Source: Bugulina stolonifera
Lineage: Eukaryota > Bryozoa > Gymnolaemata > Cheilostomatida > Bugulidae
NCBI GenBank assembly: GCA_935421135.1
Contig: OW285189.1
Span: forward strand, 16,823,072 to 16,887,071
Length of the DNA stretch: 64,000 nucleotides
Reading direction: 5' to 3'
A program made the position numbers and the translations under genes. The notes below the pieces were generated by a model. The model saw only the letters and a program-made list of their open reading frames with translations. It was not told the DNA's origin and ran no database searches. Shown here piece by piece: positions 1 to 64,000 of the stretch (position 1 is its first letter; every line of letters begins with the position of its first letter).

Positions 1-19
1 GTAGTATTGGTTTTGATAG

Positions 20-414
20 AGAGATGTTGAGGAATGTCTTATTTGTATGGCTCCCCTTGGAGAGAAGAAGACACTACTCGACTGTGGACACAATAAATTC
101 CATGAGAAGGTAACTCCTAACTACTCTTACTTGTGTATATTTGTCAAGTAGTATAATTGGTGTGTACTACAGTGTATTTCAAGCAATGATAGACACCAAT
201 GTAGTTAGATATGCCATTTCATGTAATGCACAGCTTATATTTACTTAGTATAATTATGATAGTGCTGTCTATATTCTAGTGCATCAGCCAATGGGTGAAT
301 GAGGGAGCTGCAAGCTGCCCAGTTTGTAGACAACCTGCCAAGCTGCCAGATCTGTTCCAGGCTCCAGCCGGCTTCAAACCTGAGGAGTTCCCAGGTCTAG
401 GATTGTACTATTAA
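20..414 (+). CDS. RING-H2 finger protein, C-terminal part (5' end outside window)
   Basis: Two exons are visible, 20-109 and 280-414, joined in phase 0 across an intron with GT at 110 and AG at 278-279. They encode a C3H2C3 RING finger. The first exon gives CLIC, then DCGHNKFH; the second gives C-I-S-Q-W and CPVC, so the eight zinc ligands are in the expected order and spacing. About 30 residues follow the finger, ending in GLGLYY and a TAA stop. RING-H2 domains recruit E2 enzymes, so a ubiquitin-ligase role is expected from the family; the substrate cannot be inferred. The upstream exons lie outside the window. An acceptor AG at 18-19 fits the start of the first exon. Confidence 0.78.
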
Positions 415-1270
415 GAGTGTAAGTGTATATGGAGTAGGGTGGTTTAAAATATTTAAAAGTAATTTACTCCAATAATGCTATGACTTAATAATGCCATGAT
501 TTATTGTGGCCTGTAATATAAAAATAATATGGTACTGTCTTTATTGTATCAAATGATGTCTTGATAGTATTGTATTATTTATACAACGTTTTATGTTTTA
601 TTTCACATATACTCGCTATAGGTTTATTACTGTAATACCCCTCTCACTATCTATCTCTTAATTGTAGCTTGTGCTATAATATTGTTTTTAAATACATTTA
701 GAGCTAGATTTTCCCTCTTTCTTACTAAGCAAGTGGATATACCTACACCTTAATTTAATTTTAACTACAGATTTGTTACTGCTTTCTTTTTTGTCCTTAT
801 ATATATATGTGTGTATTGTACTAATAATATAGTATAAATAAAAAGCAACACATAACCACACTTCCAGTCAGGTTTTCACTATATTATATTATAAAAGCAT
901 TGCCAACTGTCAAGACTCTGAAGCATCTAAGTAAAATTTCATACAACAGTGAGTTAGGTTGCATTCTTGTTGCTTAGTTGTCAAGTTAAACAGCAAAGTT
1001 TGTGCTGAAAATCAGGAATTGACATCAGTGCTTTTTTTGTAAGATCAGTTGAGGGGCTCCCTGCATATTTCAGGTTCCCTCCCCGCTCTCACCTTCACAC
1101 ATGCTGCATAGCACTCCTACTGCATCCGCTTGACATTATTATAGAACTCATGGCCAAATGTTTTGCGGAATATTATATATAGCAAGGTGGCCGTAATATA
1201 AGGGGTGCTTTGTGTGCAGTTGGCTCAGAGCATATCTACTGCTCCCTGGCAAAGCTTCCTTTTTTAAGGT
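415..1270. other. 3' UTR and intergenic DNA, no gene seen
   Basis: AT-rich sequence with no exon-like stretch on either strand. Around 1020-1060 there is a GACATCAGTGCTTTTTTTG block that recurs in inverted orientation near 2490-2530. Confidence 0.5.
837..842 (+). terminator. Possible poly(A) signal for the RING protein gene
   Basis: AATAAA lies about 420 bases past the RING stop codon, in AT-rich sequence with no other gene signal. Assignment to that gene rests on position alone. Confidence 0.35.
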
Positions 1271-1362
1271 TGCTGAGCTGGTGTAGCGGTAGTAGGGTTC
1301 GTTCACTGTGCTAGGCGATTAGATGCCGTAGAGGCGCCGGGTTCAATCCTTGTGAGGAACTG
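1271..1362 (+). repeat. tRNA-like sequence, probable SINE head
   Basis: An A-box-like segment (GTGTAGCGGTAGTAGG) and a good B-box (GGTTCAATCCT at 1340-1350) are spaced as in a tRNA gene. The acceptor stem and anticodon arm do not fold cleanly, so this is not a functional tRNA. A tRNA-derived SINE promoter is the best reading. Confidence 0.5.
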
Positions 1363-2610
1363 GTGTTTTAATGGATGTCAAACAAATCTTTGATTGCTCA
1401 AAAGACAAATTCCTTGCATACAAATCATCCTATACATACATGTATAAGTGATTAGAGATATTTTGCTAAGATTTCCCAGACGATAGGAAATTGCTCATCC
1501 CTGTTATGCTGTTTGGCATTTTCATTGATCGCACTGCACCTCCCTTTTCTCCACCATGTTATAGCGTAACTGCCGTAACATACGGTCTGGGCACAAATAA
1601 CTCCAGTGGAGGACCAAATGTATAAATGAGTTAGAGGCTATAGTGTCTCTATGAAGAGTTCTCAAGCTAATCGCCACCAATCTGATATTGAATACTGCAT
1701 CAATCTCAATAACCTCCCCTTTCAAGCTAAATGCTTGATCTCACAGTTCTCTTTGATTTTTGCTGCCATTGAGATGTCATATTGTAAAGTTTTTGCGGGC
1801 ACTTGTAGTCATGTAGGAAGGAGCGAACGTGGTCTATCTGCCCTCAACTTTTCAGGCACTAAGTGATAGATGAGGTACTTGCTGCTTGTTATTATGACCC
1901 GTAGGTCCGAGCTACCAGGGGTCAGGGGTCGGTCCCATACCAAAGTATACATAATCAAAATCAAATAAAAGTTATTAAAAACTGTAATAAATCATATTAG
2001 CTCAGGGAGAAATAATATAAATGTGTTTATACTTTAATTACGTAAAATAGCTGTCAATCGGTCTTTATAACACACATACTTTGACGGAGTGGTGGGAAGG
2101 ACGACTAGGACATAAATGTGGGCACCTGAGAGCCGAGGTGCAGCGGTCGGTCCTATGTGACAAGTCGAGGGGGAGAGGGAATGGTAACAACATATAGTTA
2201 TATATATCATTCACTAATACATTGGGTCGGCCCTCTAAAGCACATTCAGTTTAGTAATACATGCAAGGTTAGCTATTCTCTTTAGCTGGCTGCTCACTAC
2301 AATAGGCCTACATACATGTATGTTATAGAGTCTGGAACCATGAGCCAACATTGGGGTTTACCATAGAATATTGATATACATGTACCAGGTAACATTCTAA
2401 TAGAATGCATCATGCATGATACCTGGCCATGGTTACTTTTTAAACTTTAACTTTCCAAATGGCAATTTGTTGAGGGGGCTCCCGGGAGCCCAGAGAGCCC
2501 CCTACAAAAAAAGCATTGATTGACATGCATAAACTACGAAAAGGAAGGAATAGCAGTATAGCACACTCGGCAGGTTGTAATAATGTAAGGGTGTTGAACG
2601 TTATTGATTA
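1363..2610. other. Intergenic DNA without a supported gene
   Basis: Short overlapping ORFs near 1522-1866 lie on both strands and look like chance. At 2470-2530, GGGGGCTC...GAGCCCCCTACAAAAAAAGC forms a local inverted repeat and also pairs with the block near 1020-1060. This suggests the ends of an old element about 1.5 kb long. Confidence 0.4.
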
Positions 2611-2613
2611 AAC

Positions 2614-2663
2614 TAAAGTTGTCCTCTCCCAGGTGTTATCCCAGTTGGGAGAAGACAACTTTG
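2614..2663. repeat. Foldback MITE copy (AGTTGTCCTCTCCC family)
   Basis: AAAGTTGTCCTCTCCCA and its near-complement TTGGGAGAAGACAACTTT flank a short spacer and form a hairpin. The same core occurs at many other places in the window, for example 7165-7210, 13701-13835 and 24325-24357. Confidence 0.7.
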
Positions 2664-4554
2664 AGCTGTGATCGATGCCATGGTGTTGAACCTCTTTATT
2701 GAGTGGCCCTTCACTTCGAATTGTGGAAACAGAATGCATACTGTAATGTTTTAGTGCTTGTTTACATACTGGTGCCCTCGGCACCCGTTTGTATGCGAAG
2801 AGCTTGGAAGTTGGTAGAGGACGACCAAGTGACCTTCTACACATCACATAAAAGAGTGAACAGTTATTAGGTGGTCTTGTTATTATATATCTGGACGTAG
2901 GCCGATGCTGAGACTCATTAAAGAGTCCGGGTCGGCATAGGTTTTTATGTAGACTTTATACTCCAGAGGAGTGTAGAGAAAGATCTGATATTCTAGGAGC
3001 TTAAGCCCAAAGCTAGATTCATATAGAATCAGGGATCGACCTAAGCTGTAGAAGTGGTGTAGAGATATGCTTGAACGAGGATGGCGATGAACTCGAGCCT
3101 TATGGATCTATGGATCTGCCGGTGGACTTACCCGCCTACAAGAGTGAGCCTCTAGGTTTGAGTTAGGAGATGTTGCTTTATTAGAGCGCAATCAACAACT
3201 GATTTCACACACAAAATGTGCTATCTCATATACTAAATATACCTCCGGTAAAAGGGCTGATAAGGTATCGGGTCCGGAACTGAGGCAACAACATGGATGG
3301 TTCCACCAGAAGGGTCAGCCTTGGCACAAAAGGTGCTTACAATGGTCCGAAATGGAAAGTATATAAATATGGGCCTATTCCAAGATATTGGCCTTCAAAA
3401 GTACATGGACAAAGACTTAGTCTTGTATAATCAGATTAAGAGAAGGTAATTGCTTATATAATATGGGAAAAACCAAGTGTAGTTACATTTACAATAATCT
3501 GATTGGTGGATAACAATAATAGAGCACACGATAATAGTTGATTATATAAGAGTGTAATCATGCATGTATAATAAATGTACAAGGTAAGACAATAATGTAT
3601 GAATGGATAGTATGGATAATGTCACTGTTTGGCTAGCCACTAAAGTCTTCTTAGAGCCCTCCAGGAGAGATAACACCCGTAGTCAGCCTGGGTGTGGGGT
3701 TGTCTGGCCGTTCCATCACAATACTACAGCTCAAATAGTTATTATGATAGCTATACATACACTGAAGCTATTATAATTATACAAGTAGATAGATACGTCT
3801 TGTAAATTGTAATATAGATATTATTACAATGTATATAAAGCGGGCTTACCAAGTCTCCCTGATTCCGCAGGAGACTCCCTGATTTTCCCCTTAAATTTTG
3901 GTACCTTATCCCACCCAAAATGGACACCCCCACCCAAATGCTGAATCTCCCTGATTTTCATCAGTCAAACTTGGCAAGCCTGATATTATACAACACCATT
4001 ATTATGTTGTGCATATTTATGAAAGCTTCTCATGCTAAAAGTTTGGAGCTGAAATGAGACATGGGAAGTGAAGAATTATCGATGCAAACTATGGGTGGGT
4101 ATATAAATTTGGTACAGACCGCAAGCACATGTGGATGGTAGGGTGGAGAGACTCTGCAAGTCTGCATGCACTCTATTGGATTCCTTATTCAGTAAAATGC
4201 TCAGAGCACCTGCAGCCCATTTACTAGTACTAAGATTGGTCTACATAATGAAACTATGGGACTGGAATAAACAACTGACAACCTTATAGCCTTTGTCAGG
4301 ACATCGTAGATCACAACAAAATTTATTGTTATACGTAGTTAAATTTTATAACGATAAACAAGTTACAAAAAAGTCGCACCATACAATATTGTAATTCTCA
4401 AAAACAGGTAAAAAGTTGAAAAGAACACAAATAATAGAGCAATGAACTAGACTAAACATTTACTATTTACACTCTAATGTGGGTACAGATATAGAACACC
4501 ATAATACTACAATGTACATAATGATCTCTTATTAACAATTCTCCTATAGATTGA
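2664..4554. other. Intergenic DNA with small repeats
   Basis: No exon-like open stretch is supported. A short element with terminal inverted repeats lies at about 3840-3981 and is listed separately. The last part (4322 onward) is the probable 3' UTR of the minus-strand sulfotransferase; TTTATT at 4322-4327 reads AATAAA on the minus strand. Confidence 0.45.
3840..3981. mobile_element. Short TIR element (MITE-like)
   Basis: The ends CGGGCTTACCAAGT and ACTTGGCAAGCCTG are imperfect inverted repeats, about 140 bp apart. Inside, CTCCCTGATT occurs three times. No convincing target duplication was found. Confidence 0.45.
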
Positions 4555-7500
4555 CTACGATGGTATTGTGCTGTCAAAACCAAACAACTCAAAATCCATT
4601 TTATAAATCTTTTGCAATTTCTCTTTTATTGGGATTGTTAGTTGTTTATACCAAAATACTATACTTTCATTTTCAACAACCTTTTTACCTTTATTGTATT
4701 GTTTTAGAGTAGAATTTATTTTGAGGATTTTTATTGCACCATTCAAGTCATCAGACATGTGTTCAAACCGGCCAATCAAAGTGTAGTTAGTGTCACATGG
4801 CAGTGATGACCAATACTGCGGTGTCCAGTGAATGTCTAGTAACTTAGCAGTTATATATGATGAAGGGTCTCTATAAATAAATAGCTTCAGAATAACTGCT
4901 GCTCAGGTTGGAATGAGTAATGTACAACATACTACAGTACTGCTGCAATAACCACTCTAAGTCTATAGCATCGGCTCCACGAACTCAATGGTGAAGGGGA
5001 TGGACTCGCTTGGGGTCAACATGCTTTGTTTTCCCCATTCTGTCACGAATGCACACACATTCACTCATACCCACACAATTTCGACAATATATCACTGAAT
5101 TTTGTCAAAATTTGTGACTGCGTGGAAATTATGAATATACGTGTATAATCACACTAACCTGCTGGCTGCATCAACAATGCATTGTGCAAATTGGGGGAAG
5201 GTGAGAGGAGGCATTCCCTCTTTGAGCCACTTGCAAGGTGTGTGAAACCACAAGCTATAAGGTCCGAACAATGCTTTGTTTTTATAAGCTGAAACGAGCC
5301 GATCCCAAGGATTCCTAAAACGACATAAAACACAGCGCTACATTGTACCACATGTACAATATGTCTACTTACAATACAATGCAGTTACATAAGTTTTTAT
5401 GTTGTAGATGCAAGAATATATACTGTAATGTACGTGCATTGTACAATACGTAGTATATGTACACTAGTGTAGGCCTACAGTATACGGCACTTTTGCATAA
5501 TTCGTGTCTTTGCAACCTGAATTTTGGATTTGGTTTGATTTGTACATGAAACTATCTAACATACTTCTGATGCTTATATCACAAACACACTGGTGCAACC
5601 TAGATGCAGAGCACCATTTCCCTGTGAGAAATCTAAGTGCAACAATGACCTAGCACGGTCAGGTTCAGCTAAGCCTCCTTTTAATCTAGCCTGAGAGGTG
5701 ATCTTGCCACAGTTGTTTGCGACCTTGTGGGCTCATGAGGTCACAAGATACTAAAAATGTACTGCATATATGCACCAGCTCATTCATCTATGCAGCACTA
5801 TAATAACTACATGTAGTACTACAGTGTATATACACTGTAGTACTACATGTATATACACTGTAGAGTACATGTTGTATAAAGTAAAACAAACCACTAGATG
5901 CTAGCCTACCAGCATGCCATCACACATACAGGCCCACTCCAGTTGCAACTACTATATGAGATAAATATATTATGATCATACATAATTGATTTGGTATCCC
6001 CAGCTAACTAAACTATTTAGTCTGTAGGTAGTGGTGTTGTAGCTAATATACAGTGTCTATAGTCACTTACCTTATAAATAAAAGTCTTTCTTGGTACGAC
6101 TTGGTCTGTGAGATTGATGTTAGTTTTGTCATATTTGCATGCTTATAGGGACTGCCCCAGCCCCACCTACAAATTTAATTGAATTTCGTCATTACCTGAA
6201 AATCCTATCCAAGTACTAAATGTTTTTTGTTTGAAGGGTGATCCTCTGAAATTCCAATATAAATCAGACAGTTGTTACAACAATGAGACTGCAGGTAATT
6301 GCACAACGTATAACAATAGGAAGACAAGAATTAACCTGTGTGTATTGACTTGATTTGTAGGTTGAAATCAGCTAGAGATTATCCAACATCAGATATGCTG
6401 AAGAAAGCTACATTTTAATTAACAAACTAATGTCTTTCAATGGGCGTCTTTAAAAAAGAAGGCCTATCAAATTAATTAATGTACTAAAAAACTGCTAAGC
6501 AAAAATACATCTGCATGTAAATTGGATATTTCCATGTTACAGTATATAAACATAGTCTGCTATATTAGTTCTAATTTTAGTACTTCTCAGAGGTTATTTT
6601 AAAATACCCATCGTTATTTCATACAAGGGTAAAGCTGCTTAAGATGTGAGTATCTTCCTAAACACTCTTTTACTGAAACAACGGGACTCTTTACCAGTCC
6701 AGCCTACTTGGTACTTACACAAAAGATTCCTGGCTAGGTTCAGTTTCTCTCCCAGCATTCATAAACATTACATACATCCAGGTAGACCACCCACACTTGG
6801 CTATAGGGTAGTAAACATATGATACATTGTGTTTGTTAGGCATAGTCGCTATATACTGATTTTTATCTCCTGTAGGACTAGGTGGAAGCTTCCCTTCTTT
6901 TTTCCTATAAATATATTGCAGACTACATATGAATTTGATATACAGTAGCCTCTCATGTACATTTTGAGGCTATTTCATGATAAATGTCATACTTTATTTT
7001 GATATACTTTTAAAAAGTTGCAGTTAAGTCTATCTGGCATTATCCTATTTGTCACCAACTGGCAGCAATTTGAATTTGTAAACAAGTAATATAAACCAGA
7101 TTATGATTTCCTAACAATCAACAATAGGTTTGTAACAGGTCTCGTAACCGATTGGCCAATGTAAGAAATTGTCCTCTTCCAAAAATGTTTTCTTGAGAGA
7201 GGACAACTTCGTATTGTCACTCCACTAATAGAAATGGGTGCCCATGGTGTGTACCTACCATTGAGCACATCTCTTGCTCACTTCCTGTGCCCTACTCCTC
7301 ATTTCCTGTACTGCATTGTAACTTCCCCTACTCTCTACTGGTACTTCAAATTGACTGTTTGAAACTGGAGTATTGGCCAGCTGTGTTTTCGGTGGATGTG
7401 TTTTCAGAGGCTGTGTTTTTGGAGGCTGTGTTTTTGGAGGCTGTGTTTCCGGTGGATTTGTTTTCAGAGGCTGTGTTTTTGGAGGCTGTGTTTTCGGAGG

Positions 7501-10500
7501 CTGCGTTTCCAGTGGATGCATTTCCGGAGGCTGCGTTTTCGGAGGCTGTGGTTTTGGAGGCTGCGTTTCCGGTGGATGTGTTTTCGGAGGCTGTGTTTTC
7601 AGAGGCTGTGTTTTTGGAGGCTGTGTTTCCGGTGGATTTGTTTTCAGAGGCTGTGTTTTTGGAGGCTGTGTTTTCAGAGGCTGCGTTTCCGGTGGATGCG
7701 TTTCCGGAGGCTGCGTTTTCGGAGGCTGTGGTTTTGGAGGCTGCGTTTTCGGAGGCTGCGTTTGTTTTGAGGGAGTTGTTGAAGTTGTGTTTACAGATTC
7801 AACTAAAGATTCATTCTTATTTAGTAACTTTGTTTGTTGGTCATAGTCATTAGATTTCGGGAGAGACAGTTTATATACAGGTGAAAATCTCAATGTATCC
7901 TGCGTGTTTGCTGCTAACGATCTCAATCCAGGCTTCTTGCAATATCCTTCTGAGTCACATCCTGTTATACTGGCACCCTGGGTAATAAAATATATTGTAT
8001 GAAGATATATGCTGCAGTATAGAAATACAAGTATGGAGATAGGAATAGGTTCCTATGCACTCATAACTTATCACGTTACATTAAATTTTACAATTAGCTA
8101 AGTAGCAATTGCAATGATGCAGTTGCAGGGTTAATTGTAGAGTTGTGCTCTCATTGTGAATATATTCCATTCTCATGAAGGTCGGCATGGACATACATGG
8201 ATATGGCCACAAAAGGTAGCATAACTCCTTGCTTAATCTGGACCGTGAAGCTAAACACTATAGTGTTTGGCAGTATAGTATTGTAATGGTTCAGGACATT
8301 TGTATATAGACTCCAGCCACCCTGATGGACCTTATAGCACCCTAAGTGCCTAGCAGTTGCCACAGCACTACTCATCTAACACTTATTCTCTTGCACTTAG
8401 CTGTTTCTATACTCATATTTGCCTTGTATTTGCATGTCTAACCATACATTTGATAATTACATACTTGTATATAGCATTACTGAGTCATTGTACTGTTTTT
8501 ATACCCATGTAAAGAGGCCCGACCTTTCAGAATTACTTGATATTGGTATTGCATATGAACTAGAACTTTTGTAATAACCCGACCTATTTTGGGTTGGCCA
8601 CCAGGCTTCCGCCGCCATGGCCATGTTCATGCTTGGATCTCAATAAAGACACATCTATACTTATTATACATTACTGACACCGATCAATCTTTCATGTAAT
8701 GAGAAGGCCTGGCACCACTCATAGGCACTTCACTTTGGACTCAGAGTCGTCTTTGACGGCCACACCTGAAACCAAAATCCATTACAGTATTTGGTTGCTT
8801 TCCTAACACCATGTTTCAGATATGACCTTTCTCAACTGTGTTATTAGCCTCAGTATTTACTGTGATATTGTAGTGTCTATCAGGGTATAAGGATGTGTGT
8901 GAAGCTCCTCCAGCAGGACAAAAAGGTAGAACAACATATTCAGACAACATAAGAATGTACGATAATGGAGAAACAAGTATCAAGGCAACACTACCAAGAA
9001 TATCAGAATTAATTAATTAATAATGCAATACGATAAGTCAATACAGATTAGTTGGTATGATAGACTTGCAATATTACAATATACATAATAATATAAAGGG
9101 GGGTAGACATTTAATGTTTGATACTATACAACCAATCATGAATAATGGTCGTAATTTAGAGTCAGCTCATCGGATGAAGCAAGTCAAAAGTAGAGTAAGA
9201 GTAAATAAACAGCCATTTTGAAAAGTAAAGTAAGAGTCAAGCAACTAGTGCCAAAATGCTAGAGTCAGAGTAGAGTCAAAAGTACAGCAGTATGTCAAAG
9301 AGAATACCAATGGGAATTTTGTATAACACAAATTTCTGATGTATACAAGTGTGACAACACACAATAGGTAATAATTAGTGTTAGATCTGATTTTCTGTCA
9401 GTTATAGTAGTTCTGAGGAACAAAGGCTACTTCAAATTTGCACTATTGTTATAATGGTAGGTCTGTTTATCTATAAGCCTCTCAGCTTCTCTATGGTGGA
9501 CAAGACTTATTACATAATTACACCAAACCAATAGAATTATCATTGATAGCTGAGAGATTAGAGTAAAGTAAGAGTCAAGCATCATGCTTTGTAGGAGAGT
9601 AGAAGTAAAAGTCAATTCCCAGCTTTCACACAATACAAAAGCACAAGTCAATTAAAAGTAATGAAAAGCTGTTGCTCGAGTTAACTTGAGTAACTTGAGT
9701 CATGACTCGAGTGCCCATCTCTGGTATAAACACATGGATACACGTATATAGACAGTAATTAAATGGTTTAACATGCAATACAATTGAATGTGGGTATATG
9801 AGCAGCTAGTTATGAGAGTTTGAGTGTCAGCTGAGTAGCGCTGTGACAACTACTAGGCACTTAGGGTGCTGTAGGGCTTTGTCCAAATGTCCTGTACCAT
9901 TACAATACTTGCAATTCTTGTAGTAATTATAGATATATATCATATAATACATGTACATTCTTAGGTATATCTGTTGGATGTGTTAGATTTATTTCCACTA
10001 ACATAAACACATTTTCTAAACAACAGGAGCAACAAAAAAGCAGAGGAAGTACAAGAGCATTATGGGAAGTAATAAACATCATGTGACTAGACATCATTGA
10101 GAGTTATCTTCTCAAGTAGACAGCTCCTAATTAGATAACAAAAACTACAATAACCAACAATATCCATACATATGTATACATGTATACAGTCATGCACATG
10201 TAAACAGGTAAATGATTAGGACAGGTCACACCACTCAGCAATGATAAAGGGTAATTTCGAAAAAGACATTTCGAAACAACCAGATGTTTGGAAAACAACT
10301 ATTTCGAAATCGTGTGGATTACATTTAGAAGAACACAACTCACAGATAATTAATTTTTTTAGTGTTCTACAAGTTAGTAGCAGCAAAAACAAAAAATACA
10401 ACATCAAAAATAAAAATAGGTTGAAATCTGGAGGTTGGGGTTTAGAGTTTCGAACAGGTAATTTTTCAAACAGTCGCAATTGCTCAACAACATAGTGAGT

Positions 10501-10700
10501 TGATGTGACCTTACCTCACCTTGCATGGTATGATTGCAAACTAATATACATGTACAGTGTAGATATAATAATAGTTATGATTATTTGATACTTACATATT
10601 TGTAGTTTGCTATGTAACAGAAGATAAGCAGCATAAAAATGAAGATGGGAATGAAATATTTGACGTGGTCCTGAGGTCTCAAACTAGTTATGATTCCCAT
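4555..10700 (-). CDS. Carbohydrate sulfotransferase (Sulfotransfer_2 family), Golgi type II membrane protein
   Basis: Six exons, read downward: 10700-10596, 7977-7259, 6904-6719, 6166-6071, 5314-5159 and 4870-4555. All have GT-AG introns and consistent phases, giving 525 codons plus stop. Residues 1-14 are a short cytoplasmic tail and about 15-33 one hydrophobic segment (YFIPIFIFMLLIFCYIA), typical of a Golgi type II anchor. Residues 108-232 are about 25 proline-rich pentapeptides (TQPPK, TQPPE, TQPLK) forming the stem. The catalytic part has a 5'-PAPS loop (YYPIAKCGWSTW), a 3'-phosphate motif (FIRNPWDRLVSAYKNK) and the C-terminal block of this family (HWTPQYW, IGRFEHMSDD, FELFGF). It should transfer sulfate from PAPS to a glycan; the acceptor sugar is unknown. 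The motifs match the CHST8-14-like group. A non-coding 5' exon may end at 10792, where a GTGAGT donor follows. Confidence 0.9.
7165..7210. repeat. Foldback MITE copy in the sulfotransferase gene
   Basis: AATTGTCCTCTTCC and GAGAGAGGACAACTT form an inverted repeat in the intron just past the stem exon. It belongs to the AGTTGTCCTCTCCC family. Confidence 0.6.
7385..7762 (-). repeat. Coding minisatellite of 15-bp units in the sulfotransferase stem
   Basis: Tandem 15-bp units encode proline-rich pentapeptides on the minus strand. A higher-order pattern is visible, because blocks such as TNPPE TQPPK recur. The array also stays open in plus-strand frames, giving long spurious ORFs rich in Cys-Gly-Phe or Arg-Leu-Cys. 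Confidence 0.9.
8282..8786 (+). mobile_element. Solo LTR, internally shortened copy
   Basis: It begins TGTAATGG, ends CCATTACA, and is flanked by GTAT on both sides, a 4-bp target duplication. Its body matches the LTRs at 58270-58962 and 53552-54238 (shared TTTTTATACCCATGTAAA, AATAAAGACACATCTATA and CACTCATAGGCACTTCA). It lacks the promoter-proximal block seen in those copies. It sits in intron 1 of the sulfotransferase, antisense to that gene. Confidence 0.8.
8787..10595. other. Intron 1 of the sulfotransferase: repeats only
   Basis: From about 9165 to 9720 the sequence is dominated by degenerate AGAGTAAGAGTCAAG-type words and ends with GTCATGACTCGAGTGCCCATCTCTGG, which looks like one end of a transposon. 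A G-rich element lies at 10240-10487. No coding sequence is supported. Confidence 0.5.
10240..10487. mobile_element. Short element with TTCGAA-rich ends
   Basis: TTTCGAAAAAGACATTTCGAAAC at the left and TTTCGAACAGG...TTTTTCAAACAGTCGCAA at the right resemble the ends of the element at 56530-56765, including the shared ACAGTCGCAA. Both contain a G-rich GGTTGGGGTTTAGAG-like core. Confidence 0.5.
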
Positions 10701-10792
10701 TCCTTCAAATCCAACCTAAAACTATAACCATCTTTATTTGAAATCAGGCACATGTACATGTATGTCAAATACAATAAGGTTTAATACTCACC

Positions 10793-11872
10793 TTGTTGGT
10801 AAGCGTACTAAATGGTAGCTTCAATCTAGCAGCGGGATGCTTATAGGGTGGGGGGGGGAGGAGACAAGGGGATGGGAAGGGTCCATCAGTCGATGATGAC
10901 AACTAGCAGTTCACAGTGAGTTTTATTTTCGGATATTGCTCTAAAAAACACGAACATCATGGAAGTTTTAATACAGTTGCACCATTCGTTCTTCATTATG
11001 ATTCCAAAAGAAATACTTTCAGCAGTTTAATTGATGTCTAGTGGTATTGGGAATATTCAGAGTAAATAGTCAACTTTGTTTGTGCCAAGATATTTCTTCA
11101 AGCAAATTTCCACAACAGTCAGCATCAACATAAGCATGCTCATTTAGTAATGTACTTTTGCTGTTGTTGCATCTTCTGCGTTGTGTCATTCGCAGGGTTA
11201 TTCACAGTGCAGCAGTGTTATTGCAGAACGACACAACACAGGTCTGAATTGCAATAACCTGCCATGTAATTTGAGGTTCAGATTATGACCCCAACCTTAC
11301 TCTATTAGAGGAAGATCAATAAACAGAGTCACTAGGTGCTGCCATAGCACAATTTCATGAAAAGTTACCACCAAAAGCGAGTAACGCTTGACAAAGGTCC
11401 ATAGAATGAACAAAAAGACTGTCTGACAACATCCAACTTAACTTGGGAAAAGTCCCAAAATGAAGAGTGAGTCTATGTCTATAATTATTATCTACATGTA
11501 TATTACTATACAAGATCTCTGAGTACTATTTGTAAACTCGCATTGTAGAAGAAAAATCCTTCCAACCTCCTAAAGATGGTACTCTACCCTACCCATCGTT
11601 CTCTGGGAATCATGCAACTAACCACGGCCATGACATAGAGCTAAAGTTGGAGTTGGCTATCATTGAACGATACAACTAGAACAATAAATCGCTAAAGGTG
11701 GGCCATCCTGGGTTAATTGCTCATCCCTAGCATAAGTTCCTAGCCTGCTCCTCAATAGAATTGGGTGCACAAGTGATATTACAAAGTTTTGATAGATGCC
11801 TGGGTTTTGCAATTTCAAGTTTATGGGTCAAAGTGCAAAATATTTTATCTGTTTATATATATCCCTATGATG
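10793..11872. other. Region upstream of the sulfotransferase, no gene seen
   Basis: It probably holds the promoter and 5' untranslated exon of the minus-strand sulfotransferase. Near 11176-11245, GCGTTGTGTCATTCGCA and TGCAGAACGACACAACACA form an imperfect hairpin. No TATA box or other element could be assigned with confidence. Confidence 0.4.
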
Positions 11873-11880
11873 ATCTATTG

Positions 11881-12798
11881 CAGGGGTTCCCTAAGGGGAG
11901 CCAATGGCCCCCCAGGGGGCCACAACAGAGATTTTCAGGGGCCACAGGGCATACATAGTATATGTAGTATATATAGTACATAGTACATAGTATACAAGTA
12001 AATCTGAATACTGAATACTTTGAATTTGAAACTCCAAGGCCCAGAAACTACTGTTATCCAGTTGATAGATGCAATCAATGCATTTACCCAGAAACTGGAG
12101 AATTGGAAGCGCAAGACAGAAGGTGGAGTCTTCAGTTCCTTCCAGAAGCTGTCTGAGTTAATTGGTGCTCAACCAATAGATTCCAAGCTGAAGTTGAACA
12201 TTACCGCACATCTTGAGGTGCTGAAAGATGAGTTTCAGCGATATTTCCCTAACCTGGAACCTACATCTCTGAAACTACTGAGAAATCCATTCCAAACACA
12301 AGTAGAGGACATTGAAGATCACCTGCAAGATGAGCTTATAGAGCTAAAAAATGATTCCGGGGCGAAAGATTTATTTGCTGAAGTATCCCTTGACCAGTTT
12401 TTGCCCAGAATAGCATCCAGCTATCCATCAGTAGCCAAGGAATGTCTAAGGATGTTACTGCCATTCGCAACAACATATCTCCGCGAGTCAGGATCTTCTG
12501 CAATGGTGCAGTTGAAAACTAAATCAAGGAACCGCCTTGAAGTAGCCCATGACATCAGATGTGCTTTATCTCAAGTGGAACTACAATATGAAGAACTTGC
12601 AGGCAAACATCAGTGCCAAGGCTCTCACTAACTTTCATTTGTTTCCTTTTCTGGCTTTATACAAATATTATGACAATCTGTCCAATACAGTCATTTATAT
12701 ATACTAAAAATTACTGATTTGTGACCTCTTGTGGGCCATAGGAATTTTAGATTGGGCAAAGTGGTATGAAATGGTATGAAAAAGGTTGAGAACCTCTG
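11881..12798 (+). mobile_element. hAT transposon relic with exact 8-bp target duplication
   Basis: The element starts CAGGGGTTCCCTAAGG and ends AAAGGTTGAGAACCTCTG, imperfect hAT-type inverted ends. It is flanked on both sides by ATCTATTG (11873-11880 and 12799-12806). At 918 bp it is far shorter than an autonomous hAT element. It still carries a 203-codon open frame encoding only the C-terminal part of the transposase, so it is probably a deletion derivative mobilised in trans. Confidence 0.9.
12020..12631 (+). pseudogene. hAT/ZBED-type transposase, C-terminal fragment
   Basis: The open frame covers about 203 codons, from LNLKLQG to CQGSH and a TAA stop. The C-terminal half has the dimerisation-domain pattern of the ZBED5/GTF2IRD2-like hAT group: LDQFLPRIASSYPSVAKEC, then LLPFATTYLRESGSSAM, KTKSRNRLE and IRCALSQ. 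The BED zinc finger and the catalytic DDE region are absent. No ATG precedes the conserved part (the frame opens with TTG), so independent translation is doubtful. The frame is undamaged, which suggests either recent insertion or selection; the exact target duplication favours recent insertion. Confidence 0.85.
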
Positions 12799-13700
12799 AT
12801 CTATTGTATCCACATTTTTATCTCATACACAGCTATTAATTACAGTACATTTATACAATATTGTCAGCTACATTCTGTATTTACAAGATATTCACAGCAA
12901 TTTATCACAATATACAACTTACCTGTTATACTTATAGTTACCATGGTTAACCTCTAGTTGACTAGTACAGTAGTATAGTATAGTAACAGTACTGTTGTTA
13001 ACTAACAGTGCAGTTACTAGTAAGCTTTAGTCACTCAATGTACTCAGCTCTAGGAAGCTACTGGTAGATAGATAGCCTACTAAACTAAAAACTATGCATA
13101 ATGCAAATGAACTGACAATATAATTTATCAGGACAATATTTCCTGCTAGCTGTATATTATGTTGACTCATGCAGTATCAAATCTAGTACAATATAGCACC
13201 TAGGGCCAGATGCTAGTATACTAGAGGTAGGTGCACCATGCACAAGTGGAGAAATTTGTCTTTCCTCTCACCAAAGTTGCGTCTCAGGCGAGTGGAACCC
13301 ATGATCAATGATAGGACCACCCAATGTAGCTGTAACAGTTCTGGAGACCTCTTTAATCACCATCCAACAACCACCATCTACAGAGCTGCAGCGGAAACTG
13401 CTGTTGCCGTCCACGCAGGAAACAAACTCCCGGAATGAGCTATGGTGACAAAGCTTAGGTGCCAAGGGCCTCTCTCTAGAGTGGGAAAAGTTTTTCAACC
13501 TTATGGTAGCCACCGGCACTTAAACCAGGCAGTCCCTGGTCAGTAAGGTGCTCCAGTTCACCAACAGTGTTTCAGAAGATATGCTCTGATGCAACTGTTT
13601 CAAATACACCTCAACAAACATAAACAACTAAGATGTCACAGATGATGAGAGAAGAAGTCAAGCATCGGTCAGGTCGGCCTTAGGGCTTTATTGATTGGAT

Positions 13701-13835
13701 TTAAGTCATAGGCACTAATAAGCCATTGATCATAAATAGAAGTTGTCCTTTCCCAATTTACCTTCCTAGGAATATAAATTGGGAGAGGACAACTTCTAAT
13801 TATGATCAATAGCTTATTAGTGCCCATGATTTAAG
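13701..13835. mobile_element. Foldback MITE with about 60-bp arms
   Basis: This is the best-preserved copy of the AGTTGTCCTCTCCC family. The left arm runs from TTAAGTCATAGGCACTAATA to AGTTGTCCTTTCCCAATTTA. The right arm is its near-perfect reverse complement and ends TTAGTGCCCATGATTTAAG. The two arms nearly meet. There is no coding sequence. Confidence 0.85.
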
Positions 13836-14770
13836 TGCATGTGGTGTGTCGGCCTGGCCTGGCAGGCTGACATTACAATATGGTATCTACATTTACATTG
13901 TATACACGTAATGTATGTCTATAATGTTGAGCCAGTTACAAACTTGGCTCATCAATCTGAATTATGAGAGGACAACTTCAAATTACACCAATAGCTTATA
14001 AATTCCTAGTTCAAATCATGTGATTGATGTGAACACTTTGTACAAAGTGCCTTTGCTATTCAGCCTGAAACAACAATACACTATGTAGCTGTTGTACTCA
14101 AGTATGTTTTGAAAGTACATGTACTAAGTACTTACTTCTACTTGCTGTTTTAAAAAATATGCTTGTACTATTGTATACTTACTTGCTAGTATTAGTACTT
14201 GCTTGCACTTGTACTTGCTTCAATTATTTTTAACAGTCACAGTAAATTTGAAATGGAAGCAGTGGGGGGGGGTACACTGTATTACAATCATGTATTTAGA
14301 GCTAGTAGACAACAACTGGCAGAGCACAAGGGCAGAGTACAAGCCTTTTGAAATATTCAAAATCATTGTGTCTACAATAAAAAGGGACAATGGGAGTTGT
14401 ATGCACATCTATGCCCTTTGTTTATATTAGGCCTACTTGGAGCTACTGGCTTGTGTTTATACTAAAGGTACATCTCAAGGTGTCAATAGATGCTGTACTA
14501 GATAGTGTAGTAGAACACATTGTGTAGTATTAACAGCAGAGTAATATTATCTCCTGGGAATAGCATAGTCTGCCCACACCGTAACAACCTAGAGATGATA
14601 TTACATGTATAATATCCTAGTCTGCTATTTACAATGAATCAATCCCCAACACACTGCTTTTGCTGCCAAAGATAATCTAATAAAAAACGCTGGAGTAGCT
14701 TCCTAGGCTTGTAGTTGTGTTAGTAAATAATCTATATCATTAAGTACCACTGTACATGTATGAACATATG

Positions 14771-14817
14771 CGTAGTAGTCGTACTAGTAGTAGTAGCAGC
14801 AGCAGTAGTAGTAGTAC
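14771..14817. repeat. GTA/GCA trinucleotide microsatellite
   Basis: Interrupted GTAGTAGTC...GTAGCAGCAGCAGTAGTA repeats in non-coding sequence. Confidence 0.85.
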
Positions 14818-15646
14818 TTGCATGCATTATATTACACACATACATGCAGTTAGAATTGCCAAACCAAATTTAGATGTAAATTGTATTAAAATCTAAAAAT
14901 AATACCGATGCGCATGTGTATAGATATTGTGTCCCACTGCTGAGTGAAAACAATAGGTGTCTTCAAGAGCTAAATTCCAGACCCAGGCCAATTTGCGAAA
15001 ATATTTTCCAACACACATCTGTTGCAGAATCGTGAACATACCGGCCTGGGTCAGAAGCAAAATTGTCATTTTAGCACGAAGAAGTAGGTATGCCGATGAG
15101 CTAGGGATGGCTTCGTCCGGCCAAGCAAAATCCTAGGCCAATAGCTCTTCTGACCTAGGTCAGACGGCCATCATGTAATTTTTATTTGCGACCCGGGTCC
15201 GACCAAGAGGTCGCGAAGACACTTTATAGCCATTGCGGTGGCCAGCAGTGCATGCAAACTGGTGCCCATTGTTCAACTTTTGCACTGCTGTACCTTGAGC
15301 CCTACTGCTTAGTAGGGACATGTACTGAGATATGTATCCTATAGGTGCCATAACTCATGTATTCAAGCATACTCCAGCTACATGTCATCAGGTTACATAT
15401 TATGATAGGCATCAGAACTAAATAATAGATATTAAATGTTTATGTGCAAAATTTCGTCTTTAATGCTTGTGCTATGTTTTACTGCTGGTAGATATCACAA
15501 TTCTATCAATAATTTATGAAATACAGCTGGTTATGAAGGTAATAAGAAAGCTAAGCCAATAAATGAAACATTTTTCCTGCAGAAGGAAAACCAGTCAGTG
15601 TTTTAGCCCAAGGTAGCAGTTACCGACAAGCTAAATGTACACTGAA

Positions 15647-15754
15647 TTAAAGCGGTTTGTGCCAGTACTGCCATTCATAGGTGGCTGGATCATTTGTCTC
15701 CCATCTAACTTGAATGGTTTGACAGAATTTACAATTCACAAATGAGGGTTGGGA
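15647..15754 (-). CDS. Possible terminal coding exon, unknown protein
   Basis: After an acceptor (TTTAG at 15755-15759) an open minus-strand frame runs 35 codons to a TAA at 15649-15647. It contains CKFC and a tryptophan-rich end (VRWETNDPATYEWQYWHKPL). Composition looks coding, but no family is recognised. The neighbouring candidate exon at 16306-16218 ends in phase 1, which does not join this frame directly, so either an exon is missing between them or one candidate is false. Confidence 0.35.
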   Translation of the reverse strand, partial: SQPSFVNCKFCQTIQVRWETNDPATYEWQYWHKPL

Positions 15755-16217
15755 CTAAATGCCACTCAATTATATTGAGGAGAGGGGGAAGAGGGAGTGG
15801 GGGGGGGAGGGTTAGGGATTACTTACCAATTGTACTTTTACCAACTGTTATTTATGGACACATTTAATTACTCATAAGGCACTGAAATTAGAAATTTACT
15901 AATTTAAAAATCATCAGCATCAAAGAGTTACTACATGGTCCAACTCACTTTCGGTTTTGACCTCATATTTTTTTCAGAAAATGTTTGCCAGTATTGTGAC
16001 TCATTTTATATTATAACTCCTAAAAAATTATTATTTCCATCAAGAATATGTGTAGGTTAGACCATGGGAGAGCCTACAAGAAATGCTACTAGCGATTGCT
16101 CAGCTGATGACAGATAAATGCTTGTTCTACATGTATTCTGATGAAGCTACATGCTATTCAGTCTTTGCTATTACTTGCTAGTATCATATTATTTACTGTA
16201 ACCATTTTCTGACTTAC

Positions 16218-16306
16218 CAGTCAGCCACTTGAGTGTAGTCTCTTTTACATACCCAGGCAGAATAAAGTCCTCTGTGATCTCCCAGGTTACCAGTGTGTAT
16301 ATAAAG
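16218..16306 (-). CDS. Possible internal coding exon, unknown protein
   Basis: The stretch is bounded by an acceptor (TTTTAG) and a consensus donor (GTAAGT at 16217-16212). One minus-strand frame reads LVTWEITEDFILPGYVKETT; a second frame is also open, which lowers confidence. It may belong with the candidates at 15647-15754 and 17686-17771, but phases do not yet connect. Confidence 0.35.
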
Positions 16307-16537
16307 CTAAAAGTGTATGTCAAACAATACATAGATGTATATAAGTACATCTATGTCTACAAGAGTGTGATTTGATACAAGGCTAACACTCAACAAAGAA
16401 CCTTGTGTAAACACAATAGTATAGCCATAGCCTGAGTTCCTAGTTAATGTAAAGCATATAATCATAGATGTACATCCTAGTATCATAGCATCACAATATA
16501 CAATGTACTTATGTTTATTATGGGTTTATGGTTTACC

Positions 16538-17267
16538 AGAGGTGGAACGAGGCAGCATTTTTGGATTCGAGACGAGATTCGAGACACTACTTCTAAAAAA
16601 TTTGAGACGAGACGAGGTTTTAGGATTCAAGGGAATTTTTCTAAAAAGTGTGCCAAATTTTATATATATGCATGTTAGAACTCCAATAGTTTCAATTGCT
16701 ACTCTGTAAACTCTGTATTTTATCGTATTATTATGCATTTCAATAAAAGGTGAACAGGAGGCTGTGAAATATATTGTACATGTATTCCTTGTACATTTTT
16801 ACATTGCATGTACATGGGTACTAAAGTAATATTTATAATAATGTAAGGTGACAAATTAGTATGGAGTTATGTTTCCTTTAATGAAACAATTTCATGAGTA
16901 GACAACTTTTGGTGAGGACATAACTTTGCATTATGGGAGTGGTGATTGACAGTCGTTAGTAATTCTGTATGACTTGTAGTGATCGACTAGTAGCTCAGTG
17001 TTAGCTGCAATGCTATTACTAGGAAATTAGTGCTGGGAATGTACATGTAGGTAGTATTACTAAATAATTTGAATAATAATTTTCTATTTGATAGATTTTT
17101 TGTTGATTAGCAATATTAATTATATTATAATTATTAATTTATTATAAAAAAATTATTAGCTGCTATTTGTTTACCAGTCTCGAATACTAATTGCCATCTC
17201 GAGACAACTTTCGAGACAAGACAAGTCGATACGAGACTCGAGAAATCTCGAGTCTCGTTCCACCTCT
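16538..17267. mobile_element. Non-autonomous TIR element, about 730 bp
   Basis: It has perfect 14-bp terminal inverted repeats, AGAGGTGGAACGAG and CTCGTTCCACCTCT. The subterminal regions are rich in CGAGACGAGA and TCTCGAGTCTCG words on both sides, and the middle is very AT-rich. No transposase frame was found, and the flanks show no clear target duplication. Confidence 0.75.
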
Positions 17268-17685
17268 ACACTCTACACCTGGTCTACACTCTACACAGTC
17301 TACAGTATGAGTCAATTTTACTAAGCCAAGAGCCATGTACTGTAACTTTTGTTAAAAATATATATTTACCAATTATGTCACTAGTTTTTAATACAAAAAT
17401 TCTATAAATGTATGTAAATGTACATGTAGATACTATTATAATATAATGGTGATGTGGTAACAGCAGAAACCAGTACATACATGCAGTATAATGGAACACT
17501 TACATGTATATGTAGAGCATTTCTAGTATCAGCAGACTATCTCTCCGTCCTTTCTAACTTCCTTTCTAACGTTTGTTTGCCTGACCACTGGTTTGCTTCC
17601 AATTATATACTGAACTAAAATATACATTATATTGTACTTTGATAGTAAATCCAAGACTTAGTGGTTTGGCTGTGCAGATGGTCAC

Positions 17686-17771
17686 CAAATAAATCACTTT
17701 TTGTACAAATCTCCTCATATAAATTATAAGAAATGACTTCAATTTCACTTTTCTTGTGCTGAGCCCAAATA
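17686..17771 (-). CDS. Possible internal coding exon, unknown protein
   Basis: After an acceptor at ATATGCAG, one minus-strand frame reads IWAQHKKSEIEVISYNLYEE, continues to DLF and meets a GTGACC donor. It looks coding by composition, but a second frame is open too. No family is recognised. Confidence 0.3.
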
Positions 17772-17861
17772 CTGCATATATGATGTAAACAACTAAGCTC
17801 CAACACAAGCCATTTTAGACACTTGGATTGCAACGCCTTTGTGGGTGTCTGCTCATGTCAT

Positions 17862-18030
17862 ACAGTGTATGTACATACAGTAGTGTAGATGCAGTGTATG
17901 TACATACAGTAGTGTAGATGCAGTGTACATACAGTAGTGTAGACACAGTGTATGTACGTAGTACAGTAGTGTAGATACAGTGTATGTACGTAGTACAGTA
18001 GATATAGTAGATACAGTAGAGTGTACAGTA
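17862..18030. repeat. Minisatellite, GTGTATGTACATACAGTAGTGTAGATGCA-type units
   Basis: About five to six tandem units of roughly 22 to 32 bp, degrading towards GTAGATACAGTAGA at the right end. It directly abuts the candidate coding exon at 18046-18168. Confidence 0.85.
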
Positions 18031-18045
18031 GATACCGGATAGCAT

Positions 18046-18168
18046 ATCTAAGTAGCTGGGAAGCCTCCAACTCCAGGGATAGATATAGAATGGATCTCCT
18101 CTTGAAACTGGCTTATAAATGGTTGAGCTTCCTCTGGCTCCTTCACCCTCCTCCAGACACTAGGACAG
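18046..18168 (-). CDS. Possible terminal coding exon, unknown protein
   Basis: After an acceptor (GTCCTAG) one minus-strand frame reads VWRRVKEPEEAQPFISQFQE, continues to IPGVGGFPAT and stops at TAG. A preceding mini-exon at about 18245-18212 (SKVETSSTMIS) would join in phase 2. The peptide is charged and helical-looking. No family is recognised, and no further upstream exon was found. Confidence 0.35.
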
Positions 18169-18927
18169 TTTTACAAAATAATATTATAAAAATATCATGA
18201 TGGTTAGTTACCAACTAATCATTGTTGAAGAGGTCTCCACTTTACTTCTAACAATGGGAATACATGCATTGCATCTAGTGCTGTAAAAAGGGTGATAAAA
18301 CAGTCATGGGAGATATAAAAATTATAATATAAGAATTTAATAATATTGTTATAGATCAACAATGAAATTCCTTTCAAGTGGTAAATAATTAGGGTTGTCT
18401 GCTCTCTTCTTCTACTATGTAATTATATACATGTGTATAACAGCCTCTTCCACATGTGTTGACAAACATGGAACACAGTTTATGTCAATTATACAATATT
18501 GTAGCAATACTCCAATATTGCTAGATATTCAAGTTACATGCAGAATTTCAGGTGGGAAGAATTCAAACAGATGTTGTGGGTGAATAATTTCTGTTTACAC
18601 TGTGAAGTCTACAATGAATTGTTAGTAGCTCAAATATTGTAATAAAGTAGGAAATTATACACATGTACCAGAGTACATGTACTTTAGAGTATAAACAAAG
18701 TAGGAGCAACAATATTCAAAATACAGCACTGTTATTGTAATGTTGGAATTTCATTTAACTTAATTTAAAACCGGTAAAAGGACTTGCTTTAGTCTCAGTA
18801 TATTCTTGTTTTTCTAATTGTACTGCTAAATATAATTGGCAACTAGATGTAGATATATAACTGATTAGGAGTCGGAGAACTACCTCCTTCCTACACTATT
18901 GCTAATGGCTAACTGAACAGGCTGGAC

Positions 18928-19070
18928 AGCTATTCATCCCTTGAGATTCACAAACAACAGAAAAGCAACCTAAGCTTGACTATAGAGGCCCTACAAAACA
19001 TAGTAACCCAGGTCACACAAGCTAAGCAGCTCACCAAAAATGCAAGGGCCGAGTCTGTGATGTGTGGTCA
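18928..19070 (+). CDS. Possible plus-strand coding exon, coiled-coil-like
   Basis: After CTGAACAG an open frame of roughly 50 codons reads LDSYSSLEIHKQQKSNLSLT and then a leucine/glutamine-rich heptad-like part. It ends at a GTCAGT donor or a nearby TGA. Composition is coding-like and the antisense frames are closed. No partner exons were identified. Confidence 0.3.
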
Positions 19071-19828
19071 GTGAATATTAGTCACAGCCAACGAAGCAAA
19101 AGATGTGATTTCATAATAATTGCTTCGCGCACCACAGCTCGTGTAGCATAAAACTACAAACTATGGCTATAATTTCCTATTAGAGATAATTATATACAGT
19201 ATTGCTAAAAGAGGAGAGAGGCTGAGAGTAAACTAACCAATCTGAACGATGGGTCAGACATCAGGAGGGCCAAAATTTTTTTGTGTAGTTCAACTTTGAC
19301 AGGTTATAATCACTAATAATATTGGAAGTACATGTAGTTGTTGACAACTAACAATTCAATATCTTTATTGTGGGTGTTCTACTATTATAAGCGTAGAAGT
19401 AGGAAAAACTTGCTGATTGACAAATGCTCTGTTACAATTTTATGAACCTCTACATGTCTGATTATGACATAAGGGGTCAAAAATCTATATTTTAGTTGGG
19501 GGTTGGTGTAGGCAGCAGGCGCACTGAATGATTGAGCAAAAACAATTTTACCTGGCTAACTCATGGATAACTACATAAAAAATATCACATATATAATTAA
19601 ATCATAATATGTGCTGCCTCCACAATGTCAATTCTACAGCCTTTAATCCAAAATGACCATGAGGGTGATTGCATATTCTTGATTATTATTGTTATACCAG
19701 ACTGTAGTAAGATAGTAGTTATCAAAGGAACAGTATGCTAAAGGACTGTGTGAGCCAACAGATGTGGTGTAGAGGATATGGTAGAACTTCACACCCATGT
19801 TCACATACACAGAGTAAGTCCAGCAACC
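19071..19828. other. Upstream region of the SRCR/ZP/fibrinogen gene
   Basis: No exon is supported. The promoter and 5' UTR of the downstream gene should be here, but no core promoter motif stands out. Confidence 0.4.
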
Positions 19829-22800
19829 ATGGGCACTATCAGAGCTCTTGCTCTATTAGCAGCACTCTTGGTATCATCTATAGCTGCTCAGGTAGGTCTA
19901 TGACTTTCTACACCATTACCATAGTCACGTAAGTTTACAGCGTAAGTTTACAGCGTATATAGTACATACTGTCCTTTTGAGTTGTAAGTTATACTAGCAT
20001 TCCAAACAACTAAATATCTAGTTTCAGTTTAGCCATAAAACTAACCAGTGCTGTCTGTTTTCAACTCTATCCTAAACATATTGCAGCCCTAAAAAATCAA
20101 CTAGCTCACTAATTCCAGCCCACTGGTCTCAATTCATAAAACTTGTTTTATTTTTTGAATGAAAGAGTCCATTGTTAGCCTTTAAGTGATGGCTCCAACT
20201 TCCCAAGATATTACTAACACTACTAAATTGAGAATATACTATTACAAAGGACATATTATGCTGTATGACCTTCTGTTTGACAGAGAAATGGAGATATTCT
20301 ATTAACAGAAGGATACAAGGGACTTCTAAAAGTTTTTTACAATGGCAGGTGAGGAGAAGGCTATTTGCCATATAATAGCTGTCTTTTCTATGTAGAACTA
20401 AAATACAGGAAATAACTTGAGAGAGGACAACTCCTTATGATAATTACTAACTAAACTATGACAGACAGTGTTGGCATAAGTGTTGCCTTCTAAAAATACC
20501 TGTAGCCTGTATTCATTAAGCAAAGGCAGGGAAAGTTTACAGTTCTTATTTAATAAAAAATAGTCTATAACAGCGAATCCAGCTGTGATACACCTGCCTA
20601 GTCAGACAGGAAGTTGTTTTTCTTTAGAGGAAATTGAATGTTTGGAACAGTAGAGATAATGGATGCCACTAGTATACATGCCCTGTTGACAATTACCTTT
20701 TTAAACATCAGCATAAGTATACGTGGAAAGATTCCAGTGCTGTAACAGATTGTTCGTCACACACTATTGTCTGTCACTTCTTTCAATTTTTTCTAAAATA
20801 AGCATAAACATAGACTGAAGGTGTTTTCTTGCTCCTAGAAGACAGGTGGGAAATTATTTGGTTCATACACACTACACTAGTGGTAATACCAGTGCAATCA
20901 TTCATATATAGTACTTTCCTAAAAAACAGTTGGGTTTTAGATATGGGTATGTATGTGATGACACAGCGTCGCCTGGTAGTGTAACAACCTTGGGCACTGT
21001 AGCTTGTAGAAATATCAACAGATCATTTGTTAACGCAGCTGCTGGTACTAAAGGCCCAACATCAAGTAAGTTGAACTTTAGAGTTACCCTTCCCTGCACA
21101 TATCTGTTATTTAATAGCAGAACTAAAATGAATTAGTTTTTTTAATTTCCAGAATCACACTATTGTATAAAATGTTTATTTTGGTCTAATCAACTTCTAA
21201 ATTTCAGGTGTGTGTTTTTACTACAATATAATTGACTAGCTAGTGGCTAACACTTAATGTTCTGAAATAATTTTCTTCATCAATAAGAAAACCAGACCAA
21301 ATATCATCACAATTACTTACAACTAGAAATAGATCATCTAAATGACATATGAACTCAGTGCAATGCAGACTAAGTGCAATGTAATGCGGGCTAAGTGAGT
21401 TAAAAAAATCTATACTTGATAGGGGTTTGACCAGCCACTATACATTAGACACTACATGTAGCCTGTGTGTTACAGGTTTCATGCTTGATGATACTGCTTG
21501 TGTTGGAACTGAGTCTAACTTGGATGAATGTAAACACAAGGCTTGGGGATCAGAAAATTGTGGAGCTAGCGAGCACATATACATAACGTGCACTGGTGAG
21601 TCAATATACTTACTTACATGGTGTGTTATACTTACTTACTTACTTACTTACTTACTAACACTGTGTGTAATAGGAGTAATAGCATAGGGTGATAAGATGA
21701 TAACATTTACCTGTATCCTAATTGAAACATGTAAATGTATGTAGTAGAGGTACGTGTATATGATGTACATCTTGGTGCCTCTACCACTAGGTATATGTAG
21801 TCCTGAGTGATACATGTTATGAACCAGAGCTTAGCATAAGAGTTCCATTTCAGATTTGCCCTGTGATGGAGGAAAGAGTAACTGCAGTCAGGTGTGCAAT
21901 AACAATGGGACCACAGGCTATTCATGCTCCTGCCATCCTGGATACAGCCTAAAGTCAGACAGGACCACCTGTAGAGGTAAATGTGATGGACACTGTATTA
22001 ATAAGAATTATTGACTGACTTTTAAAGATGCAGATATTTAATGGTTTTGATAATTTTAGTAGGTAAAAGTCTTGGTATGCAGTACCTACACAATAGTACT
22101 TGTATAATTTCTTCATCATTGCATCCCCCCACTTACAGTTATAGTTACAGGAAAAGGAAAGAAAGGACAACTATACAACATAATAAGCAATGCCTAATAT
22201 TTGAAGAGGTTTAGCGACTGATAATGTATGGCTATGTAACATACATATTATATTTTTTATATACCTATAGAAAATTCAAATATGTAAATATTATCTAATT
22301 CTAGATGTGAACGAGTGTCTGGTAAAGAACGGAGGTTGTTCTCACACCTGTGTTAACACTGTTGGATCACATTACTGTGAATGTCCACGTTATCTCTACC
22401 TTTCTGATGATAACTCAACATGTACAGGTACAGTACACTATACCGCATGTACTTCAGTACACTATACCGCATGTACTACAGTACATTATACCGCATGTAC
22501 TACAGTACACTATACCCCATGTACTACAGTACACTATACCACATGTACTACAGTACACCATACTACATGTACTACAGTACAGTACACCACATGTACTACA
22601 GTGCACTATACCACATGTACTACAGTACACTATACCCCATGTACTACAGTACACTATACCACATGTACTACAGTACACTATACCCCATGTACTACAGTAC
22701 ACCATACTACATGTACTACAGTACACTATACCCCATGTACTACAGTACACTATACCCCATGTACTACAGTACACCATACTACATGTACTACAGTACACAT

Positions 22801-25800
22801 ACCACCATACCACAGGTACAGTCATTGCACGGTCAAACATAACTATACAGCCATTTCCTTTAGCTGACGGATTTACAGTAGACTGCTCATCAACTGATAT
22901 GAAAATAACTATGGACAAAAAGACATTTTTCTTTCTTCCCGATTCGCTGACTTTACTCAATACAAGCTGTACTTCGACTTTCAACTCCACCCATGTATGG
23001 CTATACACAGACTACAACGCATGTTCTACTGGCAGAAAGGTAGATCTGAGAATTTTTTAAATGTATCACATTTCCTACTAAATTAACCTATATAATAACA
23101 TACAGTAGATACAAATTGCATGTATGCGATGAGTTAATAAGTGACCTGCTACTCACTTTAGATAGTGGATAATGAGATCATATACTCCAACGCTGTACTG
23201 GATTCCGAGACATCTACTGGAGGCATCAGATTCTTTGACTCCATCAAGATTCCATTCAAGTGCCGTCTCTCTGCTAACAGAACGATTAGCCAAGGTCTAA
23301 AACCGGTAGCCAATCAGCTGATCATGAGGGTGGACGGCAGAGGCAGTCTACCTGGAGTGTAAGATAAAATGAATAATATATAGATTGTATGCTGCAACAA
23401 TTTTAATACATCCCTCTCTACTTCTTATGTATTGTATACCAATTGATAAAATATTTGTTTTGTTGAAGGCTTGAGTTGCTCTCTGGTGACTCGGATGACA
23501 GCCCTCGCCTCTCTCCCTATTATATCAGGCAAGGGGAAGTGGTATATGCCAAACTGATTCCAAGTCTCAACGGTATAGTCACAGAGGCAGTTAATTGCAC
23601 AGCATCATCAATAGATGGGGCAGCATCCCAGAAGCTGATAACCAATAGGTGACAATATGATATTTACTCATAGTCGACTTATATACATGTACAGCATGCA
23701 TATACAGTAGGACTACAATGTACATTCTCAACCTGCCTCCCCACCCTTAGTCTGTAATTATTATCTAAGGAAAATAACATGAGAATTCCCATTCTCATCA
23801 GGTGGGCGATGATGATCACATTGTTGGCACTGCTATCATCAGAATGTACATGTTGAAATTACCCCAGTACTTACACTTCTACATACACTAATAATTAACT
23901 TGTACTTACATGAGGCAAATGTAAATAGTCCACTTTTTGAATCATGAATCAAGTACGATCGTGTTTCAGTCAAGCCACGAACTTCCTCACGACTCTGCTG
24001 CCGTCACGCTACTTCAGATTTAGCTACCCTGTGTTTACCTTTAATGAGAAGAATAAGACGGTAAACTTAAGCTGTGACTATGCTATCAGAACCAATCAGA
24101 GTCTAGAAAACAGTGTCAACCAAAGTCTCATCATTTCCTCACAGGAACGTGATGGTGAGATGCAATCAATAGCACGTTGACATTCATAAGCATAAAGTTA
24201 TTCCATGGTAGAGAAAAATGTTGCACATTAAGTTTCAGTGTCACTCTGCCCTCCATTATAAACTTTGCATGCATTTACCCAGTCGTCTTTCTCTAATTTA
24301 ATGTAACCATAGGAAAGTTATACGAAGTTGTCCTCTCCTATCTGGGAGAGGACAACTTCATAATATGGGTAAATTACTGTAGAACTCACTAAACTGTTTC
24401 AGGAGGAGAGAAAAGGGTTGTGGACACTAACTTCTGCTATGGACCGGAATACAGTCAGCAGGCAGAGATAACTGTAGCTAACAAGACAGTCAGTGTCTAC
24501 TGTGATGTGTCCACTCCTGGAGGGCCATGGATAACCATCCTACGACACACTAAGAACATAGGAGAGTTCAGTACTACTTTCTCAATATACGAGTCTGGAT
24601 TTGGAAATCCTAGTGACGACCATTTTATAGGTAAATTATTCACGATAATAATCTTATGTAATACTGACCAGCATGTGATCAGCTACATTAACCAATCACG
24701 GAAAATGACTAACCTGTGTCAGTAGATCACTCGTCAAATATTCAAAGCTAGTAACGCAATTTCCTACAAAAGGTTCAAGTACAATTAGAAGAGAGAAGAC
24801 AATTTCAAATTATACACAGATCAGTAGAGGTACAATTTTAGGGTTGCTACATTGATTTCTTAGGCCCACCTACACGAGAGGCGGAGCCTTGCTCTAGTGC
24901 AAACCAACATAACATTTGTTTGCCACGGAGCCCAGTTGTAATTAGCTAAATATCAGATACAACGAATCCAATTATAGAAAAATATCAAAAGTGAACTTTT
25001 GTTTTTGGCTGAACATTAGTTGGAGCAGCACCTACCTTAAGTAGTGAACAATGGAGCCTGCCTCTAGTATAGCTGTGCCTTTAGCAAATCACTTTAAGTC
25101 ACTCACAGAGCCAAATTTACATGCGCGTGTACAGCTTGGTCTGATATCACGTGACACATTTATAGGTTTGAAGACCCTCCATGAACTGACCGCTCGACAT
25201 AACATCACGCTAAGAGTTGACCTAGCGAGAAGAAATGGAGATGAACACGTATATGCAGAATACACCAACTTCAAAGTAGGCGACGCTAGCACATACTACA
25301 CTTTACAAGGTAGGATAAATCTTAAGTTCTATTTACTTGTACCACAGCTACATGAACAGCTATATCCTATATTATCATACTTTACCTCACATATGATTGA
25401 GCTATGGAGTAATATCTTACGACGTGTTGAATTTCTAGAACTCTCAGGCTACACAGGAACAGCTGGAGATTTAAAAGGAGTGGGTCCAACAGGTAACCCC
25501 ATCGGTATGAAGTTCAGCACCTATGATAGAGATAATGACCTGTTCTCCGGCAGTTGTGCAGGTAACGTGTTAGCGTCACAGTAGATCTCATACCTCTATA
25601 ACAAATACAGAGAGAGTCAGAGTAATTTAGGTGGAAGTGTAAGATATTGGTGCGCCAATATGCTAAACTGACTGCAACATACAATGTACATAAATGAGTT
25701 GCAGTATAACAGAGTATCACCATAATTATGAAAGTATAAATAAAATTAAGTTGGTGAACTGATAAGCACTTCCTCTCCCTTGGTACTATATCCCTGTACT

Positions 25801-28383
25801 TATGCTACAAGTTTCATATAGGTCAGAGGGATAGCAGAGGAGGACAATAACCATGCTCATGTTAGTGATAGATGCCGAGGATAATCGATACCTACAATAT
25901 AATTCAACTGGTCTATTTACAACAAGAATTAGCATAGAAAGCAATGTATGTAAGATTTATTATTTCTAGATAGCCATAAGGGTGGTTGGTGGTTCAACAG
26001 ATGTTTCACTGCATGTCTAACCTGTGAACCAATGGTTTACACCATGTGGGGAGGGGACGCTCCTAGTTCAGCCTCTCTCAAAGTCAGAGTGAATAAACCT
26101 GGTAATTTATTAAACTACATACATTGTATCTATAGACAGATGGTAACTAGTCAGGTGACAGCTGCCCATGGAAGCTCAGAACTACTAGTCTTTACTCGTT
26201 TGATTACCAGATCTATTTCTAGTCCCTACGTACCTTTTAATATATTTGTTTATCTTTTTTAGCGAAAAATATAGCATTTTTAGACATCCATATGGTGATT
26301 TCGTCCACTTATGAGATCACTGAATTAGCACATCTGTGTACAGCATGATAATCATCCTGCTAAGATTATCATTATGCTAAGACATTACTTACTTACCGAA
26401 GACTTACATGTACTTACATGCACTAACTTACCTCTAGCATCGAGTGCAGTGGGTGCCGATGATAAGGACACTATCAAGCCTGTGGTTGTTGACACCACTA
26501 ATGGAGTCTCTCTCCACTGTGGACCTAAGGTTATGACACTGACACTTGATCCCACGGTAACAGTTGGTTTTTCCTTAGATGACCTTCAATCTCTGCGTCA
26601 GAACTGTTCTGGTTTTGCATCCTGGATTGAAGGCGGCGACTTCAAGTACACCGTTCCACTGACAGACTGTGGGGCTGAGGTCAAGGTTAGTGTGTGCTGT
26701 GATTGGATAGAATAGAACAGTTCATCGAGTACAACATTGAGTGTCAAATAACAAACAAATTCAGGACAAGAGTTGGTTGTCCTGCATTGGTTTGCATTCA
26801 CTGCAAGTTTAGAAATCATGTAGGCTTATTTCTTCAGTCAATCTCAAATATGAGATCAGAAAACTACACACCAAGTTTCAACTTGTGAGTGCATTAATCT
26901 TTGTTCTTATTTTAGACTGTAGATGACGCGATAGTTTTCACAAACTCACTTGTTTACTCTAACAACAGAACATCCAAAGTGAAATATTTTTCTGAAGTGA
27001 TTTTGACCCATAGCTGTAGTTATTCAGTCAAAGGTTATAAGTCGAGCCTCAATTACTCTGTTAAGTCCAACAACTACACGTTTGGGGCAGAAAACAAGAA
27101 ACCCGCCAACTTTGATGTTAGGTAAGTATGTGCCTGGGGCTAATTTTAATAGTGCATATTCGGCGCTGTCAGATCTTGAATGCTAACGGATACATCCAGA
27201 TCGATTTTTAACTTTCTTATCCATTTCATAACTAGTCAAATGATAGTAAGTCAGACCTGGGTTTTGGATTGTTATTATCGATAGTGAATGCTGTTACAAG
27301 CCACTATGCTGCAGAACTTAGAAACAGGAGCGTAGAAACTCACTGAGAACATCTAATCAATCAGTCCCAGATTGAGGGCAATTTTAATAATTTTCTACAG
27401 TAATCACCCAAATTTTTGCAATTGGTCATGAAAATTAATGATCTGAAAGCGCTTTTATGTCATTGACTATATTTTAGCCTGAATGTGTTTTCTGATGGAG
27501 CGTTCAAAAAGCTACTCAACAATGGTGGCACTATTAGCATAAATGAAGGGCGGCAGTTGTTTGGTAACATCGGAGTGAAAAGTAGCGACCCTAACCTGAA
27601 GGTAGCTATGAATGACTGCAAGGTCACTCCAACTAAGAATGCTGATGACCCGAACAGCCATCTTGTCATCAAAAACGGGTAAAACTCAATATTTATTGAA
27701 GTGTCACATTAACTTATTAATGAAATACTTATTGCTGCCCAACAAATAACATTGATATAATATCTGATGATGAGCACTCCAACCCCCACTGTTTATATGA
27801 AGTTGTCCTCTCCCATTTCATCCTATCCTGTAAGAAAGACAACTCACACTAGATTAGAGGCCGACACTCATCGAGTTCAGAGTATACTTACATTTAATAC
27901 TTGTTGTGTTCCAGATGTCGAACTGCCTATGGTACCAGAGTTCTCTCCCCTGACAGATTTTCCTTGCTGACAAGGTCATTTGTAGATCATAGAGGGGAGA
28001 ATGTATACTTGCACTGCAGTGTTACAGTATGCGATTCTAATGATTTGTCTAGGTAATATTAACCAATTCTTCTACAAAAACTTGGGAGTTATTTTCTTCA
28101 AATGCAGCCTAGAAATACATGTACATACTTAACCAGCAGTCAAACAAAAAAACTATCAATTGGATCCATTGTATTCGTACGATACGTAAACCATCACTTA
28201 CCCATTGGAAAATGAATTGCCATCATAATTTAAACATGATTCAGTATACAAAATACCTTTCTGATTTGTAGGTGTACCAAGAGATGCAAACCTTCCAATG
28301 AGAATGTTATTGGTAAGAGGGACTTGGATACTACTCCTGTTGAACTGGTAGTGGTGTCTGCTGGGCCATTCCTCATCTTATAA
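19829..28383 (+). CDS. Secreted mosaic protein: SRCR, EGF, cbEGF, ZP, fibrinogen-like, ZP
   Basis: Nineteen exons in consistent phase encode about 978 residues: 19829-19891, 20284-20348, 20941-21065, 21476-21595, 21854-21976, 22305-22427, 22816-23039, 23162-23358, 23469-23648, 23970-24154, 24403-24630, 25166-25309, 25439-25561, 25970-26101, 26438-26685, 26916-27121, 27478-27678, 27915-28052 and 28272-28383. Residues 1-21 are a signal peptide. Residues 22-124 form an SRCR domain with six cysteines (group A), 125-165 an EGF and 166-206 a calcium-binding EGF starting DVNEC. A ZP domain spans about 207-468. A complete fibrinogen-like domain (about 475-677) follows, with VYCDVSTPGGPW, LRVDL, the calcium loop YDRDND and GGWWFNRC. 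A second ZP domain fills 680-960, with CRTAYG, VYLHCSV and a GKR site. It ends in a hydrophobic VELVVVSAGPFLIL without a transmembrane helix. ZP domains polymerise outside the cell; SRCR and fibrinogen modules bind ligands. Adhesion, matrix or microbe recognition is inference. Confidence 0.93.
21630..21657. repeat. (CTTA)n microsatellite in intron 4 of the mosaic gene
   Basis: Seven CTTA units in a row, shortly after the donor site of the second SRCR exon. Confidence 0.85.
22428..22806. repeat. 24-bp minisatellite filling the intron between cbEGF and ZP exons
   Basis: About sixteen units of GTACACTATACCNCATGTACTACA occupy nearly the whole 388-base intron, starting at the donor itself. The array is open in all three plus frames and in at least one minus frame, because 24 is a multiple of three and the unit has no stop. 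The intron length is not a multiple of three, so retention would shift the ZP frame. Confidence 0.9.
24325..24357. repeat. Foldback MITE copy in an intron of the mosaic gene
   Basis: GAAGTTGTCCTCTCCTA and CTGGGAGAGGACAACTTC form an almost perfect hairpin. Related half copies lie at about 20410-20440, 24786-24815 and 27795-27845 in other introns of the same gene. Confidence 0.75.
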
Positions 28384-28460
28384 TTCAACACTAAACTCAA
28401 TATGTTGAAAACGTTAGATAAAATTTACTTCTATGTGGCAACAAATTCTTAATTTGGTTC

Positions 28461-28466
28461 AATAAA
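28461..28466 (+). terminator. Poly(A) signal of the mosaic gene
   Basis: AATAAA lies 78 bases past the stop codon, on the gene strand. Confidence 0.6.
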
Positions 28467-30544
28467 TCAATACATAATGCAAAGTTAAGTGTTTCTCTAC
28501 TGATAAGCATGGCGCCTTACTTGCATAATACAATATGGAGACTTCAGGATAAAACAAGTTGCCGGGGTTTCCGTCATTGATCACTTCCATATTCTAATTG
28601 GTCAATTCTACACATACATTAAACCAATCTAGGCAAGAATAATGTAGTGAATATACTTTCAATTTGTAAAAGAGCAGCAAGGAGGTAGTACATACCAAAC
28701 CAGATAAGGGGAGTTCTGGTGTTCATACCATGCTGAGGTGAAGATCTAGAGTACACCGCTCGGGTCAAAACTTTGTGACTAAGTTTGGCTCCTATGCATA
28801 AATATTCAATATTTTCTATGTAATATCATTTTCCTGTCCATGTTTGACTTCAGGCAGAGCTAAATGATAAATTCCACTGTTAAGCTCGATTATGAAAAGA
28901 GATTCCAACAGTTTAGAGCATTTTCCACACATGAAACACTCCCATCATTGGCGTAAATAGTAGGTTTAATATAACTTAAAATAATATTTCTCATAATTAC
29001 ATTGGAAGCAGGTGTGAAGGTGGAATGGGTGAAAGTAGAATGAGTGACAGTAGACGACCGTAGAATGGGCGACTATTGATTCAATGCGTTCAGAAATAAT
29101 CAAAACTTTCCACTTTCCTGGTAAACATTCCAGACTGTAAACAATCGAAGTGTTCATAGACTTGCTGCAACTGATAAGACGCCAAATAAAAAAGAAAGAT
29201 AAATATTATTGGGGGCTGACCCTGAAGACTGCCCTTCATGTTGAACACTAAGACGAGGATAAACGACTAGGCTGGCATCCACTAGTTGTAGCCATTTAGG
29301 TGATGGTAAATGGTGGGCCTGCTCTGGTCAGCCATTACGTCATGACTATGACTGCGTCTATTTTCTGCCAAATTTACTAGTATGCTAACAGCTAGCAATA
29401 AATTAATTTTATTAATGACATTAATAATGTCTCTGTCGTAACCATAATGATCATGATAGTCAGTTCAGAGGCTTGAATTTTTTGCCTCTTTAGGCTTTTA
29501 TGCAACTCACTCTATTGTTCATTGTTTAGCCCTTGCCTTATAGTAAAAGAATAAATTAATAATATAAATATAATAACAAACTCAACCTAAACTAATTCAG
29601 TACGAAATAAAAAACAATATAAAAATGGTAGCATACTAAATATTAATAACAAACAAGGACTGCAAGAAGTGAATTTGTGCCAAAAGCCAATTCCACTCAC
29701 ATTAACACAATAATATATCACACCAGCCCTTTCTTTCTACCGCAGGTAACTCTTGGTATTTGTGCACACGGAGATTAAAATTAGATTGAAAGATTGGTAG
29801 CTTAAATCACACAGACAGGCGATCGCCATGGAGTCACACCAGCACAAACACAGGAACTAGCTGATTAAAACACAGTAGAATAAACTAAGATCGAAAGCAT
29901 TGGATGTCCTCAAAAGTATTCACGTGCATAACACTAACAGTCCTGACTTCTGAGTACAAGTACGTAATTTTAGACTTTCTCATTTGATTTTGTTTTCAGT
30001 TTGATCGCCAGTGCCACCTTGTGAGGCACGACTTGAAATTTGCAGACTTTATCCGTTATTTAAGTATTCGCGGGCTATTAGTATTTTCTTCAACTTAGCT
30101 AGGCGCTTGATGAGGCGGAAATTCAAGGTAATTATGGGTGCCCAGTTGTACGCCCGTTATTCTTTAATGTGATGGGTAATAGAGCTAAACGTTGTCACGG
30201 TGAAATAAACAACAAGATAGACTAGTCCATCATGTTGGCCACAAACTGGTACATTCCCCATAGTCATACTTTCATTTTACATGTATGCAGAAAGTGCACG
30301 ATTGATACTACATTATTAATGAAATCCCAAATGAATAGATTGACGACTTATCAATAGGCGGTGGCAAATACTATCCTCAACCTTAGCGGCGGAGGAGTTG
30401 CTTAAAAATGAGATGATAAAATATTATTATTATTATTAAAATAATAGAACTCATTTTCACGATTTTAATTTGGTTTTGAAATAAAAGATGCTTTGTTCTT
30501 GTTGAAGAAGTGAACTAGTGAAAAAATAATGTAGCATGTGGTAT
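28467..30544. other. Intergenic DNA, nothing recognised
   Basis: AT-rich, with only short scattered ORFs. GTAGAATGGGTGA-like words repeat near 29020-29070. No exon-like segment was found on either strand. Confidence 0.45.
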
Positions 30545-31243
30545 CAGGGGCGGATCCAGGGGTGGTGAAAGTGGTGCATTTGCACCACTGGAAATTTCAG
30601 AAAAAGGTTTTTTTTATTTCCTTTATTTTTTTCATTTTGTTGATTATTTTGGCTAATTATTCAAATGTGTATGTCAACCTAGCAGAAAAATATCTTTTTA
30701 TAATGTATAAGGGGTTCAAAAACATGTGATATGTGATCATCCTTCATGATCCATGTAAATATTCCAACCATTTTTGCCAATAAGTTGGAGTTGAATGAGC
30801 TGCATTGTCACATCTTAGTTACAAGAAACTTTTTATCTATTTCATTTACTTCTAGGCCGGCCCATAAAATAGATAAAAAGATAAATATTTTTATTCATAT
30901 TGCTAGTGTAATTATATTATTCATTGAATAAATATATTATTATTTATTAGCATTTATGTTTTGCTTTAAAGCAAAGCAATTATAGGCTAGCTGCAACTAT
31001 TCAACCTAACTCAACTGGTAACAAACTCATTTAACTGAATGAACTGAACTGGCTCTTAGGCCCTCCTGGACCCACAGATGCCAACATTTGGCTTGGGGGG
31101 CTTGCAGCGCCCCCAAACCCCCAATGCGATGCAGCGTGACGGGGCCCGAAGGGCACCGCACATGAAAACTGAAGTTTTACCTTAAGAAAAGCCCCAGCTA
31201 TCTATTTTGCACCACCCTTACTCCATTCCTAGATCGGCCACTG
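30545..31243 (+). mobile_element. Non-autonomous TIR element, copy 1 of about 700 bp
   Basis: Starts CAGGGGCGGATCCAGG and ends CCTAGATCGGCCACTG, imperfect hAT-like inverted ends. It matches the element at 40577-41282 along its whole length: GTGGTGCATTTGCACCACTG, AATATTCCAACCATTTTTGCC, the ACTGAACTGGCTCTTAGG block and TTTTGCACCACCCTTACTCC. GGTAT occurs immediately on both flanks. No transposase frame is present. Confidence 0.85.
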
Positions 31244-33165
31244 GGTATAATCTACACCAAGGAGTAGGAATCTCCTCTTACTCCTTGTCTGCATTACCCC
31301 CTGGACCGTTATGCAAATAAGCATTAATTTTTTTGTCAAAATACTGGTTCACTCTAGAGTCTAGGGAGCCAGCGTAATGTAAGGTTTCTAAGCTTCCTAA
31401 ATAGTATTCAGTAGAACTAAGTAGGGAAGGGGGTAGCCAGAGCACCAAGGGAGAAAGAATGGGACTAGCACTTGACTAGTGGTGTCCTGTTTGGGGGTCA
31501 GCCAGAGTAGCAAGGCACACATTGTGGGATGTGGGTGTGAGTAAAGTTCTTTTGGAATGGGGAGGGATGCTGCACTAGGACTGCGTGTGCATGATTATTT
31601 ACCCTATTGCTGGAGGAACATTGGGTCTTTGTTGCAGTCCTAGGGCTGCACTTGGGAACCCCAGTCCATGCAGTGCTTCTAACCTACTTCAAGCAGTAAA
31701 CAGTAAGAGACTGTATAATACAAAAGCAGAGTTCTCCCTATTGAACAACATTCAACAAGCAACTGAATTATTGAGGTGTCTTGCTGGGTAGCTGAGCCAC
31801 AGTCGTACACAATACAGGCCAGAGTGCAGAGAAGAGGGTGTGAAAACACTGACTACTTACACTGTACATATTATTACACTACACTGACATGTACAATGAC
31901 TGGACTGGAGTTACCTACACTTGACTAACTGACTGACTGATATTACTGTGGTAACCAAGTTTATCATAACATCCAATATAATATACATGTACAAGACCTA
32001 ATTGGCTAATGCTTTTCACATATTATTTTATTAGCTTTAAAATATCATGAATAGAGTTGAATTTTAGAAAGAGAAAATGAAGGATCCATATTATTCGTGC
32101 ACATAAATATTATTATTATTCTAAAACGTACGTAATTATTCCAAGACTATCAGTCCACAGTCAGACTAAAAGATAGTCCTTAGGCCTATATACATATATA
32201 CTGCGAGTCCACAGTCATACAAGACAGTCGTCATATACCCCAAAGTACAGTCCCCGTGAATGTCCATATAGCACTGCACAAACACAGGCATATGGGCACC
32301 ACAAGGGAGTTCGAACCGGTTGACTATGCAAAGGAGCTAGGGCTAGAAATAGGGGGCAGATCCGACCCGGCAGGGCAGTTAACAGACAATGAGGTCGTGG
32401 GCTGACTAAAAAGGAGACACCAGGGGGAGGGATGGGGGAGGGGGGATTGCGTTCAGTCAATGTCCCTGTAATGCAAGTGATAGTTCTCATGTGAGTATAC
32501 AGTGTCATGATTCCAGGGGAGTAGTAGGTAAGGATAAAGTTGTATAACTCTGCTCAGGTCACAACAACATTTATAACATTGGTTTCTAAAATGCAAGTTA
32601 TTTGAATGAAACATTGTTGAAAGATCAATATTACACTCCTTGATCACATGTAGACATCATGATGTATGATAATGAGCTGACTAGGATGTGATTATCACTG
32701 GTCATATTTATTTAATAGTATTTTTCAATTAAAACTATTTAGTATTATGAAGCTCTAACACCTACATGACAAGTGTTGCACGCAATCCGTGCCTAAACCA
32801 GTAGTCACCCCAGTAGTCACCCTAGTAGTCACATATGCCTATTACGATGTTAGGCTTTTTATGCATGTGATCGTTCTGTGTCTACAATCTATCAAGGTGT
32901 TTTATTTGTGAGCGAATAAAATCGAATCAAATTTCCTGTAGGAGGATATTCCACTGAAACTTTAATAATAGCTCAATGATTGTAAAGAAAACTTGAGCTT
33001 TTGGTGACATAGCGAAGACTTGAACCATAACTTGAAATTTTGTTCATGTAATTGTGCGAGATGTAAGATCAATCAAGAGTTAGCATCGGAGGCCCAGATC
33101 ACATGTAAACATTCGGGGATAATTATTTTATTTTGTTATGGATTTGCTTGTAGTAAAGAGCTGTT
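31244..33165. other. Intergenic DNA upstream of the TIR gene
   Basis: No supported exon. ORFs at 31585-31791 and 32215-32508 are short, unlike any known family, and lack splice context. The last few hundred bases should hold the promoter of the TIR gene, with no recognisable motif. Confidence 0.4.
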
Positions 33166-36100
33166 ATGGAGGACAATTCCAAAGAAGATAACTCTACACG
33201 GTTGCCGCCATTAGCCACTGGAAGCATTGTCCAAACGCGACCTACACCAGCAGCATATATTTTGGAGCCTGTCCCAAAGGGAGATACTATGACCACATTA
33301 CGATCTAACAAGGATGGTAACTCAGGGCTTCAAACTTTGATACCACAACCCCCAACTGATCCAAAACCACCATCAAATGTGCCAATGCAGAGCCACAAAG
33401 ATATGGTTGTTGATAAGACAGAAAATAGGAGCATTGCAGAACTAACAATACACACTCAATCAGCTGCAAGTCAAATGGAGCCGAAAGACAAAAATGTTGA
33501 ACAAGAGTCAGAGCCACAGAAAGAAGTACAGCAATCCACAATCACTGAGCAACCATCCATAAAAAGGAAAGGAATTGATCAAAATAGTTTAGGTCCAACA
33601 GTTGAGGAACTACTTCCACCAGTCCTTGCCAAGATGTCTGCCGAAGAAAGAAAGCGCTGGTCTATAACAGATTCTGACGTTGAACAAGATATAGCAGTCG
33701 TTAAAATTGTGACTGAAACTCTGATCAATCATTCCTCCTCTTTATCGGACCATCCTCAGACATATTCTCAGTTGATCAGGTGCAGTACATAATGATGTCA
33801 TGTAATTGTGAACCTTTAGGAATTTTGCCCAGGTATTGACTAATCCTAATGGGCTATGTATCATTGACAGCTGTTGCAATCAAACACTTCATAGAACAAA
33901 GCGGTTCAGTTTTTGCTGCAACCTGTGGTAGGTAGGGATTCAATGTGGTATTAATATCTCAACGATTACCTGCACATATACTGTATGTTGCATGACACAT
34001 TTCAAGTTCAGTTGCTGTTTTCCAAACAGGATAGTGACAACTTTTCATATGCTAACCATGATATGAGCTACTTTGAGTTTTTAAATAAAAGCAAGGTTAC
34101 TCATTTATACCATATTTAAAAGGTCCACCCAACTTTAACATTGCAAGTCTTTACTGTTTAGATGTTTCACTAATTCTATCATTATCATTCTTAGAATTAT
34201 GCTTTGTAAAGAAAAATACATCTACATAGTGTAGATGTATTCTGGCAACAGTGAACAATGTATAAGTGAGTCGAGTAAAACTATGGAATTGCTACCATAT
34301 TTTGTAATACTTTTTCTTACAGGGTAGTTGTCAACTCTGTCATGTTCAGCCAGTGTTCTGCAAAGAACCGAGATAAAACAGTTCACACTTTGTTGAACAC
34401 AGGATGGTTGAGCTTGCTTGTAGCCCAGTTGCAGCAAATCTTTGACCAAGTTGGAACAATGTCCGATGGGTGGAAGAACAAAATTCTGAACTCTCATGTA
34501 TCAAATATCCTAATGGGCTTTGTGTCAATCGGTGTCGTCATCAAACGTTGCTCAGCTGAAGTTGTGCAAAACATTTCAAATGACGTAATTGATCTAGTGC
34601 TAAAACTACTAAATCATGCAGACATGCAGGAGGCTGCTTTAGCAGAAGATGCCAAGAGTCCACAAATGAAAATATTTAACTCCTTACTCTTTCTGTTGAG
34701 GGATACAGCATTGTTCCTTGCTAAAACTGATAAACAATTGGAGAGTGATACTGTGATCAAAATTGAAAGCATGCTGTGTGAGTGGCTGGGAACACTCAAA
34801 TCCCCATCTTTACGTTCTACTTGTGAAAGAATCCTGATGTACTTGGAAGATGATCAAACAATGAAAAGGCAGCCCTTAGCTTCTATACAGGGGGTCCATC
34901 CTACTGATGAGACTATAGATGAAATCATTGAACTGGCAATTAGTGTGGTGAAAAGGCTGAAGTCAGTTGACCTGGAGACTCATGTTTTCAAGCCATGGAG
35001 GTTTCATTTTGAGTTTGGGTAAGGAAGGCCTTATACATAATTGATTTTAAGTATTATAAGTGAATCTTAATACACAGCACATATTGTGATGACTTTCATT
35101 CATATACATTGAAAAATGAATTAAAACAATACGTTCTCAATACAGTCATGTCAATGACAAAAATACCATATGTTCTCCAATATGAGCAATCCTTCTTGCT
35201 TCCCAACAGCATGATGCATGTGGATCAATCATTGTTTGGTGACAACACAGAATTTTTGTCTAATGTTGAACATTCTAAATCCTACAAGCTGTTATGTTAC
35301 ATGAGTATGGATTTTATACTTGAACCATTTTTCAATTTTTCACTAGGTTCATGGTCATATTGGTATCAACAAGCACATACAAAAGATGCTCAGCAATGGC
35401 GCGTGAAAAAGTGTACAATGCGATGGTCAAGGATGGAAACTGGTATAGTTTCATCTCCAGCTTACTCTCCAGGGTTTTAGACGTCTACCAACAGAAAGAA
35501 GCTGAAAGCTTAGCATTGTCTGATCATGCAATGGCAAGTGCTTTAACAAATGTTTATTATGCCTTAACAACAGTTCACAATGGGACAGACTACTGCAGAG
35601 ATCTTGAAATTCAGCAACTAACATTTGATCTACTATCTGATGTATTGGTCAGGCAATTAAAAAATCCTACATTGCTAGATGTTCTTGCCGAGGCTCCCAG
35701 CGACTCTCGGGGCAGCAGCAAAATGCTGATGGTTGAAATTGGCGATGCACTGCTAAGTATCATCCACAATTTCACCTTCTATTTTGAGGCTTGTATTCCA
35801 ATTCTAAGAGAAAAAGCGATGACATCGGTGGCTAGGAAGGTGAGAGAAGTTGCGCAAACTTCTGATATAAGAACGTCATGCCTCTTGATTATCGCTTACC
35901 TTATTGACGAAGGTGACAACAAAGACATGATGAAGATAACAGATGGCGAACTTTCGTACCTGATAGAGGAAATAGGAAAGTCAATGGAGGAGGAGAGAAA
36001 CTCTGGCTACCACCCGGAAGAATTGATTGAAGGTTTAACAAGGATCGCCGTGATAGATCATAACAAACTTAAAGTTATAGATCAAGGTGCTCTTCCACAT

Positions 36101-39100
36101 TTAGTTAAATCTCTAAATGCTGAAAAATACAGTGCTGCTCATCAAACAGCAGCTGCCAGGGCAATATGGAACTTGGCTTTCACCGCTGAGAGTAGACAGA
36201 AGATTGTAGATGAAGAAGGTTGTATAGAGGGTGAGAAACATAAGTCATCTAATGAAAAAACCTAAAATGACATAATTATTCTAAAATTTGCAAATGTCTG
36301 CTTCATCAAAAATGACCATAATTCTTCCACAAGTATGAAATTTAGGCATTGTTTACAGCTCTCAATAAGCTAAAAGATTCCGATGACAAAAAGGTTAGAA
36401 ATGCTGTTGCTGGAGCTCTATGGCAAATTGAAGGAAAGCAGAAACACGTAGAAAACATTGAGCGTGAGGGAGTCGTGAACAATGGTAAACATTGCTTTAT
36501 TAGACCACTTTGGTAGGCCTACATTTTGCCTGTTGCCTTGCGTTACATAGGTTGATTATTTCCCCACACTAGCTTTGCTTCATACTGGTTGAAAAGTAGT
36601 CATGTTTTATTCTCAACTGCATAATGTGTGACATTGTAGGGCCTCATAAGCAGTAGATTCTTACAGTGAAAGACCATCATATTTATGAATAATTCATTGT
36701 AGAGACAAAACACATTATGCTAAGCTACAACAAGCAAGCCCGTGTAGATGTTCTCAAAATGAAGGACATACTGAAAAACAATGGCTATAAAGTATGGATA
36801 GATGTGGAGCAGATAACCGCCGGTATGATTTGTCTATGGTCTATAGTTTTAGGCCTAGGAAATTTTTCTTTACTAAGCGTATTTGTTACATGACACATTG
36901 CAGCAAGCCTCATATAATATATGTGTATAAGAGATGGTAATCTATAAAAGGGGTATACAGTGTGTACCCACCTCAATTTTAGGGGTTATATGGCCAACAG
37001 GCGTGTACCCTCATTTTAGTAGCTAGTTTTCCCCACACAGTGGCTGTGGACTTGATAGCCTAGTGGTAGAGTGCTTGACTCTCATACATGGGGTCTTGAT
37101 TTAAATCCCACCAGAGTCCAATTTTTTTTCATTTTAGTAATTCACTAATTTCTTAGCTACTATAGGATTAAGTGGATAGCTATTACAATACTAATCTGTA
37201 AGATTTCATGCACTGTGTACCCACCTCATTTGTTCCACTTCGAACACTGATGCAACTACTATACCATACCATGTCAATCCATAAAACAATGTGTTTATCA
37301 ATTGTGAAGGAAAAGGGCTATATGTAAGATAATAATCGGTCATCCCTTCAAAAGTCAACTGCAATAACATGTATAGTCCAATGAGCCTAGACCAAATAGA
37401 CCGGTAGTTTGTTCATACGAGAATCATTTCAGATACTATTGTGCATATAGAACTGTATAATAAGGTGCATAGAAGCCAGAAATTGGTGCCCATAAATTGT
37501 TGATTATAATATGATGTTGTACTCACTCAATATGTTGGCTCTCCCTAGAAAAAAAAAACTAGTAAACTAAATGAAAGAAGAAAACTTCACATTATAGTCA
37601 AAGCCTATGAGTAGGCCTACCTGTGTCACCGAGATAGTGACTTTATTGCCAAAACTATTACAGGTGGGTCCACATTAGAAGCAATGAGTACAGCAATAGA
37701 AGGCGCTTGCTTGGTTTTGATGTTCTTCAGCGAAGCATACAAGACCAGTGTCAATTGCCGGGCAGGTAAGAAGAAGAATGCTTTGGTTAATTTGTCTAAA
37801 TATTATATGACATGATTGGTATATCAAGTTGTTTTGGGGTATTCAACTATTACAATTATGTGTCCAGCTCGGTAGTAACAGGGACAAAGTGTATGTAGGC
37901 AGAATTTCAGTCAGCCTGTGCGGGCATGACCCAATACTAGGCTATGCGAGGCGCGGGGCTGATGCTTCCGCAAAGTGCAGCAGGAGTGACAACTATAGGA
38001 GTGCTTGTATACTAACTGTTAGCAGTAAACAGTAGAGGATCACAGGTTTAAGATTAGAGTGTTCATTATGTAGCAGTCAACAGGCAACTGAATCATAATG
38101 CGAAAGTATGGTGCTTATATATGAAAAATAAACATTTCCAGGTCAAGAGGCTAATTAACACCCTAACTCATACCCGGACTCTAAAAGGGTCCAAGTCAAA
38201 ATAATAAGAAATTGGCCTTGGTGCACCAAGCAGAATTACAGCACAACAATACACAAAGAAGGCAGTTGTGTTGTCAGTGAAACGTTACCATAGTACGGTA
38301 TAAGTAAACTAATACCTGTACATGTAAGCAGTACATGTATGCAAAAGTAGGCATATATAAAAAATATACTCAATCTGCAAATAGTGTACTGTTTCGGTGT
38401 TTGACACCTCATCAGTGCAGCTCAGAGTTATACCTAGGAGCACACCTTAGCAATACTGTGTATTTACAGCAAAGCGTATCTAAAAGATGTGAAATTCACT
38501 GAACCAAAGTTTTCAGGCTGCTAGAGACTGTAAAGAATTGCGTAAAGCTACCAGTTCAGTGTATCTCCCAGGTAGAGCGCTCAAGAAATTGGTATCGCTA
38601 CCAATTCCGAGTGGAATACTCAATCTGCATACAGTGCACTGCTTCAGCGTTTTACACCTCATCAGTGCATAATACACTGTATAAGAAGGCACAATGATAC
38701 ATTCACATGCACTGTTAATAATACAGGTCAGTAACTCAATGTCATAATAGAACTGTCACCAGGACCGCGTCTTGGCGCATATACTGGCGGGTGCACGGAA
38801 GTGCTGGCACCAGAAAGCCTCAGCACGTTACAATAACTCATTATTTTCAACAGCAAAACTATTGCAGCTTAATCGGTTTGTGAGATTGTAGGTCTGTCTA
38901 ACTAAGCTTTATCCGTTTCACGACGCTCACACGTAGTTTGCTATTTGAAATAGTAGGGGGGGGGGGCTAAAATAAGTGTTTGAATCATACTGGCTCTATC
39001 CAAAATAACATTCCGTAGCCTGAGGTAACTGGGACTCTAACTAGTATGATGACATGACTACGGGCTAGTACCTCAGTTTAATGCTACTTTGGATAGGCCC

Positions 39101-40182
39101 AGTATAAATATATAAGTTAGCCAATGGTTACCTGATTTTCTCGTAACATTTTAGAGGCCGAGTATGTGTTTGAACAGAGAAAGCCTTTTATACCCATACA
39201 AGTTCAGCCCAAGTATGTACCAAACGGATGGCTCGGCATATTAATAGGCAGCAAATACAGATATTCACTCATTAAACCAGAGATATACGATTCAGAAATA
39301 GCGACGCTGTTGGCAAAGATTGCAGAAATGGTTACTGGCAACACTACCCCTGCAATGGATGTACCAGGTATGTCTATTTCTATTTGGAATGTACATTCGC
39401 GCGCATGCACGAGCACAGACGCACCACCTCACACAGTTTTATGAATTATATTTAGCTTTATAATTTTGCTCTAACAGAATAGAAAATATATTAAGCGTAT
39501 GTTGTAATTAAGACAGCGAATTTAGTAGTTGCGATAAGTATACAATGCAATTGTAGGTGTAGGGTAATAAAATCATATTTAGGTATTCATCATATTGTAA
39601 TAAACCTGTTTGTAGGCATTATGTATAGGATATATTATTTTATGACAAAACCTCGAACAGTTAGACTTAGTGAATATAATATGGTAGCAATTTGGTAGCA
39701 ATACCATATTGATCACACCAGCATCACACTGTTCAACATATAAGCCTAATAATGCTCTGCATCCTTGTAGATGCACCTTTTATAGCTAAAAGCTATGCAC
39801 CACCTCTGCTAAGTGCTACTCCATCTGTAGCACAACCGAAGCTAGAGTGTTCGGACTGGACCTCTCAACAAGTTATTGACTGGTTAGACTCTACAGACCT
39901 CTCATGCTTCAAAGAAAGGTATGGAATTGTACTTATTATTGCAGTCAATCACACACAAACAAATCATTGACTCTCTTACTTCAGTACAGTATTTGTAATC
40001 AAATTTTCTAATTTACTCATATATTTACATTTAGTTTGAAAAACATGACGGGAGAGATGTTGGCAGAGTTGGCCATTCTCTCACAGCATCACAAGGATAC
40101 TTTCTATTCCATGATTGGACACATGAAAGGAGTTGATCTCTCCGACTTTCTACGGTTTGCCTGTGCTGCCTCCAAACTCTAA
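33166..40182 (+). CDS. ARM/HEAT-like, TIR, SAM multidomain protein
   Basis: Nine exons in consistent phase encode about 1016 residues: 33166-33779, 34323-35018, 35347-36230, 36359-36484, 36703-36822, 37664-37765, 39155-39367, 39771-39918 and 40035-40182. Residues 1-150 are polar and probably disordered. About 170-770 is an all-helical region that looks like armadillo/HEAT repeats, clearest near the end (AAHQTAAARAIWNLAF and NAVAGALWQIEG). Residues 774-918 form a TIR domain: HIMLSYN, GYKVWIDVEQI, LVLMFFSEAYKTS and NCRAEAEYVF. The CxxE in NCRAE matches the catalytic glutamate position of NAD-cleaving TIR domains. Residues 945-1012 form a SAM domain (WTSQQVIDWLDS, LKNMTGEML). SARM1 has the same kinds of domain in a different order (ARM, SAM, SAM, TIR). 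NADase activity and oligomerisation through SAM are inference. Confidence 0.92.
37048..37119 (+). repeat. tRNA-like sequence in an intron of the TIR gene
   Basis: GGACTTGATAGCCTAGTGG...CCACCAGAGTCC has a tRNA-like acceptor stem (six of seven pairs), a D-arm/A-box (TAGCCTAGTGGTAGAGTG) and a B-box-like GATTTAAATCC. The anticodon stem does not pair, so it is probably a SINE head or tRNA pseudogene. A T-rich stretch follows. Confidence 0.55.
38375..38420 (-). ncRNA. Hammerhead ribozyme, type I, copy 1
   Basis: Reading the minus strand: CTGCA, the core CTGATGA, helix II GGTGT-CAA-ACACC (five perfect pairs), GAA, helix III ACAGT-AC-ACTAT (one mismatch), T at the cleavage position, then TGCAG. TGCAG pairs with the initial CTGCA as helix I. 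All invariant core bases are present. Predicted cleavage lies between plus positions 38380 and 38379. The very short helix III is typical of hammerheads linked to Penelope-like elements and animal retrozymes. Confidence 0.8.
38625..38669 (-). ncRNA. Hammerhead ribozyme, type I, copy 2
   Basis: This lies exactly 250 bp from copy 1 in the same orientation. Core CTGATGA, helix II GGTGT-AAA-ACGCT (pairs with two wobbles), GAA, helix III GCAGT-GC-ACTGT (closed by a G-U), A at the cleavage position, then TGCAG pairing with TGCA upstream of the core. The sequence changes relative to copy 1 largely keep the stems, but A15.1 is replaced by G, so activity may be lower. Confidence 0.75.
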
Positions 40183-40576
40183 TGATTGCATTAACTTGGC
40201 ATTTAAAATATATGTTTGATAATCTAAAAGAATATGTGTATGAGAAAAAGCTATATTTATTGCTGTTAAAAAATTATTTCATAGCATAGTGTACCAATTC
40301 TAAGGCAGACACTATACTAAAAAAATAAGTGAATTTTATCCATACACATATTTTATAACCTGCTCTGTTCTTAAACTTAGAGCACTATTTTAGAACTTGC
40401 ATGAGTTTTATATTTTAGGCTATATTATTTGAGAAACTACGCATTTGATAAGCTAGCTGTGTTCTTGATACATTGGATTAAAATCAAAATTTTCTCAGAT
40501 AATTTTAATACCCTTTTTATTAGACATGTGCAGAGTATCAATGATCTATTGGTTGGTTTTTAATTTTGTATTTATT

Positions 40577-41282
40577 CAGGGGCGGATCCAGGAGTGGTGC
40601 AAGTGGTGCATTTGCACCACTGAAAATTTTTTTTTTAATTTTTTTTGTTTTGTTGATTATTTTTGCTAATTATTCAAATTTGTGTGTGTCAACTTAGCAC
40701 AAAAATATATTTTTGTAACACAGGGGTTCAAAAACATGTGATATGTTATCCTATTTCTTGATCCATGTAAATATTCCAACTATTTTTGCCATTTATAAGT
40801 TGGAGTTGAATGAGCTGCACCATTGTCAAATCTTAGGCACAAGAAACTTTTTATCTATTCTAGATAAAAAGACAAATATTTGTATTCATTTTGCTTATAT
40901 AATTATATTTTTCATTGAACAACTATATTATTTACATGTATTATCATTTAATGTTTTGCTTTAACACAAAACAATTATAGGTCAGTTACTATTATTCAAC
41001 CTAACTCAACTTGCCACCAACTTATTTAACTGAATGAACTGAACTGGCTCTTAGGTTCTCCTGGACTCACAGATGCCAGGATTTTGCTTGGCGGCCGGGG
41101 CGCTGCCCCGGACCTCGTTGGGGGGCTTACAGCGCCCCCCAAACCCCCAGCTGGAAGAGACATTGCAATGCAGTGTGACAGGGCACAAAGCGCACCACGC
41201 ATGAAAACTGAAGTTTTACCTTAAGAAAAGCCTCAACTATCAATTTTGCACCACCCTTACTCCATTCCTGGATCCGCCACTG
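40577..41282 (+). mobile_element. Non-autonomous TIR element, copy 2 of about 700 bp
   Basis: Ends CAGGGGCGGATCCAGG and CCTGGATCCGCCACTG are inverted repeats. It is collinear with the element at 30545-31243 and in the same orientation. It has an extra GC-rich insert GGCGGCCGGGGCGCTGCC. TTTATT lies at or next to both flanks, a probable but imperfect target duplication. Confidence 0.85.
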
Positions 41283-42739
41283 GTTTATTCACTAATGATA
41301 ACAGGCCAACTTCTTAACTAATTCAACTATTAAACCTGTCAATTGCTTTCCTTGACCTAGCTACGCCTACATATGCAGTGCTTCGTGTCAAATAAATGTT
41401 GCGCCATAGACTTGCTACCTTATAAGCTGCTAAAATACTAACAATATTATTAAAAATCAACTACTTTACTCATAGTGCTAAGATTCAATTATATTTTTAC
41501 TTTTATAACATTTAATAGAAAGTTTTAGGGATAAAATAAATAAATAAATGAGACTAGCCTGCTATGAATATCTTTATCCTTTATATATTCAAAGGAATAT
41601 GTGGTAGGCCTATTTTTATACAGATGTAGCACAAGTTGATAGGTTAGATCAAGCAGAGTGAACAACATAAACTATCATAACTATCATCTATATCTTAGCA
41701 TAAGAATGCATACAACAGTATATATAATTAGCATAAATATAAGCTTCCACTCTAAGTAGAATGGGGCTGTGATGGACAACCTGTCTGAGGATTAAGGTAC
41801 TCCATTATGTTTGCCTACTCCTAACTAAGCTAAAAACTGCCTCTTAGGAGGCAAAAGTGTTTATAACCGCTACATGGCATGGTATAATGAAAGAACTTTA
41901 GTGTCTAATATGCCTATTAGATGTGGATGGTGGTTAAATAAATCATACAACACACATGTAATATCCAACAACACAGTAGAATTTATATAATAGTTAATAT
42001 TTTGCTCTATATGTGGTCTCTTACGCTGCTTACTGCAAACACATCAACAGAGGCGTTCTGTATAGGAATACAGGTCCTCAGTACAGCTTCGAGGCTGCTC
42101 GCACTGCAAACAAGAGGTCAACACATTCGACTACATAGCTGATGCCGTACCCTATCACGCCTGGTGATATCAGTCAGTATTCTGATGGTGGTTGACCCAC
42201 GCATCCCTCAGGTATAATCTGCTATTAAGCCATACAAGTGGTTAGCAATGGATGCCTCGATTCACTATGCTTACTGACGCTGGCAACCAATCTAGTAGAC
42301 TGCCCCAGCATATGCTAGGTACCAGGTAAATAGTCGTATCTCCTCACATACTTTACTAGGTTGGTATTAGTAAAGTTTCCTAGGTTAACCAAGACCTAGT
42401 AATAGGCTAGCAGTCTGCATGACTCGCATTGTATCTGAGCTGGTAGACTAAACTTTCTGATATACCGTGACAGCTATGCCCCTCTTCCTAGCCGGACATA
42501 ACAGTAACAGTTCAACAGGCCTATATCTCCCAGCTGCCCGCGATTCCAGATTATGTTAGCATTAGCATACGGTATTTAGGAATGTTAATAAATATAATAA
42601 TAATAATAATTTAAATAATAATAATTTAAATATAATAATAGAATATAAATATTATTTAAATAAGTTATCATAAATGATAATATAACGAATAAATTATCAG
42701 AATTAAAAATACATGTATTGCAATGTATATGGTATTCAT
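41283..42739. other. Intergenic DNA, nothing recognised
   Basis: No exon-like stretch. 42590-42660 is an AT-rich AATAATTTAAATAAT tract. The 42000-42560 part is less AT-rich but full of stops on both strands. Confidence 0.45.
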
Positions 42740-43601
42740 AATTTAAACACTACTGTCACACTATTCAATATTTGCAAAATAGTATTGTTCATCCTACTCC
42801 AGTAAGATTGATGTGTTGTTTGAGTTTGAAAACCTAGCTGCTGCCAAGAAAACCCTCTCCTTCAATTTGTAGCCTACGTATGTAGTATGTTCGTTGGGGA
42901 TTGTGGAAGCACTCAAGCGGTTAATATAAACTGTGCCACAGAGATAGCCATAGTGCCTGCAACTTTCTTGTTTATCATTGTATACAAGAGCTATTTATAG
43001 AATGACAGTGACTCACTAAGATTACTTGGCTATTTCATGCTGTAGCCTACCTATGTACTCAATGCTGTCTGGAGGTCATAATAGCCAATATTCAAATGTG
43101 TTTATCTAGGACAAAGAGCGTAAAAGGAAAGAGGTTTCACTCCGGTCAAAAACTGTCTCCCTCCCGCCTCCGAACGCGGTACGGGTTAAGCAAGGAGTTG
43201 TCATACCTTGTATTCAAATCCGCTCTTATGATTGGCGTTCCGCGGACCAATAAGAAGCGCTTCTTTACAACGAGCTCGTATAAACTCTCTACTTCCACTA
43301 ACGAGATTTCAATACGTGGTCTCAAATACAACAATCGTTAAGCTTCGATTACAGTCGATCAGCTATCCAAAACATCAGCAGGCAAATGGCGGGAAAGCTG
43401 ATCGCGGAACGTCGGTACCGCCAAACTGGGCGTATTTGGTGAGACAGGGTATTATTATTGAGTGATACCTCTTTCCTTTTACGCTCTTTGATCTAGGATG
43501 CCAATAGGTTCACAAAGACAAATGGCACATCAATCTTAATGAAATAAGATGAACAACATTGTTTGCAAATATTGAATGGTGCGACAGTAGTGGTTTAAAT
43601 T
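42740..43601. mobile_element. Foldback element with about 85-bp arms
   Basis: The arm at 42740-42826 (TTTAAACACTACTGTC, ACTATTCAATATTTGCAAA, TAAGATTGATGTG) is mirrored as an inverted repeat at 43520-43601. The insides of the arms differ. A separate 381-bp element sits within it at 43110-43490. Confidence 0.7.
43110..43490. mobile_element. 381-bp TIR element nested in the foldback element
   Basis: The terminal repeats contain a perfect 24-bp inverted match (CAAAGAGCGTAAAAGGAAAG and the next four bases). Both flanks carry ATCTAG (43104-43109 and 43491-43496), a likely 6-bp target duplication. It is more GC-rich than its surroundings. Small ORFs inside are not similar to a transposase. Confidence 0.8.
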
Positions 43602-45624
43602 TATAGCACATGTAACCTGTTACATGAGATGATCGATGGATAATTAGGATGATGGCATGATGATCAATATGAATTCAATATCATTATGATCATCATCATG
43701 ATTATTTTTCCTCATACTTGATACTATAATCTTTACTTTTTGTGCTATAACTTCTTGTTTTCTGGACAAAAGTCCCCTGGACTTAATCTTTGTCAGAATA
43801 AAAATGGAAAATATATATATTATATTCGTATTGAAATTGAATAGTGTACCATTTTGTACATTTTTTTGAAAATGATTTTCAAAAAAATGTACAAATACTA
43901 CATTGCCTGGTTTCCTTTAGGTTTACGGATTGTTATTGGGCTGGTAAAGTTTCGTACCGCATATCTAAGAATAATGGACCGTCGGATATGTGTACACACA
44001 GCCGATTAAACTTAAGGTACAATTAACTTGCTATCAAATTACTCTATTGGCTTATTCTATCATAGCTGACCAATGGTTGTTTTGGATTAATAAAATTGTG
44101 ATTGAGAACTAAACCAATTTGGATCGCTGTCAAATTATTACTTTAATTTGTCAAAGTAGTGGAATACCACAATAGAATATTGTTATTGTACCACTGTGGT
44201 GGATTGTAGAAGTGTTTTCACAAGCTGGTGTTGTAAGGCTAGGGAAGCTGTTGCTTTTTTACGTATATAACATAAGTTAGCTACATGTAGCTCTAGCTGC
44301 ATGTAGCTATGTTAGATACATATATATATAAGGGATTTTTATATACAAAGAAGAAGGAGTAGAGTAAGTAGAAAGGAAGTGGAAGAAAAGTTGAAGTGTT
44401 AATAAAGTTAGATCCACAAGACGTGTCTAGACGAACCCTGAAAAGGTTTATGGAATGACAGTTGAATAGAAAGTCCATAACACCACTTTAATGTGCATGT
44501 ATTTGCCAGAGCCCTGGTGTTATGGTATTTACTTTTATTATCACATTGTATTAAATACCAATCTACATGTATGTTAGATCTATCGTATAGCTTTATCAAA
44601 TGGAGACATAAGATTATGATAAGATAATTAAATTTTAATAATATAATTATTATTATATTTTATTATAAACACATTAATTATAAAATAATTATTAGGTTTC
44701 CCAAACTTTCTTGACATTAATTAATTTAATAATAATTTAGTATTGTATGTGCTCCACGAGATAGTAGATGATTGCACAAATGTAACAATGACCACGAGCT
44801 CAGCAGCCCACGGTGAGCCAACATCTATCTCTACAAACTCAAAATGCTATAGGTAATCACCAAAGCTACTTTCCAAGAACTATGGGTGAAATGAGGGGTC
44901 TCACATCTGATAATTAATCACAAACAGTGGTATTGCTGAATCACGTGCCAATCATAACTAACATTCATAGCTATCCACAGACAGCGGTATTGCTGAATCG
45001 CAGGCCAATCATATTTAGTACACTGCACAAGTGAGGCACTCTTCTTGCACCGATGGTGTTCAAGAGTGTTCTACCTCATCTGAGGTAAATTATTAGTTAT
45101 TAGCTTCATGCTAAGAGAAGGGCTAATGAAAATGGTGGAAAATGGTTGCTTGCAATGCATTCAGTGCACAACCTTATCTGAGATAGCCTAGTGCGCTGAA
45201 TAGCTTTCGCCAGTGTTTGAAATGATGGCACACAGATGTAGTTTGCAGCATGTATTCACTTCATTTCTCCTAGGCACACAGCCAAAGGACATAGGCCTAC
45301 ATATCTTGAAACGTCTTTGACCTTGTACAAAATTTTGTACTTGCACTTGGTGCTTGCTACTTTGGTTTATATTGTAGCAGATGCGCCCTTGCTACCCAGC
45401 CGGACACAATATAGTTACCCACCAACCAGAAAATGTACATCTAATAGTTAGTGAAACTAGTAAAAGAATAACATTGGTATATGGTTTAAGAGTCTCAGTT
45501 CTTTAGTTGCAATGGAGCCAGTTACTGACTTTTGCATTATCTGTTTATCTTTTGTTACTTCTGTGGTCTTGCTCAATTTAGTATTGTTTTTATTGCAGTT
45601 AGCAAACGCTGGTTTGGTCTGATA
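43602..45624. other. Intergenic DNA upstream of BBS6
   Basis: No supported gene. ACAGCGGTATTGCTGAATC-like words occur twice near 44930-45010. An untranslated or short coding first exon of BBS6 may lie in the last few hundred bases but could not be fixed. Confidence 0.4.
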
Positions 45625-48600
45625 ATGGCACACATACCAAGTACTAGATCAGAGCTGGAAAATCTGCTTAAAGTATTCCAAGCTCTACACTCCGAGTCTC
45701 ATGAAAGTGTTGCTTTTCAGAACAGCTGTGGTGGCCCTGTGACCATTAGCAAACACTCTACAATCTTTCTCTCAACTTATAAAACCGAAAATCCCTTGAT
45801 TCAACTTATACTGACTGCTGTTGTAGTGCACTTGTATCATAATAAAGATGGAGGGTGAGTTGGTATTTACTTTACTGTATGTAGGTTACCGTTAACTCTC
45901 CTATAGACAGTCATTTTGCTTCTGTTGATTAATGAATGCAGAAGCTCCATGTGACTCCTGCGTAGTCCTATAGACATATTTTGGCTTGTGTTCAATATAG
46001 CTTTGGCAGTTAAACCCCATATACTATTTAAAGTTTATAATTAAAAAATGAGTGAACTAAAGTCTTGATGTGTTGATGTCACATAATTTCAAAAGTTGAG
46101 TAACCATATTATCATTTGATTTAACTTTAGATGCACGCTGGGAATGTTAATATGTCGACTAGTTCTTAGCTTCTACAATACAGAGTACCATCCTAAAATG
46201 TACACAAACGTTTTGTCCTGGTGCTCTCATCAATGTCAAGCCTTCTTCTCTAACAATGGTATGTTGCTAGGTAGCCAGCATCAACAATGGGATGTTGTTA
46301 GGTAGCTAAATAATCAACAATGGCATATCGCTAGGTAGCTGAAGCATCAGCAATGGCATGTTGCTAGGTATCTGAAGCACCAACGATGGTATGTTGCTAG
46401 ATAACCGAGAGACATTCTGTCCCATTACTTAAAATTTTGTCCATTAGAAAGTATGCATTATAGTGTATTCACACATAGATTTAACATGCGACGAGAGCCA
46501 ACAAATGAAGTCAGCTGGTGACCATTTTGGGCCTTATAACAATGAACCACATTGGTCAAATGTTTCTTTCTGCTGTTGTGATTTGCTGTTATGGCACTCT
46601 GTTTTCCCCTAGTAACAGAACTTTCTAGGTTATATGTTTAATATTTGTTTTGGTATGTGTGCATCACATTATGTCTAGTAGATGGTACTATGTTGTTTGC
46701 TTTTATGTAGCTCAAGAGAAGTTCAGAATCAGCACAGACAGTATTACCTCTAAAATAGAAACGGTATTGTCAAGTAAACTTAATGTCTACATGAGTAAGT
46801 GTGAAGTAGAAGTGTTGGTGAAACAGGTAGCCGAGTTGTTCATCATGTCTGGTGGTGAGATTACAAGTAGCACAGTGGAGTATATTAGAGGCGAGGACAC
46901 CCGACACCTGTCAGTCTTACATAAAGGTGAGTAGAAACATGGATGGATTGCCATGCATAGGTGTGTCATGTAGTCAGAAATGTTATCTTTGTTGGTGTTA
47001 GACTATTTTCATTATTCCTTCTGCAAGTCTGCTCATATTGGGCTGTGAACACTGCTGATCTACATTAGCACCTAGATTAAATTGGTCTGTCTAACCTTCT
47101 ACATGTAGATACAAATGGTTGAGACCCTCATCATTCTCCAAAGTTTATCATCTTCCAGTGAACCCATTGTGATGATTCATTTGTGTAATTTATCAGAGTG
47201 AATTATGTTTGTTAGAGAAGTATATAGCTTCCAGTGTCCACCTGTTTATTCGGAGTTGTGTGCTCTTAAGCAAAGATAGGACAACTCCTAAGACACTAAA
47301 ACTATTAGTACTTTTTTGTGGATGTCATAATTGTACAAGAGTGAAGTATAACACACAATAATAACATTAGTGGAGCAAATAAAAATAAACACATATGTTC
47401 AATAATATAAATGAATGTGAAATATGCATGTGAATATTGTAAAATATGATATCATGATGTGATATAGTATAAGAACATGACAAGATAATGTAATACAATC
47501 ATGGGAATGTAAATATATATTAAAATATCTAATTATGTGAATATATCAATAAAATTAAAATAAAACACCTACATTATATTACAGGTGTTATATTAGACCG
47601 CCATCACTCAGCACTCCCTCTCCCAGCTAGACTTTACTCTGCTGTGCTTGTATCATGTTCATTGAGTGGAGACACAGAGCAGCTACATAACACTACGTAT
47701 ATCGGTCACTCATCCCAACCAATGTCTGATGTATGTATTTTATAGGTCAGTCTCATCAATGGATGATTTCTTTATGTTTTTCCATCATTAGGTTGATCAT
47801 CTCTGTCTGATACTGAATAGCATACAGTATACCTTGTAGCCTAGCATGACCTTTACAATGACATTTCCCCGACTAAAATGTGACAATAGTAGTACATACA
47901 GAGTTGTTGACCAAATTACGTTTCATTCTAGCTCGAGGGCAAGTCAACCCCAAATTGTCCAATGACAATAAAAAAACATCAATTTTTTTGGATGGTGTTT
48001 GAGCTTGTTTACTCTGACTTGGAGGCAAGCCAACTCCAAAACCTGCTGACACAATAGAAATAATCTCCCCATGTGTGTATCTGTTGCAGGCTGTCATGTC
48101 TATGATGGAGATTATGGTGAAGAGGCTAAGTGTAGCCCAAGTTTCTCTACTGATATGCCAGAGGGTAATACATCCTAAAGTGAAGCTACTACTCCAAGCT
48201 AAGGGGATTCTGTATCTTGAGAGACTAGGGCTAAAGATTAATAGACTGTTACATATGACAGGTTTGTGACACTCTTGTTTGTGTGAGGTATCATGTCTAT
48301 ATCAACAAGATATTTATGTATTATTTGTATGTAATCTAGTACCATTGATGTCTTCCAGGTGTGGCCCTTTATGAGACTATACCCGATAGATCAGTGCCTA
48401 TACATACCGCAGAGCTCAATGTAGTCCATATATCACACAACAGAGATGTGCATCTGTTGGTCAGTAGCAGGGGAGATAGTCCTAAACCTGTTTACACTCT
48501 AGCTCTGTACTCCTGGACTGAACATATAACCAATGATATGCAGGTCAGTGATCCTTGTACACTACACTCTACTTTATACCATTCCATCAGTGTGGAGTTA

Positions 48601-49732
48601 TTATCTCTCTGCAACAGGCACGCGGTACTATACACTGTACATTATATAGCGAGTGCTGTGCTTTTACTATTCACCTCAGCACACATCTCTAGCCAGTGTT
48701 TTGTTGGCCTCACTCCTACACTGTGTGCTAGATAATAGAATCACTCTAATTACTTTATTAAACTTTAGAATTTTTCACAATATAGACTTTGATATCTTGT
48801 TTTCATTATTTCTTTTTAAAGTTTTACTTCCTATATTAAATTTTACTTGCCATCTCTAATGTTAGCATATTTACACTTGTACTGCACACAGTGTATTAGT
48901 TATTTGACAGATTTTATTGGAGTTATCTGCTCTTTTAATGAGAAGATAACTCACATTTGATATTGTACATGTCATAATATTGTACGATACTCTACTTATT
49001 GGCTTATTTTATGATGTTCTAGATGAGTTGTAAGCAGGCACTAGACGTACTACAAGTGCTGCTATGTGATACCAGACTGACACCTGGTGGGCAGAAATGG
49101 TGCCGGGAGCTAATTGCACATATTACTACGTCTGTAACGCAAATGACTGGAAATGAAATACAAAAAATTGGATGTAACATTAGTGGTTTTAGGTACGTAC
49201 AAAACCCACAGCTATATATTCCCCAATGTTCATTTTGCAGTGACATAATACATGTGCTGTGTGATTAGTGTCGTAGTTTATTCAGGCTCCAACTTTTCTA
49301 AGCAAATAAATGTGAAATCTTTTTTATAAGCATTGCCCTAGTCCAAACTAAATGCCTATATTATTGTTGATAATCCTATTGTTTATCTCAATGCCTGCAC
49401 TCATGGTATTCATATCCACGCCCTTATTATTTGATGCAATCACATGTGTGAGTCATATATACACCTTACTGTAACTATTTAAATTATTAGCTATCACAGG
49501 TAGTCGAAGCCAGTATTTCACTGAATAATAGTTACTAACTCAAATTTGATCATTTTTCTCCAGGAGTATAGTTGATGATTTTACACGGTGTTTGAAGAAG
49601 TCAAGTGTTCAATGTGAAGATGTCAGTGGTGTAGACATGTATGAGAGTCTGGTGGCCCAGCGATCCTTGATCTCTACAGCAGTGGCTATCAGTAACTCAG
49701 TTATACTCACTAATCGTATCATTAAACTATAA
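45625..49732 (+). CDS. MKKS: BBS6/MKKS chaperonin-like protein
   Basis: Eight exons in consistent phase give about 471 residues: 45625-45854, 46131-46258, 46711-46926, 47585-47730, 48090-48261, 48359-48543, 49023-49192 and 49564-49732. The family is a group II chaperonin (CCT) derivative that helps assemble the BBSome at the ciliary base. Recognisable matches are the N-terminal helix and GGPVTISKHSTIFLS loop, SGDTEQLHNT, LLICQRVIHPKVKLLLQAKG followed by ILYLERLGLK, and the late CKQALDVLQVLL with TPGGQKW. The start is set at the first ATG in the first conserved exon; that exon also reads openly upstream to an acceptor at 45600, so an extra first exon is possible. At 471 residues it is shorter than vertebrate MKKS (about 570). 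Confidence 0.85.
46252..46405. repeat. Tandem repeat built on the BBS6 exon 2 splice donor
   Basis: Five units of 31-33 bp, CAACAATGGTATGTTGCTAGGTAGC-like, begin inside the end of exon 2. The first unit contains the donor in use (AACAATG, GTATG) and the fifth keeps the same ATG/GTATGT junction. The three middle units read ATGGGATG or ATGGCAT and have lost the GT. Confidence 0.85.
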
Positions 49733-51319
49733 TGTAGCTATATTTGTACCCTGAGTTCTTTACCCTGTCAAATTGGAGTGAGTTAGGGTAACCAGCAATT
49801 AACTTTGGAAACAGTTACAGAAACCTACAGCCACAAAAACATGACCTCTCTACTATGCTATCAAATCGTTGAAGGACTAGGAACCTGGACTACTACAGAC
49901 CAATGAATCCCAACTAGTGGTGGCTAGAGAGGGCACTTGTTCCGAATGTCGATTTGAAGAGGAGAAAATCGTATAGAAATAGAAGGAAACAGCTGAAGTG
50001 ATTAATTGAGTAAGAGAGACCAGCTCTCTGTCACTGTTAAGGTTTCGGAAATGGCTCTATGTAAAACAATGTCGGACACCGCTGCTACAGAGAATAGTTG
50101 AGCACTTAGTCACAACCCCTGATATTAATAATTTATGTATGTTTTATAGTGTACATACTTGGTGTTTGTATGTCTTGTAAATATACATGTGTATGTACAT
50201 GCATTGGTACTTACTATAATAATGTTTTCACTAAATATATCTGGCCTTTCATTTATTCATAACAGTCAACAGAATATTTCTATTTATTTTTTTTGTATTG
50301 ATCTGATGTAATGTATAATAATATAATGGTTTGCATTAAAATATATAGTGTTCTACCCCCAGCATATGACAATTTCTACAACAGCAAATAGAATGATAAT
50401 ATTATAAGCAGACTAATTAGTAATATTGTAAAATGCAATAATGTTTAATGCATACATGTATATAACATAACATTACAAAAAAAAGCTTCGAATATTAAAA
50501 TTTATACTAATGCACTTACATTATTATTTAATTACACATAAAACAGTTGATAGAGTGAGTGCCATACGTAGCTAGCTGCCTAGTATATAATAATGTGCAA
50601 AGTATGTTAGGGCGGGATAAGCATAAGATTCTGAGCCAATCCAGATCAACAACCAAGTTAGCACTACAATAATATTATTATATTATAGCTTCAATATGAT
50701 AAATTACATAATGTAATATACAGTCAGTACACTGTAATTAGTACTAATAACTAGAGCAATATGAGAGCAGACAATTCCAATATTTGTATATATTGAAATC
50801 AAAGCCTCAATTTCGGTGAGAGACAAAATCTACATCTACAAGCAACTGTGACTTAGTGTTATCATTTCTACCTAGGTTGTTAGTTGGTCATCATGGGACT
50901 GTGTCTAGACATTACCATTCTCTATGTTGTAATGGAGGGTACAGTGTTAAACATTGGTCCTAACTCTAATTATAGAATTGTTTGGTCTATTACTGGTTCA
51001 CCATAGCTGCCTGGTTCACTATAACCACCTAGTTCAAATTATGTGCAAATGACTTGCAGTAGAAAGTTGTCGACTGAAATTATAATGGCATGTGCACAGC
51101 AAGCTCAGACCACTTGCCTGTACCACTGACTTGACTGAAGGTATAAACTAACTAATTCATCACTAAGACTAATAGCACTGACTTAGCGGTGTAAGTACTA
51201 CTCGCTAAACGCTCAGAGCTGTTTTTTCCTCCAGACAGATCTTCTAGTAAATATTGTGTGTTAAATAAAGCAATGATGCATCTGGTCAAACTGAGGTTTG
51301 ATATCTCCATATATATAAT
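49733..51319. other. BBS6 3' UTR and intergenic DNA
   Basis: No exon on either strand is supported before the terminal exon of the minus-strand coiled-coil gene. The region is AT-rich, with simple ATAATATTATT tracts near 50670. Confidence 0.45.
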
Positions 51320-53375
51320 TCAGCTACTGCCATGCAGTTGGCCTATGGCCAGTCCGAGCAGCTCTTCCGTTGTCAGCAGCCCGTCTATTGTGTCGCGTCG
51401 CACCTTGAGGGTCCAAGTTTTCCCAGAACCGAAAGGCTCCTTGAGTTGTGCTCTAGAATGTATCATATCGAGTGGAATGAAATGACCTCTAGACAGATGA
51501 GTCTAATTTCTACAATCCGCTATCTGCTACGGGAGAACGAAGCTACATGGCCTATACATACCCAGTTTAGAACCAATACCAATCTACATCCAGGGCTCTA
51601 AATTATTACTTAGTTCTATCCACCCAATCAATCACTGGGGACCTGCTTGCATGTGTCATGCACAAGAAAACGCTAGTAGCTGCAGTGTGTCTACAGCGTA
51701 ATACAACCAATCCGCTGCTCTATGCATTGTATGATTTGAAGACCTTCCATGACTCAATGCCATTGACAAAACGCAATTATAATACAATTGAGCCTTATCT
51801 CCTACTTTCTTCTTTGTATTAAATTTAGCAAACAATGGTAATGTATAGAAAACACTTGACAGCTAGCGATAGTTGCTAATATAGGCCTTACCTGCTGATC
51901 AACAGTGGCATCTCCCACCTCTGTATGGGTAGAGACATCGGAAGAGCTGGAAGTCAAAGAACCAGATGGCGAGGAATCTCTGCTTTGCACTGGAGTGCTA
52001 CAACACATGCAATACTAGTTATAGCATGAATTTGCTAAAATCTTCGATTGTACATTTCAGTAAAGGCCAAGAAGGTTTTAAAGATATTCAACTTTCATTG
52101 ATGTAGAATTATAATATATAAGTTATTGGTAGGACTATATTATATCTGTATTTTCTTCACCAGCTACAATTATTATAGAATAGACTACACTGAGTCACTT
52201 TCAGTACCTATAAGCTTTCTCGTTCTCCGACATCTTCTCCAGCTCACCAACGAAGCTGAACAGTCTACGTTGATTATCTTCCAGAGCGCCCAGAGCTAGT
52301 TGCTGTTCACTCCACCTTAAACTAGTATGTTTCATCATGGCCTTCATTTGTTCCTGGTTTTCTAGCATCTTCGTCATTTTCCTGTCGAGTTCAATGAGAT
52401 GTCCTTTGCACCAGTCACATGATTTCTTCACCAACTTCTGCCAGTGTGTAACATAGATCTTATGTTTGGCATTATTATATTACACTTTCAGACATGTTGA
52501 TGTAACATCTCTTTAATATAAATATTTCTAAGTAAATGTATAAAAGTATAATTGTACGGAACAAGATGCATAATTTAAACTTAAAGATTTCTGATGTTTA
52601 CTAGTAGACCGACTATTCTCAGATTCATTAGTTGTGACTATGGGCCATGAAATGAAACTTGATTGTTTTGTTCAATTAATTCGACGTTGTGACACTTGGT
52701 AGGCTCTTGTTGGTGAATCTCATTATGCATACCTTAGTTTCAGCAGTGGTATTTCCCTTGAGGTGAGCCGAATGTCTCATGGATCCTCCTGAAAAAGCAA
52801 TAAACAAGGGTCTGTTAGGTCCACATGCAACGAATTGAATTAGACTATAGAACTCTATAGTGAGCACACATGTCATGTTATAGAAATAGCTAGTATTATA
52901 TAAATTTGAATGATACTATTTGTGGTTTTATTGTGTTATAAACTAATTCCATCCAATCTTACATTCATAATTCTAACTCTACTGCACATTGTACACAGTC
53001 ATGTAGTGAGGCCTCTCAGTTTCTTATAACAGTAGAATCTCTATTGCCACAAAACGGACTGAGATGAGGTTAAGTTATTATTTTCAACCACAAATGAGTG
53101 AAGCAACTAAATCGGTCAGCATGATTTATAGTAGTAGCGGCAACACTAAGCGCTATGTAGCATTGCAAAATATGTAGAATGTACATATGTACATTGTAAG
53201 AGATCATCCATTTACTATCGACAATATCATGAGATACCAATATTATTATTGCATAATGAATAATTCTACGGCTAGAATTACCATCAAACTGTTGCCTCAA
53301 TTCCTTAACTTTGGCCGATCTTCTATCCCTCATCGTGGGCAACGTTTCTGCAGCAAAAGCTCGGGTAGTTCTGCC
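51320..53375 (-). CDS. Coiled-coil protein of unknown function, C-terminal part
   Basis: Five minus-strand exons join in phase: 53375-53282, 52788-52733, 52437-52208, 51997-51892 and 51502-51320, giving about 222 residues to a TGA stop. The large exon begins KLVKKSCDWCKGHLIELDRK and continues into a probable coiled coil (heptads around MLENQEQMKAMM and ALGALEDNQRRLFSFVGELE). Next comes a Ser/Thr-rich linker (SRDSSPSGSLTSSSSD), then a C-terminal piece with GSGKTWTLKVRRD and LLTTEELLGLAIGQL. The GSGKT stretch lacks the context of a P-loop, so it should not be read as an ATPase. The first listed exon starts in phase 0, so at least one upstream exon is missing. No family is recognised. Confidence 0.6.
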
Positions 53376-53429
53376 CTGCAAGGCAAAAATAACAGGCTAA
53401 ACAGAATCTATAGACCACACGTACATGTA

Positions 53430-53551
53430 AGTAATATATATGTAATTTATGTACATGTAACTAATATGTGAGTACATGTAAATACGTATTATTACTTACA
53501 TGTTACGTACATGTATATATTACATACATATCACTTACATGTAAGTAATAT
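53430..53551. repeat. TACATGTAAGTA-type simple repeats beside an LTR
   Basis: Degenerate ACATGTAAGTAATAT words on the left flank of the LTR. They continue as a tidy 10-bp array (ACATGTAAGT) on its right flank at 54240-54310, so the LTR inserted within the array. Confidence 0.75.
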
Positions 53552-54238
53552 TGTAATGGTTTTTGGTTTCTGGTATGGTCATCCCAAGACGACTCCCGAT
53601 CCCAAAATGAAGTGCCTATGAGTGGTGCTAGGCCTTCTGATTACATGAAAGATTGAGCGGTCTCAGTAGTCCAAGTACTACCAGAGTTATGCCTGGATAC
53701 TATACTTAGAAAGAGAGTGATCCGACCTAGTAGGCGGTTCGTGTTGCAAGGTCGAGGACCTTAACAACTAGAATGACCTAGCTACGAAGTGAAAGTCTCT
53801 GTATAATAAGTATAGATGTGTCTTTATTGAGATCCAAGCAAAGACTGAGACAACAAACGTAAAAACAATGCCCTTTATATAGTAGAAGAACTTCTGCCCG
53901 ACGTAGTGTCGGGAAAAGACGACGTAGGGTCGTCCGGAAGTTGCGCAACAACATGGCGGCCAGAAGCTCGACGGCCAACCCAAAATGGGTCGGGTTATAC
54001 AAAGATGCTTAAAATCATCCAATTCGTGTACAAAATGAATATCAAGTAATTCTGAGAGGTCGGGCCTGTTTACATGGGTATAAAAGGCACAAAAAGACTT
54101 AGTAATTACCATACATGAATGTACAATGGTATATGGTTAAGTAGTGAAGAATACAAGCAGATATATACATGTAAGCACGCATGATAATGAGTGTCAGGTG
54201 ATTGGAGAAGACTGTGAGGACCATTACAATAATATGTA
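53552..54238 (-). mobile_element. Solo LTR, minus orientation
   Basis: Plus-strand ends are TGTAATGG and CCATTACA. Read on the minus strand it has a TATA-like TATATAAAGG and AATAAAGACACATC, matching the copy at 58270-58962. Flanks are ATAT and ATAA, a target duplication with one change. There is no internal retroelement sequence on either side. Confidence 0.85.
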
Positions 54239-54239
54239 C

Positions 54240-54310
54240 ATGTAAGTACATGTAAGTACATGTAAGTACATGTAAGTACATGTAATTACATGTAAGTACA
54301 TGTAAGTAAT
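54240..54310. repeat. 10-bp tandem repeat (ACATGTAAGT)n
   Basis: Six to seven units, almost identical, immediately right of the solo LTR. Confidence 0.85.
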
Positions 54311-54845
54311 ATAGAGTAATATGTAAGTAGTACATGTATGTAAGTAATACGTATGTACATGCAAGTGATCTGTAGGTGATATGTATTGACATGTACATGT
54401 AAGTGTGAACAAATCCAAGAAATGATGAATAGCAAAGTAAAAACATATTTTTCCCATGTCATACCCTATTTGCTCCAAGTTTTATTGGCTTCTGTTTCCA
54501 CATTATTTTATTAAACTAAATAGAAACAACTTTAGTCAGTTTATTATCTTCTCGTTATAGCTCCTCCCGGCAAATGATCACCATGATTATTTGTATACCT
54601 TTATATACCCTAGAGATATGAAAGTGCAAAATTACTACCTGGGCAATATCTTATTTTTAAGAAGTGTTTGGGTTTTACCAAATACGTTGAGTCACAATCA
54701 TATGTTAGGATGGCGTGATCGCGCTATTTGCCTATAAATATGAACAGGAATAATCAATGTGTGATCAATGTGTGAAATGAATATTATCACTAAGTGTGTA
54801 TACATATTATACTAATTGAATTATTGTAATGTCAAGGAAACTTAC

Positions 54846-54919
54846 ACATCTAGTTGGGAGGCTAATAAAGGGTTATGTACGATGCTTGAAGCCAAGGAAC
54901 AGAGCTGACACACATCCAT
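54846..54919 (-). CDS. Candidate first coding exon of the coiled-coil gene
   Basis: An ATG opens MDVCQLCSLASSIVHNPLLA, followed by a strong GTAAGT donor. It ends in phase 2 while the next known exon (53375) starts in phase 0, so an intermediate exon would be required. Assignment is tentative. Confidence 0.25.
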
Positions 54920-56207
54920 TAGGTACACAACTCACAGATACCACTTTCAAAACAATATTATAAATCAGCATAATATATGCAGTATTCTATCATACTCCAC
55001 ATAAACACGTGTACATGTACATTGCATACTGTAGCTGTAAGCTGTAGCTTCAAATTACATATACATGTAGAGCTGGGTTCATCGCTATGATAATGATTCA
55101 CTTCACACATCCTTATTTATGAAATCCATGTAAATATGTCAATTAAAAATTATAGAGATCAAATATAATATTCCTTCCAAGAGTTAAAACGTAAATGCTA
55201 TCATGTGGTCACTTCTGGTAAATTATTTTGTAGAATTTACACGCACATTATCACAAATGGCTACTCCTAGCTAGAGTACAACATTATTTCGATGTACTGT
55301 TATGTAGTTCATACTTTTTATAGGCATAACTTTTATATGCAATCAATGGAACTTTTTCCAATTGCCTTAGTATACATAAATCATATGCAAAATGAGAATT
55401 TCGGAGGTCATGGAGCCCTTCAGTAGAAAAACATAAAAAAGCCACAATATACATGGTATGCTGTGTGCTTGACAGGTGACCACAGCCTACCATCTGCTCT
55501 AGTTCCCATGGATGGTTTCATAATGGATGTGTTGAGACTTGAGATTAGTTTTATTGATATCCTATTTCCTCATTGTATTAACATCTAGGACCCTGCATAT
55601 TTCAGATAAGCTAAGCACACACTATAGGTCACTGATTCGCCTTTCCAACATAATAGACGAAAGGTAAACAAACTGGAAACCGTTGAATAAGCATGTTTCC
55701 CACCAGCACCACCAGTACGCTACAACTCCCTCCTCCCCCCCCCCCCCCCATCTAATCACTGCAATGCTACTATAATGGCAAGATACATGTATTATGGACA
55801 TACAATTGTACGTTATGGATGACCCTCAAGACGTTTGCTAGCCAACGACCCTTAAGGTCGTTTGTGAATTACTTGCCATAATCTGATAGTAGCTTTACAT
55901 GTTTATTTAGTAAACGAAATTTATACATGTATTTTAGTATTGATTATATTATATCTTAGCATTTGCTGGAACGACCTTTTTTCACTTGTTCGTAACATAA
56001 CGTAACAGGTTTTGCTGTAGTCGTCCGGGGCCTGCCCGAAGGAATGGGTCGTTGGTCTGTTCCTATAAAGGAACAAGAATATTATTGTAACATGTAGTCT
56101 ATCTTATACTTTCAGGTAGTTAACACCTTGTATTATTGGAGTGGTGGTGGCCTAGCTAGGAATTGATGAGCACAAATAAGAGTGGCCGATGTAAAGATAG
56201 CTACATG

Positions 56208-56260
56208 TAGGCAAATCAAGTATATATATATATATATATATATAGCCTACTTGATTTGCC
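56208..56260. repeat. (TA)n microsatellite inside a 13-bp inverted repeat
   Basis: GGCAAATCAAGTA, then about 12 TA units, then TACTTGATTTGCC a few bases on. This can extrude as one long hairpin. Confidence 0.85.
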
Positions 56261-56529
56261 AACATGTTCTCTTATCAGCCAATAGTGTCTGAGCATGCAC
56301 GCATACCTAGTAATAATTTGCGATGAAAAATATTATTATGTACACATGTATGGCCCCATTTTAATTTTAATATTGGTGGTATGATACTGCAACTATATGT
56401 ATATTATTCTGTTATTTCCTACAGCCTAGAACTAACTACATGCATTTTTTTATAATAGCTGACAATCTTGTGCACATTGCAGTAAATACTCAGAGTAATA
56501 GGCAGTGACCAATACAACTGAGCAAGTTT

Positions 56530-56765
56530 CAGGGAAAAGGGACATTTCGACAATGTCAGTTCGAAACAGGATGTTCCGAAAACTTTCTTTTGGAGATTAG
56601 AGATTAGGGATTGGAGTGTGGAGATTGGGGTTTGGGGATTAGGGTTTGGAAGTTGGGGTATAGGCATTGGGGTGAGGAATTCGGGCTTGAGTATTGGGGT
56701 TTATAAGTTTTCGGAAAGTCCTGTTTCGAAGTGACATTTTCGAACAGTCGCAAATTCAGTTTCAG
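56530..56765. mobile_element. Short TIR element with G-rich telomere-like core
   Basis: The arms GACATTTCGACAATGTCAGT...CAGGATGTTCCGAAAACTT and AAGTTTTCGGAAAGTCCTG...GTGACATTTTCGAACAGTC are inverted repeats. The core is GGGATTGGAGTG and GGGGATTAGGGTTTGG, resembling degenerate telomere repeats. It is related to the element at 10240-10487. Confidence 0.7.
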
Positions 56766-57253
56766 GTGATAGGACCAGCACAAGCTAGCGCTATTCATAC
56801 ACAATGACATTACACTACTGTATGCCATTGCTTCGTTACAGTGTAAGCTAGACTGCATCTGCAGGGCGTAAGTATATATCATACAGCCATACCTAGACTT
56901 GTCTCCACCATGTTTCTGAATACTTGACAGAATTGGAGAAGTTTGACACATCGCATTTTTAATTAGTTATTAAGTAGCCCTCTCAACATGATTGCCTACT
57001 TTCCATATCCAACCACTAACATCTAGGTCATCAAAATTTCCTTGCAGCTGAACAGCCATACTTCATCATAGTCTAAAGCCAAGCAATAAGTTATTGGATT
57101 GTAAGGTAAATGTATATACACGTAGATACATGTACATGTATATACACCATGATTGTAAAAGTTTGAATTTAGCTTATTGTTAGCCTTGTGTGCTACCGGA
57201 GGCGGATATTGCAATTTACACTATATTGTGCTTGTGATGCAGCGAATCATGCA

Positions 57254-57535
57254 CATAATATACGTGCACCTACTTACACTTGTACTTACACTTACATGTA
57301 CATAATATACGTGCACCTACTGACACTTGTACTTACACTTACATGTACATAATATACGTGCACCTACTTACACTTGTACTTACACTTACAGGTACATAAT
57401 ATATGTACACCTACTTACACTTGTACTTACACTTACATGTACATAATATACGTGCACCTACTTACACTTGTACTTACACTTACAGGTACATAATATACGT
57501 GCACCTACTTACACTTGTACTTACACTTACAGGTA
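57254..57535. repeat. 47-bp minisatellite, six units
   Basis: Six near-identical units starting CATAATATACGTGCACCTAC, with ACACTTGTACTTACACTTAC as the second half. Differences are single bases. Confidence 0.92.
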
Positions 57536-58269
57536 CATCTACACCTACATGTACATATTATAACAACATGTATGTATTAAACTCATATTGTAACTAACTA
57601 CATTTTTTACTTCTAATTGGCCGACTCCATACTGAATTATGATTTTGAAATGTTGTACCTTTGCTGTTACAAACGTCTCCCCTTCCCCCACCTCTCCTTC
57701 CCCTCCCCCCTCCCCCCCCGCCTTAATGCACTGATCTTATGTTGCCCTCCCTCCCTGTCATTTGCTGTAGCATAATCTTCTATCTACACAGTATTAGTGT
57801 GTGCTGCTTCCAATGATACTTCAGGTCAGATATTTTCTAAATAGCTCAAGTAGTGGCCATTATTGTAGACTAATGACCCATCAGTCCTTTAGACGCAGAA
57901 CTGAACCTGTTTTGTACAAAACGCACTGCATTTTCTGTAATGGGTCGGTTTGAATTTGCAGTCTAAATAAGTAACATCTATCTGTTATAAGCCTACTCAT
58001 GGTGATCCCAGTGGAACTTAACACCCGAAGCAACTAGTGTAGTGGTTCGTTGAACATGGAGAAGGATAGGTCCTAGGCATGTACATGTACATGACTGTGA
58101 CTACATAATAGCACATGTTGAAGCTTTTGATCGGTTGTATTAGTGATACCCATAGACTGTTCTGGTAGTCTAGGGTTGTTGATCGGCCTCTGGCTGTGTT
58201 TGTTCAGCAGGTAATGTTAATGTATGTGGTGTGTCAGCAGTGCATTACATGCAGACTTTACAATAATAT

Positions 58270-58962
58270 TGTAATGGTTACGCACAGTTCTCCTCAACCA
58301 CCTGACACTAATTATATGCGTACCCATATGTATACCTGCTTGTATTCCTTGTTATGTTGTGTATATACTTGCATATGGCATTACTGAGACATTATACTGT
58401 TTTTATACCCATGTAAAGAGGCCCAACCTATCAGAATTACTTGATATTCATTTTGTATATGAATTGGATGATTCTAAGCATCTTTTGTAATAAACCGACC
58501 CATTTTGGGTTGGCTATCGGGCTTTCGCCCGCCATATTGTTGCGCAATTTCCGGACGACCCTACGTCGTCTTTTCCCGACACTACCGCGGGCTTTTTACC
58601 GGAAGTTCTGTTACTATATAAAGGGCATTGTTTTCATGTTTGTTGTCTCAATTCTTGCTTGGATCTTAATAAAGACACATCTATACTTATATACAGAGAC
58701 TTTCACTTCGTAGATAGGTCATTCTAGTTGTTAAGGTCCTCGACCTTGCAACATGAACTGCCTACTAGGTCGGATCACTCTCTTTCTCAGTATAGTAAAC
58801 AAGCATAACTCGGGATCACATGGGTCGTCTTTGGTAGTTCTTTGACTACTGACACCGTTCAATCTTTCATGTAATGAGAAGGCCTAGCACCACTCATAGG
58901 CACTTCATTTTGGGTCGGGAGTCGTCTTAGGACGACCATACAAGAAACCAAAAACCATTACA
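58270..58962 (+). mobile_element. Solo LTR, full-length plus-orientation copy
   Basis: 693 bp, TGTAATGG to CCATTACA, flanked by ATAT on both sides (4-bp target duplication). It contains ACTATATAAAGGGC (promoter-like, near 58613) and AATAAAGACACATC (poly(A)-like, near 58668), in the order expected for U3-R-U5. No gag or pol remains. Confidence 0.88.
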
Positions 58963-60551
58963 ATATAAGTTCGTTATAATTGAACTATCTTAGTTTCTTT
59001 TGCAATCGCAATACGATTTGCATGCTTTTGCGGAAATTCCCAAATCATCATAAAATTCTTAGGGAATTTCCCATATGAGTATCATGTACTTTCCCAGAAA
59101 ACAATCTCAAACACTTGAATCAGGTAAAATCAATTTGCTATTTACTTGGGCCTCAACGACTCCTCAAGATAAAATTTGAATAAATTCCCACCGATGGTCC
59201 CATAATGTTTAATAATGTTATAGAAACTTATGGAATCTGCTATTTGTAAAACACAGTAATGGACTCTACAGCGATATATGTCTTACACTCATGACTGATT
59301 TCCTTCATTTTATCCCCTTGACAACTGGCAGTTATCTTTATGAACCTCTCTAATGAGTTACAGTATGATCGTGTGAACGCACCTTTTCCTTATCTCTTTA
59401 TTTGCATCAATAAGCAACGCCATGTTTTTGCCAGACATGCTTAAACATGCCTTTCTATGCGCTTAGCTGTAGCCTATAAACTATTAGCAAAACGAAACTA
59501 GCCGAGAGGTAGATATATCCCTGCATAATAGTTGCACTCATCATCACTTGCCTCACTTTCATAAGGATTCCTGATGGCAACGTGGATATTTAGTAATAGT
59601 ACTATTACATGTAGAAATTGGTTCCTTAGCATCTGTTATGACTGAAGTTTTACACTCTCTACACCCGTGACATGCACAACTGACCAGAGCTGATACAATT
59701 TAGACAACATTGATCAATTGATGTTACAATGTAGAATTGGCAACCACTGTAACTGTATTTTGGTGTTTGACAAAATAGCATGTTGGAAGGATATGTATAT
59801 ACCTGTAACATGTAGGTGTAACAGTGGTGACAATAGATCTTAGACCTCAAGATAGAAAGAGTACTCTAAACTTTACACTATATACAGTAGCAAAATGGTG
59901 ACAAACAAAGCTCGATCACATTGCATTAAAAGGTCAATTTTTCCTTTTGCGTGCTGCACTGCTTGTATTTAGACTCCAAGTATGAATGATGTTGGTATAA
60001 TTAAAGGACTCTCAATACTATATTTTCAATGCACATGTACGTGTACATGTTATAAAACTCGTGCAAGTTACCTACTCTTAGCACAGGACTTTAAACTCCT
60101 TCTCCTGAAGGTCAACATTTGAGTGGGCACAACTCCAACATTTAGGTCACCTCTGTAAGTGATAAAACTGGCTTGGAGCAATAAAATAATGAATTAAGCT
60201 CAAAATATTTTAAAAGCTTAACGTAGGAGCATATTGTTATATCTATGGTAAGGTTTGCAAAACCATTTTGTATTTTGTGTGCCATTTGATAGTGTGTAGC
60301 TAATCGGCCACATAGTATGTAGTGAACAGACAACTCTCTATTCATATAAGAAAACAATAATGGCAGATTCAAGTATAGAAATTTCTACGTTGTTTTGGGA
60401 TTAGTTCAAATTGTTTATTTCAGAAAGTGTTGACAGCCGATTTTATATTATTGACACAGTTAAATCATGGGAAGTACATGTAAATTGTATTATAGTGTTG
60501 TAGGATGAATTCGCTGCTGTCTGTCAGCGCCGATAGAAACCAATAAATTTA
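58963..60551. other. Intergenic DNA downstream of the protease gene
   Basis: No exon supported. TTTATT at 60414-60419 reads AATAAA on the minus strand and is a likely poly(A) signal for the protease, about 135 bases past its stop. Confidence 0.45.
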
Positions 60552-63500
60552 CTATCTGGCGTTAGTTGCAATCCAGTCAAGGTATTTGGAAACTCTGGTG
60601 TAGACACTAGGGTAGCCAGCAGTCTGACAACCTGAGCGGCCCCAGCTGGTAGCACCAGCCAGCACGAACCGGCCATTTATTCTACATGCCAAGGGACCAC
60701 CAGAATCACCCTAGAAGGAAACCAGCGATAATAAAACATAAATTAATAGTGTGTCACTAAAACACTGATCAATAGGGTCTTACAATGTAACTTAACTTAA
60801 TTGAATAAAAGTTACTTGTGTTGTAATAAGTAATTATTAGATGATAGTAGAGAGTAGAGCATTGTATTATATTAGACAAGCAGGCCTAGTAGTCGATAAA
60901 CATGTACATCAGGATGCGCTAAAATGATGTACATGTATATAATTATGTGTGCTATTGTGTTCTTCAGTGTATATTACATAGATTACATTTGCGTATTTTT
61001 CAGCAGATCTCTACCATTGAACAACAAAATAGTTCAATTATAAAGGTACACTATAATGGTATTGTAGATAATGAACATGTGATGTGCAGCTTTCACATGT
61101 TGCAACAATACCAGTGTCGAACCTTAGATTTCCTATTGTAGGCTAACTGAATACACTGTTAAACCTAAGTTGTGCTTATAATTTCACTTACATTGCAAGC
61201 ACCTGTTTGTCCATGTCCCAAACAGACATGGGTGTCATGAATCATATCTGCTCCCCAGATGTCCTCACATTCTGCGTTTGTTCTGACTTCAATGTTCAAC
61301 TCCTGCAGTACATTCTCGTCTTGGGATCCTACATTTAAATCACCAGAATTCTTTGGGCTATGCTTCTATGAAACACATAATATACAGTACATCTAAATGT
61401 ATCATTTTACAGGTCACAGTGGTCTACCTTAAATTCTGTTTTCTCTTCCAAAGTGCCTATACGCTATATGTAGTATGTACAGTACATAAGAGTATATATA
61501 TCTCCCAATGTAAAGGTCGAGACTATGTGATGCATTTCCAAGTGATTCTACCTCGCAACAGACTATAGTCTAAACTATACCTTTAGTCAGGCCCCATCCT
61601 GTTATCCAGCAGTCGTCATTTTTTACAAGGTCTTCGTTCTCATTTCCTGGCAGACAGGCTGGTTGAACATACTGGTTGAAAATCATCGGGGCGCTTACTT
61701 CCAGGAGAGCGATGTCATCGGGGAGTCCCTCTGTGCTTAGACTGTTCCCATCGTAGTTCTCATGCTATAAAGTACATATAGTGACTTGGATAATGTACAA
61801 ACATGTAAGCGTATTTCAAGAACTATTTGGCCTTCATCTCCGCAGGATTAATAATGAGTATTATAATAGTTTGTAAATTTTGGGCAGATTCTTGGCGGCA
61901 CCGACTGAGTAAACCTGTTTCTACATGTATGTTGAGGGGCAAATAATTGCAGATCTGAAAATACTGTTAGGTGAAATCTCTTAGGTACTAAAAAGGTTCA
62001 CCTACAATGAACAATTTACCTTCAAGTTTGTACATCGTATTACGCAACTAAATTTCTCAGTGTTTGTTTTTTTTGCCGCAATGTACTAGGTATATGCAGA
62101 TAACTTTGATAAAAAAAATGACAAAGTTCTCATGCGAAAACCCAGGAAAAGTAATTAGTCAACCGCTAGCTGTTAAGGTAGCAAGACAGGGCATGTCTAT
62201 GATCCATATACATAATATATCTATTATAATAGCGTAATGAGATGAGACAAACTGCTCCACAGATAAGAATAACTTTAGTCTAACTCTTAAACTACTACTG
62301 CCTGCCTCACCATGATAACTTGTGAGAGAGAGTGGGTAACTTCAGAAGCTTGTGTGTTTCCTTTATGATGATCGCCGACGACGACTGATAGACTACTGGC
62401 TGATGATCTACATAAATGGCAATGTATGTGCAAAACAGACATCATGTTAGAACACCCTAAAACCAGTTGTATATCAGTTCTAGAAGCAATAGCAGTTTGA
62501 GAGTGTAATTTACATATATGTATACTGCAGGGTTCTCAAGTTCTCGGATTTTCCCCAAGCAGTCCGGATTTTTAGTGCTTGCTGGGAAAGCTCGGGAGGT
62601 TTTCCATTATTAGTGATTTGCTCGGATTTTGGGAGATTTTCTCACATTAGCTATAATTATTTTGAATTGAAATGCTTTACAATCTCCAAATTCATCTTCA
62701 GCTTATCTCATAGCTTGTGAGTTGCTTAGGGATTCTTAGAAAAAAGCTACTAATTCTATTACTTTCCAAGGGCAAGGACTGAATTACATGTATGTATTGG
62801 GATTATTAGGCTGTGAGAAATTACTTAGGCTAACACCATAGAGCAATAGAATATAGATATGTACATATAGGTGACCAACAGCTTCATGTATATATCTAAC
62901 CAATTACCAATAGAGTAATACTGCTACACTGCTCACTCTGCAGTACATTGTGCATCTGCTCGGATTTTATGACTGAGGAACTTGAGAGCTCTGCAAATAC
63001 TAAATACTATAACACTATTGTATAATACATTGCTAGGTGGGCGTGGCTATGAAAGCTCTGCTTATTCTATGGTTAGTAGTTGAATGTGAAATTTGTTCAT
63101 GTACTGCATACAGGGCTGTAACAACTATTTTTGGCTGAGGGGGCAAAAAGCCCAGGCCGGAGTATCGGGCTGCCCAGACAGATACTAAAAATAGCTTAAA
63201 ATGTCCTCTAACAAATTCCAGTCAAATATGCAGGATCACAGGCTGCTTATACTGTCTTTTAGACTATAACACTGCCCAAAACTGTGTGATCAATGTGTAC
63301 AAAGGTCACCTTTGGAGAATTTACTCCAACAAATTTTTGCTTTTGGACAGATTTCTGGGGTGACAATTGCCCACCTTGCCCCCCTGGTTGTTACAGCTCT
63401 GACTGCATATAATTATCATTGTTCACCACAAAAATAGTGAAACGACAAAGTGAAACTGACAGTTAAATATACATGAACATTACATAATTTACCCATCAAC

Positions 63501-63679
63501 ACAGTGTGCAGCAGTTACTAGCCATTTTTCACTGATTATGGTAGCCCCACAGATGTGTGACGAGCCAAGCCAGCTTCGTGATCTAAGAGAGGCTTGCCAT
63601 GGCCAGTTGTGCTTTTCAGCTTCGTCTCCACCAACAATACGACTAGCCTTAGTACCATTTATCCTCAGACCGCAGCTTG
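60552..63679 (-). CDS. Chymotrypsin-fold (S1) serine protease, 5' partial
   Basis: Five minus-strand exons in consistent phase, 63679-63493, 62407-62311, 61764-61581, 61328-61192 and 60710-60552, encode about 253 residues. They cover the whole catalytic domain: activation site R-IVGG, His in TAAHC, Asp in DDIALL, Ser in GDSGGP, and the C-terminal helix [24 protein letters not shown] before IVGG carries the cysteine that usually links to the light chain, so a longer propeptide or extra domains are expected beyond the window. By chymotrypsin numbering the base of the S1 pocket is Gly189, from GACNGDSGGP, and not Asp. Arg/Lys specificity is therefore unlikely, and a small or hydrophobic P1 residue is more plausible. 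Secretion is inferred from the family. Confidence 0.92.
62528..62993. mobile_element. hAT-like non-autonomous element in the protease gene
   Basis: The ends CAGGGTTCTCAAGTTC and GAACTTGAGAGCTCTG are imperfect inverted repeats. GCTCGGATTTT occurs subterminally at both ends. No exact target duplication was found. Confidence 0.65.
63111..63401. mobile_element. hAT-like element with perfect 8-bp target duplication
   Basis: 291 bp, from CAGGGCTGTAACAAC to GTTGTTACAGCTCTG, flanked by ACTGCATA at 63103-63110 and 63402-63409. It lies in the same protease intron as the element at 62528-62993. No coding sequence. Confidence 0.9.
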
Positions 63680-64000
63680 CTGTTAGAAATGAACTGAACT
63701 AGATTAGCCAGCCACTCCAGATTTAAGATTGTCAAGGGATTTCTGACTTGATAATTTTTATTCAACACCCCAAAGGCAAGCAGTAGAAAAGAATTAGTAT
63801 GCACTATATAACATACCACGCATACCAAATAACTACATCAGTAGTGCAGCCTAGCAATTGCAATTTACAACTGTAAAATGTAAATGTACATTGTACATTT
63901 GCATTGTACCTGTACCTGTACAATGTACATGTACATGTGCATTGTAAGAATCCCAGGTTCCTAGGCTACAAGTTGTAGATATCAATGCAATGCACTAGTG
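63680..64000. other. Intron or upstream part of the protease gene
   Basis: No further exon is visible. The end is dominated by GTACATTGTACA-like palindromic words (63880-63945). Confidence 0.45.

Follow-up and report, generated by a model that had tools for sequence, protein, structure and literature searches.

Non-LTR retrozymes and RNA circles are known from animals, and for these elements a multi-unit cDNA made from a primed circle has been proposed, with Penelope elements named as strong candidates (PMC7229834). According to a 2020 review, the helper enzyme is revealed by no motif, and the copying enzyme of animal retrozymes as well as the role of the circle as template are left open there (PMC7761336). 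From the lizard Anolis, a Penelope protein is described that has an internal start, cuts AT-rich DNA and uses both strands; for the same protein, the ribozyme is dispensable in vitro and uncut RNA serves as template (PMC11167929). In rotifers, Penelope-like elements are reported to have inverted pseudo-LTRs and target site duplications (TSDs) of 8–10 bp (PMC3846280). A literature search for Bryozoa together with hammerhead ribozyme found no open-licence paper. In the genome of the bryozoan Bugulina stolonifera, the insertion ends of a young repeat family look as if RNA circles had been copied in a target-primed manner, with self-cleavage, circularization and a helper enzyme being presumed steps. 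Both questions left by the review become directly testable here, since a single long-read assembly contains hundreds of young copies of the motif together with Penelope elements of similar layout.

The window, that is the whole stretch of 64,000 nucleotides analysed here, bears on its minus strand a 304-bp insertion corresponding to 1.22 units of a 249-nt repeat (Table 1). Like the metazoan non-LTR retrozymes described in PMC7229834, the family shows tandem units within the range of 150–450 bp, a type I hammerhead, low GC content and no apparent LTR, as well as a predicted self-paired circle and the presence of Penelope elements in the same genome, while the bryozoan host and the limit of 4.7 units in our sample differ from the coral arrays of up to 62-mers in that description. 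The type I assignment was made from the sequence and a pair check, GC content of the family unit is 42.6% and thus below 50%, and a long coding frame is not present when the unit is read as a circle, the longest stop-free runs being 61 aa in sense and 82 aa in antisense direction. The first-pass annotation proposed a small, non-autonomous unit akin to retrozymes, and this is supported. Aligned with the family unit over 304 columns, the window copy deviates at 31, including 23 transitions, and hence it is old; a TSD of at least 9 nt was not found at its borders. The window element is an old, decaying insertion of the B. stolonifera non-LTR retrozyme, and evidence for mobility rests with its younger relatives.

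Table 1. Features of the retrozyme insertion and of the surrounding host gene in the window.
Feature	Position	Strand	Remark
Retrozyme insertion	38366..38669	(-)	1.22 units; ends by BLAST and family-unit alignment
RNA 5' end of insertion	38669		unit position 1
RNA 3' end of insertion	38366		unit position 54
Complete repeat unit	38420..38669	(-)	250 nt in window copy, 249 in family
Upper hammerhead motif	38626..38669	(-)	every pair possible, three as wobbles; triplet GUA
Predicted cut, upper motif	between 38630 and 38629		after GUA
Lower hammerhead motif	38376..38419	(-)	C-A mismatch at one helix III pair; triplet AUU
Predicted cut, lower motif	between 38380 and 38379		
3' border, unit positions 45–54, GATTGAGTAT	38366..38375	(-)	putative reverse-transcription start
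AT-rich flank adjoining 3' border	38340..38365	(+)	from sequence
ARM frame upstream of TIR	35324..36262	(+)	PF00514
First TIR frame	36693..36893	(+)	
Frame with TIR piece before insertion	37615..37815	(+)	host gene; exon borders putative
Frame with TIR piece after insertion	39136..39444	(+)	host gene; exon borders putative

In an ARM-TIR gene, the insertion occupies a predicted intron, where it has antisense orientation and separates the last two TIR pieces. This agrees with the antisense intron position given in the first-pass annotation, as the putative exon pieces flanking the insertion, when plus-strand frames are joined by hand, yield a TIR domain (PF13676, E 2.4e-18). The host gene as a whole (window positions 35324–39970, plus strand) combines ARM (PF00514), TIR (PF13676) and a weak SAM_2 match below the cut-off, which are the domains of SARM1 in a different order. 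Elsewhere in the window there are two minisatellites, at 22429–22805 (24-bp units, 15.8 copies) and at 57248–57538 (47-bp units, 6.2 copies).

The two hammerhead motifs of the window reside in 54-nt copies that are 250 bp apart and 87% identical. On the minus strand, their elements follow each other as helix I TGCA, CTGATGA, helix II, GAA, helix III hairpin, NUH and again TGCA, and this predicted strand order is that of a type I hammerhead. Cut positions were predicted by the general hammerhead rule. Pairable helices had been claimed for both copies, each with CTGATGA and GAA; this holds for the upper copy but fails at one helix III pair of the lower copy. Likewise, differences between the copies were said to fall largely at paired positions that stay paired. 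Actually, among the 7 differing positions 4 are paired and 3 unpaired, and from the former 3 still pair only as G-U wobbles whereas 1 breaks the pair by placing a C opposite A in the lower copy. None of these changes is compensatory, and covariation of the two copies was discarded as an argument. The very short helix III also assumed does not apply: in the family, this helix comprises 4 bp and its loop 4 nt. The covariance check suggested at first pass gave no match at threshold, which counts against the reading preferred below: the Rfam scan of the window gave no hammerhead at gathering score, a scan of 1.6 kb nothing at E up to 1, and a scan of 441 bases as sole hammerhead match one of 14.7 bits, against a cut-off of 48.5, in the lower copy only.

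Support for two real tandem motifs comes, besides the 54-nt copies themselves, from the assembly (234,951,659 bases in 27 contigs). When up to 3 mismatches are allowed, a 50-nt pattern of the family motif occurs at 432 places, compared to 0 for the reversed control, so the motif is not a product of chance; for viral contigs scanned for the motif, the count was 0. With the 304-bp stretch as query, at least 81 further genome matches were obtained, 40 of the 743 candidates having been scored. By merging the loci of both searches to 45 stretches and adding 53 more, a sample of 98 stretches with 105 arrays was assembled, which leans to young copies because exact matches are placed first among the matches; accordingly, most of the sampled young copies are about 99% identical to the family unit. 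The further tandem units expected in the genome do exist as dispersed arrays, the longest of the 105 having 4.68 units. When 8 motifs were aligned (one young, two from the window and five distant relatives), core and GAA proved identical in all of them, with variation in the loops and never a G before the cut. Three of the five distant relatives (L132, L134 and L135) have changes in the 5' strand of helix I and have lost this helix, which counts against the reading preferred below.

The two borders of the arrays are unequal. The 3' end is at unit position 51–58 in 100 of the 105 arrays (at 54 in 71 of them), that is 11–18 nt beyond the predicted cut after unit position 40, and the remaining five leave the fetched stretch; as the search pattern ends at unit position 54, 3' ends before 51 could escape, while ends at 59–249 are detectable. 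In contrast, the 5' ends are found all round the unit, with array lengths from 0.12 units, in an array cut by its stretch, up to the maximum given above. A fixed 3' border combined with a variable 5' border argues against LTR borders. Plant LTR retrozymes share with the family the non-coding nature, the bounding hammerheads and, presumably, a circular RNA stage, but are described as having type III hammerheads, LTRs, a primer-binding site, about 700 bp and 4-bp TSDs (PMC7229834, PMC7761336). Whole laps were assessed with the 96 arrays having both flanks, leaving out the window locus and the segmental duplicate C10_251334. In this set, 18 arrays have their 5' end at unit position 44–58, the zone in which a lap from the putative start point would close, versus 5.8 expected; away from this zone, the highest count in a 15-nt window is 11, or 9 if its AT content has to be equally high. 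A value of 18 in any 15-nt window was obtained in 11 of 5000 uniform simulations and in 0 of 2000 when chance flank matches were simulated. The lengths of the 18 arrays are 1.00–1.04 (12 arrays), 1.99–2.04 (5 arrays) and 4.01 units (1 array).

The targets are TA-rich, with an AT content of 77–78% in the flanks of the 96 arrays versus 63% for the window. TSDs of more than 4 bp, as in metazoan retrozymes, are indicated by a mean of 8.9 nt in 97 arrays, window included, versus 5.1 nt (sd 0.21) when 5' and 3' flanks were re-paired in 200 permutations; 42% of the TSDs have at least 10 nt versus 8% after permutation (maximum of 19% in one permutation). Single TSDs are nevertheless uncertain due to the low complexity of the targets. 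Many TSDs begin at the TAT of unit positions 52–54, which suggests that the nicked target strand anneals there. Variation within arrays was counted after removal of the window locus, the duplicate and five arrays below 97% identity. At sites occurring two or more times in an array, 20 variants are common to all of its copies and 41 are not. Rare variants that recur in every unit of an array would be expected if a single monomer was copied repeatedly, while the 41 unshared differences fit copying errors or later mutation, or else argue against strict copying from one circle. The predicted fold of the circular unit has –83.1 kcal/mol versus –55.6 (sd 4.7) for 100 shuffles, and forcing the hammerhead into it costs 0.5 kcal/mol.

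The comparison of borders and targets in the genome covered the Penelope-like elements, too. They carry hammerheads at the 3' side, their 3' ends are fixed, their copies are truncated at the 5' side and flanked by AT-rich DNA, and head-to-head pairs are also present. Their insertion style is similar to that of the retrozyme, and the association with Penelope elements made at first pass is substantiated by such hammerhead-bearing elements in the same genome. As to the statement that a reverse transcriptase is not nearby, none of the 49 genome matches to one Penelope RT query is within the window. A homologue of the Penelope RT is telomerase-like in fold, and the putative endonuclease is named after its GIY-YIG-like motif. 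Pfam searches gave no domain in two Penelope pieces and none above cut-off in three homologues, and a sequence search among solved structures gave no relative, with matches at E 0.37 or worse. An identity of the retrozyme as Penelope-like element was rejected, as the frame for telomerase-like RT and GIY-YIG is absent and the unit lacks a long frame. The family agrees with minimal-hammerhead Penelope-like elements in placing a type I hammerhead close to the 3' end, in inserting at AT-rich targets with TSDs and in having inverted copies, but these elements are described as encoding RT and endonuclease and as having a 2-bp helix III instead of 4 bp (PMC7761336, PMC3846280). Resemblance extends to Poseidon of Anolis carolinensis by the fixed internal RNA start beyond the hammerhead, which is presumed for the retrozyme, by AT-rich cutting and by the use of both strands. 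In the description of Poseidon, however, the start is about 85–92 nt past the cut (cut at 26 nt and start at 111–118 nt after the start codon) versus a predicted 11–14 nt in the retrozyme, no circle is used, and start site and target lack homology, while target and RNA of the retrozyme often share TAT (PMC11167929). This last contrast and the acceptance of uncut RNA in vitro count against a Penelope-type origin of the insertions, as do two observations on the genome: similarity in sequence of the unit to Penelope 3' ends is limited to matches of 10–12 nt, and only 1 head-to-head retrozyme pair is found in the 98 stretches.

As separate observations, two RT pieces of a second Penelope family, both 60% identical to the query, are arranged head to head 8 bp apart as a near-palindrome (G000:C7:5400908-5402253). 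At locus L134 (G000:C5:11853670-11854120), no more than about 50 bp of TA-rich DNA separates an old retrozyme copy from an apparent 3' end of the first Penelope family, which has the opposite orientation, and both elements seem to have used the same spot. The COX1 of the mitochondrial contig C27 is bryozoan, its best named hit being that of Bugula neritina with 87% identity. Besides this gene, contigs C12 and C26 have COX1-like genes with TGA codons, possibly from mitochondria of other organisms in the assembly.

Taken together, the family is probably a metazoan non-LTR retrozyme whose RNA circle is copied by target-primed reverse transcription of the Penelope type, with ribozyme cleavage, circle and helper being presumed parts of this assignment. 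By analogy with known animal retrozymes, the hammerheads would cut transcripts of tandem units to 249-nt monomers, which would then be closed to circles. A Penelope-like protein, the putative enzyme, would nick TA-rich DNA, and reverse transcription would start at one internal point of the circle, around unit position 51–54 and hence 11–14 nt beyond the cut. The polymerase would travel round the circle and might stop anywhere, so that the inserts observed span less than one and up to 4.7 laps and whole laps are over-represented, and TSDs, which are supported statistically, would arise afterwards. With a slight preference only, we go further and regard each insertion as the fossil of one rolling-circle target-primed event by a Penelope enzyme, in which the 3' border marks the single start point, the length gives the number of laps, and stops accumulate at the point where a lap meets its own cDNA. 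If true, Penelope enzymes would accept circular RNA, and animal retrozymes would live as parasites on Penelope elements, mimicking the layout of hammerhead plus start site of the latter.

An unlikely alternative, though the best of the rivals, dispenses with the circle: a linear multimeric transcript starting near unit position 50 would be reverse-transcribed from 51–54. Such a transcription start would yield whole-unit lengths as well, and the acceptance of uncut RNA by the Penelope protein in vitro (PMC11167929) is in its favor. However, the 18 5' ends at the lap-closing zone are not sharp but spread across 15 nt, the hammerheads of the young copies sampled seem intact, so that tandem transcripts should be cut by them, and the shared rare variants indicate one copied monomer, albeit tandem DNA amplification could produce these likewise. 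Still less probable is copying of the same retrozyme by another retrotransposon, for example, a LINE. Since 5' truncation, TSDs and microhomology are frequent in LINE insertions, these features of the arrays would be typical of LINEs, too, but the fixed internal start beyond the hammerhead and the AT-rich targets resemble the Penelope elements of this very genome. Ordinary satellite DNA, or chance hammerhead look-alikes without function, would be in line with the lack of an Rfam match at threshold but is hardly credible given the 432 places versus 0 in the control, the short dispersed arrays with fixed 3' border and the invariant core with variable loops and never G before the cut; long homogeneous arrays of the satellite type are lacking among the 105 sampled.

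A minor observation concerns unit position 228, which is G in the window copy and hypervariable in the family, with 17 of 88 arrays differing from T (13 G, 3 C and 1 A). Other sites of the unit vary by 0.48% on average, and the next highest value is 8 of 92. Position 228 is mixed within 3 arrays, and old relatives also have G or T, so it may represent either a long-lived polymorphism or a modified base in the RNA that is misread.
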